Shown here: positions 1 to 64,000 of the stretch, in pieces
Numbering within the stretch: position 1 is the stretch's first letter
Layout: every line of letters starts with the position of its first letter
Assembly (NCBI GenBank): GCA_000733355.1
Contig: JNVV01000001.1
Coordinates: forward strand, 3,692,278-3,756,277
Source: Falciphora oryzae
Lineage: Eukaryota; Ascomycota; Sordariomycetes; Magnaporthales; Magnaporthaceae
Length of the DNA stretch: 64,000 nucleotides
Reading direction: 5' to 3'
The notes under the pieces: model-generated
Told to the model about the DNA's origin: nothing
Databases searched by the model: none
Seen by the model: only the letters and a program-made list of their open reading frames with translations
Made by a program: the position numbers and the translations under genes

Positions 1-820
1 AACCCGATATGGTGGAGCCTCCTGCCCGTCAGTTATCACCCGAATCGTACAGGAAGCATTCAAGTTGCTGACCATAATTTCCGCAATCTCAGAATTACAG
101 GAGAAGGTAGAAGAGGATCGTGTCTCCATCGGACACCTTTCTCTTTACCCGGCCTATCTTCCATACCGGGCTCAGCATCTTATTGTTAACAAGGCACAGC
201 AGGTCCTGGAGGAGTGCTGTTTCGATTTTGCGACGGTGTCCATGCCGGGGCTGCTCCAAGAGAAGAACTGGGAATGTCCAGCGGCAGCGGAGCTGACGGA
301 GTGGACAAATATGTTCCTCAAGGGCAAAAGCCGTCGGTCGGGGCTACCGAAGGAGCTGGGTGAGGAAGGGAGGGAGTTGCTTCTGGAGGTTGCAAATATT
401 CGGCACACGGCCGTCCACCGCCTCCCCACGACTGCAAAAGGTGTCTGCCAGCTTCTCGAGGGCGCTGTGAAGTTCGCGCAGGTCCTTCGAAGCAACGTGC
501 GCGCCAACCAGCTAAACGAATTGCGAACGGAACTCAGCAGCAAAATCAAGGCGATGGAGCTGAACGAGAATATCCTCGAAGGTACGCTGGCCTCCGAGCT
601 CCAAGCGATCCAAAAACAGCGCAAAGAGTTAGACGAAAAGGAGGCAAGGCTGATCCAGGCAATGCTGAAGGATGGTATGGACAACAAGGCCTTGATAGGA
701 CAACTGTTGGAGGAATCTGTCCGCAAGACCTTCAACAAGCACGGTGGTGATGATCAGGGGGGAAGCGAATATGATAAAGAGGATAGTGGGACGGAAGATG
801 GGCGGAAAGAGGAAGGATAG
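1..820 (+). CDS. Coiled-coil fungal protein, 3' part only
   Basis: The frame that ends at the stop at 818-820 is open all the way back to base 2, and there is no ATG near base 65, so the gene enters from outside the window and this is its C-terminal part, about 270 residues. The middle contains a conserved-looking stretch with the motif IRHTAVHRLP. It is followed by a long charged helix (roughly the last 110 residues, rich in E, K, L, Q) likely to form a coiled coil, and an acidic low-complexity tail. I recognise the type from fungal genomes as an uncharacterised family but know no function; no catalytic motif is visible. Confidence 0.6.
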   Translation, partial: TRYGGASCPSVITRIVQEAFKLLTIISAISELQEKVEEDRVSIGHLSLYPAYLPYRAQHLIVNKAQQVLEECCFDFATVSMPGLLQEKNWECPAAAELTEWTNMFLKGKSRRSGLPKELGEEGRELLLEVANIRHTAVHRLPTTAKGVCQLLEGAVKFAQVLRSNVRANQLNELRTELSSKIKAMELNENILEGTLASELQAIQKQRKELDEKEARLIQAMLKDGMDNKALIGQLLEESVRKTFNKHGGDDQGGSEYDKEDSGTEDGRKEEG

Positions 821-1386
821 GAGGACGTGGCGGTAATAAGTCAAAAGCCGGATGCGGATGCCGAAGAGGAAGGTTGCGAGGAAGGAGGGCAGGTTGAGTC
901 ATACAAGGAAGAGGATATCTATGGAGCCTAGCTGTTGTTGTCACACGAGTCTGTCATACCTGCCAGCAAACTGCAATGCTCAATTTCAGCACTCGTTGGG
1001 GCGCATCAACTTTCCACTTCTGCGAGCATTCTCCCTTCCGCCTTGCCAGTGTCAGTTCATTTTCCTGCGATGCCGGCCGAATCCGCCGTCAAAGACTCCA
1101 TACGCGAGTCTTCAGGGCAGTCGTTCGAGGTGGCGGGGGGAACCTTACCCCTGCATCCCGCCCAAAGCCTATGATCAGTGCCCAACAGGGAGCGCCCAAG
1201 GGGCATTTTGACGCCGCGTAGGTTCGAAGATTTCAACAAAATTAACGATTAAGAGAGAATATAAAGGAAGACAGATGCTTCTTTATATACAGACAATGGC
1301 CACATGATATAGTACAATCGGATACTGCGTGAAACCCACTAATACCCCAACCAAAAACACCCAAGAAAAGCAAACAACACCGGCTT
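821..1386. other. Intergenic spacer
   Basis: Between a plus-strand stop and a minus-strand stop. Several overlapping short frames exist, but none has a family signature. It probably holds the two converging 3' UTRs. Confidence 0.5.
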
Positions 1387-3344
1387 TTAGTCAAACAGGA
1401 AAGCAAAGACCTTCCCGTACCAAGTAGTCGGCCTCTCATCGGGCCACTCGATCTCGTCGAGATCCTTGCGGCCGGTGAGCAGGTCGGCCTCGTGAGGCTG
1501 GACGAAGGGCGCGCGGGTCCAGAGCTTGTGGCCGATGTAGAGCACGGCGAACAGGATGAGGCTGATGTAGGCGATGAAGAAGGAGGACGTGTCCCAGGGG
1601 ATAAAGGAGGTGAAGCCTTGGGTCAGGATGATGATAATGTTGAAGACGACGCCGTACCACGAGAACCAGGCGCCCATCGGGGACTTGTAGGGCAGGCTGT
1701 CGCGGGAGATGCCCTGCGCGTCGAGGGCGCGCATGAAGGCGATGTGTGAGATGCCGATGGACGTCCACGAGATGAAGCCGGCCACACCCGAGATCTGGAT
1801 ATATGCGATTTACCTGAGGTTAGCTTCGTCTCTTCCGCAGCTGCGTGAAGCTTAAAAAAAAAGGTCGTGTTTAAAACAGAGAGGTGGTAACTCACGTTCG
1901 TCAGCCAGACGAAAACCACCTTAGCGGACTCGGTCACGTTCATGAAGCCCAGGAGGCCAAAGGCGGCAGTGAAGCAGACGGCATAGTACGGGACGCCCTT
2001 GATGGTCGTGCGCATCAGGAAGGCGGGGGCGAGACCCTCCTGGGCAAGGCCGACGAGGATGCGCGAGCCCGAGTAGACGTTGGAGTTGGCGGCGCTCAGC
2101 ACAACGGTCAGCAGCACGGCGTTGATGATGTGCGGCAGCACCTTGACGCCGGCGAGATCGGCGGCGATGACAAATGGGGAGGCATTAGCGGTTTGGTCGT
2201 TGCCGTCGCTGAGCAGGCGGCTGTTGTTGTAGGGAACCACTGTCGCAGGAGTTTGTTTAGTTTCAGGGCCCGTCACTAGCACTCGATGGTGGAGAGGAAG
2301 CAAAGACAATAAAAGAAAAGGGAGACCTACGTAGGCCAATGAAGAAGATGGTCAGGACAAAGAAAATCAAAATACGCCAGAAGGTCTTGCGAATGGCAGC
2401 AGGGACCGTCTTGCGGGGGTTGGCCGTCTCGCCTGCGGCGATGCCAACCAGCTCGGTGCCCTGGTACGAGAAGCCGGCCTGGATAAGAACAGCCCAGAAA
2501 CCAATAAACTTGGCGAGGTCCGCATTGCCACCAACTTTCTCCACCATGTAAGGGGCGAAGGCGCCGGGGCTCTTCCACGTGTCAAAGCCCAGGTAACCTT
2601 TCTGTCCCGCGCCGGCGTCGATGCTGAACAGGGCAAAGTTGGCCAGAGGTCAGTTGTTTGAGCTCTCATTTAAATGTTCCATTTTCAGGGTCTTCCTTAC
2701 CAGATACCGAACAAGATAAAGCCGATCACGGTAACAACTTTGATCAGAGCCAGCCAGAACTCAACCTCGCCGTAGAAGTTGACGGGCAGGAAGTTGAGGA
2801 CGGTGATGACGACCCAGAAGACGGCAACAAGAACGCTCAGGTTGGCCTCAGGGGCCCAGAACTGGATGATGAGGCCGCTGGCGGTGACCTCAAGGGCGAA
2901 GGTGCTGGCCCAAGAGAACCAGTAGATCCAGCCCATGGCAAAGCCCAGGCTCTTGTCGACGAAGCGGCCGGCGTAGACGGTGAAGCCGCCCGAGACGGGC
3001 AGGAAGGTTGCCATCTCGGCGAGGGCGACCATGACGCTGTAAACCAGCGTACCAACGAAGGCGTAGGCGATCAGGGCGCCGGCAGGGCCAGCCTTGTTGA
3101 TGGCGTTGCCGGAGCTGACGAAGAGACCTGTGCCGATGGTGCCGCCGAGGGCAATCATCTGCAGGTGGCGCGACTGCAGGCTGCGCTTGAGCTGGGCCGT
3201 CGAGCCCTGCTCCACCGACTGCTTCTCGACATCGTGGGCGCCGTCGTCGGGCGCCGAGGCCTTGGGTTTGCCGCCGTCGGCCTTGGATACCGGCGCGGCC
3301 GCTATGACGTCGTCAGCGCCGTTGTCCTTTGGTGGCGCGCCCAT
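1387..3344 (-). CDS. Amino acid permease (YAT family)
   Basis: Predicted exons, minus strand: 3344-2701, 2623-2331, 2239-1896 and 1794-1387, giving 562 residues, the usual length for fungal amino acid:proton symporters of the APC/YAT family in the plasma membrane. A hydrophilic N-tail of about 60 residues is followed by the first-helix signature MIALGGTIGTGLF. Later hallmarks are the SYQGTELVGIAAGE motif in exon 2 and the LLVPYNNSRLL loop made by joining exons 2 and 3. Donors are GTAAGG, GTAGGT and GTGAGT; exons 1 and 2 join in frame at GIC-IDAGAG. About 12 membrane helices are expected. Substrate cannot be told from sequence; it resembles general or dicarboxylic amino acid permeases. The last acceptor (ATATATCCAG) was chosen because it alone keeps the frame. 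Confidence 0.9.
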
Positions 3345-6300
3345 GATGAAAGGATCCTAGTCTAGCGTCTTCTGCTTCTCGCCAGGGGGTTCACCAGCGG
3401 CGCGCGGGGAGGAAGCACGGGGAAGAGGACGCCGATGAGATCCAGACGACGGGGGGTTTGGCTGATCGAGCACGCGACGGCGGAAAACAGTGCCTCGTCA
3501 ATGGCCAACAAAATACAACATTCAAGAGCAGGCGCGCATGGGGCAGCAATGGGGATTTAAGGGGCGCCAGAAGCGCGATCGACCCCCAGTGGAACCATCA
3601 TCTTGCCATCGAGTCATCGAGCAGCGGAGGAGAAATTTGCGAAATTTTTCTGCTCGGGTTGCCTTCTCGCACCCACAGCAACGCACCCACCACGCGACTT
3701 TGTGGGCCTTCGGTGAGGCTCCGGGCCTGGTCGGGTCGCTGGGGAAGAATTTTCGACCTCTTATCTTTGCAGTCGTGCTCCCACTTTGCCTCCTTCCAGA
3801 GTGAATTCAGGCTTGATCTGCACCGTTGTTTCCACACACACACACACACACCCGGCGTTGCATGCGACGCTGGCGGTGCTTCACGGCGCATCCGCGTGGC
3901 CTAGCCAGCGCCGGGCACGCCGTCAATCGCTTCATGGCTTGCATGTTTTTCGCCTGGTCTGGATGGAACGGTGCAACCAATGTCCGTGTCTTGGCCGCAT
4001 TTGGTGGTGTTTGGCGTGGGGCCAAGTCGGACTCCTGTCGGGCCAGCCCGGGTTTTCAGCCCATGAAAGCTTAGCGCAGCGCAACGAAGTGTTCTGGCGT
4101 GCTTTTCCCTGACACCTACTCTCTCCGAGACGAAGCCGTCGGAAAGGGAGAGTCGAGCAAACCGCGCAAAGCAATCCACTCCGTTGGCGTTACGTATGCT
4201 TCCCCAATTGACGGATTTGGGACCCATCTCGCCAGTGGGGTTCAATCTGTCGAGATCGTGTTTTGCCTTCTCCTCCCCAATGAGGCCATCGGATCAATCG
4301 AGCTCTCGCCACCAATACCAGGTCCATGTTATGCATAATGCATCGACCCTATCTATCTATTCAGGGACTGCGGCTTCGGGACAACGACCCAGTCCGAGTA
4401 ATCTAGTCCGAGAGCAAGCACTGACTTTGACTTGTCAGCATCGACATTTCTCGCCAGTCACCCGAGCGCTCGCTTCCCCCATCCCCACGTTGCGCCAGCG
4501 CGGAGCTCGTGCTCTGTGGATTCACGTTGCCTGCAGGAGTCGCCCGCCAACGACCACCCGCATCGGCCAAAGTGGCCCTGTGCTCGGATCCGATTTTTGT
4601 TTTTGTTTCAATGCCGCCATTCCGAGTAATCGGCTCGCGCGCCACTGCATCTTATCATTACGGCACCACCATAGACCCCATTTCCCACCCATGGCTGGAC
4701 GCCCCGCAGGTATCTTCGTGGACGATCCGAGATAGAGTGTCCGGGGCGCAGACAACCATGCATGTTTGCTCCCATTCTACCTTACTCGACACGGCGTGTC
4801 GTGGCCACGCACTGGCCAATAGGTTCCCCAAAACGGCTAATAAGCCGACAACCGCCGGACAAACCTACCCAAACGCCGACCAAAGCAAATGCCCTTCGTA
4901 AGGCTTCATAAGGGCATGTGATGTCTTGTGTGGCTAAGCTTAGCCAAGGATGCTGCCACCTCTAAATCACCCACGTCACGGGGCCGTCAAGCATCCCGTC
5001 CAGATGGACTTGGGAGGCCGCCATGATCCCGACCTCACGAGCAAACGCTCGAACGGTCGACCGTTGACTCCTCACCCCCCTGGTCCCGAACTAATAGAAT
5101 AAGGTTAACGAGCCCAACGTGTTTTCGAGCCTGCCTGAGTCCCCACACAGGCCTCGACCCTTGCCTTGCATCTTCGGACGATCGCAGCCCCAATGGGCAT
5201 GGGCGCTTGGTAACTTGCCTACCCTGATCCCCTCTGGACACGAGAGCCGACAAGTCAACCGGGAGCGCAAGAATCTGACCACAAACGGAATCTATGGGAT
5301 GGATGGCTCTGCCGCTCGGACGTGCTCGCATGCGGCCCTAACACTTGACAGCAGAATCGAGGTCTCGACCTGAGCAGAAATACCATCCTCGTCAACCTCG
5401 GGCATCTTCACTCGATGCAACTCACCCGCATTTTGTCTTGCCTCGCCTGGTAGGGCTAGGCCGCTACTCGATCCGCACCTGGGCCTGCTGCCAAGGTGTG
5501 GTAAAGTGCCGAATCTCCTAGACCGGCTTCGATCCCTCGCGGCGAAACAGGAAGGACACGTCAAGCCAAGATGCCAAAAGTCGCTGCCGGGTCGGTATCT
5601 CTGTTTGTTTCGTTTCCAATGGGATTCAAGCTTTCCAATTCCTGTAAACGGATCACATAATCATGAAACATGATTACCACCCCCCATCCGCCCGAATTAT
5701 TCTGTAACAAGTCCCCGAGCTTCTGGCACCAGGCGCCATCGAGGTCTGCTAAGCTCGTGTTCTTTCTATTACACTCTGGGCTCCCGAGTCTATCGGTAGT
5801 TCGTTTTCCATAGCCTATCACCCCAATTTGCGCCCTCCTTCTCAAGAAACCGAGAATGGATACGCGATCCCGACGAAGAAAAAATTAGGCTCGACGCGGC
5901 CAGTACGCTGAACGCCCTGCTGACGCGGCCAGCTATCTAGTAGTCGCCAGGTCCTCAACAGTATAGCAGTGCTGCTTATTCACCTCCTCATTGCGGTGGA
6001 AGTCAAGCGACAGGGCGGGAAGACTTACGGTCACGCTAAACGAGATGAAGAACTCGGGTGATGCAATAATAGAACCAGTACAATGGCAAGTCCGCACAGG
6101 AATCGGAGCTCGGAGCCAGCTACCGCGCGGAAGACTCCCGGGCACGGACGATGCAAAACGAAACGAAACATTCCCTTCCCGAGCCATCTGCCTATCTGTC
6201 CGGACCTGCCATCCATCCACGACGTTCTTGGCTTCCGGCACAGACTAGAGCGCCACTGCGCTGCCAAGGGCGCAGTTCTTTCTTCTCCTGGATCCGTCCA

Positions 6301-6985
6301 GCGAAACAAGCACTTTGCTAAGCCCGAATGGCAGCGTGTCGTTTACTGCATGATCAAACAAATATCGTTCCCCCACGACTCGCCTCGATATTGCACCGGA
6401 AACTTCACGTAATTACTTTATTCTTGTATACGTGTAACCCCGAACACACGAGGACGCGCGCCGTCGTGATCGCAAAACGGGGCTTGGCGCGCGCGCTTGG
6501 TCAAGGGTCTCCCAGGTTCGTTTATGCAATCAGTCCTTTCGTCGACGTACTGTAGCTGACCAGGCTGTCAGCCTACAATCAACAGCGATATGCGGAGCAT
6601 ACCGCTACAAACTTCACAGCCGCGCGAGCCTGCTCTGTCGATGCTCTGCGGCCGAAGAGCATGGCAGAATCCCGGGGCCTCGGCTCCGACCGCAATCTCT
6701 TAGAGCCCCATGGCCAGATTCTCGTGTCGGTGATAGAATGGTCGGCACTATAACGGCATGGCACGACGACCTCGGATCATGACAAGGCCCTTGGCATCGT
6801 TGTCACCGGCAACAGACGACTTGGCCTTTGGGAAGTACCCTTTTCCCGCGATACCGAGTCTTCGTGACGAGCTCGACCTTGGAGCCTTGAGAGATGATCG
6901 AGGCAGACCAATGGTGATTACCTCCGTGCCGGCGCACCTTGCGGGGGCCAACGACGACGTGCCGAGACCCCAGGGCGAGAAAAAT
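3345..6985. other. Long intergenic region
   Basis: About 3.6 kb without a convincing gene. Short frames on both strands lack family motifs and splice-supported continuations. The left end is the promoter side of the permease and the right end leads into the promoter of the repeat-peptide gene. A (CA)9 tract lies at 3833-3850. No tRNA or 5S rRNA was recognised by eye. Confidence 0.5.
3833..3850 (+). repeat. (CA)9 microsatellite
   Basis: Nine perfect CA units, read directly from the sequence, in the spacer upstream of the permease. Confidence 0.95.
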
Positions 6986-6988
6986 GTG

Positions 6989-6996
6989 TATATATT
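6989..6996 (+). promoter_or_regulatory. TATA box of the repeat-peptide gene
   Basis: TATATATT about 290 bases before the ATG at 7289. It is followed by a C/T-rich, ATG-poor leader (about 7040-7260), as seen in strongly expressed fungal genes. An intron within the leader is possible but was not resolved. Confidence 0.45.
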
Positions 6997-7288
6997 CTGG
7001 CTCGGCCTCCCGTCCATCATCCAGAAATCTCTCCCTCGCCAAGCAGCACAACAATCTCAACCTCATCATCTCATCAGCTTCTTCACCCACATCTTCAGCT
7101 TCAGCATCTCCATCTTCCACGCATCTTACCACACAGCCAAGCACATACCACACTTCCAGGACTCGCTTCCGCATCTAAGCGCCCGCAACTCCTTCTTGGC
7201 TCATTTGTCCTCATATTCTAGCATTCTTCGTTCTCGCAAGCTACCAGCCCCTTTTTCCATATCTTGATCACACCGACCCAGCATCAAA

Positions 7289-8722
7289 ATGCAGATCGTC
7301 AAGTTCGCCCAGCTCATCGCCCTCCTCGCGGCCGCCGGCCCCGTCATTGGCGAGCCGGTCAACGAGGGCCGCCGGAGGTGCCTCGACGCCTCCCAGGACC
7401 CCGCCGCGCGCAGGCGCTGCATCGCCGAGGCCGACGAGGCCCGCCGCCGCTGCCTGTCCGGCCTGCAGGCCAGCGACCAGGAGGGCCGGCGCCGCTGCCT
7501 CCAGGTCCGCGACCTTGCCCAGGCCGTCGAGGAGGCGGCCCGCCGCCGCCGCTGCCTCTCTGGCCTCGAGGCCAACGACGTTGAAGGTCGTCGCCGCTGC
7601 CTCCAGGTTCGCGACACCGTCGATGCCGCCGACGAGGAGGCCAAGAAAAAGAAGAAGAAGAAGTGTGCCGGCAAGAAGAAGTGCCTCGCCGAGATCGAGG
7701 CCCGCGACGTCGAGGTTGCCGACCAGGAAGGCCGCCGCCGCCGCTGCCTGGCTGCCCTTCAGGAGGGTGATGTTGAGGGCCGCCGCCGCTGCCTTGAGAC
7801 CCGCGACCTGGAGGTAGCCGACCAGGAGGACCGCCGCCGCCGCTGCCTGGCTGCGCTCCAGGAAGGCGACGTCGAGGGCCGTCGCCGCTGCCTCGAGACC
7901 CGTGACTTGGAGGTTGCCGACCAGGAAGGCCGCCGCCGCCGTTGCCTGGCTGCCCTTCAGGAGGGTGATGTTGAGGGCCGTCGCCGGTGCCTTGAGACCC
8001 GCGACCTGGAGACTGCCGACCAGGAGGGCCGTCGCCGGTGCCTCGCCGCCCTGCAGCAGGGAGACGTCGAGGGCCGCCGCCGGTGCCTTGAGGCTCGCGA
8101 CATCAACGCGGCTGACGAGGAGGCCAAAAAGAAGAAGAAGAAGAAGTGCGCCGGGAAGAAGAAGTGCCTCGCCGAGATTGAGGCCCGTGACGTCGAGGAG
8201 GGCCGCCGCCGTTGCCTCGCCGGTGTCCAGGAGGGAGACGTTGAGGGCCGCCGCCGGTGCCTTCAATCCCGGGACGTCGAGGCCCTCGAGGCCGAGGAGG
8301 GGCGCCGTCGGTGCCTTGCCGCTATCCAGGAGGGCGATGTAGAGGGCAGGCGCCGCTGCCTCGAGGCCCGGGACGTCAATTCGGCTGACGAGGAGGCCAA
8401 GAAGAAGAAGAAGAAGTGCGCCGGCAAGAAGAAGTGTGCGCTCGAGACCCGGGACGTCGATGAGATTGAGGCCCGCGATGTCGACGCGGCTGATGAGGAG
8501 GCCAAGAAAAAGAAGAAGAAGAAGTGCGCCGGCAAGAAGAAGTGTGCGCTCGAGACCCGGGACGTCGATGAGATTGAGGCCCGCGATGTCGACGCGGCTG
8601 ATGAGGAGGCCAAGAAGAAGAAGAAGAAGAAGTGCGCTCTCGAGGCCCGCGACGTGGACGCGGCCGATGAGGAGGCCAAGAAGAAGAAGAAGAAGAAGTG
8701 CGCCCTTTCCGACCTCGAGTAA
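7289..8722 (+). CDS. Secreted Cys/Arg/Lys repeat protein, candidate kexin-processed peptide precursor
   Basis: A single exon of 477 residues. Residues 1-21 (MQIVKFAQLIALLAAAGPVIG) form a signal peptide. The rest is made of short modules, each an acidic segment ending in a basic run directly before a cysteine. I count 28 cysteines, every one preceded by RRR(R) or KKK. Arg-type modules carry cores such as CLAALQEGDVEG and CLETRDLEVADQEG. Lys-type modules have six or seven lysines, then CAGKKKC. The last third has a 36-residue tandem duplication (108 nt, starting at 8417 and 8525). Dibasic sites between repeated cores, plus a signal peptide, are the layout of fungal kexin-processed precursors (pheromones, dikaritin or epichloecyclin precursors). 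Kex2-type cutting would free many short peptides with N-terminal Cys. No UstY-type partner was seen nearby. Alternatively it may be an unprocessed polycationic cell-wall or secreted protein. Confidence 0.75.
   Translation: MQIVKFAQLIALLAAAGPVIGEPVNEGRRRCLDASQDPAARRRCIAEADEARRRCLSGLQASDQEGRRRCLQVRDLAQAVEEAARRRRCLSGLEANDVEGRRRCLQVRDTVDAADEEAKKKKKKKCAGKKKCLAEIEARDVEVADQEGRRRRCLAALQEGDVEGRRRCLETRDLEVADQEDRRRRCLAALQEGDVEGRRRCLETRDLEVADQEGRRRRCLAALQEGDVEGRRRCLETRDLETADQEGRRRCLAALQQGDVEGRRRCLEARDINAADEEAKKKKKKKCAGKKKCLAEIEARDVEEGRRRCLAGVQEGDVEGRRRCLQSRDVEALEAEEGRRRCLAAIQEGDVEGRRRCLEARDVNSADEEAKKKKKKCAGKKKCALETRDVDEIEARDVDAADEEAKKKKKKKCAGKKKCALETRDVDEIEARDVDAADEEAKKKKKKKCALEARDVDAADEEAKKKKKKKCALSDLE
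8417..8632 (+). repeat. 108-nt tandem duplication in the repeat-protein gene
   Basis: Two consecutive 108-nt units, starting at TGCGCCGGCAAG at 8417 and 8525, are nearly identical; the differences seen are synonymous changes in the Lys run. Each encodes one CAGKKKC module plus a long acidic core. Confidence 0.85.
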
Positions 8723-9779
8723 GGTGGTCAGGCGCTTGAGCAGAAGCGGCAGTGGAGGACGAGGAGTCTGCAGCAGAGAGGGGCACAGAGCTGAAAGGAT
8801 CAAAAGGCGGGCTGGCGATAGGCACAGTTGACAGATTGGGATCGTCGGAAACCAGATTGACACAACGTCGGAAGGCTTCTCTTTGGAGTTTCTTGCATTT
8901 GCGTTGGGTCGGTTTACTTTCTACTTCTTTGCATTGCTCTTTTTCAGTCTCGCTTCTTTGCCTGGCTTGTCTTGTCTTTTCTTTTCTCTTCTCTTGCCCT
9001 TTCTTTGCATTTTGGAATTGGTGCAAGTTCTCTCCAGTCTTTCTGGGCGCTGGCATGAGTTGTGATCGGTAGTTGCATGCTCGCAAAGGGTTTCGGTCTG
9101 GGTCTCGAAATTGATTTACCCTCGGCATTTGTGTATTTAGGGACTAGTTCACACATGAATTCACGCGCAGTCTTTACCGCACTCGTTATCAGATCTTGAA
9201 ATTTGAACAAGCTCTAGACTTGAGTGATATCATCAAGGCTACATGCGGCTGAATATCAGAGATGTCTTTGAATACAAGAGAGGAATCCCTTGCAAATCGC
9301 CGGTTGGTTTTATCACTATGGAAGTAGTTGCTATTGCAAGGAAGCGGGCAGGCAGTGGGCCTTTGGGATTGCCTCATATCTCTAAGGAGCGGGAAAGAAT
9401 GTGTCGAAGGATAGGGGGCCCTTTGCACCCCTGCTAGTATCCACCCACCCCCTTTGCGGCTGTTGAGGATTCCCGGGTTCTTGCTATCAAAAATTATGGC
9501 CAGCTTGCGAGACATGTTGATGAAAGCTAGGTAACTGTGCCTAACCCGGAATGAGCTACATTTCGGATCTGTGGCTCGCCTGTGGCTCCACCTTGTACCC
9601 CATCTTTTCTTTTGTTCATTATTTGCATTACCCCGCCAACAATGTGCCCGATCTTCCGATCGACCAGCCTGCCCATCTGCCACGTCCAGAATTTGTCTGT
9701 CGTGGCCCCCTCTCTCGACTCCTGACAAGCCGCATCTTAACATATCTATTTATTATCCTACAGTATCTTTGGTGGCACA
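8723..9779. other. Intergenic spacer
   Basis: 3' UTR of the repeat-protein gene (T-rich about 8880-9010) and promoter of the dynamin gene. No coding signature seen. Confidence 0.5.
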
Positions 9780-12087
9780 ATGGGGAAGAAGAAGGATAGG
9801 ATAGCCTTCACGGCCAAGCTAACCAACGAGTTCTCCCAAACGCTAACCAACGGGCTCTCCAAAACGACATCACAGCTCATCCAAGACGACAAGCATCGAG
9901 ATCTACTCGATATCGTTGACAGGCTGCGACTGTGTGGAGTTAGCAACTATGTCGAGCTCCCACAGATCATTGTCTGCGGCAGTCAGTCCTCGGGCAAAAG
10001 CTCAACCCTGGAGTCCATATCGGGTGTGGCCTTCCCGACTGCCGAGGGACTCTGCACCCGCTTCGCCACTGAGCTGATTCTGCGTCGCTGCGCCGACGAT
10101 GAGCTGCCGCAGGTCAGCGTGCAGATTATTCCCGCCAAGTCTCGGACAGAGGAGGAGAAGGACGCGCTGGCGGCCTTTGGCGCCAAATCTAGCCACTTTG
10201 ATGATATTGGGGAGATCATCGAGGGCGCCAAGGTGGCCATGGGACTCACAGGTGTGGAGGGCGCTCGGAAGTTCTGCGACGATGTGCTTCGCATCGAGTG
10301 CTCCTCGCCTGACCAGCCCAATCTCACCATCGTCGATCTACCCGGTCTGTTCGGCGCAGCAGACAAGAACCAGTCCGACGACGATGCGTCAATGGTCCAA
10401 GAGCTGGTAACCTCCTACATGCGCCAGCGCCGCAGCATCATTTTGGCTGTTGTCAGCGCCGACGTTCCCTTCACCAACCAGCCTGTCACCAAATTCGCCA
10501 GGGAAATCGATCCCACCGGTGTCCGGACCCTTGGCCTCATCACCAAGCCCGATCGGCTGGACGAGGGCTCAGAGAGCGAGCGATACTATGTGGATCTTGC
10601 CCAGAACCGGAACGTCAAGCTCAAACTTGGCTGGCACGTCTTGCGGAACAGAGGTTACGACACCCGCAAAGAGACGGCCGAGGAGCGCGACACGCGCGAG
10701 CAGACCTTCTTTGCCGAGTCCGCCTGGCGGGACCTGGAGCCCTCGCAGCTTGGAGTCAAGGCATTGAGGGAGCGCCTCCGCGAGGTGCTATGGCACCAGA
10801 TCCAGGTGGAGATGCCTCGCGTGAAGTCGGACGTCGGTGGTGGCATTGCCGAGTGCAAATCGAAGCTGCTTCAGCTGGGAAAGGCCCGGGACACGCAAAA
10901 GGAGAAGCGAGACTATCTCATGCGAATCAGCACACAGCTTCACAAGGTCATCAAGGAGGCGATCGACGGCGTGTATGCCGATCGCTTCTTCGAGTCTCGG
11001 CCCGGGCAGACTGATGCATTTGACAGACGCCTCAGAGCCCATGTGCAGCTCATCCTTGACAGGTACGCCACTGAGATGAGTAAGAACGGCCACAAGCTTG
11101 AGATCGTCGAGGACGACGAGTCGCCCACTCGCGCTTCGTCCTTCATTATGAGGACCATCTATATCGACACGACAGTGCGCACGGCCATGGTTGAGGGTCG
11201 CGGCCGAGAGCTTCCTGGAAACTACAATCCTATGGTTGTGGGGGACCTGTTCAGCAGGCAGTGCAAGCCTTGGGAGGGCATCACGCAAAAGCTTGTCGAG
11301 GAGATCCACGGGGCCGCTCTCGCGACTTTCGACACCGCGCTCTCGGATATTTGCGATCAGAACACCAAGAGTCTTTTGATGACGCATCTTGTCCAGCGAG
11401 CCCTGCACTCTTTGCGTGACGAGCTGAAACAGAAGGTTGCTGACTTTCTCGAACCTCATCTTTCGGTCCATCCAATCACATACAACGACAATCTCATCTC
11501 GGTCGTGTGTGAAACACAGGCACGTCGATACAGGCGCTACTTCTACCAGTGTGTCAAGAAATCGGTTCTGGGACTCGACCTTGATAGTGCCATACCAAAT
11601 ACCTCTGTTTCATCACTCAGCGTAGCAACCGCTCTTCGGTTTATCAGGGCAGAGACAGAGCCCAATGTCGAAAACTACTCGGCCTCTCTGGCGGCAGACA
11701 CCGCGGCTGCCTATTACACTGTGGCATTGAAGAAATTCGTCGACGATATCAGCGTCAATGCTGTCGAGACGTCTCTTGTGCAGAAGCTTCCCGACGTGTA
11801 AGCATCGAGATCCCCACCCAGCACTTGAAATATCTGGCGGCAATCGTAGCACGAACTGACATCTCACTATGTTTTACAGCTTCTCGCCACAGGTCCTCTG
11901 GCAGCTCTGCTACGACGACCCTGATCGTATCGATATCCTCGGTGCCGAGAGCGAAAAGACGGTTAACGATCGGGCAGAGTTGAGCGAGAAGCTCCGAGTA
12001 CTTGAGGAAGGCCTCCGAGAACTGGATGCCTTCACGACTCGGTCAGAGCAGCGGCGCTCGCAAACCAGAGACCATGGCCACTACTAA
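9780..12087 (+). CDS. Dynamin-family GTPase
   Basis: Exons 9780-11797 and 11880-12087 encode 741 residues; donor GTAAGC, acceptor TTTTACAG, with the split Val codon restored in frame. G1 is GSQSSGKSS (residues 67-75), G3 is DLPG (186-189) and G4 is TKPD (255-258), the dynamin GTPase set. The middle/stalk region follows. The C-terminal exon supplies the start of a GTPase-effector-like helix (SPQVLWQLCYDDPDRI). There is no pleckstrin-homology or proline-rich domain, so it resembles the Mx/Vps1-like large GTPases with an N-terminal extension of about 60 residues that are multiplied in filamentous fungi, rather than Dnm1 or Vps1 themselves. Likely role is membrane remodelling by GTP-driven assembly; the membrane is not predictable. 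Confidence 0.9.
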
Positions 12088-12971
12088 CCCTACTCTTCAC
12101 TCGGAAGTTTTGAGGCGGCCAAAATCCCACGTCAACCGATCACTGCTTCTTTTGGAAGCTCGCCCGCTGCGAGTTTTGTGTCCTAATTTATGGTGGAAAA
12201 AGGAGGAAGGTTACGAAGGAGAAAGGAAATTCAAGGGATATTCGTGTAGGTTTTTTGAAGACAGTATCACGCCTTATTCTCTTCTTCTGTAATCAATTTC
12301 TCACTCAATAATCAGTTAAATACCATAAGAGACCTGCGGCTGTTATCTATAAATGCAGGTAGCTTGGACACAAATACTTTCACGTGCTCATTGTGCTTAT
12401 TTCTGTGACCCGGATTAATTAATTAACAGAACGAACAGGATATAATGTCTCAGCGCCATAACACTTCATGCAATAATAACTATTGGTACCTGACTCTCAC
12501 TTGATATTAAAGCTGCATCAAAATCCTTCAGTTAATGCAGACATTGTCGCTAGGGGCCTACGTAGAAAAAATGAATTTCAAAGTAGTGCTGGAATTTCAG
12601 CAACAATATCGCGCCATATTTGTCCTTTCTGTTGGATTGCACTGGCCTGTGCAGGCAATCGGCAGAGCCCAGAGAGAGTCGGATCCTCCGGTCCCGTGAT
12701 CTCTGATCACGGGATCCGAGGACCCGCAAGCCCGCGGAGGCTGGGAGCAGGGGAAGGGCCCTTTGGTGATCTGGATCATGTATATATAGCCTCCCTTCTG
12801 CTCTCTCTCTCTCTCTGGCAGATAGATTCCTTTCCTCTTCGTGCACAATAGATTATGATTCCTCTGATATAAGGGATCATTGTTCACCCTGTTTTGGAGA
12901 TCTCCGAGCCCACAGGAGTACATACTCCTACCAACACTTTCTTGACATGCGCCTTTCCTTTTTTTTCATCA
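12088..12971. other. Intergenic spacer with AT-rich patch
   Basis: Convergent 3' ends. 12280-12480 is AT-rich, including an AATTAATTAATTAAC run. A strong palindrome sits at 12681-12725 and a CT dinucleotide run near 12800. No gene seen. Confidence 0.55.
12681..12725. repeat. Imperfect 21-bp palindrome (hairpin)
   Basis: Arms 12681-12701 and 12705-12725 are inverted copies that differ at three positions around a 3-base loop (TCT); the inner 9 bp on each side, including CCCGTGATC/GATCACGGG, are perfect. Confidence 0.85.
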
Positions 12972-13988
12972 TTATCTCGAGGCCAAAAATCGCGGAGGTT
13001 CGCTCGGCGCGCTCGTATCGGTAGCCGAGACGCTGATGTCCTTGACCTGCGTGGCCCTGGAGCCCACCCCGTCTCGAGTATCTCCGTGGTCGGGGCGACT
13101 GCCGACCCCGCTGCGGCTGGTGGACGTTTCCTTGGTGGCCCCGCTCAGGCCCGAAATCATCTCGTATGGCCCCGAGCCGCCGGTCTCGCCGTCGTCCGCA
13201 CCGTCGCGCCGCCCCCGGGGGGCGGCCCCCGCATCGGCCGGGAGGGCGTCCCTACTGCCTCTCCGGCGCTGGCCTCCGTCGGGTCCGCAGCACCGGCTAA
13301 AGTAGAAGATGGGCGACATCATTGGGATGCAGGCCGCGATGAGGATGCAACTGCCTTCAGCCCTGGTAGCAGAGAATAAAAATATGAAGAATTAGAATGA
13401 GTCTCGGTTTGTGGCCTGCTCCCTTACTCGACAGTATACTTGCGAGTTGATGGGAACTAGTGCACGTACACTGTCCAGACGACCACTTCCGCAGCTTCGT
13501 CTTTGGTTACCGTAGGCATTTCCAGCCGCATGCCTCTGAATTAGCCGGAGACACCCGCTTGCAACCATGGCGAGTGACGAGTGAATCGGTAAATATCCGG
13601 GAAGGATTGGGGATTGGAGCAGGTCTATCGCCCCCTCCCGCCACTTACAGGTAAAGTCCAAGCTACCGAGCAAATGCAGGAGAGATATCTTGTATATGGC
13701 TATACCAGAAGCCCTGATGAGAACGTAAAAAAAATCGGATGGCAGAGAGGAAGCCCCTCGCGGAAGACAATCGTTAGCGCGCATCCCCAGCTCGACCGAG
13801 TGTTCGGCGGAGAGGAGTCCAAAACCACTTACACAACCCCGAGGCCTAACACAATGCTCAGGGTGACTCGCCTTTGCAAGCTCATAGTCCACAACCTTGC
13901 AAAAACGCTGGCCGGCCACAAAGCCTATAAACCACATGGAAAACGAAGGGTCAACTTTCAGCGAGCCCCATAAGTGAGGAGCTCTTGT

Positions 13989-14020
<32 letters not shown>

Positions 14021-14896
14021 GTGGTGGGGGTCTTCGTACAAAGTAAAGATCAGCCATCGCCGAGAAGGCTTGAGTGAGGCCACCGCTGTTAGCACTTTGC
14101 TCCTTCTCGTTTTTCTTTCTCAATCTCTACGCATCCAAGATTGCACATCAAGTGAAGCCGGAGAGTGGGAAAGGCACCAACGCGACAAGAGACCTACCCG
14201 AAGCGTAGTATGATACCCCGACAAGTATTTTCGGATCGAGGCAGTGTTTTTCGGTTATCGATATATCCCAAGAGGCGGAGATAGGCCGGCACTGGAGCAA
14301 ATACAACAAGCCGACAAGGAGAAAATTAAGGGTGGCCAGGGTCGAGATGGTCCACGAGGCGACCTTGGCGGCGCGGCCGGCGAACAGGATGCGGTTCAGC
14401 ATGGCGGCGAGTGCCATCTTGGGCACCCCGAGCATCAGGGTGCCCGGGATGGTGCCGACAACGAACCAGAGCTGCGAGGCGTACAGCTCAGCCGGCGTGA
14501 GGATGACCATGTGGCGCCCGTCGCCGTTCTGGATCGCCTTGACGATGGCCACCACGTGGGCCCATTCGAGGAGGAGCGCAAAGGCGATGATGTACTGTTT
14601 CATTGTTGTTCAGTTTTGTATTCGTGGACGCGTCAGCGGGGGATCACTTTCCACGGGCGTCTGTGGGAGAGGGAGGAGGAGGATGGGGCATGAAGGAGAA
14701 TCGGGATGCTTTTTTTGACAGGCATTGGAACCGTAGGACGCACATCGTCGATAAAGAGGTTCCCCTTGATGAAAATGCGCGTGTGGAAGCGCGACAAGAC
14801 AAAGAGGGTGGCGATGGCGGCCATACATAACGCTATGGCCATGACCTTCGGCCCGCGGCTCTCGGCCGCGAACTCCGGGGTGACTGCCGGATCCAT
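12972..14896 (-). CDS. Rhodopsin-domain integral membrane protein (Pth11/SAT5-like)
   Basis: Seven exons on the minus strand: 14896-14744, 14594-14198, 14068-14040, 13924-13833, 13713-13649, 13533-13470 and 13362-12972, giving 396 residues. All phases agree. The order matches the fungal seven-helix rhodopsin/Pth11-like family: an N-terminal helix, then RFHTRIFIKG and DDYIIAFALLLEWAH, LQCRPISASWD with the conserved Cys pair, SAFSAMADLYF, SLQRRVTLSIVLGLGVVASG, VVVWTVAEGSCILIAACIP, and a hydrophilic Ser/Gly/Arg-rich tail of about 100 residues. Function in signalling is not established for most members; CFEM and extracellular domains are absent. The third exon is only 29 nt and the intron after it carries a run of 30 A on the coding strand. 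At exon 6 the first AG would create a stop, so the AG three bases further on was used. Confidence 0.85.
13990..14019 (+). repeat. T30 homopolymer inside an intron
   Basis: Thirty T on the plus strand, A30 on the coding strand of the rhodopsin-domain gene, within the intron after its 29-nt exon. Confidence 0.9.
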
Positions 14897-16027
14897 TGGG
14901 GGCGCCGGCCGCTGGGTGAAATCGGGTCCCTTTGGCGAGTCTTCGTTGCCTCGCGCCGGGCAGGCCGGGACTTGCCCTCTCCTTTCTTCCTTCTATCTCT
15001 TGCCACCAGGGAGCGGAGGTGTTCGCCCGAAGTTATTACGGCCAGGCAGACATGCTCTCTTCCAGCCAGCACATAACGTTTAGGAAGTAGGTTTCGCCAG
15101 TCGGCATTGCTGATGTTGTAGTGAACCGCTGCAAATAAAGCGGGTTGCCAGAGAAAACCAATATGAACACTTTATGGTGAAGGACGAACGGGACAGGTGC
15201 GAGGTGGGATGGGGAGCCCCATGGTCTGGTTGGTCTACAGTGCCAGACGTAGGTTTATTTTTACCCGAGGCGAACACTCGACGGAAATGGAAGAGGGGCG
15301 GCATGGCCGGTCTTTCTGGTGAGAATACTGGGATACCGCCGTCAACCGAATCCGTCACCGACAACTCGCTCGGACCCCCTGATCGTCAACCCCTCTGCGA
15401 TAAGAGGTTCCCTCGCCCACGATAGAAAAAAAGAGCCCGCGATTCATGGCCCTCTTGTCGGTTACGTCGACGACGATAAACAACCTTAACAAAAGAGCAA
15501 GCTTACTTCTTTTCTCACTGTAAAAGAATTAATAACGTAGTAACTACGGCTAATATTAAAATATGGCCTAGTTAAAAATCGTGTTTTCCATTTCGATTCG
15601 CGAAAATACGGAGGGAAAAGAAGCTGGGCCGAAGTCACTTCTTTGTGCGGGTTCCCAACTGCGGCCCTGCTAAAGCTGAAAAAGGATTGAAGAAAGCTTA
15701 TGTGGGTAGGGGTATGTAGGCGTACATACATGAAGCTCAATGCTACCACCGGCCAAGACAGGCATATCCATGCCTGCCTGCCGGCCATTCGGGCGGGGGA
15801 AGCTGCCCGTGGTTTTTTCATGCTCGCTATTGAGCGGATTGTCCGTATATTCCTGCTGCTCATTCACATTGCCGCCACGTCGGAATCTCGCATCCCCACC
15901 CCGTTCTCACCAGACCAAGCACAACACGGGGACCATTACGGCAACAACCATACTTGAAAATACGTGCAGAATCGTCTTTGCGTATCATGATTATAATAAG
16001 ACGTCATTGATGGGCTTTCCAGGCTTG
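14897..16027. other. Intergenic spacer
   Basis: Promoter side of the rhodopsin-domain gene. 15480-15600 is AT-rich with small palindromes (CGTAGTAACTACG). Scattered short frames show no family signature. Confidence 0.5.
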
Positions 16028-17290
16028 CTAACAACTGCCGCCACTGCAGCTGAACCCCCCAGCTAAAAAAGCCAAGCGGCTCAACCGGCCGCTCGCACCA
16101 TTTCCCGAAAGGTGTCCGGGAGGACCACTCGCCCGAGCCGACGACCTCGGTGCACGGCCCGCCATCTCCGTGGTCGGCGGGGCCACAACCTCAATCGTGA
16201 GCGTCAGCGGCCCCTCATCCTCCCCCTCCAACCTCCAGGCCAGGGGGCCCTACTGTACGGCGTCAGGTGCGCTGCCCTCGCGGCCCGCGGCGCCCCAAGG
16301 CCAGGCGCCACCACTGCCGGCGAAGCGCGCGACCGCCTCCAGCCCGGCTCTAGCCCGCTCAGGCCCGCGAGACGCTCGACCACATGCGTTACGACGGCCC
16401 CGTACGCGTAATGGATGGAGCTCGTTATTCCGCCCGGGTTTACGCTGCCATCGGGCAGCATGCTATCCCTGCGCCTCCAGACTGTGACGCCTATTGAGAC
16501 CGCGGGTAAAGCTAGATCGGGTTTATGTCGCAAAGCACCATGATCCAGCCGGCGTCAGTGCCCGCTGCGGGCAAGCGCCTCGCAAATATAAGACATGCCC
16601 GCGAACCCGTCGCAACCCGGAAGCCGCTACGCCGCGCCAACTCCGCTAGCCGCTCGCCCGCCCGCGCCCGCCGCGCCTCACTGGGAAGCAGGTCTCGTCG
16701 GTTGCCACCTTAACGGTCGAGCTATCCGCCAACGCAACCTCGAACTGGGCCAGCAGCGCGGTCCGCGACCCCTAAATGTTCCTGCGGCCGCTTTCAAAGC
16801 TGAGGCTGTCGTTGAACCGGCCCTCGGCGGCCTTGACGCCGATGCAGTTGGGGCCAGCGCGCACGTGGTTGGTTGCGTCGTACGTCTGGTAGTCAAGCTG
16901 GCTATTACATGTTATCCAGCCAGGGACCATGAAGTAGTCGCCCACCCTCTTGCCGTGGATCTCGGCTACGTAAACGCCGTGGGAGGTAATATACAACCAA
17001 GCCAACCGAGCTGAGCCACCTACGCTAAAGGCTTTGCGGAAGGGGTTCTCGGGCTTGGGCGTATCTAGATCTTTGGCGGCCCATGGCGCGAAAACGAGGC
17101 CAGCGGCCCGGTCAACCCTTTCTGCCTCGGGAGAGCTTCCTGCTGCGGCTGGCTGCGGCTGGCTCCGGCAAATCGCTCTTACGTTGCGTGGGTCCCCGTG
17201 GAGCCCTGGGTGATATCTGTGGCCAAGAGGGTTCTGCTCCGGGTTCTTTGCAGGCTGAAGCCGCGCCAGCAACCCAGCCCCAGTGGACAC
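16028..17290 (-). pseudogene. Relic of alpha-L-rhamnosidase (GH78)
   Basis: Minus-strand frames keep recognisable pieces of a GH78 enzyme. The N-terminal beta domain is at about 17050-16770 (FRKAFSVGG, HGVYVAEIHGKRVGDYFMVP, YQTYDATNHVRAGPNCIGVK). A short continuation (ATDETCFPVR) lies near 16690. Then comes the C-terminal sequence (RDSMLPDGSVNPGGITSSI, LSGLEPGWRR) at about 16480-16340, and a last beta-sandwich stretch in another frame (LTLTIEVVAPPTTE) near 16180. Almost the whole catalytic (alpha/alpha)6 barrel between DETCFP and the SMLPDGSVNPG segment is missing, and the pieces are separated by frameshifts and stops. An intact enzyme releases terminal rhamnose from plant polysaccharides or flavonoid glycosides; this copy cannot. 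Confidence 0.75.
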
Positions 17291-17326
17291 GACTGCGGCT
17301 GTGCACCCTCCGAACAGGGCTCCGCC

Positions 17327-17437
17327 ATGCTGTCGACCTTTGCGCCTGTATTTCTGCTCGCGGCCCTTGCCCCGAGTCTCGCTGCTGGGTTCTGCCGACC
17401 CAAGTTACCATTCGGCAATGGATCCAGCAAAGCCTAA
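17327..17437 (+). other. Upstream ORF overlapping the Zn2Cys6 gene start
   Basis: A 36-codon frame (begins MLSTFAPVFLLAALAPSLA) runs over the ATG at 17418 in another frame. Its product looks like a signal peptide. It could be a translation-dampening uORF, a remnant of a secreted-protein gene, or chance. Confidence 0.3.
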
Positions 17438-19070
17438 GCAGTGTTGGGAATGTCGGCGACGACGGCTGGTGTGCGACTTCACCCGACCGAAATGCAGGAA
17501 ATGCCAGGTCAGGGGCGTCGACTGTCCCGGCTATGACCGTCACAAGCCCCTGAAATGGCTGCAGCCGCGACAAGTGAATTCCAAGGGCCGGGAAAAGGTG
17601 CTTTTGTCGCCCGTCCTCAAAGCTGCGGGCGAGGCGGAGATGAGTGCCGTTTTCGAGGCCATCGAGTACTGTAAGCGGCGCCGGGTTGAGGCAAGAGAAA
17701 GCATGCGCTGACCATAAGCTAATAGATAATGTGCATATTGCTCCGGATTTGGTAGCAACGGGCGCCGTCGGCACGGGAACCCCCTACTTCACGCCCTGTT
17801 CCACCGCTCTCTATCTACCCCGGTCCTTCACAGAGAGCTTTGTCTGCACCTCGCTCTGCCATCGCTTACTGCAGTCCGGTGCCGCACTTCAGTCAGACCA
17901 GCTTGCGTTGGCACGCAGACTCCAACGGCATCGCGGCGATGCCCTTCGAGCTTTAGCGGCCGACCTGGCCTCCCCGGAACATCAAACATCGGACTTGACC
18001 CTAGCGTCCGTAATCGTCCTTCTCCTTGTTGAGGTGAGTGTCATTCTCATCTGCAATCGAACGATGTATGGTTTCTAAGTCCGTCCGCAGATCCAGCAGT
18101 CCCGAGAGCCACCCGACTGGCGATACCACAGCAAAGCGGCGGCCGCCATGATGGAGCTGAAAGGCGGGCTGGCAGACCTCACCCTTTCCCGCCCCCACTT
18201 GCGGCACTTGCTCCGCTATTACGCCCTGTAGGTCACCGAATGGTTGCCACTGTTCTAGTTAGCTTGCTAATTAGCGTTACAAAAAGCATCGAAATAATTG
18301 GTAATACGACCTCGCCTTCGGTCGAAATCCACTCCGCCCGCGAGCAACTCGAGCTGGTCAGCCTGCTGCCAGTTCTGTATGGCAACGGCCTCCACACCTC
18401 CTTCCCATGCCCTCCGGATCTGCTCGTCGAGATTATCCGAATAAACCACCTGCGGTCCGTATTTTGGGGTGTTTCCGCGCCACGCGACACAGACCCGGCC
18501 TTGCTGCTTGAGGGAAAGCGTTCGGCCGCGCTGGACGTCTTGCGTCGCGTCAGGGGCTTTGCGGCCGACAAATGGGCCACCGAAGTCCTCGTTGCAATCA
18601 CGCCCGAATATCCCGCTTCACAAGCAGGTTTCAGTGGCTGGCGGGCCATTGCCTGTGTCTATCAATCGGCCATCGCCATCTACTGCATCGCATCACTCTT
18701 GCACCAGGACACCGAGCCCATTCTGATGAACGATCACCCCGGAAACTCTCACCATGCCGCCGTTCACGAGGCGTTCATCTACGCAAGGAAGTCGTGTGCC
18801 TCGGCTTTGCTGGCACATCTGCAGGAGGCTAGCAGGTGCACCCAGCTGCGTAAGCTGCTCGTTTGGCCGCTGGTCATCGCAGGCATAGAGGCCGAAGATG
18901 AGGCTGTGAAGCGGTTTGTGGTGGATGAGCTGCAGTGGATCAGCCACGCTCTCGGCACAGCTGCACCGCTGGTGGCCAAGGACCTGTTGGAGAAACGCGT
19001 GTGGGCGCATGAGTTGGGAAGAGGTAGCTGGGAGCGGGTGTTTGACCGTGCATATGCCGTTATCTTGTAG
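17418..19070 (+). CDS. Zn(2)Cys(6) transcription factor
   Basis: Exons 17418-17670, 17726-18033, 18091-18227 and 18287-19070 give 493 residues. The N-terminal binuclear zinc cluster is C9-x2-C12-x6-C19-x6-C26-x2-C29-x6-C36 with the basic run RRRRLVCD, followed by HKPLKW. Joining exons 1 and 2 restores AIEYYNVHIAPDLVATG, the start of the fungal-specific C-terminal regulatory domain (Fungal_trans_2 type), which continues to the end. It lies divergent from the decayed GH78 gene, so it may once have regulated it; this is inference. The last intron's acceptor (ACAAAAAG) is weak but is the one that keeps frame and family similarity. Confidence 0.85.
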
Positions 19071-19736
19071 TGACATGATGAAATTAGGATCAAGAGACAC
19101 AGACGGCCGGCCGAGCGTCCTTCAAGCTCTTGTCAACTCGCACCGCTTCCAGCTTTGGCCCGGAAACTGACAGCATATACACTTACGTATCAGTATGTAA
19201 CGTAGGAATCCTCGTGGACGGAAGTCGAAACATGGACCTCCTTGACTCTAACTACGTCGAGCGGGCCCGCGTCCCCGCCCGGCGGCCTCAACTGTCGTTT
19301 CTCATCAGACTCCTCCCGTATTATCTATCTATCTCCTTTCTTCGGATTGGTTGCGCTGGTTTGTACCAGAAGGGAGGACGCACGAAGCGAAAACGGGTCA
19401 CTGCCACAACAAGGGTCTTAGCGCATCCATGTCGATCATTTCTTGGCACCTTATTTTTCCTAAAAGGGAACCATCAGGACATCACATCTTCCACATGGCG
19501 ATATTGCTGCTTCAAACCTCCAATTATCCATCCAGCTAGGTAGAAACGCCGCGGCTCAAATTCTTGGATTCTTGGTAGCGCCTTCGCGTCTGAACGGCGG
19601 TATGCGGCATACACATTACCTGATCTTCCGGGGAAGATATAAAATGGCCTCGTCGTCCAGAACGAAAAGTGAAGAACAGAACACACATCATTAGGCACCC
19701 ACAGACAAGCATACCTACCTATTATTTCCAAGTAAA
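19071..19736. other. Intergenic spacer
   Basis: 3' UTR of the regulator and promoter of the deiminase-like gene. Contains a short TATC run near 19321. No gene seen. Confidence 0.5.
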
Positions 19737-21578
19737 ATGGCAGCGGCCCGTCGACTGTTCACTCTCCTGCTACTCGGACTGGTTCCGTCTGCTAAAGCGC
19801 TCCGCCCACGCATCCTGGCCGACACGAACCGAGATGGCATCGTCAGCGAGCTTGATGATGCGGACAAGTACGACTGGACAGCGTCTCGCGGAGCCATCTT
19901 CCTCCCAAACATCGGCGACTCGGCCCACCGCTGCCCCGTGGCTGACCTGACGGGCACGCCTCTTTCCAACGACGAGCTTTCACGCTGCCACGACGCATCC
20001 GGAGCCCGCATGCTGCCCACCAGCTCTCGCTATGCCGCACAGCTGTTGACGCTCCCACTCCCGGAATTATCCGACGGCGCGACTGGACGCATCTACGTCG
20101 AGCCGGCCCACAACCACGACCGTGTCCGTCTGTTCTGGAACGAATCCGACTGGACCACGGACTACTCGAGCACATGGGCAATTGTCAACCCGCAGGTCAC
20201 CTTCAACGCGACCAGCCTGCGAAAAGGAATTTCCCTTGCCATCGACGGCCGCGAGCTTCTGACGGACGCGGCAGTCTGGGATGGTTCGATCAACGTCGTG
20301 TTTCAGGTGACAGATGGCAACCGGACAGACCGCGACTTCGTTGCGCTCAAGCAGGCCCCAGTCCTGCTGCACCACCATCGCCAGCGAGCCGAGGTCGTCC
20401 TCAGCAGTGCCCCCGGAGACAACCGGACCATCGGGTCGGCTTGGCAGTCTCATTTCATCCGTGGACTGCAGGGTGCGGTCGCCGGTGAGGTTCCCATCCT
20501 CCTCCTCAACCAGAGCACAGACATCTGGGCCCAGGACTTCCTCGAGCCTGGGTATGCCAGCATGCCCGGCCCCGACGGCCCCATCTCCATCCGTGTTCTC
20601 CTCCGCTCAGCCCAATCCACACGCGACGCCGGGCGCCAAGTCTTTTCCCGGCTTCGGACCGCCGGCATCGGCGGCTTCCAGCCCGGCTCAGGCTCGGGAT
20701 TCGGCTGGGAGGAGATCAACTCCGGCGGCAACATCGAAACCATTCCGCCATACACCGCCCGCTCCGGCAGGCGCTGGCCCAACGGCCGCGTCATCATGGG
20801 CACCTATTTCGGCACCTACCCGGCCCAGTCGATGGTCAAGTTCCTCGAAAGCCAGCAAGCTCAGTCACCACTCTTCCTCGAAGCTGGCTGGCTCGGGGTG
20901 GGCCATGTCGACGAGATGGTCCAATTCCTCCCCTCCAACTCCACCCCGCTAGGCTTCACCATCGCGATAGCGGACACGCACTCCGCCCTCTCCGTCCTCC
21001 GCGACGCGGTCTCCTCTGGCCACGGTGACACGCCGCTGGTTTCGTACACGGGCGACGCAACCCGCGACGAACTAGCCATTTTCCTCGACCCACATCTCCT
21101 GGACAACACCACTACCATCTCCTCCATCCTCTCCGATCAGTCCTTCATCCGTACCCAGGCCTACGCGCAGCGATACCTCGACGAGAACCTAGCCGTCCTC
21201 CTGCGCGAGGTCCCGCTCAACGAGACGGACGTGCTGCGGGTGCCGACGCTGTTCAAAGATATCACGTACCCCTGGCCGACGACGCCGGACGGGCATCCGC
21301 CGCGGCTGGGCCGGCCAAGCCCCGGGGAGAGCCAGCTCAAGGGGTTGCTGCCGCAGGCGATCAATGGACTCGTGCTGGGGGGCGGGGTGTATATCGCGCC
21401 GAGGCAGTGGGGGCCGGTGGTGGAGGGCAAGGATGTTTTTGGGAAAGCGGTGGAGGAGGTTTACGCGAGGGCCGGGATGGAAGTCAGATGGCTGGATGAC
21501 TATATGAGTCACCACGTTAGAGGCGGGGAGGTGCACTGTGGGACGAACGCGTTGCGGGAGATGGGAGCCTGGTGGTAG
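19737..21578 (+). CDS. Secreted peptidylarginine deiminase-like protein
   Basis: A single exon of 613 residues. The signal peptide is residues 1 to about 21 (ARRLFTLLLLGLVPSAKA). An EF-hand-like Asp-rich loop follows directly (DTNRDGIVSELDDADKY). The rest is the PAD catalytic fold. In vertebrate PADs the catalytic residues are two Asp, His and Cys; here they correspond to D267 (WAQDFLEPGY), H390 and D392 (GHVDEM) and C601 (VHCGTN), all present. The expected reaction is Ca-dependent conversion of peptidyl-arginine to citrulline, probably outside the cell; the fungal substrate is unknown. Length is close to animal PADs (about 660), but the two N-terminal immunoglobulin-like domains are not obvious. 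Most fungi lack an annotated PAD, although such secreted homologues exist in some ascomycetes. Confidence 0.85.
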   Translation: MAAARRLFTLLLLGLVPSAKALRPRILADTNRDGIVSELDDADKYDWTASRGAIFLPNIGDSAHRCPVADLTGTPLSNDELSRCHDASGARMLPTSSRYAAQLLTLPLPELSDGATGRIYVEPAHNHDRVRLFWNESDWTTDYSSTWAIVNPQVTFNATSLRKGISLAIDGRELLTDAAVWDGSINVVFQVTDGNRTDRDFVALKQAPVLLHHHRQRAEVVLSSAPGDNRTIGSAWQSHFIRGLQGAVAGEVPILLLNQSTDIWAQDFLEPGYASMPGPDGPISIRVLLRSAQSTRDAGRQVFSRLRTAGIGGFQPGSGSGFGWEEINSGGNIETIPPYTARSGRRWPNGRVIMGTYFGTYPAQSMVKFLESQQAQSPLFLEAGWLGVGHVDEMVQFLPSNSTPLGFTIAIADTHSALSVLRDAVSSGHGDTPLVSYTGDATRDELAIFLDPHLLDNTTTISSILSDQSFIRTQAYAQRYLDENLAVLLREVPLNETDVLRVPTLFKDITYPWPTTPDGHPPRLGRPSPGESQLKGLLPQAINGLVLGGGVYIAPRQWGPVVEGKDVFGKAVEEVYARAGMEVRWLDDYMSHHVRGGEVHCGTNALREMGAWW

Positions 21579-21689
21579 AACTAGGGGTGCCCTTGGCAAA
21601 TATGAGAAGGCGTGTTGGTTGACCGTGGGAAGGGGTAGTGACAGCTAAAGCGGAAGGATCTCGGAGAAGCAGGTAATTAACTAAAGTTG

Positions 21690-22423
21690 CCGTGTTTTTG
21701 GTGGTGCTGCCTACTCGCAGTACTCGTGATCACCCAAGGACCCGGGAGGGGTCCAGCGGAGCGGGTGCCCGCGGGAGGGGTCCTCAAGCCTCGTGCAGCA
21801 GAGATTTCCCCCTGACAAGCCGGTCTCTTGCTGTCGCCACGGGGCCTCAATCCAGTCTGCAATCCGTACAGATACCCGAGGGCTGAGATGGTGGCGGTGG
21901 CGGATCTCTACCCGAAGCTCGCGGCGTGCATCGTCAATTCGTGGCACGAGGAGTCGAAACCAACTGCAGCACTTCGTATGGTACTGGCGGCGGCTGGCTC
22001 AACCCCGATGCCGGCATGCTCACCCGGGCGTTCACCATTCCGGGTCTCGCTCTTTCGGCCATTGCGATCGCGGGTCCCCTGGCCGACGCCCACATGTTCT
22101 TGCCATGCTGCCAAGGCAGCCCTGACGGTGGTAGCGCCACAAGGCTCAACCAAATCCTTGTGTGCCGGTCGTGGCTCTCGGCGTCGCGCTGGCCTCCCTG
22201 CTTTGGGCCACGCCGAGTGTCTTTCGGTCGTGGCGGGTGCGCATTAGGGACGAGGCGTACCTCAACGGCGAGCGTCTGCACTACTTTGGCGCCGCCCCGT
22301 CGCGCCTGCCGGAGCCGGCTCATGGCGTTGACGGCAACCACAACAATGCTCGCGCCAGGGTGGCATGGCGTGAAGGTGGCGGCGCTGCGGCCGCCTGAGC
22401 AGAGACTCTCTGCCCACGGCTGA
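21690..22423 (+). pseudogene. Decayed membrane-protein fragment, possibly Doa10/MARCH6-type C-terminus
   Basis: Two overlapping frames share a hydrophobic stretch (LALSAIAIAGPLA; ALGVALASLLWATPSVFRSW) and then RVRIRDEAYLNGERLHYFG. That ending resembles the conserved RIRDE-YLVG-RL-NF close of Doa10/MARCH6 membrane ubiquitin ligases. Frame changes break it and nothing of the RING end is here, so it is a relic at best. The assignment rests on one motif. Confidence 0.35.
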
Positions 22424-22503
22424 GGTGATTACTTGATTCTCTCTTTGGTTACTCTCTTTATTTAGATGGGATTGTAAATAGACCTCGGGCGGCCAAAGCG
22501 ATT

Positions 22504-22533
22504 TGGCTCGTTAGAATATGGCTCGTTAGAATA
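22504..22533 (+). repeat. 15-bp direct repeat, two copies
   Basis: TGGCTCGTTAGAATA occurs twice in tandem without mismatch. Confidence 0.9.
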
Positions 22534-23580
22534 GCATAGGCCATCCTGATCCAGAACAGATTGATTCTGATGACTCGCAAGCAAGGGAAGCATATAGGAG
22601 GCGCGGATCACCAATTCATCTATTCGTTTCTACTCTTCTAGCGTTGTTTCGTATAACTTACGAAATAATACATGCAGTCAGGCCGGCAACCATGTAGCTA
22701 CTGTGCGGTAATCCAACCTCGTGAATGACTAGACACCTACATTCCTCAAGTCCCAGTCTTTGTGGTGGCTCAGGCGTTAGATTTCGTGCGACCGAGACTG
22801 CTCGAGACCGTGAATACCACACGGACGACAGCGTATGGATGACCAGAACTGGTACACTATCAGCTCGGCCGTGCAGAACTCGACTTGTTTCTCGTCTAAT
22901 ACCAAGCGTTTTTATTCCTTGGCCAAAGATACCACACCGGAGGCGGTGCCCCGGTGCCGACTTCCATCGTGCGGGCCTCGTCTCTTAGTCTACGCCCGGC
23001 CCTGTCGCGTTTATACCTGTCGCGCGCTTTTGCTTCCTTCTCCCCCTACCCACTTTCCGACCTCGAACCTGAGCTTCTCGCTGTCCCATGCCTGTCCCAT
23101 CCGGAAAACTGGAGGGAGCACCACGATCCAGTTGGTCGCGAGCGTCCACACGCACCAGCACATATTCTGCAGTGCCTGGCTGTAGGCCACCAGTATGGTT
23201 ACGAAGACTACCGCGACTGAGATGCGGACTAGCCAGTGATGTTAGCTTGATGGCGCGCCGATATGACACTGTCAGGTGCCACACCTTGACTGAGCCAAGC
23301 TACAGAAAAAGAAGATGGGCATTCACCGCCCCGCGGCTTGCCCAGCCTGGTGGCTGGCCGATTAACACGCATCTTGATTCGCTTTCACCGTGTTCGCCAG
23401 ACTCGTTGCTGCGGCCCCAGCGCTTGCTCATGTATTGTAGAACGACACGGCGTGGTTCCGCCAGGGCTACTTGGGCGGGATTTTAACGTTGGCTTTCAGG
23501 AAGCTCTGCCCGAGCAGGTTTCGCAGGACGATGCCCGCATTGTGATGGCCTTGGGGTTGTCGGGAGCAGATACAAGATAG

Positions 23581-23604
23581 CGAGAGAGAAAGAGAGAGAG
23601 AGAG
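23581..23604 (+). repeat. GA-rich microsatellite
   Basis: Interrupted (GA)n tract in the AT-rich spacer. Confidence 0.85.
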
Positions 23605-23940
23605 TATATTTAACGTCGGTAAAGTCGGTATCTACCAGCCCCTGCCTCCCTAGGGGCACACGACGTGCTAGCGCTACTTAAGCTTATCTACACCAGGTTA
23701 TAGTGCTGCTATCGAGGCGGCTAACAAATTAAACCCGTAGGCACACGAAGGTCGGGCCGCATTCCGGCGCTCCTTGTTGGTGAGCGGGCGATCGGCAGTA
23801 GGGTGTGTATACACCGGGGCGTTGTAAGCGCTGCGGGTGGTAGTAATGCGTTCGGCCGGCGAGTGTGCCGGAAGGGGGTGAGGCCGGGTTTGGGCGGGGG
23901 GGTCCTCGGGACCACCCCTCGGCCCGGCCGGGGTTGCAGG

Positions 23941-23965
23941 GGACCAACGAGCCTACTGTTGGTCC
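23941..23965. repeat. 8-bp perfect hairpin
   Basis: GGACCAAC and GTTGGTCC flank a 9-base loop at the edge of a G-rich to A-rich transition. Confidence 0.7.
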
Positions 23966-24144
23966 GGTTGGAGTAAAAGATAAAAGAGAAAAAGGTACGA
24001 GGAAAAGGGGAAGGGGTTGTGCGTAGGCCTTAAAGGCCTATTGTTACCGCCCGGCGATAGTAAAGTACTTTAGCCTCTTTATCAGCACGAAGACTCGTAA
24101 ATACAGTATTCCGTGTTCACGATTAGCAAAGGAATGGGTGAATT

Positions 24145-27100
24145 CTACCTCCAGCTTTTTATAGTAGATAAAGAAGATATGGTACCTGGGTGCCTCTCCC
24201 CGAGAACTCGCTGGCGCGCCTCCGTACAGCTCTCCATTAGGGCCAAGGCATCTGCATGTCGACCTTGACTTTTCCAAATAAAGGCCAGGTTATTCATGCT
24301 CGTTAGCGTATCGGGATGGTCGGCCCCGAGCTTGGTTTTGCGAGNNNNNNNNNNNNNNNNNNNNNNNNNNNNNNNNNNNNNNNNNNNNNNNNNNNNNNNN
24401 NNNNNNNNNNNNNNNNNNNNNNNNNNNNNNNNNNNNNNNNNNNNNNNNNNNNNNNNNNNNNNNNNNNNNNNNNNNNNNNNNNNNNNNNNNNNNNNNNNNN
24501 NNNNNNNNNNNNNNNNNNNNNNNNNNNNNNNNNNNNNNNNNNNNNNNNNNNNNNNNNNNNNNNNNNNNNNNNNNNNNNNNNNNNNNNNNNNNNNNNNNNN
24601 NNNNGAGGTTGGCTATGCTCGTTAGCGTATCGGGATGGTCGGCCCCGAGCTTGGTTTTGCAAGTTTCCATTACCTCCACCCCCAGCTTTTCAGCCTCCTC
24701 CCACCGGCCCTGATTCCAAAACGTCGACGCGAGGTTGGCTATGCTCGTTAGCGTATCGGGATGGTCGGCCCCGAGCTTGGTTTTGCAAGCTTCCATTACC
24801 TCCACCCCCAGCTTTTCAGCCTCCTCCCACCGGCCCTGATTCATGTACGTCGACGCGAGGTTATTCATGCTCGTCAGCGTCGAGGGATCGTCCAGCCCAA
24901 GTATCCCTCTTCTTAGCTCAACGGCCCCAAGCTGAAGCCTTTCAGCTTCCTTCCATTGACCCTGGTAGAGGAGGTACCCTGCGGCGCAATGGAGCAGACC
25001 AGCTTTTGCCACCTCTTCATCCTTCGACCTGGTACCTTCCTGCTGCAATACCGCGTACGCGTGCGGAAGGTACCGGCTGCATACCGTCCGGTTTTCAAAG
25101 CTGCCGAACGGGAAGTAATGCGATACCGCTAGGAGAGCCTGGCCAGCAAAATCGCCCATCGTTTTGTTCCTGGCGAGCCACTTTCGCGTTACCAACTGCA
25201 CTAGTCGGTGGATGTCTAGGCTCTGATCCTTTCCTGTTATAACAAACGAAAATCCCTTAAGAAGTCCGAGTGCCTTTTGAAGCTGTATTCCCCCACGACC
25301 GGTCTCGTTCTGTCGCATGTCGTAGTAAGTCAGGAACTTTTCCGGGATGGCTTGTCGGTCGAAGAAGCTCATGAGCGAGAGCAGCTCGCCCGCAAAGGCG
25401 TTTTGTTGCTGAATCTGCTCAAACGAAAGGATCCACGTTTCTGCGACCGCTCGCGGTGTTTTCGAGTCTCTCCCGTCCGTTTCGAACTCTTCGCTGAGTA
25501 GGTCCACGAGGTGCTGATCGCTCTGATCTAGGAGCTGGATATACCGGCCAACCGCCATGGTATTCGCTTCGATAAATGCGGCGGCCTGGACAAGTGCGAG
25601 CGGTAGGTGCTCTAGCCGGGTAGAGAGCGCCGACAGCTCGTCAGACGGAACGTTCCGTCCCCCCAATTTGGTGCGGAGGAGCTGCTCCGACTCGCCGTCG
25701 TTCATCGCGTCAACCCCGATGGGCGGCTTTCCCTGAGCAAGCATTACGCCTGCCTCCTTGTTTCTGGTTGTAACAAGGATCGATCCGTGGCCACATTCGG
25801 GGATGTACTGGCCGAGAGAGTCCTTTGGGCTGATGCTGTTGACTCGCTGGGATTCTCGCGACGACGGGAAAAAGAGTTGTGCGTCGTCGGCATTGTCGAT
25901 GACCATTAGCCACGAGCCTTGCTCCTTCTTCTCTAGCCATCTCTTCACCAGTGGTAGCACATCCGTTTTAGGATCGTCGCAGCCCGGGATGCGGCATGCT
26001 TGCGCAATAGAATGGAACGATTCGCGAAATCGCTCTGCATTGCTGGCGTGGACCCAAAAGACCGACATATCCGGAAGCGTCTTCTGGAGCCAGTATGCGT
26101 ATGCCAGGGCTATCTGCGTTTTTCTGCTCCTGGTTAGCAGTGAGGAGATTTGTGGTTGAAACAGACTCACCCGATGCCCCCAAGACCGAAGAGCGAGACT
26201 CTTGCCTGGGAGGCGGACTGGAGAGGCAGCTGCTCTAATTTCTCAAGGATGCCGGGCCTAGGCACAAAGGCGTCGTTTCTTGGGTACGGAACAAGAACTA
26301 AAACTGTGTGAGAACTTCTGCATGTGGGATTCCGGGCAGTGAATATCGACGTACAGCAAGGACCAGCAGGCTCTTCCTGGCGATGGCCTAACGCTTGAGG
26401 AATAAGCAAAATGCTTCTAGGAGGCTCGCTAGCAGGTATCACACACCTGGGGCCGCCGACCAATGGCCCAAAAACGCCTTCATACACGCTGCCGCTGTTG
26501 CTGCAGCATACCGCTGCCATGCCTTGGTTTTGTGGCTATCGGCGTAGTCGCAAACGCCCTTAATCACCACACAGGGGAAGCGGTCCCACACCCCGGCACT
26601 TTCCATCTCAAAGGCCGTGATGCCCTCTTTCTCGGCGATGGCGTCCCGTTCTTGGCCAGACTTTATTACGGTATCCCCTGACGCGACCAGGCCGAAGTGC
26701 ACAGCGGGCGGCTGACCGTCCTGTTCGAGGCGGGCACGTCGCACCAGGTTGCCGTTGCAGCCGCACTTTTCACACGATAACCCGTCGCTAATGTGGCGGT
26801 ACGTTGGCTCAAAAAGCTTATCTTGGAGAGCACCCGGGTAACCGGCTTCCAGCTCCGGCTCGGCTCGGAGCACCTCCATGTACTCGGCCATTTTGCCTCG
26901 CAGCATCTTTCGGTGGCGGAGGCCCTTTAGCTTCGCCAGCAGCGCGCGTATCTCCTCATTGGGTCTCCCTAGAGAGTCTAGGAGCGTATCCTTGCGCACG
27001 AAGCCTTCGGGCAGCCGCCGACCAAGGTCGTACTGAATAACAGCGTCGCTGACGACGACATCGCCGAGCGTAACCTCCTCGCCGCCAGGGCCGAAAGGCA

Positions 27101-27404
27101 CGGCGCCGCAGATGCCCACCACGAGAGCGAGCCTGATGTTGGGGAAGCTCGCCCGGCAGTTGGCAGCGACTGCGGCGGCGCTGACCTTCCCCATGCCCGG
27201 CATGTGGGCGAGCACGACGTTGTGACGGCCGACGGCACCTGTGGAGTAGGCATTCGGATCGTTCGGGGCTTTGTCGTACGGCGGGCCGTCATCGTCCCAG
27301 TAGTGGTCGAAGAGGGCGTCGACGGCGTCGGCCTCGAGGGTGAGGGCGCAGATGACGGCGATCTCGAAGTCGAAACGCGTGGCCGGTCGGCGCGGGCGTT
27401 CCAT
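24145..27404 (-). CDS. NLR-type receptor: PNP_UDP - NB-ARC - TPR
   Basis: Exons 27404-26447, 26303-26171 and 26123-24145, the last interrupted by 260 N. Residues about 12-310 are a purine/uridine phosphorylase-like domain (FEIAVICALTLEADAV, GICGAVP, FEMESAGVWD), a common fungal NLR input domain. Joining exons 2 and 3 rebuilds the P-loop GLGGIGKTQ (about residue 359). Walker B is WLMVIDNADD, followed by ILVTTRN and LPLALVQAAAFI, the NB-ARC/STAND NTPase set. The C-terminus is a 42-residue TPR array (GRWEEAEKLGVEVME.. unit) with nearly identical 126-nt copies; the closing repeat ends STIKSWR and a TAG at 24147-24145. Proteins of this build act in fungal nonself recognition and incompatibility-type cell death. 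A naive translation through the gap leaves the TPR frame because the N count is not the true length. Confidence 0.9.
24286..24900 (-). repeat. 126-nt TPR-coding tandem repeats
   Basis: Unit starts at 24605, 24731 and 24857 are exactly 126 nt apart, with only a few substitutions; a further partial copy lies at 24286-24344 beyond the gap. Confidence 0.95.
24345..24604. other. Assembly gap (260 N)
   Basis: Unsequenced stretch within the TPR repeat array of the NLR gene; surely a collapsed or unspanned repeat rather than a feature. Confidence 0.99.
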
Positions 27405-28237
27405 AGTCGCGGGGTCGGGCGCGGGGGCGGTCGCGAGTTCGGGCGCGGTGGCGGCGCTGTCCGGCGCTAGTCGAGACCAGCAGGACGGCTTTGCGTTAGA
27501 ATGCTGAGCTCTAAACTGTGATCTCTGCTGTCTTCTCTGTGGGTATTAAGGATAGAACGTGCGTGCAATCATGTCATTGTAGGAAGCAAGTGTCCGCAGC
27601 TGGCATGCGCTGCGGATTGGGCATCGTTACGGCCCAATCTCAGCCGCACCGCGCAGCCTGACGACCTTGCTGGTCAAAAATCACGCAGGCACTACTGCTC
27701 GTCGTTCAGGTTGGCCGATTGGCTCGGCTGAGGATGCAATCGACGCTGCCGCGACTCCTGCAACCGGGATCGAGGTCGTTGACGATGGGGTCACAGGCTC
27801 GCCACACAAGAGCGGTATCGCTCAGGCACGCTGCCGCTCCTTCAGCTGGCCGACTGGAGCGAAGAAGCAATCCCACGTCTGTAGGCTAGAGGCGATGCAG
27901 AGAGCCTGCACCACGGCCAACGGGTCTCTACTGCCTTGATTCCGGTCGTGTGCCCGCTCCGTCAAGGCCGCCAACACCGGGAGCGATCTAATCCTTGACG
28001 CTAGCACTATGGCACGGCCCGTCCTCGCTCATGCAGCTATGGCAACCCCGAGCCGCCCAACTAACCATGTGAGAACCAGCGGCCAGATCGCCGTCACGTT
28101 CGAGGTCGTTCAACAACAGAACTTGGATCAGCCCTTCTCCCTCCTTGCGGACGGTTGAAAGTCTTGGTCGAGCGCATCGGCCCTCCCCACGGCCTTGTCT
28201 TCCCGACCGCGAAAGTCTGCCTCGTCTCCGGACCGGA
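27405..28237. other. Intergenic spacer
   Basis: Promoter side of the NLR gene. Short frames only, no gene recognised. Confidence 0.5.
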
Positions 28238-29255
28238 TTAGATCGGCTGGGCTGGACGATCGCTTGCGCTTTTCGTTTTCCATTGCGATTTAACACCATA
28301 CGGGCCCTGCTCCCTCGCTTGATACATTTCCTCAGCCTGATCGAGAAGCTCCGCAAGCCGTCCGTATCCTATCGACAACGATACTGGCTTCACCATGCCA
28401 GAGAGTTCGTCCGTCGCGAAATCAGCCAGTGTCAGCCGGAGATCCTGTGTCTGATTCACATGGGATCCGTCTGAAGACACGAATGGCTGTACAAAAATTA
28501 GCTCTTATTCAGCGCATCGTTGAATGTCGCCTACCTGACACGCTATCTCCTTCACGTTAAGGACGTCCAGTTCTTCGCCGGCTTCCCTAACATAAACCGG
28601 TCGCCACAAAGACACGGTCGACGCCTTTATGCCGTAGTTGATATCGATCCCGATGACAGCTTTGATATCACCATTCGAATGCTGTATATAGTCCCATTCC
28701 AATTCCTCAGGTCCTTCCCGTCTTGAGGGTATGAGATCTCGAGCACCACCCCCGGATACGCGGCCCTTCGATGTTGGAACTGTGCGTCCGGTTGTCGCTG
28801 CAGTGGAATGCCGGAGGCTCCAAGCCCCTCGTCCTCTTTCAGCAGAACGCGGGATGAGCCCCCGTTCGCGATCTGGGCCGCAAATTCGCCCGCTCCGTCC
28901 TGACGTTCGGCAATGCGCTTGAGCTGCTCGCTTATCTCGCCCGCGACAGATGTGGAGAAGCAATCGTGGACTTGGGGCAGGCGTGCGGAGGTTGATAAGT
29001 CCTGTTTTTGGATCGTAATCGAACCTGAGGCACTATCAGTCTTGTTCGATGACGGGTCGTCGAAACAGCCTACCGCACTTTATCTTGGACGTGTCGGTTC
29101 AGAGACGAGTCACGCTCCAGTGCCTTCATTAGTTGGGGGTATTGCTGCGGTCGTAGTTCAACGGACGCCGCTGGAACGCAGGAATCCGGCAAGTGGTGAT
29201 TCTGACAGTCTCCGAAGGTTCTCATCACGTCACGGCTACGTTTCCTTTGTACCAC
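28238..29255 (-). pseudogene. Decayed gene of a recurrent fungal family, perhaps PD-(D/E)XK-like
   Basis: The minus strand keeps most of a protein: DDPSSNKTDSASGSI, FAAQIANGGSSRVLL, AYPGVVLEISY-QDGKDLR, EWDYIQHSNGDIKAVIGIDI, VSLWRPVYVREAGEELDVL, then DFATDELSGMV and LAELLDQAEEMYQAREQG, ending at 28238. An intron (GTAGGC..TTGTACAG) joins KEIACQ to PFVSSDGS in frame. A one-base frameshift near 28715 separates LEISY..KDLR from EWDYIQ, and upstream of about 29100 the reading is unclear, so I call it a pseudogene. The layout (Glu in a buried strand, then a SYSQ/GK region and WDYI helix) suggests a restriction-nuclease-like fold; this is a guess. Confidence 0.6.
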
Positions 29256-29355
29256 CCGGACCCAACAGTAGGCTCATCGGTCCCCCGCAACCAAATTTGC
29301 GTGCGTGGCGCACCCAACTCGCTACAAACAAGTTGAAGCTATTCCCATAACCGCC

Positions 29356-29687
29356 ATGGCGTCAGCAACGCCGTCAAAGTACTCTGAAAGCGACGAGGAC
29401 GCTCGCGGTCCCTCAAAGAGCCCGGAAACATACGTTTAGCACCCAGATTGGGACGGAAAGCTATGGCGCGCGGCCTTGCAGAGGAGGATCCAAACGACCT
29501 CTGGGCGCATTTGCCGGTTACAGAGGCAGAGAAAAGGGCTGCAGAGGAGACAATTGCATAACGGGTAGCCGCCAGGAGGGCACGGGAGTTGCGGGAGGCG
29601 TCCCAGGACCGCTTTGATCTGGAGTTCCGGAAAGAGATGGAGTGCGAGCATTGGGACGAGGAGGGCTATCGATTCATTTATTTTTAA
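29356..29687 (+). pseudogene. Small decayed ORF with RIP-type nonsense changes
   Basis: Reading starts MASATPSKYSESDEDARGPS..ETYV, meets TAG before HPDWDGKLWRA, shifts frame, then reads LAEEDPNDLWAHLPVTEAEK, meets TAA, and ends ECEHWDEEGYRFIYF-stop at 29687. Both stops sit where CAG and CAA (Gln) would restore the reading, that is C-to-T changes as made by repeat-induced point mutation. Charged helical protein, function unknown. Confidence 0.45.
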
Positions 29688-29966
29688 CTCTAAATAGCTT
29701 CATTTCGTTGTTTCGCATCGTTTTTTTTATTTTCAAGGTTGATGGCCTGTGTTTTTTTTTTTACTAGGGGAGTGCCACAAAAAATCACATAATCTCCAAT
29801 ACCGGCCGTAGCGTGTGTACGGAATAAGTCCCTTTCCGAAAGGAACCAAGGCCTAAAAAAATCATTACATGATAGTTAGTTATCCCGACTGAGATCTCGA
29901 CTAGTTGGTATTAATTACCCTACAGGAGAGGGCCGCGCAGGGCCGCCCGCGACCGGCCTTCGTTGG
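29688..29966. other. AT-rich spacer
   Basis: T-rich runs at 29710-29762 and AATTAATTA-like sequence near 29910; 3' side of the SET gene. Confidence 0.5.
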
Positions 29967-32394
29967 TTAGTACTTTTCGCGATGAGTTATCACAAAGTCC
30001 GCGGCCGTCTCCATCTCGCCGTTCATGATCCCATGCGCCATCTTGCGATACCCGTCCGCCACCGCGCAGAGCTCCGGGGCCAGGACCTCGAACGCGTGGT
30101 GGAGCAGCATGAAGGCGTAGGGCACGTTGGGCTCCGGCTGCCCCCACGTCTTGACCTCGAGGACCGCGCGCCGCCTCGGGCTGCTGGAGGGCGGCCTCGC
30201 GTCGACGACGAAGCCCAGGCACGTGAGGCCCTTCGCAATGTAGCGGAGCGCGTCCGCGGGCTTGCCGATGTAGGAGAAGGCCCTGCCGACCATGATGCAC
30301 GGCTCCCACATGTCGTCGCGCAGGGCCAGGGGCGTCGCCGGCCGGGCGTCCTCGAGCTGCTTCAGGAGCCGCAGCGTCTCCGCCATCCTCGCCTCGGTCA
30401 GCAGCGACGGGTTGGGGTTGTTGAGGCGCTTGGCCAGGCGGTCTCGGGTTGACGTGATCGCCGCGACCTTGGAGCTCGTCAGCGGCTTCCTCTCGACGCA
30501 CATGGCGCAGTCGCACTCGAAGCCCCAGTGGCGGAACCTGGCCTGGATCTCGCGGTAGGTGCTCGTGCGGTCGGGCGGCGAGCAGTAGCGGAAGACCAGT
30601 TCGGTCCCTGCCTCGAGATCCCTCGACGCGCGGATGATCTGCATGTCTCCGATGTAGGAGCGGTGGCAGTTTTCGAGGCAGGAGTGGTTGATGTATGAGG
30701 CTAGGGCCCAGAAGCCACATGTGAGGTGGCCCGATTCCTTGACGTCGTCGCCTTGGCTCCTCTTGATCCTTCGTTTATGGAAATCCCAGGAGATCCTCTG
30801 GGCGCCAAAGGAGTTAAGAAGAACTATGTTGGTAACCAGGAACCTAGCAGTCAACCTGTTAGTATTTATTACACAGAACCAATGGCTGGTAGTGGGTGCA
30901 TCTTTTGACTCACGTGTCTACCACTGGCTTCCCGTCTGATTCGGACCCCGGGCCTGCAGCTGGCTGATAGCCACCCTTGTAGAGACACTCGAAGGCCTTC
31001 GAGCTCTGAGGGTTGTTGGACAGTCGTTGCACGATCTGCGGGATCAGGTCTGACTGGCCGCCGACCGTGATCCGACGTGTGTTCAAGTCCATCAATACAG
31101 TCGTCTGAGAGAGACCCTCGGTTTTGTCACTCTCGTCGTCGACGTAGCTGTACCCGAAGGCTTTCTCGCAGACCAGCAGCTGCCCGGTCGTGACCTTCTT
31201 GGTGGTGAACAGGCCTCGGCCACGGCCCGGAGAGGAACGGACCTCGACTGGGCCGACAAAGGTCGCGCAGTCTATGATGGGCGGGGTCGCCTTTGCCTGC
31301 TTGAGCATCTGCGAGAAGGAGAACTCTCCGGTCTTCTGCTCCCGCACCCGCGCCTCGGTCCGCGTGATCTCGGGTTTGACGGCCTCATTCTCGGGGTACT
31401 TGCTCGCGAGCTCCCGGAACTTGGCCAAGGACTCGCTGAACCTTGCGAGCTCGTAGAGGGCCCGGGCCTCTCGAAACAGACCCTTCTCTGTCGGATTGAG
31501 CTGGTTGGCGGCGATAGCATCCGACAGAGCACCCTCGACCCGTGCGAGCTTGAGATTCGCATGGGAGCGGTTGAGTAAAGCAAGGCCCTTCTCATCCGCA
31601 GTACTGGCAGCCAGGATAGCAGAGGAATACCTTGGAACACGGGGGTGTGTGTGTGAAGAGTCAGCATAGGCATCTTGAGTCCGCCAGCTCCCTGGCTTTA
31701 CGTGGGGCCCGACTTACAGGCGCTCCGCCTCGGCAAAGCATCGTCTCTTCACGGCGTCATTGCCCTGGGCTCGAAGATCCTGACTATCAAGAATAAAGCC
31801 CGGGACTCTCCACCTGGATGGCACGCGGGGGTCGGCTTCGTCAAGCCACACAATGTCGCCGACGTGGTCGACTCGCAGGTTGTACCTGTCTGCTGCGCTA
31901 GTGCTCTTGAAGAAGGGCTCCTTGAGGATGGCTACCCGGTGCATGCGCAGGGTCTCGGCGGCAGGGACCTCGGACTCTGGCGGCTGGTTGTACAGCTGGA
32001 GCATAGAGGCAGTGCCCTGCTCATCCTCAACGATGGTCGTGATGGCATTGATGCGGTTAGAGGGCGTGATGACGCGAACCAGAGCCCGCCGTCCACGGTG
32101 GTGAGTCTCGAGCTTCATCTCGGCGATCATGATGGGCCGTAGATCGTCGACTGAGAGAACGCAGGGAGGATATGCAGTCGGCATGCAGGTGGTTATAATT
32201 CCTGTTCTTGCTCTGTATGAGCCAGCTGCAGCGGCTGACTCCAGGCCTATCATGAACCCCATCGCCTGAAGCTGGGCAGGCGCGTGGAACCGCGGCTTTT
32301 GACCCTTTCTGCTCTGTGCTTTCTTCGCGAGTTCATCCATGTGACGCAAGTTGGCCGCCCATGCCTCGTTGTCGGAGCCATCGGGGACGTCCAT
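29967..32394 (-). CDS. TPR and SET domain protein
   Basis: Exons 32394-31718, 31630-30914 and 30855-29967 encode 760 residues. After an N-terminal region of about 200 residues comes a TPR-like helical part (GNDAVKRRCFAEAERLYSSA, ALLNRSHANLKLARVEGALS, GLFREARALYELARFSESLA). A SET domain follows, starting GRGRGLFTTKKVTTGQLL, with the split core NHSCLENCHRSYIGDMQIIR and GTELVFRYCSP, and a post-SET-like Cys motif (FECDCAMC). This is the layout of fungal SMYD-like proteins without a MYND finger. The likely activity is S-adenosylmethionine-dependent lysine methylation of an unknown protein. The first acceptor is CAAG, which keeps AERL-YSSAIL in frame. Confidence 0.88.
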
Positions 32395-33225
32395 GGTGGT
32401 TGCGGCAAGATGATGTCGGCACTTGGTTTTTGGTGTTGGTGAAGGTGATGTGAGGCCAGGCGGGCCGAGGGAAGGGAAAGATGCCTAGACAAAAGGATTC
32501 TTGACGGCAATGCTAGGGAGTAGGAAAGCAAGGTTGGAATGACGAAGGCGAGCGAAGTATCCCAGATCGATCAAGAGTCTATAAGGCCGACAAGGTGGGC
32601 GACCCGAGTCTTGTGGCAATCAGTCCTTTGGTGCGTGAAGAAGGAAAGGTCAAAAGGGAGCACAGAGGCAGGAAAGCGACGGGGTGGATGTTATTTCTGT
32701 AAAATTGATACTGGGAGTCTGTCCTCGCGCCTCTAGCCGTCGATAGGACTTCACAAGAGGAGCATGTGAGCCCAACATCAAACAGGAATTGTTGCGTCCG
32801 TTTGTATTTGATGTGATTGGTGGGCCACAATGCAAACGGAAAGAGGCTGGGTGGATTTCAGACGTCTTCTTTGGTGGCACGACAGCCCGGACAGCCAGAC
32901 ATTGGAAGATTGGTGGTGCCATGGGCACCCGTGGATCCAAGGCATTGACCCGCGGGCACTTCTGGTTGCTTCTGTACGAGATGAAAGAGATCAACATCAC
33001 AGCCTGCTTCTATTCGCCTCCCCGTTCTTTGCCCGGTCGACTCACATCATGTCATGCAAGCTGCAATGTAGGAGGCCCACCGGCTTTTGATCCGTGACTT
33101 GCCTACCTATGCAAACAGCGCCACGTGCCCATACTCATGCTCTTCTGCGAGATCCATCAATTCATCAGTGCTTTTAGTGCGAATAACACATGGAAGAGTT
33201 CAACCGCCCCCAGGGCATTTTGAAA
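32395..33225. other. Intergenic spacer
   Basis: Promoter of the SET gene and 3' side of the beta-glucosidase. No gene seen. Confidence 0.5.
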
Positions 33226-35874
33226 CTAGATCCCGCTCCACCAGAAAGTCTCGGGAATAGTAAAGGAGCCCCTGAGCGTCTTGCCCTCGACGGCGGCACT
33301 GCTGTCACTAACAACAACCTCGTAGTCGCCCTTCTCGGCGCACCACTTGCCGCGGCCCTCGTCCCAGTAGCTGGCCGCGTACCTAGCGTCCAGCTCGACC
33401 GTTGCGCGTTTGGTCTCGCCCGCCGCCAGGTCGACCTTGGCGAAGCCCTTGAGCTCCTTGAGCGGGCGGTTCACCTTGGCCGCCTGCTTGGGCGCGACGT
33501 AGACCTGCACGACCTGGGCGCCCTTGACGCCGCCTGTGTTGGCCACGTTGACCTCGACGGTCACGCGGTGGCCGTCGGTGGCGCGCACCTCGAGCCCGCT
33601 CAGCGCAAAGGTCGTGTAGCTCAGGCCGTGGCCGAAGGGGAAGAGGACGTCGCGGTCGGCGAACTCGTAGTAGCGGTAGCCGACATAGATATCCTCGCCG
33701 TACAGGACGCGCGCGCCCTCGGCGCGGTAGTTGAGGAAGGCCGGGTTGTCGCGGCAGCGGACGGGGAAGGACAGGGGCAGCTTGCCGCTGGGGTTGGCGT
33801 CGCCGAAGAGCACGTCGGCGATGACGTTGCCCGTCTCGTTGCCGCCGTACCAGGCCTGCACGACGGACGCGACGTCGCGGATCCACGGCATGTGCACGGG
33901 CGTGCCCGACTGCATGACGACGACGGTGCGCGGGTTGGCGGCCGCGACGGCCGAGATGAGCTCGTCCATGGGCGGCGGCAGGTCCATGCCCGCGCGGTCC
34001 ATGCCCTCCGTCTCCCAGTCGGCGTTGAGGCCCGCGCACACGATGACCTGGTCTGCGCCCTTGGCCAGCTCGGCCGCCCGCCGGATCTCCTCGGCCGCGT
34101 CGATGACCTTGCAGCCGCCCACGCGCATGGAGCCCGGGCCGATGAGGACGCTCTCGGTGGATAGCTTGGAGGTCGGGGCGCTGCCGAACTGGACCTTGAA
34201 GTGGTACTTCTGGCCCTTGGCCAGCTTGTACCTGCCCTTCTCCTCCACGGTGCCGGTTCCGAAGAAGGCGGTGCCCTGGCGCTGGTGAGTGGTGTTGTCG
34301 ACGACGACTTGATTTTGTGTCAAGAGGTCAGCGTATGCTCCGTACATAATAGGAAACGGGGCCAGTCTGGGAAGGAAAACTCACGCTCGCCGTTAATGTA
34401 CAGGTTGGCGGTGCCCTGCACGACAACGCCAAACTCCCACTCCTCATCTGCCTCGGCGACCATGAAGCCCTCAAACTCGGCGTACCACAGGTTCGAGTGG
34501 AGCTTCTTGTTGTAGTAGTCAACAAAGAAAAATTCGGTCTTGGTGAAGGTGTACTCGTCCGTCATCTCGCGGTGCGACGCCGTTGGCGGCTCGTTGTAGA
34601 CGCGCATCGTCATGCCGGGCTCGCCCTTGTCCGTGACGGTGGACATGCCCAGCAGCGGCAGCATCTTGTGCGAGTACGACCCGATGGCGTACTCGGGCGC
34701 GCTCTCGAGCTTCTCCTTGATGCCGTCGAAGGGCGTGACGGCGTAAAAGGCCGAGAGCGAGGCCGAGCCGCCGCCGTGGTACGTCGCGATCTTGGCGTTG
34801 GGGCCGATGACGACCGTCTTCTTGTTCTTCTTCAGCGGCAGGACGCCGTTGTCGTTCTTGAGCAGCACCAGCGACTCGTTGCCGATGCGGCGCAGGAACG
34901 CGGCCGTCTCGGGGGTGTTGAGCTCCGTGGTTTCGGGCCCGTTCTCCTTGACGCCCGCGGCGGCGCACTTGTTGACGAACTTGAGGACGGCCCGCACGCG
35001 CTCGTCCAGGATGTGCTCGCGAACCTTGTCGGTGGCGACGTTGAACTTGAGCAGCTCGCCGCGGAACTTTGGCGGGCCCGGCATCTCGAGGTCGAGCCCC
35101 GCGAGGGCGGCGTCGGTGGTGCTGTAGGTGCCGTACCAGTCGCTCATGACGAGGCCGTCCCAGCCCCACTCGCCGCGCAGCAGCTTCCCGAGCAGCTCGT
35201 TGCTCTCGCTGCAGTAGGTGCCGTTGACGCCGTTGTAGCCCGTCATGATGGCGGCCGGGTGCCCGTCGCGCACGGCCAGCTGGAAGGCGAGCGCGTAGAT
35301 CTCGCGCAGGGCGCGGTCCGTCAGGATGCTCTGGCAGGCGTTGCGGCGGTGCTCCTGGTCGTTGCACACAAAGTGCTTGACCGTGGCCTGGACGCCCGTG
35401 CTCTGGATGCCGCGGATCAGCGCCGCGGCGCCGAGGCCGGCCACGACCGGGTCCTCGCTGAGCGACTCGAAGCCGCGGCCGCCCAGGGGCGAGCGCTGGA
35501 TGTTGATGGTCGGCCCCAGGATGGCGTGCGCGCTCTTGGTCTTGGCGTCGGCACCCATGGTCTTGCCGGCCTCCTCCAGAAGCGGCAGGTTGAAGGTTGC
35601 GCCCATGGCTGTGCCGCAGGGGAAACAGGCCGCCCTGACGCTGTTGAAGAACTTGGTGCCACGCACGCCATTGGGCCCGTCAGATAGCCGTAGCGATGGC
35701 ACGCCTAGTCTGTGGACTGGCCTGGTGTGCCAGAAATCGATACCTTTTGGCGCTGCTGTCAGCAGTTGCTCCTTCGGCGTGACTAAATAGGGGCCACCAC
35801 TTACCCGAAAGCAGCTCAACCTTCTCGGTGAGCGTGAGCTTCTTCAGCACATCCTCAACGTCGATCTGAGCCAT
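33226..35874 (-). CDS. GH3 beta-glucosidase with PA14 domain, probably intracellular
   Basis: Exons 35874-35805, 35743-34385 and 34307-33226 give 836 residues, the normal size for this GH3 subgroup. The start MAQIDVEDVLKKLTLTEKVE has no signal peptide; an in-frame ATG at 35919 is possible but less likely. The TIM-barrel domain shows LRLSDGPNGVRGTKFF, KHFVCNDQEHRRN and the nucleophile D225 in GLVMSDWYGTYST. A PA14 insert (EFFFVDYYNKKLHSNLW.. to NGE-LVVDNT) spans the second intron. The alpha/beta sandwich and fibronectin-III-like C-terminal domain follow (FPFGHGLSYTTF). It hydrolyses terminal beta-D-glucosides such as cellobiose. Confidence 0.92.
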
Positions 35875-37194
35875 TGTGTTGTCCTTTGTCGGTGTGCAAC
35901 ACGAGCCTGTGCACCGCATTCTAAGGTTCGTGAGGTTGTTTCAAGTCAAGTTGAGACAGGTCACGCTGAGAGGGAGAGGAGGGGAGGGTCGGCTTTATAT
36001 GCGGTAGTCTGTTAGCCGTCGGGAGGCCGCGGAGACATAGGGAGCGGATAGCGCCCTCTTATACAACGACGGGCTTGCATGACGAGCGACGGCCAGGTAG
36101 CGAACGGCTTGATTTATTGACACTCATATGGGGAGACAGAGAATGGGATCCGGGGATGGCGGGGCGGATGGAGTCCAGGTGGCTCCGTCGAATGCACCGG
36201 TGTGCCGGCTTGCGCTGTTTTCTTCCCCGTTTTGGTGACGCCCAGAGGGTCGAACCCGCCACGCTGCCCTCTCTGACATGGCGGCTTGCCATCTGAGCCA
36301 GACACCGCCCGAGGATTTCACAAGAAGGAGGAATAAACATCACCGGACAACGGTCAACCTAGTGGAAACACCAGGGGCAGCCTCCCTCAGATGGATCCCA
36401 GCCCAGCCTTTGCTGCCGAGGAATAGCCCTGGACCGAACTTCAGCCGGCTGTCCCGGCCTTCTTCCGGCGCTCCATGGATCATCAGGTGGAGCACGGCGG
36501 GGCGAACTGGATGGATGGCACAGGTGGGCCGAAACCCCGACGTGCAGGTGGGACACATCCCAGCACGAGCCGCTTTCCCGCCCGCTCCTCGCGAGACATC
36601 CCTCCCTCCTCCAGCCGACCTGCCGCCGTCAAGAAGGCCAAGTACAGGCAAGCAAGGGGACGGCCAAGTACATAAGAAGCACCCACGTAACATCCTCCAC
36701 CGGGCCGGCCTGACTCCAGCATTAATCCCCGCATATCTGTGGAAAGCTTGCAGCCGCCTTGTGGGGCAACGGGCGGCCAAGAGCGCCGCTCCGCCAGGCT
36801 AACAACATGAGCCTGAGATGCTGGGGAAAAAAAGACGCTCAGGAGATTCATGTCTGGTTCCCCGCGAGGTTCGACGAGGCTGTGCAAACGCTAAAATCAG
36901 GACGACCAGAGGGAGAGTGAGAAACAGGCTTGGTCGCATTAATCCGAATAACAGCATGACCCCCAGATTCATTCATCCCGTTCGTTCCTTGCAGGTTCTT
37001 GTCATCAAAGAATCAAATCAAAGAGCTCCCTCGTATATCCCACATCAAGTCTTTCCTCGCCAACCAAAGCACAGCATCTACGACATAATAGGGGAGAAAG
37101 GAAAGCCCAACAGAAATCATGACGCCGTTCCAGGCGCATTGACCGAGACCAATGCAATGAAAAGGAAACAAAAAAAATGTAGTTATCCTACGCT
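35875..37194. other. Intergenic spacer with tRNA-like element
   Basis: Promoter of the glucosidase and 3' UTR of MCM2. The only structure noted is the tRNA-like sequence at 36230-36310. Confidence 0.5.
36230..36310 (-). other. tRNA-like sequence (A and B boxes), probably a relic
   Basis: On the minus strand, TGGCTCAGATGG fits the A box and GGGTTCGACCC the B box at tRNA-like spacing, with a GGCT/AGCC D-stem. Between them an 8-bp stem (CCGCCATG / CGTGGCGG, one G-U) would be the anticodon arm with an oversized loop. The T stem (3 of 5 pairs) and the acceptor stem do not close, so this is a tRNA pseudogene, a tRNA-derived SINE piece or coincidence. Confidence 0.3.
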
Positions 37195-40002
37195 TTACGC
37201 GCTGGCCGTCGCAGTGGCCCTCCCCTTGCCACGCCCAGCTCCAAGTCGGCGGCCGGCCCCGGCTCCAGGCCGTGCCAGCGTGTACTTGGCAAAGGCCCGG
37301 GCCAGTGCCTTCTTGCAGCTAACCTTCTGGCTACCCACAAGCGACTCGACCGTAACGGCGATGGCCCGGTCGATGTCCTGCGCCGAGCAGTACTCAGACA
37401 GCCGCATACGGCAGAAGGCCTCGCTGATCCGGATGATTGCTTCCAAATGACGCACCTATTGATTGGAGTTTTCTGTTAGAGCTCATGTTTCCGTGGCAAA
37501 TGGCAGAGTAGCGACGTTCAGGCCGGCTTCCAAAACTTACAGTGATTGGGTAGGCGCCAGTCGCCTTCGACTCCCGACGCATGTCAGAGAAGAGTCGTGC
37601 GACCTTGTCCTCGTCCATGTGGTACAGCTTGGGCGAACACCTCTCGCGAGCATACTTGATGTACTTGCGCAGCAGGTCCTGAGGAATCTCGCCCTCCTTG
37701 TCTCGACCATCAGAGGCCTGTGTCTCGGTCTGCTCCGAGTCGTGCTCGACCTCCATCGAGCCATCCCCACCCTGCGTCCCGGACGACGACGGGTGGCTGC
37801 GGCTGTGGGAACCAACAATGAAGCGCGCCAGCCGCTCGTCCTCGGCCGGGTCGACCGTGTCGCGCACAACACACAGAATGTCGAAACGCGACAAGATGGG
37901 CTCGGTCAGTTCGACGTTGGCCGAGAACGGGATGGTCGAGTTGTAGCGCCCTCCTATCGGGTTCGCCGCTGCTATGATGCCACACCTGGCTTGCAGCGTC
38001 GTCACAATACCGGCCTTTGAGATGGAGATGGTCTGCTGCTCCATGGCCTCGTGGATTGATGTCCTGTCCTGGTCGTTCATCTTGTCGAACTCGTCGATCA
38101 GACAAGTACCCTTGTCGGCAAGCACCAGGGCACCGCCCTCCAACGTCCACTCGCTCGTCAGGGGGTCCCGTCGTACGCTCGCCGTGAGACCGACTGCACT
38201 GGCGCCCTGGCCCGTAGCAAAGACAGCCCGGTGCGCAGTCTTCTCGGCATACTTGAGAACCTGAGACTTGGCTGTTCCCGGATCTCCCAGGACCAGCACG
38301 TTGATGTCGCCACGCACATGGTGCTTGCCCTTGGCCGTCTTGGCGACACCACCGAACAACGACAGAGCGACAGCGGTCTTGATGTCGGTGTGCCCGTAGA
38401 TGCTGGGGGCGATCGAGTTGATGATCTTGTCCACGATCTGCGGGTCCTTGGATAGCTTCCGAATCTGCTGCTCGTCTTCCTCAGTCATGCGGAAGCCAGC
38501 CAGCTGATCGTGGGCCTTGACGATGTTGTTGGCCTCCAAGATGGTGGCAAAAACAGGGAAGCCGTTGCGGTTGTTCAGCTGCGCATCGTAGTTGTTCCTG
38601 TAGACGCCCGTGACCTCAATCTCCTCACCAGGCTTGGCCTTGTCGATCAAGTCCCACAGAAGCACGATATCCCTGTGCCGAGGAAGACGGCCAGCAGGAA
38701 CGGTGCCGGGTGACTCCTGAAGAGTGAGTTTCTGGTAGTTACGGTACACCGTCTTCTCCGAGTTGAGCGTGAACGGGCCACGAGACTGGCAGTTCTGGCA
38801 GTATGTGACCTTGACCTCGACGTTGGACTCCTGTTGGAACGGGCCGAGGGTGACACCGCACTTGGTGCAGTCAACCTTGACATACTTGAGCTGGGGGAAG
38901 ACGCCAGTGCGCCGGGTAACGACGCCACTGACGCGGACCAGGCAGTTGAGGTGCGACTGGCGGAGCTGGCGGAGAGTGTAGTGGACAGGAAGGTCGAAGA
39001 TGCGAACGTGGATCTCCGAGTGAATGCGCTCGTAGTCGGGGTAGTGCAGGAGGACGACATCCATGGCCACCTCGTCGAAGAGCTTGAGCATCTCAGTCGG
39101 GGCGTTGGCGAGGAAGTAGGCCAGGATAGCCTTGGATGCAGACAGGTGGTCGTACGAGACCTCGAGGGACTCGGCGTTGATCTCACCCAGAGTGCGGATG
39201 CGGCTTCCGTAGACCGAAGAGCCGTGCTCATCCGTGTACTCTGTGAGGAAGGCCTTGAACTCGCGCTTGATGGTGCGCTGGACAGACGGCTGCGAAACCC
39301 ACTCGGTCAAGCTAGACGCCTTGACGTCCTGCAGAGCCTCGAGCGAGAGCTCCTCGTCCATGATGTCGGCATCCATGTCCTCGTCCAGGTCCTCATCATA
39401 CCGGTGTCGGCGCCGGCGCGGCTGGGCCGTGAGATCGATGTCGCCATCCTCGTCTTCACCAGGCAGGAAGGCAGCGGGGATACGCTGTCGGCGGGCGACC
39501 TCGCGATCTCTGCGGTTGAGCTGGGCTTCGAGGCGCCTCCTGTCGCCAAGGCTCATGGCCTCGTAGTCGGCCTCGTCGTCGATGTCAATACGCTCATACT
39601 CGTCGTTTTCCCTATCCTTGTAATCCCCCTCGAAGCCCTCTCCGAAGAGGTCCACATCGTCCTCGGCCATCTCATCGAGGTCTTCGATGTCGTCCTGGAT
39701 CTCAGCATCCTCCTCGATGTCGTCATTGTCATCTGCCCCGTGCGCCATGTTGAAGGCGGGGGGAGAGGAGGGGATAGGCGGGCTCGAAGCCGCGGCGATC
39801 GGAGAGGTGCCATCGTCGCCAGCGCCAGATCTAGCTCGCTTCCGGCTCCCGCCCGCCGCAGCGGACAGGCCACGGTTTGCAGAATTCGAGTTGCTTCTCA
39901 GCGGAGAACTAGAAGGGCGGCGGCGTTAGCGATGAGGGGAGGGCGAACCGGGGAGGCGGTATCTGCCAAAACAAATGATGCACGAGGCTAAGCTCACCTC
40001 AT
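37195..40002 (-). CDS. MCM2: DNA replication licensing factor MCM2
   Basis: Exons 40002-39998, 39908-37541 and 37455-37195 give 877 residues. The first coding exon is only 5 nt (ATGAG); joining it to the next gives MSSPLRSNSNSANRGLS, the Ser/Pro-rich N-terminus usual for Mcm2, rather than starting at the internal Met at 39748. Then come an acidic region, the zinc motif CTKC..CQNC, Walker A GDPGTAKS, Walker B LIDEFDKM, the MCM signature GIIAAANPIGGRY and arginine finger SRFD. The last exon supplies VRHLEAIIRISEAFCRMRL. Mcm2 is a subunit of the hexameric Mcm2-7 helicase loaded at origins in the nucleus. Confidence 0.96.
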
Positions 40003-40589
40003 GCTGGATAGTGTCCCTGGTACAGTCTCGAGAATTGGTTGTTATGCGACACCTGTAAAGCACACCTGCTGATATCGGGTTCGCTGCGCTCGTCGCAAGA
40101 TGAATCGGGTTGCTGGGGGAATGCGAATTCAGAGAAGAGTTGAAAGAGGGGGGACCCGCCTGCAGGGAAAGATTGCGGTCTCCAGCCTGGAACGTGGACA
40201 GGGGTCAAATTGGAGACGCGTAAAGTGGTTTTGACGCGCCTCCCTCGCGTTAAGTGGTGGGGCGTTTGGTGGGCCGTACCTCTGCTTTCATGATTCGAGG
40301 GCTCGGATTGGTCCATCTATTGAAGCTTCCGCTGGAGGGACCTGCAGCCTTCATCCCAAGGCGCTGCTGCGCGCATCGCATCTCGTCCATTTCTCCCATC
40401 GCGGAAGAGCATCGTAAGCGGAGCTTCCATCTTCATCCATTCATGGAATTCGAGTGACCTCGCGACTACAGGCTGTAGTCCTATCGCCGCACCTAACTGT
40501 TTCCAATTGCGAAAACCAAGAACCCTCCCGAGACCGACAAGACAGCAAGAGCTACCTCAGGCCCCCGCAGCCTCACCTCAATCGACACC
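40003..40589. other. Divergent promoter region
   Basis: Separates MCM2 (minus) from the UBR7-like gene (plus), so it serves both. No TATA box evident. Confidence 0.5.
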
Positions 40590-42403
40590 ATGTCGCAGTC
40601 CGATGCATCGACCGCCGTCGCAAATGGCGATGCCGACGTCACCCAGGTCCCATCTCTGAAGCGCCGCGAGAGCTCGTCGCAGCAATCCCAGACATCTCAG
40701 ACGGCTGCAGAGTAAGGCGACACACCCATCATTGCCTCCTACGCTGTGGGTCAGGGCCATTGACTAACACAGGACTTTTCAACAGCTTCATCCGCGAGCA
40801 GATGCAGCTAGAGGCCGATGCGCGCGAGGCTCTGCCATACGTATGTCTCGGAACCAACCATACACCCCCTTAGCATGCGCGCAACAGTGACAGGGAAGGT
40901 CGCTAACCCGCCGCGCATCACCAGAGCATCCAAGACTGCACCAAGCCCCTGGGATCGCTGCGCCAGTCTGTCTTCGCCTGCCTCACGTGCAACCCCCCGC
41001 CCGCCGACACCAAGGACCCTTACAATGCTGCCGGCGTGTGCTACTCGTGCTCAGTCCAGTGCCATGGCGAGCACACCCTCGTCGAGATCTTCACCAAGCG
41101 CAACTTCACATGCGACTGCGGCACCACACGCTTCCCAGCCACAAGCCCCTGCAACCTGCGCGAGGATCCCAAGACCAAGGAGAAGGGCGTCCACTCGGAG
41201 AACCCGGACGCGAATAACAAGTACAACCAGAACTTCCGCAACCGCTTCTGTGGCTGCGAGTGCGACTACGACCCCTTTCAGCAGAAGGGCACCATGTACC
41301 AGTGCCTTGGCCTGGGCACCCACGAGACCGGGGGCTGCGGCGAGGACTGGTGGCATCCCGGCTGCGTCGTGGGGCTCGGCTCGAAATGGTTTGAGAAAGA
41401 CGAGAGCCAGGCCAAGGCCAAGCCGTCGGCCAATGACGCGACCCCCGCCCCAACCACAGCAGCGCTAGCCAGCCAGCCGCTGGCGACCATTTCAGAGGAC
41501 GCAGAGACCAACGGGGGTGCTCCTCCTAACGGGCAGGCTGGCGCTGATGACGCCAGTGCGGACGGTGATGATGACGATGATCCTCCCATGCCGCCTGGAT
41601 TCCCCGAGGAAGACTCGTTCGAGGCCTTCCTCTGCTACAGATGCGTCGACGCCTACCCATGGATCAAACGCTATGCGGGGACCGAGGGCTTCCTGCCAGC
41701 CGTGTTTAGCAAACAGGTTGCGGCCGCCGCCGCCGACGGGGCAAAGCCCACCGAGGCTCCGTCGGCAGGTTCGTCGCTCAAGCGGAAGGCAGATGACGAA
41801 GGGGAGGAGGAGTCTCAGGAGTCTAAGCGTCACAAGAGCGAGGAGGAAACTTCGCCTGCCCCACTACCCCCGCAGCAGCCCAGTGTCCCCGACGCTTCAA
41901 CCTCCGCAGAGGCGCCAAAGGTTACTTCGGACTCCAGCTCCACCTGCAAGCTAGATAAGCTGCCGCCGGCGCCCAGCGGTCAGTTCTCTCTGTTCATGAA
42001 GGAGGACTTCCGCGAGCGCTTCTGCCGCTGCGCCGAGTGCTTCCCACACCTCAAGCCACACCCACAGCTTCTGGAGGAGGAGGATACCTACGAGCCGCCC
42101 GTGTCGGAGAACGGCGGCTCCGAGCACGGCGGGTCGACGCAGGGCAGCCTCCTGGAGATGGGCGAGAGCGCGCTGCGCGGCGTAGACCGTGTGCGCGCCA
42201 TCGAGGGCGTCATGGCGTACAACCACCTCAAGGACAAGCTCAAGACGTTCCTCCAGCCGTTCGCGCAGAGCGGCGAGGCGGTCTCGGCCGAGGACATCAA
42301 GGAGATCTTTGCCAAGCTGCGCGGCGACGACCAGGCGATCAAAGAGGCAGGCGAGTCTGCCAATAAGTCTGCCGACTCCCGCCACGAGCAGAGCGGCTAC
42401 TAG
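40590..42403 (+). CDS. UBR-box / PHD-finger protein (UBR7, Mlo2-like)
   Basis: Exons 40590-40711, 40786-40840 and 40925-42403 give 551 residues. A Ser/Gln-rich start is followed by a UBR-type zinc finger with many Cys/His (CLTCNPP, GVCYSCSVQCHGEHTLVE, TCDCGT). A PHD-type finger (FCGCECDY.., WWHPGCVVG, FLCYRCVD) is interrupted by an acidic, Pro/Ala-rich insert. The C-terminal part has FRERFCRCAECFPHLKPHP and a helical end. This is the order of human UBR7 and fission yeast Mlo2. UBR7 is reported as an E3 for histone H2B; no RING is present. Confidence 0.92.
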
Positions 42404-43424
42404 CCCGTTCTAGTTCTGACCCTTTCCCCCTTTCATCGTTTCCCGCTTTGGGCTTGTTTATGATTTTTGTAATACTATTTCAGGTGAGCTTTGGGACATT
42501 ACGACATATGGCTCTAAATACAGGCAGGCACAGATTCACGCCGCTTATCTTCTCCCTGGTGTTCTCTTGATCAACTTGCTATTGCATGTAAATTAGGTTC
42601 CTCTTTTCGGATGGCAGGATCGATCAGCCGCGAACGTCGCCCGGGCGCGTGGCGTTATTTGTGACAAGCTTTTGTGTCCGTCATGAGCCGGTATTTCACG
42701 AGAGTGTATGCACGGTGATCTCCCAAGATAGGTATCCAGCATTATCTCGGTGATTCCCTTTCTATACCATGGAACCATGATATGCTCGCGTGGCCGCTCA
42801 TGCTGTTTCTAATCGCGCCTCCACCCCCATTTCCAAGCCATCACCAACCACGCCTCTGCCATTTTCTCGAAATGCAGAGTGTCGACGACCGGGGAAACCT
42901 ACAACCCAGCCCGTGCTTTCTTATCGCTTAGATGCAGCTGCCAGCCACACTGATGGTCGAGACCCGCGACCACGTTCGCGGAAGTGTATCTCGAAGCATG
43001 CCCTTTCCCCATATCCAGCGGAAGCCCTTGCAACCTTCCGGCCATGATAAGTGTGCTCCTTCCTCTACCTCTTCCAGCTCCTCGAGCTGTGCCTCGTGCC
43101 CCCAAGTTCTCGAACCTTGCTCCAGGTGGCTGGAACTCTGTCCTCGCTGTCGACTTCGTATTTGCATTTAAGACCCAAGGTTCGTCCTAGCGACATTCTC
43201 TGGGTGTCATCACTCTTGTCACCGTTATCCATCCATGTAGTCGCTGTTTCGACCGACGGCACGCCGTATATCGTTATTGAGCACACCATAAACTCAGGCA
43301 TCGCCTCAACAAGAGTCTCGCCTGTCGCCAGAGCTCTCCAACCCTCCCACTTACTCCCTCCCTCCAAGACCTGAGCGGCAGGATCCCCCCGAGGCGGGCA
43401 AAGCAGCGACACGACCGGCACAAA
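42404..43424. other. Intergenic spacer
   Basis: 3' UTR of the UBR7-like gene and promoter of the second permease. Nothing else seen. Confidence 0.5.
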
Positions 43425-45164
43425 ATGGTGTTCGGCTTCATCAACAGGGCCTTCACGGCCCTGTCCCCCGGGCGGCGCGCGAGCGCGCAGAGCGGCGTCA
43501 GCGGCCACAGCGGCAGCACGACCGCAACGACAACCGCCAAGGACGGGCAGGCCGTCGTCGCCGACGCGCCCGAGACGCAGGACGGGCTCAAGCGCCAGAT
43601 CAACACGCGGCAGATGGTCTTCATGGCGCTGTCGAGCTCCATCGGCGCGGGCCTGATGGTGGCGTCGGGCCAGGCGCTGACCAACGCGGGGCCCGGCAAT
43701 ATGGTTCTGGGCTTCGCGGCCGTCGGCTTCGGCGTCGTGTGCACCATGGCGGCGCTGGGCGAGATGGCGGCCGCGCTCCCGCTCAGCGGCTCCTTCTACA
43801 CGTACACGGACCGCTTCGTCGGCCCCGCCGCCGGCTTCGCCATGGCCTGGAACTTCGCCTTCAACTGGCTCATCGTCCTCCCCTTTGAGATCGTCACCAT
43901 CGCCGCCCAGATCAAGCTCTGGGACACGACGGGCGCCGCCCACCCGGCCCTCGTCATCGCCGGCTTCCTCACCTTCGTTTCGCTCGTCTCGCTGATGGGC
44001 TCCCGCTGGTTCAGCGAGGCCGAGAACGCCCTGGGCGGCCTCAAGATCCTCGCCATCTCCATCTTCATCTGCCTCGCCATCGGGCTCACAACCACCGGCC
44101 AGCCCTTCGTGCCCGGCCGCACCGTCCCCCTGCCCCAGGGCCAGATCGCCTACGGCACCACCTTCTGGCGGCACCCGGGCGCCTTCCTGCACGGCTTCCA
44201 GGGCTTCCTGACCGTCTTCAAGATCGCGGGCATGGCGTACGGCGGCACGGAAACCCTCGGCCTGACGGCGGCCGAGTGCCTGCGCCCCTGCAGGCTGATG
44301 CGCATCGCCACCTACGTGACCTTTGCCCGCATCTTCCTCTTCTACCTCCTCGGCCTGACCATGCTCGGCTTCCTCCTGCCCTCCAACACGGTCGAGCTGA
44401 CCCGCTCCGACGGCGGCGCCACCCCGTCCCCCTTCGTCCTGGCCATGCGCCAGGCGGGGCTCCGCGTCGTCGAGTACGTCATCAACACGTGCATCGTCGC
44501 CGCCCTGACCTCCATGGCCAACGTGGCCATCTTCGCCTCGTCGCGCGCCCTGCACGCCCTCAGCACAAAGGGCATGGCGCCCAGGTTCATCTCGCGCACC
44601 CGCCGCGGCGTCCCCGTCTTCGCGACCGCAATCTCGATCGGCTTCGGCCTGCTGGCCTTCGTCGGCGCCGCCCCCGGAGGCTCCGTCATCTTCTCGTGGC
44701 TCCTCTCGCTGGCCGGCATGTCCAACTACTTCACCTGGCTGGCCATCTGCGTCAGCCACGTGCGCTTCCGCCACGCCCTCCGCCACAACGGCAGGCCCGT
44801 CTCGTCGCTCAGCTTCGCGAGCCCCTTTGGCACCTGGGGCGCCTGGGTCGGCATCGCCACGTCGCTCAGCGGCCTCAGCTCCCAGATCGCCATGGCCTTT
44901 TGGCCCATGGCCCCGGGAGCCCCCATCAACCCTAAGGAGGTGGCCATGGACGTTATCGGCGCCCCCGCCGTCATGATCCTCTTCGTCGCGTACCTGGTCT
45001 ACCAGAAGCGCAACGGCGGCGGCTGCCGCGTCTTCCGCCCCGTCGCCGAGATCGACGTCGACACGGGCTTCCGCGGCCGCGCCGAGCTCGAGCGCGAGAA
45101 GGAGGAGCTGTCGGCCGCGGAGTCCACCACCGACACCCCGGCCGCCGCCCCCGCGAGCAACTAG
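43425..45164 (+). CDS. Amino acid permease (APC superfamily)
   Basis: A single exon of 579 residues. A hydrophilic tail of about 60 residues precedes the first helix signature MALSSSIGAGLMVASGQALT. Then LPLSGSFYTYTDRFVGPAAGFAMAW and the middle motif GTETLGLTAAECLRPCRLMR follow, as in the fungal YAT permeases, with about 12 helices in all. It is intronless, unlike the permease at 1.4-3.3 kb, and diverges from it, so they are not recent duplicates. A proton-coupled amino acid uptake role at the plasma membrane is expected; substrate unknown. Confidence 0.9.
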   Translation: MVFGFINRAFTALSPGRRASAQSGVSGHSGSTTATTTAKDGQAVVADAPETQDGLKRQINTRQMVFMALSSSIGAGLMVASGQALTNAGPGNMVLGFAAVGFGVVCTMAALGEMAAALPLSGSFYTYTDRFVGPAAGFAMAWNFAFNWLIVLPFEIVTIAAQIKLWDTTGAAHPALVIAGFLTFVSLVSLMGSRWFSEAENALGGLKILAISIFICLAIGLTTTGQPFVPGRTVPLPQGQIAYGTTFWRHPGAFLHGFQGFLTVFKIAGMAYGGTETLGLTAAECLRPCRLMRIATYVTFARIFLFYLLGLTMLGFLLPSNTVELTRSDGGATPSPFVLAMRQAGLRVVEYVINTCIVAALTSMANVAIFASSRALHALSTKGMAPRFISRTRRGVPVFATAISIGFGLLAFVGAAPGGSVIFSWLLSLAGMSNYFTWLAICVSHVRFRHALRHNGRPVSSLSFASPFGTWGAWVGIATSLSGLSSQIAMAFWPMAPGAPINPKEVAMDVIGAPAVMILFVAYLVYQKRNGGGCRVFRPVAEIDVDTGFRGRAELEREKEELSAAESTTDTPAAAPASN

Positions 45165-45621
45165 TGCCGCCGCGGATCGGGCTTCCCGAGGCAGCCGGAA
45201 GAATTTGGTCCAGCTGCCTGAAGAACGGCGAGCGTAGAGAACATACCCGAGTCTTACTAGAGACAACTGCCTGACCCTAGTGGTCTTGGCGACAGCTCCA
45301 AGGAGCAGAAGCTGGTCTCAAATCAGGGGGCCAGTGACCTTTGTACCTAAGAAAACGGCATCGGTCGTTAACACTTTTCTTATTTGTAATCTCACTGGGC
45401 GTTTGGCGGGAGGCGGTTGGTTGGTCAAAGAGGCTGTGCCGTGGAGGGAATCTAGTAGATCAGTTTTATTTAACATTTCTTCAGAAAACCCTGGGTCCAG
45501 AGCACGCTCGGTGTGATTCAGTGCGCTGTTTGCATAAAAAGAAAAAAAGGGTAACCTCGAACCAGTGCTGGAAAACAATACTAGATGCTAAGACAGACAA
45601 CAAGTGGAATAATCGTCATGA
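45165..45621. other. Intergenic spacer
   Basis: Convergent 3' ends; no gene seen. Confidence 0.5.
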
Positions 45622-47551
45622 CTAGAGGATGGGATCATCCCTTTGCATGGCAACGCCGCCCATCGAGAATCCAACTCCGGCCTGCTGCTGTTGGCCCTTG
45701 GCATCGGACGTTTGCGAGTTCTGTGAGCTTTCTGAAGAGTTGAGCGATGCTAGAATCGAAGTCCGGCCATGCTGTACCTGTCCGTCGACTGCTGAGCCAT
45801 CGCCGGGCCCTTGGGTTGAGACTGCATTTGTGCCCAGTTCATCTTGCTGCTGCTGTTGATCTTGAAATTGTTGTTGCTGCTGCTGGTTCTCCTGATCCAT
45901 AGCGGCTTGTTCCTCCTCGAGCTGCATCTTAAGCTGCTGTTCGGCGGCAAGCGCCGCGGCGGCGCGCTCGACCTCGGCCAGACGCTTAGTCTCGGCCGGG
46001 TCGATGAGGTCGTCGTCGTCGCTCCAGCAGGGGTCGTCGTCGGGGATCTCGGGCATGGCCATGCGCTTCCAGAAGCGGACCTCCTGGCGCAGGGCGGCGT
46101 GCTCGACGCGGGACTCGTAGCGGGACGGCTCGGCGTCGTAGCGGGCGCGAAACCGGCGGGCGAGCTCGTTGAGGCGACCGCCGCGCCCCTGCATGTCCCA
46201 GACCTGCTCGCGCAGGCGCGAGTTCTCCTCGCGCGCCTCGGCGAGCTGCTCGCGGTACGACCGATGCCAGGCCGAGACGTCCGACACGTTGCGCGACTTG
46301 TACTCGTGCGCCTGCCGCACCATGGTGCCCAGCGCCGACGCGTACTGCTGCAGGAGCGCCATGTTGGTGTCCCTCTCGTGAGTTGCGCGGTCCAGCGCCT
46401 CTGACAGGGCCGATACCAGCACGTCAAGGTTCTCCGCTGTGAGGTTGGTAGGGGGTCTTGTTAACAATGTGTTACACGCGAGCCTTACTCCCCGGTTACT
46501 TCCTCGTGCTAGACTTACGGTTCAGGTCTTCAGCGTTTGTGATAATCTCCTCGTTGGACACGTTCTGCGCCCTAGCCTTGGACCGGATCTTACCGACCAG
46601 GGAGACCACTTCCTCAAGGACTCTCCTGTTGTCCGCCAGTTGCCTACTGAGGTCCTCGACCATAGCGTAGATGTAGTTAAGCTCTGTCTGGTGGCCGGCC
46701 GGCGTAGGGCCCACCATGCCGGCACCCATGTTCCCACCGTTAATACCGTTCATGGTGATTGTGGCGTTATGGTCCTGGCGAATAAACGGCGCAAAGAACG
46801 GAGGGGGTCGGACGTCGGTCTTGCGCCCCTCGTCGCGGGGAGGCAACGGCGGCGGGGGCGGCAATAGAGGCGGCGAAGGGTGAGAAGGCCAGGAGCCGTG
46901 AGGTGGCGGAGGAGGTCCGCCCGAGTCAAGGGGCCCAAAGACCGGAATGCCGGGGCGACTTTGCCGCGCAGAGAGGAAGTCGAGACGATCTAGGCCTTGT
47001 GGGACTGTTGACGACTTCTGCTGAGCAAATCTGAAGGCCTTCGACTTGGGCTTGCCCTCCGTCAACTGGGCCTGAAGTCGCAATCGAACTTTGGGCGGGC
47101 CCTGATCTTGAGACCCTGAGGGTGGGCAGCTCTGTGCGGGCAGCTGATCGCGGGGTTGGCGCAAGAGAAGCACGGGGTCGTCGTCGGCGAAGGGGTCAAG
47201 CAGGCTGGCTGGGGTCGAATCGGCGGCGGCAAGAACAGGGTGCGATTGAAGCGGTCTGGGGCCACTGGGAGCAGCGGGAGGAACTCGTGGCGCGGCAGAA
47301 GAAAGCTCTGTTTGGTGCGACGTAGATGCGTGTGGTGGTTCAATGGGACGGCCCAAAAAATCGACCTCGCCGGTGTCCTCAGTGCTAACGTTGTTCAACG
47401 CCGCCGCCAGATTTCGCAACCAAGCACGCTGCAAAGCATCGCGGCTCGACTCGCTGTCCAAAGCAGGGGTTGTGGTGGTGGGTCGATCTGCGTCAGGCGC
47501 GCACTCATTGGGCAGAGCGCCAGGGGTGGATCTAACGACCCTGTCGGCCAT
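45622..47551 (-). CDS. Conserved fungal coiled-coil protein, unnamed
   Basis: Exons 47551-46519 and 46436-45622 give 615 residues. The N-terminal third is Pro-rich and disordered (runs such as PPPPHG and LLPPPPPLPP). The middle has the conserved-looking helix NYIYAMVEDLSRQLADNRRV continuing into LVSALSEALDRATHERDTNM and AWHRSYREQLAEAREENSRL, a likely coiled coil. Then comes FWKRMAMPEIPDDDPCWSDD, and a Gln-rich tail with several short Q runs. I recognise the arrangement as a conserved ascomycete protein without assigned function; no enzymatic motif is present. Confidence 0.82.
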
Positions 47552-48219
47552 GTTGGCTGCGGTGCAAGGGCTGGGCGTGGGACTAGCGCGAGCGGCGGGG
47601 TGATGTTAGCGCATCGCCGTGTGGAAACGGCAGTTGCAAAACTCACTCCCACATCAGTTGCCGATCACGACATGCCGCAGCAGGCGCGATACACGGAGAC
47701 AAGGTCGATGACAGGTGAGGGGCCGTCGAAAAGAGGAAAGAGCAGATGTTTGAAATACGCAATCTTGTTCCTTGCTTCTCAACTGCTTTCGGAGCATTGC
47801 CTGCTGCTACGACGGGTGTCAAGTGGCGAGAGAATCAGGCGGCGACGGAACGGAAGAGCGATGGAGAGAAAGGAGAAGGAAAGAAGTAATGGTGTTTGTG
47901 TGAGTCGGTGGAGGGTAAGAACCGCAAACGAAGACAGGGTCAGAAGACGTCAGAGAAAAAGAAGAGCAAACAGACCAACCTGCAAGGTTAAGTGTTTGCT
48001 GTTGGGACTAGGGACTGCAACTCAGGTTTACAAGTGGCGTGTCTGGCTGTTTCCTATACATTTTTACTGTTTGCGCCGCGCTATCAGAATCCAATCAGAC
48101 GAAAGGCGTACCCAATTCTATTCTAGGAAGTCGCGCTCCAGTCCCAATATCCAAGCACGACCTTAACGGCACACTCCTTTCCGTCCTTCCAAACACATAG
48201 GAGCCATATGCATATGCTC
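47552..48219. other. Intergenic spacer
   Basis: Promoter of the coiled-coil gene and 3' side of the MATE gene; purine-rich 47820-47990. No gene seen. Confidence 0.5.
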
Positions 48220-49960
48220 TCAGACATGGTCCTCAGCAGCGACGGGTCCTGCGCCGCCAGTCTCCAACTGCCGCTCACCCTCTAGTTGCGCCGCCACCGC
48301 CAGCCCGCCGCTCTCTAGTCTTTCTCTCGCCCTCTCCACCTCGCGCTCCCACTTACTCATCCCGACGATCACCCACTCAAGAGCTCCTACCAGGTATAGG
48401 GCCACGCACTGCCCAATCCACAGGCCCCCAAGCCCCCATCCGTGGAATGCCAGGTATATCCCCATGGGCAGCGCGCCGCCGTAATAGCTGAGGATGTTGA
48501 CCGCCGCGCCCACGGACTGCCGCCCCATGCCGCGGAGCGCGCCGCCGCACGAGCCGTTGAGCCCGTCGGCGATCTGGAAGAGCGCCACCCACGGCATGAC
48601 CTCGCCCACGAGCCGGACCACCCTCTCGTCGTCGTTGAACAGGCGCCCGAACACGTTCTTGCTGCCCCATAGCGCTGCCAGGATCAGGCTACCGTTCAGC
48701 ACGCTGAGCACCGCGGCGCAGTGCGCTGCCCGCTCGGCGTCGCCCGCCCGCCGCGCCCCCAGCAGGTTGCCCAGGCGCGACGACGTCGCCACCCCGAGGC
48801 CGAACGGGATCGTGTTGATGATCTGGTCCGCCGTCATGATGACGCTCTGCGCCGCGAGCGGGATCGTGCCCAGCTGCCCCGCCGCCAGCGCCACGATCTC
48901 GAACGCCCACCATTCGGTGCCCACGTGCATGATGCCGAGGAGGGCCAGCTTCACAAAAGGGGCCATGTGAGCTGGCCGCAGCGCTCGCCGTAGATCGAAC
49001 CCGCCCCAGCATTCGTGTCCCCGCACGAAGGCCGCGTAGGCTACGAGCAGCAGAAACGAGACCCAGTAAGCGATTCCTGTCGCTATGGGGGCGCCGTAGA
49101 GCCCAAGTCCAAGGTTATGGATGAGGACGTAGTTGAGCACTGCGCTCAGGGGTGATGTTATCAAGAGCACGTAGGTCCCGGGCTGGTATATCTCTGTAGG
49201 TTCACAAGTATTGTCAGGAAAATGCATCTCGGTTCTCCTCTCACAGCCCTTTGGGTTTACTGGACAGTAACACCTTCCGGTCGGAATCTCACGTGTGTCC
49301 CAACGCTTAGGAGATTGAAAACTACTTACCCTGGGCTTGTAGATACTTTTTCATTGCCTCAAACCAGATGTACCCGAAGCCGCCCGGGATCAAGCATCGC
49401 AGGAATCGGGAGCTCTGCACGCAGATGAACTCCTCCTGGCCGAGCGCACGGAATAGGGGCTCGGAGAACCACCACACACAAGCGACGGCGACGTAAAATG
49501 CGGTGAGAATAACGACACCGCGCTGCAGTAGGATCCCGAGGTCGTGTTTGCTGGCCGAGCCTGTGTAGCTGCTCGAGGCCAGGGTGTCGAGAGCCGTGGT
49601 TCCGCCCAGCGCGATCAGCCAAGCGGTCGACATGGCAAACATGTACGAGAAAGCTGCCGTGGCAAGAGCCTCGGGGCTCAGGCGACCCACGATCAGCACC
49701 GACACCGTCTGCACCGAGTTCTGCAGCGTGTAAGCCAGGATCACGGGTATGGAGGTCTTGGTCAGGAGCCATATCTCGGAGAGGCACTGGCGGTACTGCG
49801 AAGGTCTGGAAGCCTCGCTCGCGCCAACCGAGATGCTGTCGGGCGTGGACAGTGTCGACGCAGAGCCCTCGATAGAGGCAGGCTTGGGCAGGAGACTTGT
49901 TGTCTCGGTAGGTTGATTTTCGGTATCGCCCGGCCCTCGGGCATCCTGAGTTGCAGGCAT
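48220..49960 (-). CDS. MATE family transporter
   Basis: Exons 49960-49330 and 49193-48220 give 534 residues. After a hydrophilic N-tail of about 65 residues come 12 predicted helices in two similar halves, with family features such as SIPVILAYTLQNSVQTVSVL, GGTTALDTLASSSYTG in the first half and NTIPFGLGVATSSRLGNLLG in the second. MATE proteins export cationic or polyaromatic compounds by proton or sodium antiport, in fungi at the plasma or vacuolar membrane. An in-frame ATG upstream (50068) would add a hydrophobic extension; the start at 49960 fits the family better. Confidence 0.93.
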
Positions 49961-51560
49961 TTCTGAAGTCAAGGGCCACGGCCAGCAAGGCAGGGCATAA
50001 CACAGAACATCCAGAGAAGTGAAACCACGAGGCGTCTGCCAGAGCCAAATCCCAAAAAGGTACAACAAATAATTTCAGTGAAACAAAATGGGAAGCGAAG
50101 CAGAAACGAAGAAAAGATAAAGGAAACAAAAAGGCGAGGCTTTCAACAAGGCGTCACTTTCACCCTTCAGGTTTGAGCTTCGGAATGACGGGGCAGATTG
50201 TGTTTAAGGATGCACTAAAATCCAGGTACTGGGTGTCTGGGTAGGTAGATGTAGATAAGACGAGGGGAAACATGAAATAGCAGGGGAGACTAAGTTGGAG
50301 ACGGCACTTGCTCGACGAGGTGGACCCTCAGTGATGTGATATAAGGCGACTCGAGTAGGGAGCCCAGGAGACGTGCCTGCACATTTCCCGCGGGCAGGGC
50401 CCCGTCAAGAACGGCAGAGGCGGTATCGAGTGTACTCAGTATGCTATGCAGTGCCCTCTTGACTCGCTACTCTGCCATTGGCCAATGGGTTCAAGCTTCT
50501 GCTTCACCGTCTAGTCATACAGTAAATGCACGACACCTTCGGTTGTTGGCTCTGGGCAGTGTGCTCGCCCAAACACGGGCAGCTATCTGGGCCCGGTCTT
50601 GGCCCGCCCCATCGACCTGCAGTCGTGATAGGGGCCTGATGCGGGCGGAGGTGTCACACGAAGGGCGCGGGACGGACGGCGGTGACGGGACCCAGCGCGA
50701 GCCTTGGGCTTGTTCGGGCGGGGGAAGTCCGAGCCTCGGGAAGCCCGCCCCCGCCGCCCTTATCTGGGCCCAATGGCGCAAAAGAATAAATGCCGGACGT
50801 AGCGTAATGCCATTAGGTCGCCCGGCGATTTTGCCCTGTCTATGCGGCCTTTTGCATTTACCGCTGCGAGCCCACGGCGTTTATTTACGTAAATCGTGTG
50901 GACTGGCTTGTTAGTGAGAGCCGAAGAAGGCATCGATCGAAAGCAGGATGGGAGAAGACGTTGAAATGTGATGGGAATTTGCTCCTGTGAGAAAATGGTG
51001 ACCGACTTACACCGTTACACACACAAGCATAAGGCCGCTGGAGGGCACCATCTCATCGCAAAATTTAGCGTCTGACCCCCACTGTGCCAGGAGTGAGATT
51101 AGGTCATGTTGAGGCTCCAACCCACCAGATGCTTGCCTTCACCGCGTGCAGGGTCAGGAGAAGGGAAGACGTCAAGGCGCTGTGGATGCAGGAATTGCAA
51201 TCAAAAGCCGAAAAGAATCTCTCCGGGGCTCGAAGACTTTTCATCCTAACTGCCTGCATGGAAAACATATAGAAAAACATGAACACTCGGCCCGAGAAAC
51301 ACCTCGAAGGAACCAGCCTGAACTCCGCGCCTGCTGGGTGACTTGTTTGGGCATTATGGTGTTCGGAGACAACAATAACAAGATGTGAAAATGGCTGACG
51401 AAAAGAACAAGAAAAGAAAAATTAAGAACGTGTTAGAGAGATCAGAAAAGAAGAAGGGGAAGATAAGAGCTGAAAAAAAGCAAAAGCATTAGGTACCAGG
51501 GAGGCCATTAAAAAGATTATAAACTTCAAAACCCAGCAGCCGCCAATCCGTCACCCGGCG
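49961..51560. other. Intergenic spacer
   Basis: Promoter of the MATE gene and 3' region of the zinc-cluster gene. 51370-51490 is A/G-rich on the plus strand. No gene seen. Confidence 0.5.
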
Positions 51561-54395
51561 TCACCATGGCGATATCGCCCTCCCATCCTTCCTCTCACCA
51601 CCGCCAGTGCCAGCACCGGGGCTGAGGCCCTCTCCAACCCGCCCGCCGGCCGCGTCATCCGAGCTAGCGCGGCGCTTGCCCTCCGCAACCGCCGACAGCC
51701 CCTCCCCAGCCGGCACCGCGGCACTACCACCAACATTGCCGTCCGCCGCCGCCGCCGAGCCACCGCCGCCGAGCCACTCCTGCAGCCGCAGCGCGGAGCG
51801 GAGGGCGCGGCCGGCGATCTCCCAGTTGTCGAGGCTCATCTGGACGCCCCAGATGTTGAGCATGCTCTTGATGAGGCGGTCGTGCGGCGTCCCCCTCGCC
51901 GACGACACGATGGGCAGCACGATCCAGCCGAACACGCCCAGCGCCCCGCGCCACCGCGTCAGCGACACCCGCCACGTCGCCGCCCAGAGCCGCGCCAGGT
52001 CCGCCCGCCCCACCACGGCGCTGAACGGCCGCCGCGACGCCGCCGCCCGGCAGTACAGGAGCGCCGCCTGCCGCACCGCCTCGTACATGTAGTCGGGCGG
52101 CTCCGTCGTCGTCGTCGTCGTCGTGGCTTCTGTCGTGCTTTGGGGTACCGGCGGCTCGGGCGAGCCGAATGATCCCGCGTCGTCGGCGTCGGGCGACTCG
52201 TGTTTGATGATGACCGGGGTCCTGGCCCTCGCGCTACCGTCTGGTTCCGCGCGCAGGTGCTGTCCGCCGCCGCCTCCGTCCTCCGACGTGGGAGAGCCGC
52301 TGTAGCCACTGAGTGCGGCCCAGTCCCCGACGTTGTCTCCCCAGCCCATCCCATCGTCACCGTCGCCGTTGTTATGAGACGAGTGCGCGGGCAGCTTGGA
52401 TATCCTCTCGAGCATCCACGCCGCCAGCTTCCCGAGCTTGCGCAGCTCCGACGCCGACGGGTCCGGCGGCATGCCCAGCACGCGCGAGATGAGGAACCGC
52501 ATGTCGTCCAGGATCGAGGCCGTGACGGGGTCGATGGCGAGCGCGTCGGCGCAGTCGGCGAAGGGGACGAGCGGCGACACGAGCGGCGTGTTGTAGGCGA
52601 CGCGGAACGGCACGTGGCTGGCCTCGCGGTACTCGAACTCGTCCCCCTTGCGCAGGAACGGCGCGACCTCGAACGACAGCGCGATGGCCACGTCGGCCAC
52701 GATGGCCAGCTTGCCCACCAGCCCGTTCATGCCCAGGCACCGGATGCCGCCGCGCAGGCGGATCATCTCGCGCAGGCCCCGCAGGTGCGCGCGCAGGTCG
52801 CTCGTCTCGCCCCAGTACCACTCGTCCAGGATGAGTTGGATCACGGCCGTGATGGCCTCGTCGCTCGTCGACGACTGCGACGACCGGAGCAGCTCGTTGA
52901 GCATGCGGATCGCCCGGCCCTTGTGCGACATGGTCGTCGTCTTATCGATGTGGCCCGTCTCGTGGAGGAAGCACGACGCGGTGTAGATGGCGACCTGCGC
53001 CAGCAGCGGCGTCTGGATCGCGAACGGGACGTAGAACTTTACGTACTGGTTCTTGTCGGGGTCGGGGTTTCCGTCCAGGGCTGCTTTGAACCTGGAGATG
53101 AACTTGACAACTGTTTGGTTGGGCGTTGTTGACATTAGCAACCCAAGCTTTTGGGTTTGTGACAGCCAGGATACGAAAAATGGCAGCCCAAGTACGAAGC
53201 GGTAAGCAAGCAATGCAGGGTACGCACATATCCGGAGCAGGTCCGCATTCTGCTTCGTCGCCGGGACCGGCAATAGGCTCATGTCCTGGTGGGCTGTGTC
53301 GCCGGGAGGCTGGCTCGTAGGCGCGCCGAGCCGGGCGCTCGTATCCAGCGTCATCAGCCACGACACGATCTCCTCGGTCCTGCCCAGGTTCCAGTTTCCG
53401 CCTAGGAAGCGGTCGGGGATGGCGGTCTGTAGATTCACCATGGCGGCCGTCGCTTTTGCAAGCTGAGGGTGAACCTCGCACTTGGAGCTGCACAGGATGT
53501 TTGCCGGGCCGGGGCCGGGCGGCCCCGGCGACGTCATCCACGGGAGCGCCTCGTACGTCGACGGGCCGGGGAACTGCGTCAGTATGTCGATCCCGGTCCA
53601 CCGGACGAGCTCGCCGGCGTCGAACCCGGAGCACATGCGCTCGCGCCAGGACCGCACGACGCTGGGGTCGATGTCGATCCACTCCGAGGCCACCTGCCCG
53701 ATCTGGAGGAGTGGCAGCTGCTGCGCCCCTGCATTCTCGTGCTTGCCGTCCTCCCCGGGGCCCGCAGGGATCGTCGAGAGGGTGAAGGCCGGTTGCGGGT
53801 CGGACCCTGCAGGGCGTCTGGTGTAACGATGGCGTTAGAATACGTGGCCGCCCGCCGCGCCTCTCCCTTTCCCCTTCTGGGTGGCTGGCGGGTGTGCCAT
53901 GTCTTTTTGGCACCAGCAACGAAAGGATAAAGGCGGATTGGGGAGAGCATCATACCGATGTGTACTCGGAGTGTATTCGCAGGGTGGCTGTGGAAATCTC
54001 CTTGCACAGTTGCTGCAAGGCTGTCCTTGGTTGCACTGCAAGTATCTCGAGGGTTAGAGCACTACACTGGATCAAGCTTGTGTTATTCCGTCCCTATTGC
54101 CCTTGTCGATTTTGCAGCTCAACCCATCACAAACATGGGCAGAGGGAAGGATCTGAAGACATCGAAAGCGAGAGAGACCCAACAGTCTGGTTCTTGCCCC
54201 AAGAGTGGACGTCGAGGGGTCATGCGGGGGTTCTCCGGGGATACTAGTTCCTTTGTATGCCAGAACACGGCATACACAGACACGGCATACACACATACTC
54301 ACCCTCTGCTTTCTCCTTCTGCATTCCGAGCAGGACGTGGTAGTACGCTCAACACGTGAGCCGCGCGAGATTCGTATCTGCATGGCTTCGGACAT
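51561..54395 (-). CDS. Zn(2)Cys(6) transcription factor
   Basis: Exons 54395-54303, 54035-53956 and 53817-51561 give 809 residues. The zinc cluster C22-x2-C25-x6-C32-x5-C38-x2-C41-x8-C50 is split by the first, 267-nt intron and rebuilt exactly (CSECRRRKQR-CNQGQPCSNC). A fungal-specific regulatory domain follows (GRAIRMLNELLRSSQSS, LRGLREMIRLRGGIRCLG). A Ser/Gly/Thr-rich insert with a Thr run sits near residue 600, and the C-terminus is Gly-rich. A further 117-nt intron (53227-53111, GTGCGT..AAACAG) is plausible; it is a multiple of three, so both forms are open, and splicing would give 770 residues. Target genes unknown. Confidence 0.88.
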
Positions 54396-56688
54396 GGGAA
54401 GAAAATGGAACGCAGGCAGCGTTTCGGGGGTGGGTGCGGCGGGATGCTGCTGGATAGAGACAGGATCCCTATTTCTGGGCGGCGGCCGTAGGGCTGGCTG
54501 GCTGGCTGGCGAAAGGGGGGGTATATCAAAGACTTGGCCCCGCCAGGCCAGGCCTGCATCGCTGGGCCTCTCCGTGCTCCTGGCACGCTAAAGGGGGGGG
54601 AGACCCTTGGGGCGGCCCTGGGTCGAGCCAGAACCTGGGTTGAAATCCAGAGTTTTGGAGGAGGCGCATGCGAGACGTCGGAAATATGCCGCTTTGGGAC
54701 TAGCGCCCAGCCTCTCAACGGGCGCCTCTAGGTCTGGCGAGCGACGGGCGCAGCGCGTGAAGAAAAATAAGCTTGCTTTTGCTGACCAGGGGGAGAAAAA
54801 AAAAGATCAAGCCCGCCTGCAGATCACAGAAACAGATTGCGAGGGGCGGCGAGAAAAATGGCGGCAGTTGTTCGCTCGTCTGGTCGAAGCTCGGTACTTT
54901 CCGCCAGGGGCTGCTGTTGGTATAGATGCCTATCCCAAGCGTTGGCGTAGGTACTTGGGTAGGAAAACTGGTAGAAGAGGTAGGCACATCAAAAGGTGTC
55001 CAGTGTCAAGAGAACACGACGAAGCGGCCAACTGACTGCCTGCTTGGACATGGACTTGGGACGAGGAGCTGTTGGATGAAGTTATATAGTCGACGGGATC
55101 GAGCAGAAGAGCAACCAGCGATTCCCCCATCATCTCAAAGCTGGAACGGGCCAGCTCAACAGACAAATCCGCCTTGATATATGCAAAATGGCCCCGCCCA
55201 CTCCTACTTCTCCTTTCTTTTCCCAACAGACACCGCCCACGAGCTGGCTAGTAGAGCGCGCTTATCAGGGACGGCCTGTTCCCAGTCCGCCGGGCCATGC
55301 AGGGCACACACGCCCCTGTTTGCCGTCACGACCCATTCCTTCCAGGTGCTGGAGCTCGACCCCTGATTCGCAGGAGCTCCCCGTCTGCTCGACAGGGGCG
55401 GTGCACACACACAACCACACAGCTGGCGTCCAGCCCTTGCTTACCTGCCATCAGACTGCCGGAGGTGGGTGGGTGGGCACCCGAAATGCGTGTGTGGTGG
55501 TCCGCTAGATCACCGCATGGACTGCCCCCCGCATGGGACGTGTCGATCCATTTCCAGCCAGCGCCTTGCAGATCACAGGGTGACATCGTGCGAAAAACAA
55601 AAGTGCCCTAAGATCGGGAGCTATGGGGGATGCCTGGAGCTTGAATTCACCACAGCACCGAGACGCGACTGTCTCCGGCTCCAGTATTGTGGTTGCCTGG
55701 GATCGGAGTGCCCGCGCGACTGAGGAGGGTTTGTGTTTTTCGGCTGCCAGCCAATAGGAGGGGCCTCCTAAAGTGTGGTCGCGTGATTTCGTGCCCTCTG
55801 CACTACCAGCCCAACTCCCTATAATTCAGACCTGTATTTAGGTACATGAGGTGGTAGGTGCCTTGTGTGGTACCCAAGGCATCAGCAACCCACATGCCCT
55901 CTCTCTAGCGTGTCCTAAAACTTGGTCCTGGCCTTGTTCTGGCTGCCTTCTCAAGCCCATGTGGCTTGGTCCTGATGCCATCCACCTCCCGCCCGGCTCG
56001 AGAACCAACCAACCCAAGGCAAAGGGCAAGCCATCGTCTCAGCCTTCCCGCAGGACTCAAAACACCCGACCCCGATGGCAGGCCACAAAACGTCGACAAT
56101 ACGAGAAACGGCGAGGTGGACTTGGCGACAGGTCCCCCAGCCAAATATAGCGGTCTGCCTGTGCCCTCGCAGGGGGGGTTACTCCAGGCGAGGCACCCTC
56201 TGGAGCTCTGGCCCCAAATAGCCGAGCTGGTGGCGTTTGTGGCGCTTGCTAGCCCTGCTCAGGCTAACCTCCTCGTGCGCTCTGGTTGGACCTGCCGCAG
56301 GAGGAAAGAAACGACGAAAAGGGAAAAGGGTGAAAGGGAAAGAAAATAAGTGGATGAGAAAAGAAATAGAGGGTCTAAAAAGAGGCAAAGTTAAAGTAAA
56401 CGTGATGGAAATGATAACAAGGGAGCAAGAGGAGGAGAAGCGAGATGATGTGTTGAAGCGTGTTGCAGCTCAAGGACCCTGAATTTAGACCATGTCGCAG
56501 GGGGATGACCTGGTTCGTTTGGCTGGCGGTAACTGCCGTCGCAAAGAAACCTGACTGTTCGGCGGCGAAAAAAGAAAAAAAGAAAAAAAAAAAAGCAATG
56601 AAATGGCCATGGATGACCCTCTTGCAAAAATGCCCTGGAGCGTCTGCAAACCCAAGCAGCTGAAGGCCACGAGACGATCCGGTTGGCC

Positions 56689-56714
56689 TTTTTTTTTTTT
56701 TTTTTTTTTTTTTT
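56689..56714 (+). repeat. T26 homopolymer
   Basis: Uninterrupted run of 26 T; an interrupted A-rich run lies about 100 bases before it, so the two can pair. Confidence 0.85.
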
Positions 56715-56929
56715 CCCGGCAGCTGAGCGCCTCCAAGAAATGGAAGCCAGTGCCACTCGGCACCACCATCCATCGCGCGCATCTGTGGTACTTTTCTTTT
56801 AGCTTGAGCTGCCCCTAAAGATCGAGATCGTGGCCGCCCGTTGGTGCCAAGCCTTTTTTTACTCTCACGGCTGTTGCTGGCCCCTGGCTCGTGGCTGGCT
56901 GCGGGAGAGCCAAAAAGAGGAACGGACAG

Positions 56930-56949
56930 ACGGACGGACGGACGGACGA
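56930..56949 (+). repeat. (CGGA)n microsatellite
   Basis: About four to five tandem CGGA units. Confidence 0.8.
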
Positions 56950-57948
56950 CCGGTCCATCCCCCAGACCGGCTCCAGGCCCGACCAGGGGCCCAGAGCGGA
57001 CTAAGTGGCATGATGGGAGCGTGCCGCCTTTCTTTGCTTTCCTCTGGCTGAAGGAGCTGAAGATGAAGAAGCACCAGATTTTTCAAAGTGCCCCACGGAC
57101 TAGAGATGGCGGCGGCGCGCCAGGGTCCACGAGCGGCTTAGTCTCGACGGAATTTTCCATGCCAAGCAGGCTCTAAAAGACCCAAGGCACACGCACACAT
57201 GCCTTCCGGGCAGCAGCTTCTGATAGAGCTTTTGGTTCGCTCTCCTTTTCTTCCTCATATCACCTCGTTACCTCATCAAAACTAGAACAGGCCTAAGTTG
57301 TTTCTGCCAACAGTTCCACCGGAAGACTTTGCTGTAAGTAGAGGCTGCATCGCGACGACCCTGCCTGACTCTTTGCTCGCATTTGATCCACAGACGAGGT
57401 TCCCTCTCGGCCTTGGCCATGCCTGATGTCATCATCTTCATATACTCCCAGCGATGGGCAGTTGTAGGGATCAAAGGCCCTTAATCTGACCGGACATTTA
57501 CCAAGTTGTAGCTGAAAACATGAGCAGTGCCCAAGATACATAATGGAACTGGAAGCGGCTGAGGTGACAGCTGACGCTCTGATACAAGCCAGGACAGCGT
57601 TCGACGTTTTGGTCACAGGAAGGAGAAAACAGGGCTGCTAAATAATGGTATCCGCGGAAGTGAACTAGATCAAAAAAATCGTTGACGGGCAACAGCCAGA
57701 TCATAGAAGGGTGGAAAAATAAACCAGCCATATAGGAGAGAAACTGACAGCTCCAGACGCCTCCGTTCTTCACCATGTCATCATCAGATAATCATATAAG
57801 AAACCCCCGGGGGTTGAATGCTTCAATCCACACATGGAGGTTTTGACAAGAGTCGAGACCGAATCATCGGAAAGGAAAGGATAAGAGTCATTAAGAGGGG
57901 ATGAGAGAAGAGAATAAAAAATAAAAAAATGAGGGGTATTGTGCGCGC

Positions 57949-60136
57949 TCAAGGTCTTTCGCGGTACTTGGGCTTCCTCGCCATGTTGACAACCGGCGGC
58001 GGCTCGTCATCCATGGGGTAGGGTAGCGTCGAGGCTCCCGGCCGCCGTCCGCCAACGGCTTGGTGCTCCGGAAGGGGTGTCTTGGGTGGGAGCGGCGGTG
58101 GGTAGCTAGGGTGAGCCCCGTGGTGCGGCTGATGGTTGCCCGACCTGTTTCCGTCATCCGCTCGACGTTGTGGCTGCTCGTCAGCCCCCATGATCGCAAT
58201 CTTGTCCTGCCCCGACGCGTTCCGCCACTGAGCCGGCGTCGGCGCCATCTCTACGAGGCGGTCTCCATCATCCTCTGAATCTGTCAACGCACTGACAGCG
58301 CTGAGTGTGCTGCCGGCCATTGAAGGGGTCTGCTGATGAGACGACTGTCGCGGACTGCTCGTTCCTGCGGGGCGGATCCCCGCCGGAAGAGCCGTGGCGC
58401 CGGGCGGGGGTGGCAACGGGCGATCTGTCAAGCGGTCACCCGAACTCCGTGGAGAAGTTGCCGACCCAGGCACCCCAAGACTGTCCCGTCCCGACTCATA
58501 TGACTGCCTGCTCGAGGGCGTCATGGGAGCGTAGCCGTAGTTCGGTGGGCCGGTCGGCATGTCACCCGGCAGCTCGACCGCGAACGGCATCGAGACCTCG
58601 GACGACGTCTGAACCAGCTCTGGTACGGGGGCTACGCGGTCCCATCGCATCTTGGCGCGGTGGATCTTGGCAAGCTTCGCGGCGGCGCCTTGAACCATGC
58701 TGTTCTCGTCGTGACGGCGCAAGTACTGCCTCGTGCCTGTGCTGATATCGGCGAGGCGGTGCCACTCGTTCATACCAAACTCTCCCACGCCCATCTCCAC
58801 GTTGAGGCGATAGTAGTTCTCGACGTTGACCCCACGCTTAATGAGGTGCTCCTTGTAGACGTACTGGTGGATGGTCTCGCACCCCTCGATCTTGGCGATC
58901 AGCTTCCTCCTCGCCTCGGCAAACTCGCCCAGAAAACCCTCGTACCAGACCGACTGATTTGCATCGCTGCTCTTCGGACGCTTTCCCGTTCCTACGCTGA
59001 TGAAGACACCAACTTCACGGCCCGGCCACTCATTGACTACGGCCTCGTCCAAGGCCTGTATCGCGGGGTTGAAGGTGCCGGCACCGTCATCGTGGAACAC
59101 CGACTGGCCAATTCGGATGGGCTTGAAGGCAAGGCCGATCGCGCACGTCGCCCTTCCCGCTTCCCATATTCTGCAATCAGACTCTGGCGCCGGTTCCTTT
59201 CTTGAATCGTAGGATCTCAATATTGCCGGCTCGGCACCCTTCTGGGTACCCTTGTATATCGCGGTGACGGCCCTGTTCATGAGGAAACATCTAATTAGCA
59301 AACCAGTGTAATGACTTTGAGCACGAAACACCATGTCGCAGTCTTGCCACTCGAGATTACTCACGTTTTTGTCCTATTCTCTCTTGCGTCGTAAAGGCTT
59401 GCTTCGGGGTCGCCTCCCCGCGAATTATAGGCCGGGCGGGCCATCTGCGTTGTTGGACTCCTGGCGCTGAAGCTGACCACGCTCGCATTGCTGGAATGCC
59501 TGCGGGGGTACTGCTGGCCGTTCGGGCGCGCCAATCTGTTGCGATGGGTGGCGCTTGCGTTGCTCGTAGCCGGTGACTCGGACCCATCGTTGCCCTCCGC
59601 CTCGTCGACTGTGTGTTCCCTCACGGCCTCCTTGATGGCGAGCTCAAGCATCGAGGCCTTGAAAAGTGTCGACCTCGTGGGTATTCCGAGTATCGTCTTG
59701 TCCGTCTCGAACACCATACGTGTCAGGCGCACATACAGCTCCTTGCACGTCTCGAGGTCCAGCCGCAGGCGGCCGAGCATAAGGGCGATCAGTCCGCCCG
59801 TGCCCGTGCCCACGATGAGGTCAAAGTGGTCGGCCGGCTTCGGGATTTCGGAACGGCGCGGGGCGCGCCCTTCGATCTCGACAAACGTCCTGTGCATAAT
59901 CTCCTGGAGTATGATGAAGATGCTATAGCCGCGCACTCCTCCTCCATCTGTATTTGCGGTCAGTCGGCAATACGTCAGCCACCATCGTCGCCAAAGCGGG
60001 TCTGCCGAGAAGGAAGAAAAAATTGAAAGGACGGAAGAATTGTACGTCCCGTCGCGCGCGCGCACTCACCTAAAGAGAGTACCCGGAGGGGAGGACCCTT
60101 GGTGGTGTCCTTCCTCCGCACATGGCTGATGTCCAT
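57949..60136 (-). CDS. Patatin-like phospholipase family protein, nucleophile position Gly
   Basis: Exons 60136-60070, 59947-59365 and 59272-57949 give 657 residues. The start MDISHVRRKDTTKGPPLRVL joins DGGGVRGYSIF, the patatin oxyanion loop. The nucleophile elbow, usually G-x-S-x-G, reads G69-T70-G71-T72-G73 (LIVGTGTGGLIALMLGRLRL). The Asp of the Ser-Asp dyad lies in the later DDGAGTFNP motif. A long Pro/Ser-rich, probably disordered C-terminal half ends PKYRERP. Normal members release fatty acids from phospholipids. With Gly at the nucleophile position this copy may be inactive as a lipase, or it may belong to a fungal subgroup with this motif. Confidence 0.85.
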
Positions 60137-62053
60137 GGTCGCGTTGGTCTCTCGCAGGCCTCGTCGTTGGCGTCGTTGACTCCTAGGAACCTCTGGTAGA
60201 TTTGCGCCTAGGCGCGATGGATTTGGTGCAGAGTGATGTCTTGCTAGTCTTGCTAGTTGACCAGCGGGGAAGACTCGGGCAGCGGAGCGGCTAAGTCCAA
60301 ATCGATCGGGGGCGAGGCAAAGATGCGCGGGCCTGCGGGTTGGGTCGACTCGACTCGAATGAATGGATCAATGATGGCAAACAAGCAACAGGATTCAATC
60401 GAATGGAACTCCCCACAGCGACAGCGGGCCCTTGATTGACAGTGACGCACGACGCAGGGCAGGGTGCGGCGGTGCCGGAGCTTGGGCCAAATGGAGGGGC
60501 GTTTCTGGCCGATCGCAAAGCCCACACAGGACGGGAAGCAAACTCGAATCAAAAAGGGGGTCGCTGCCAAAATGTCGGGTTCATCGTTCTTTGAGTTGAC
60601 CAGGATAGAGAGCGGAGCGCAGAACAGAAGAGAAGAAGAGAAGGGCGATTGTCGCAGTGGAGGGAGCCGGAATTGTGTCACCGTTGTTTTTTTTTTTTTT
60701 TCTTCCCCAGCCAACGGGCACGGGGATGTATTGGCGCTTGCCTGGCGGGTGTTCTTGTGACGCCTGCGTTTCTGGGCGTGCAGACTCGTGTGGCCTTGGG
60801 CAAACCCGACGTGGGTGGCAGTGCAGGCTGGGGCTTCCCTGCTTCTGTCGTGTTTAGTCGATCAGGCACCCGCCAAACCTCGGGTTTCCTGGTGGCGGCT
60901 CTCCTCTTTGAAGATGGGTCCCCTGGTCTGCTCAGCTTGTCAAGCGAGTGTCGAGCAGATTTTATGTCCCAAACCTGACATGCAGATGTTTTGTTTCCCA
61001 CCGGAATGAGCGGAAATGATTTTACGCTTACATTGTGGATGTTGGTCCTGGCTGACCTCTCTGTAGTCAGATCACCGAACGACTGGGTCTCATGTAGGGT
61101 CTTCCGAGGAGTCCCCTAGCGGTCAGATCAGCTCGGCACATGCACCGGACATGAAGCCGCGGCGGACGTCGTGCAGGTGTCAGAAATCTATCTTCCGTCT
61201 CAATCACCTGTGGGCGTTGACGGTGCTAGCCCTGAAGAACGGCAAGGTTTGACCAGAGCTGCTGCTTGCGCCATCGTCGTCTAGACTGGGGCTTCCCGCA
61301 AGTCAGGCAGGCAAGGGAGGTAGGTTAAACCTTCGGCATCTTGCGGGCTTGCATCTGCAGGTGTGGTATCGTAGACACGCGGCGGCCAGGAACCCGGAGG
61401 GGGGGCGGAACGTCATGGCTGTCTCAGATCGCTCGTTAGGTCGACCGGTCGCGCGCAAACGTCGCCCGTCTCTGAGGCCGCCACGCCAGGCCCGCATGCG
61501 CCGGGTGAGCCCACTCAGGCAACTGGGCAGAGTTGATTGGCTCCCGGCGCAGCCATCTCCATCGGGTTGATTTTCATGTGTCTCCCGCTGGGAGGTGGCG
61601 CAGCCTGCCGGCGAGCACGCGCGCGTTCCAGCCAACGGGTCCCTGCTGGCTGGTTGATTCGATTCAAGTTCGCCACGGCGCGGACATGGGACGGCAATGT
61701 TACTCCGTATAAGTGCGTATGCGCGAATCCGACTGCGCACGACGTTGCATCCACTAACACCAAGACTCCCCTTTCTCGACTATCACGACCATCTCCGCCA
61801 AAAACGCTGTTGCCATCGCCTCACTAATTTATTTCTTCTCCGCCTTGGCGTCCCCAGCATTATCTGCAAATTTCGTGCATGCTGCCGTAGCTCTCGAAAA
61901 TGGCGAGACCGGCGAGGGAACATACCTATTCTCAACTTGGGCTATAATGATTCGCTCCAAACACGAAGCGCCATGGAATACCCGCCAACCAGCCAGCCCC
62001 AGTCTCCTGCAGTATTCTCGCCAGCCTCACCAAAGTCGAGGGTCGACAGCTCT
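60137..62053. other. Intergenic spacer
   Basis: Promoter of the patatin-like gene and about 1.5 kb more without a recognised gene. Confidence 0.5.
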
Positions 62054-62186
62054 ATCCCCTTGAGTGCCGTTGAGTGCCCGACTGCCAAAACTGGAATAAG
62101 TCTCCAGAATTTATCCCTGATAAAGATTCGTGATTGATTGAGAGAGGAAGATCTGCGGACGGGCACTCAACGGCACTCAAGGGGAT
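62054..62186. mobile_element. 133-bp MITE-like inverted-repeat element
   Basis: Perfect 27-bp inverted arms (62054-62080 and 62160-62186) enclose 79 bases. Each arm contains TTGAGTGCC twice, 10-11 bases apart. Just outside, GCTCT on the left matches AGAGC on the right with a 2-base offset, so the arms may extend further. No coding capacity and no clear target-site duplication. Could be a non-autonomous DNA transposon or a structured non-coding element. Confidence 0.6.
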
Positions 62187-63599
62187 GCAGAGCCCGGCCC
62201 CCAAAAATAAACATGGAATATGCTTGGGCGATGTCCCAGAATAGGACGTGTTCAAGCACGCATCCACAAACCCAATTCCACCGCTGCGCCATCCTGGCCT
62301 TGACAGGGGATTAAATGGGAGACCGTTGAAACTTGGGGGCTTTGCAAAGAGACGCCAACCTCCCGTGCCTCCCCCAGCTATGACCAAGCCACCGGGCACA
62401 CGGTTAGTTTTTCTCTGCGAGCCCTGACGTGTGTGATCCTGTCGGCGCTAGGGGACTCCTCATTCGGAAACCATCGCCAGCCTTCTCCTCTATGGGTGGC
62501 CTTGGGCCCACTACATCATTGGTGTTTACACCTAATTTTCGCGCGCTGCATTTGGGCTCGGACTCGCGAGAACTTTCTCCGTGAGAAGCTTTTGTCTTGA
62601 TGTATTTTGTCCGCGCAGTTTCTCATTATCCTCTAACCACCTTGTCCCTCCCTCAATGCTTCACTCGTTTATGTCTCCATCGTGATGTGTCTCTAGGTGT
62701 CTCTTGCTCCCCGTGAGAGTGAAAGGAAGGTTCGGGCTAGCTTCAGCCCTACTGCAGGTGGACCCATCCACGTCCGGGGCCGTTTGGAGGGGTGGGGAGC
62801 ACGGGTCGAGAGCTCCTCCAGGCAGCTCAGCCTCTGTTCAACGCCGTCATCCTTGCACCGTTCCCGACAAACCAGGACCAAACACAGATCTTGGAATGCG
62901 GACAATGCCAGGGGCCAAGAAGTGTCTTGCTCACTCGCTTCCGCAGACAATTGCTGCATGACAACCCTGAGGTAGAGTCACTGCAGCAGTGCTGCCTAGC
63001 ATCCATTTACAAACAAAGGTAGCGCTGTGGGTGGAACATACGGTATTGGGATGGCGGAAGCACGAAAAGACCGTGATCATCACCAGTAAATCGTCACACC
63101 TATGGCGGGCGCAGCTCGACTCCGGTCCAAGTCTCCCCGCCTCAAGCCTTCCATGGCCTGCCCGCCCCGGCAAGCGGGGTATCGTGGCACATTTTTCAGC
63201 CTACAGTGCCCGTCGTGGAAGATCCCAGCCATTCATATCGAGGGGCGTGTCAAACGCTCCTTCCTACTGCACCATGATCCTTCGCGCCCGCGGCGCTGGT
63301 ACCTGACCACTCCTGATCGGCAGCAAGTAACCTAGCACGCCTAGCCCCCGGCAAAGCCTTGCCGTCTTGTCTTGCATGTCCCCCATCCTCTCCCGAGCAC
63401 ACAGTGCCGTGAAACTTCTTGGTATAAAGGCCGAGGCCTTCCTTCTCCTTGAACAGCCTGTCCGCATCCCGTCCGGCTTTCCAGGGACCCTCCCGTCTTC
63501 CATTGCCCGACCACAAACAACCACTTCGCTGCGCCAAGCTTCCGCACACGAGCGCGATCACTTCCCACTCTTCTCGAGACCATAAAGATCAGACCCAAG
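62187..63599. other. Intergenic spacer
   Basis: Probable long promoter/leader of the MARVEL gene; nothing else recognised. Confidence 0.45.
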
Positions 63600-64000
63600 A
63601 TGCTGAACCTCGTCGCATTGGGCCTTCGAGGCTTCATGGTACGGTCGGCCCGGCTCTCTCTCCGATCTGCTCGAGAGCCCCAAGTCCAACATCCTATGTT
63701 CTGATCCTGATTTGTGGCCCATGAAATCCGCAGCTCATCGCCGCTGCCGTCGTCCTCGGTATCTCGGTCACTCTCGCCAAGCACCAGGTTGTCGAGGGCC
63801 CTCCCGCCGAGACCTCCTTCGCTAGCTTCACCGGTGGATTTGGCATCTTTGCCGCCGCCGTCGGAATCGCTGCCATCTTCTTCGAGGCGATCCCCTCGCT
63901 GGTGCCCTTGGCCCTCGATGGCCTGTCCGCACTCTTCTTCCTCGCGGGCGGAATCGTCAGTCTTCCCCTCCATCGACATCCCCGTATCTTCGACCGCTAC
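63600..64000 (+). CDS. MARVEL-domain membrane protein, 5' part only
   Basis: Exon 1 is 63600-63638 (MLNLVALGLRGFM) and exon 2 is 63734-63955, joined in frame to read LIAAAVVLGISVTLAKHQVV, then SFASFTGGFGIFAAAVG and LDGLSALFFLAGGI. A GTCAGT donor at 63956 suggests a further intron running to the window edge. The helices and the short loop before FTGGFG match the small fungal MARVEL proteins (Nce102-like type, four membrane helices, about 160-180 residues). These are plasma-membrane organisers. The C-terminal half lies outside the window. Confidence 0.8.

Follow-up and report, generated by a model that had tools for sequence, protein, structure and literature searches.

A putative orphan KEX2-processed repeat protein of Falciphora oryzae with cysteine directly after each basic junction

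Gene structure and genomic neighbourhood

We analyzed a stretch of 64,000 nucleotides of contig JNVV01000001.1 of F. oryzae (referred to as the window), in which the gene described here is a single open frame of 477 codons on the forward strand, with ATG at 7289, the last codon at 8717-8719 and TAA at 8720-8722. The start codon stands in the context CAAAATG, and by consensus match a TATA-like element is followed by a CT/CA-rich stretch that resembles a fungal 5′ UTR. According to hydropathy over the whole protein, residues 10-20 form the most hydrophobic stretch, with no comparable stretch downstream. The probable signal peptide would presumably be cut after VIG, a position assigned by the −3/−1 rule. 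The protein ends with CALSDLE, its sole Met is encoded by the start codon, and both Tyr and Trp are missing from its 477 residues. The gene and its parts are:

6989..6994, + strand: TATA-like element (consensus match), 300 bp ahead of the ATG
7289..8722, + strand: whole coding sequence, 477 codons and TAA (open frame; synonymous bias between repeat copies)
7289..7351, + strand: probable signal peptide, residues 1-21 (hydropathy, hydrophobic 10-20; likely cut after VIG)
7352..7663, + strand: residues 22-125, lead EPVNEG, six Cys-led cores behind RRR/RRRR and, last, the first Lys7 run
7664..7681, + strand: residues 126-131, Cys-Ala-Gly-Lys3 module (number one of four), with a long Lys run before it and the next Cys behind it
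7682..8083, + strand: residues 132-265, main array, CLAALQEGDVEG-RRR type alternating with CLETRDLEVADQEG-RRR(R) type modules
8084..8164, + strand: residues 266-292, second Lys7 module and second CAG-KKK
8165..8356, + strand: residues 293-356, second group of Arg-ended modules
8357..8719, + strand: residues 357-477, the 121 residues past the last Arg junction, Cys modules rich in Lys and carrying EARD/ETRD motifs

At the DNA level, the main array appears as a tandem repeat with a 99-bp unit in 4.1 copies (7697-8101). The C-terminal 121 residues may form one piece if kexin cuts after Arg runs only. An antisense frame of 550 codons (7271-8920, − strand) overlaps the entire gene and probably results from the composition of the repeats.

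Among the flanking frames are matches to an amino-acid permease and to a dynamin-like GTPase. Of the 119 window frames of ≥150 codons, 30 were scanned, and among these only a deiminase was suggestive of a peptide-modifying enzyme; intron-split genes, or genes outside the 30 frames, could escape such a scan. This protein-arginine deiminase (19695-21575, + strand; PF03068, 365 bits) lies ~11 kb from the precursor gene and has 305 relatives. Among the matches listed (120), all named ones were fungal, including Parachaetomium, Chaetomium and similar genera (69-78%) as well as Triangularia and Cladorrhinum (74-75%); one further record without a name matched at 95%. Parachaetomium belongs to Chaetomiaceae, Triangularia and Cladorrhinum to a sister family, and from these matches Chaetomiaceae would be the probable family of the genome. 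Because its relatives are so many, the adjacency of deiminase and precursor is probably due to chance. Citrullination of the RRR junctions, if it occurred, would be expected to block cutting. Further downstream, at 24293-27545 on the − strand, a PNP_UDP_1 frame is followed by a frame with DUF7779 and TPR, and a 126-bp tandem repeat with 93% matches (24605-24880) lies within the PNP_UDP_1/TPR region. This locus resembles a fungal receptor of the NLR type in which TPR units were duplicated recently.

Junctions and repeat modules

Behind a short lead, the protein is composed of 28 Cys-led modules, all but the last of which are closed by a basic run. Each of the 28 Cys is directly preceded by RRR or KKK, as the first-pass annotation had reported with exact coordinates, and the rule also holds in the other direction, since all 28 basic runs (≥2 basic residues; all at least three long) are directly followed by Cys. 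The junctions end with RR in 18 cases, with KK in 10 and with KR in none. Basic runs span three to seven residues, and those of Lys reach six or seven. The cores are of 22 different sequences, each with a net acidic charge apart from CAG, and the charge alternates along the whole length of the chain. The type-A core, to which CLAALQEGDVEG belongs, is the most numerous module with eight copies; CLAALQEGDVEG itself occurs in three exact copies and CLETRDLEVADQEG in one. The Lys modules come back in the same order each time and make up the C-terminus.

A second rule, absent from the first-pass annotation, concerns the 15 basic residues of the mature protein that do not belong to a run. All are single Arg directly before Asp, and every one of the 15 conforms to the motif [L/I][E/Q][V/A/T/S]R. 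Shuffling the mature sequence 10,000 times gave a mean Cys-after-basic count of 0.57 (maximum 5), and core-wise shuffling gave a mean of 2.5 Arg-Asp pairs with 15 reached in 0 of 2000 shuffles, but both statistics overstate independence because the repeat copies are related by descent.

Since the DNA consists of tandem arrays, invariance of the junctions alone proves little, and codon usage among the copies was therefore considered. At the 18 Arg junctions, all 54 codons encode Arg (CGC 37, CGG 7, CGT 7, AGG 3), and the 28 Cys codons comprise 25 TGC and three TGT. Because codons vary among copies while none of the 18 Arg junctions loses an Arg or its Cys, the protein is constrained. The 30 codons of the 10 Lys junctions are all AAG and, showing no variation, are uninformative. 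The pN/pS between copies was 0.08 for the Arg junctions, where the non-synonymous part stems solely from inferred intermediate steps (CGC or CGT to AGG). It was 0.26 for the eight type-A cores and 0.39 for five type-B cores, values that cover the modules with these two motifs and leave out the 15 fitting neither.

A single-sequence AlphaFold model consisted mostly of long helices (mean pLDDT 65, pTM 0.28); between residues 101 and 260, the blocks of ten residues had pLDDT values of 70-81. We regard the model as too weak to count, and as a prediction it gives no support to a disordered chain. No amphipathic helical face was detected in six double-module or helix segments, for which the 100-degree moment was 0.02-0.15 and shuffles were equal or above in 48-99%; the junctions are therefore probably exposed. 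The search of the PDB gave no match with E up to 1. Choline_sulf_C, the sole Pfam match, scored 17.6 bits, below its cut-off of 27, and was dismissed as chance.

Search for relatives

Within the limits given below, no relative was found in the protein collection, the genome or the prokaryote contigs. For the full-length protein and residues 1-118, no homologue was found among ~5.8 billion proteins at E 0.001 and E 1. In this search, candidates of 262-834 aa were eligible, exact 5-mer words were used and the ~8000 best word-sharing candidates were scored; because of these length and word limits, relatives with a very different repeat number or from an unpredicted gene could escape. The collection does include fungi, as the neighbouring protein-arginine deiminase drew its 305 proteins from it (E up to 1e-10). 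In the 50.18-Mb genome of 123 contigs, the full-length query for paralogues matched the gene itself and nothing else, while residues 22-118 gave six matches with E up to 10, five of them within the gene itself and one on contig C5. The latter (E 0.036) was rejected as a paralogue; its frame looks like a protein kinase, presumably, from a motif recognised by eye. With a query of 147 of the 477 residues, 302 pattern matches were obtained in prokaryote genome contigs, none of which was confirmed. The basic-Cys rule was not found described in the literature searched, and a description may still be in print.

Comparison with known repeat precursors

KEX2-processed repeat proteins (KEPs) are a defined class with thousands of members (PMC7329392, PMC6339444), whose functions are described as largely unknown (PMC9769878). 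One criterion asks for at least three tandem repeats of ≥8 aa between KR, KK, RK or RR sites, none exceeding 100 aa (PMC7329392). In agreement with this, the window protein has 29 fragments between dibasic sites, 23 of them ≥8 aa and the longest 23, a count that leaves out the 40-residue seed step of that study and treats KK as a site, while Arg-only cutting leaves a 121-aa piece. Another criterion is that repeats make up at least 15% of the protein (PMC6339444). With eight type-A cores by motif, or six at ≥60% identity to CLAALQEGDVEG, 12 aa in six to eight copies cover 15.1-20.1% of the 477 residues, which is narrow at the lower count. Both surveys count KK as a site (PMC7329392, PMC6339444). 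In a simple KEP-style scan for at least four similar fragments between dibasic sites, the frame at 7289-8722 was the sole match among 610 frames of ≥60 codons in the 64-kb window, and the same scan recovered the genome's pheromone-type precursor as control locus. Together with the presence of a kexin gene in the genome, this supports, as far as the architecture is concerned, the earlier view of a secreted repeat precursor with kexin-type junctions.

Like the KEPs of the cited surveys, the protein has a signal-like N-terminus, judged here by hydropathy and in the published pipelines by SignalP, and many short similar modules between dibasic sites, and it lacks a family match over the cut-off; it is an orphan, as are the 2560 of 7878 surveyed KEPs without homologue. 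It differs from the KEPs described there in that Cys follows 28 of 28 junctions, KR does not occur, the runs are three to seven residues long and the Arg-Asp rule is strict. The word cysteine does not occur in the main text of PMC7329392 and is found in four places in that of PMC6339444, three of them dealing with pheromone-like peptides and the fourth in the abbreviation list. The first-pass annotation had suggested a new class; since KEPs are defined and orphans are common among them, the protein is better described as an orphan with an unusual junction rule than as a wholly new class.

The pheromone-type precursor is located on contig C5 (1114580-1115548) and carries GCRYRGQSCW-type repeats with QNGCRYRGQSCW-like cores, from which we assume it to be of the alpha-pheromone type. 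It shares with the window protein basic junctions, acidic spacers and single Arg in EVR/EAR before D or Q, whereas each of its 18 dibasic sites is KR, followed by F, A, Q, D or W and in 0 of 18 cases by Cys. No similarity between the two proteins was detectable (best 20 bits, E 0.17). In two places, the core QNGC of the pheromone-type precursor has only one Arg before it (LIEAR, LLEVR) instead of the KR of other copies, a sequence pattern that suggests either monobasic processing or decayed sites. Because LIEAR and LLEVR replace KR before QNGC, the single-Arg motif of the window protein is a candidate weak site, but the other single basic residues of the pheromone-type precursor, inside cores or in other contexts, speak against this idea. 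The alpha-pheromone core has two Cys and W at its end (PMC6339444), and the window protein contains no Trp. Precursors of h-type pheromones are characterized by copies of (LI)GC(TS)VM and a CAAX C-terminus (PMC3068285), neither of which agrees with the ending CALSDLE and the start codon as only Met.

Dikaritin precursors (ustiloxin, phomopsin) are likewise secreted, with repeated cores between kexin sites (PMC9769878), and have the core EDYXI (PMC6339444). They differ from the window protein, which has no Tyr and for which the window contains no UstYa match. For UstYa/DUF3328, at least 13 matches were found in the genome and none in the window, the nearest one on contig C1 being ~950 kb off, and a dikaritin is therefore unlikely. 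The Tyr of the dikaritin core bears the ether cross-link. A cyclic RiPP is not supported, on the same two grounds. The eight 9.9-kb regions with the 13 UstYa matches contained no KEP-like frame, although intron-broken frames would escape. A further secreted, repetitive protein is Rsp3 of Ustilago maydis, which needs a cysteine-rich region for its function; kexin is predicted to leave its repeats uncut, while its N terminus is reported to be processed (PMC5923269). The Cys-rich region of Rsp3 is, as described there, one stretch, compared with one Cys per module here.

Kexin and cutting at the junctions

The genome search indicated a kexin gene by at least one P_proprotein match (contig C1, 621802-622062; 99.7 bits), with a subtilase domain in the adjacent open frame just upstream. 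Reportedly, Kex2 tolerates no residue but Arg at P1, with Lys or Arg at P2 and an aliphatic or basic residue at P4, and disfavours bulky residues at P1′ (PMC3777899). Given this preference for Arg, the 18 Arg junctions are good and the 10 Lys junctions poor kexin sites. From the sequence, cutting to Cys-first peptides is plausible at the former and doubtful at the latter. The runs of six to seven Lys exceed any cutting need and are without evident role there. When digested in silico after Arg runs only, the protein gave 19 pieces, of which sixteen had 9-19 residues (basic run included) and three had 49, 43 and 121. The first of the sixteen is without Cys, and each of the three long pieces carries Lys runs and several Cys.

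Regarding the residue after the cut, Cys was fifth of 20 for SCF, 16th of 20 for FGF16 and lowest for luciferase in a Pichia library of all 20 P1′ residues, in which secreted activity was read out and not cutting (PMC3777899). By analogy to these substrates, Cys at P1′ would be tolerated, not favoured. Digested Kex2 sites were enriched at P1′/P2′ in acidic and small residues (Ala, Val, Leu) (PMC2515848), and P2′ of the precursor is Leu, Ala or Ile. Predicted Kex2 substrates can also be left uncut, as was the case for eight of the 20 proteins named in the consulted part of the same study (PMC2515848).

Discussion

We consider it rather probable that the gene encodes an orphan KEP which is cut by kexin at the 18 RRR|Cys junctions into acidic Cys-first peptides of 8-15 residues. 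In this process, the chain would enter the ER via its signal-like N-terminus, kexin in the Golgi would cut after the 18 RRR sites and a carboxypeptidase would trim Arg from the released peptides. The expected products are 15 acidic Cys-first peptides of 8-15 residues, the commonest of which would be the CLAALQEGDVEG type with eight peptides. In addition, two larger Lys/Cys-rich pieces and the 121-residue C-terminal piece would be released, which would remain large because the Lys junctions are poor kexin sites. L/I-E/Q-x-R before Asp could serve as a second, weaker cutting site. As Cys meets the oxidising ER before the Golgi kexin, disulfide-linked peptide dimers are the likely end product. 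Their role would most likely be that of an extracellular peptide signal or of a peptide aimed at neighbours, which is a guess. Against uniform cutting stand the absence of KR from all 28 junctions, compared with KR at 18 of 18 sites in the pheromone-type precursor, and the 10 of 28 junctions with Lys at P1.

Alternatively, the chain may be uncut or hardly cut, being instead a secreted polyampholyte in which acidic blocks alternate with basic-Cys nodes and whose 28 Cys cross-link it into a matrix of a coat or wall. Charge alternation along the full length, the Lys6-7 runs not favoured by kexin, the lack of any KR site and the helical single-sequence model with pLDDT 70-81 over residues 101-260 would fit such a protein, for which Rsp3 with its repeats predicted not to be kexin-processed sets a precedent, apart from its processed N terminus (PMC5923269). 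However, there is nothing out of the ordinary about the 18 Arg junctions as dibasic sites, and the chain would cross the kexin-bearing Golgi; a folded repeat is not indicated by any amphipathic periodicity, and neither the PDB (E up to 1) nor Pfam, with one match under the cut-off, offered a fold. We regard an uncut chain as rather unlikely. Improbable, in our view, is a division of roles in which the Arg junctions are cut, the Lys/Cys-rich pieces of 49, 43 and 121 residues are the active ones and the short acidic peptides are spacers balancing the polycations. Acidic pro-regions do balance cationic peptides in transit, the Arg-only digest yields just these three long pieces with Lys and multiple Cys, and the Lys modules keep a fixed order and fill the C-terminus, but the most numerous module is the short type-A core with eight copies and acidic stretches persist within the Lys pieces.

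A precursor of a pheromone or of a dikaritin-type cyclic RiPP would have the same architecture of signal-like start, repeats and dibasic sites, and the single-Arg motif resembles spacers of the genome's pheromone-type precursor. With that alpha-pheromone type encoded elsewhere (contig C5, 1114580-1115548) and not detectably similar (20 bits, E 0.17), with UstYa found at least 13 times in the genome and not in the window, and with neither Tyr nor Trp in the protein, we assign this explanation a very low probability. Still less credible is that repetitive, GC-rich DNA has left a frame open by chance and that there is no gene at all; the longer antisense frame of 550 codons is open too and the homologue searches were empty, but synonymous bias between copies (pN/pS 0.08-0.39), the signal-like N-terminus, the CAAAATG start and the TATA-like box argue for a gene.

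Within the reading as a kexin-cut orphan KEP, we tentatively propose as a possibility a precursor with two codes, in which every cut would yield a free or disulfide-paired N-terminal Cys, the former basic run next to it would make the thiol reactive, and a monobasic Arg|Asp code would re-split about half of the modules. The kexin-cut precursor predicts acidic Cys-first peptides, probably as disulfide dimers, from the Arg junctions only. If the chain is uncut, this would call for caution in KEP surveys that treat RR and KK alike. One chain would show side by side how fungal kexin handles bare RRR|C and Lys-only junctions, and the gene would show whether processing really takes place at the single-Arg motif that it has in common with the pheromone-type precursor. 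Peptides with N-terminal Cys have a distinct chemistry, including thiol exchange, metal binding and ligation. If the two-code reading is true, the protein would represent a KEP family that is defined by the residue after the cut and not by the core.
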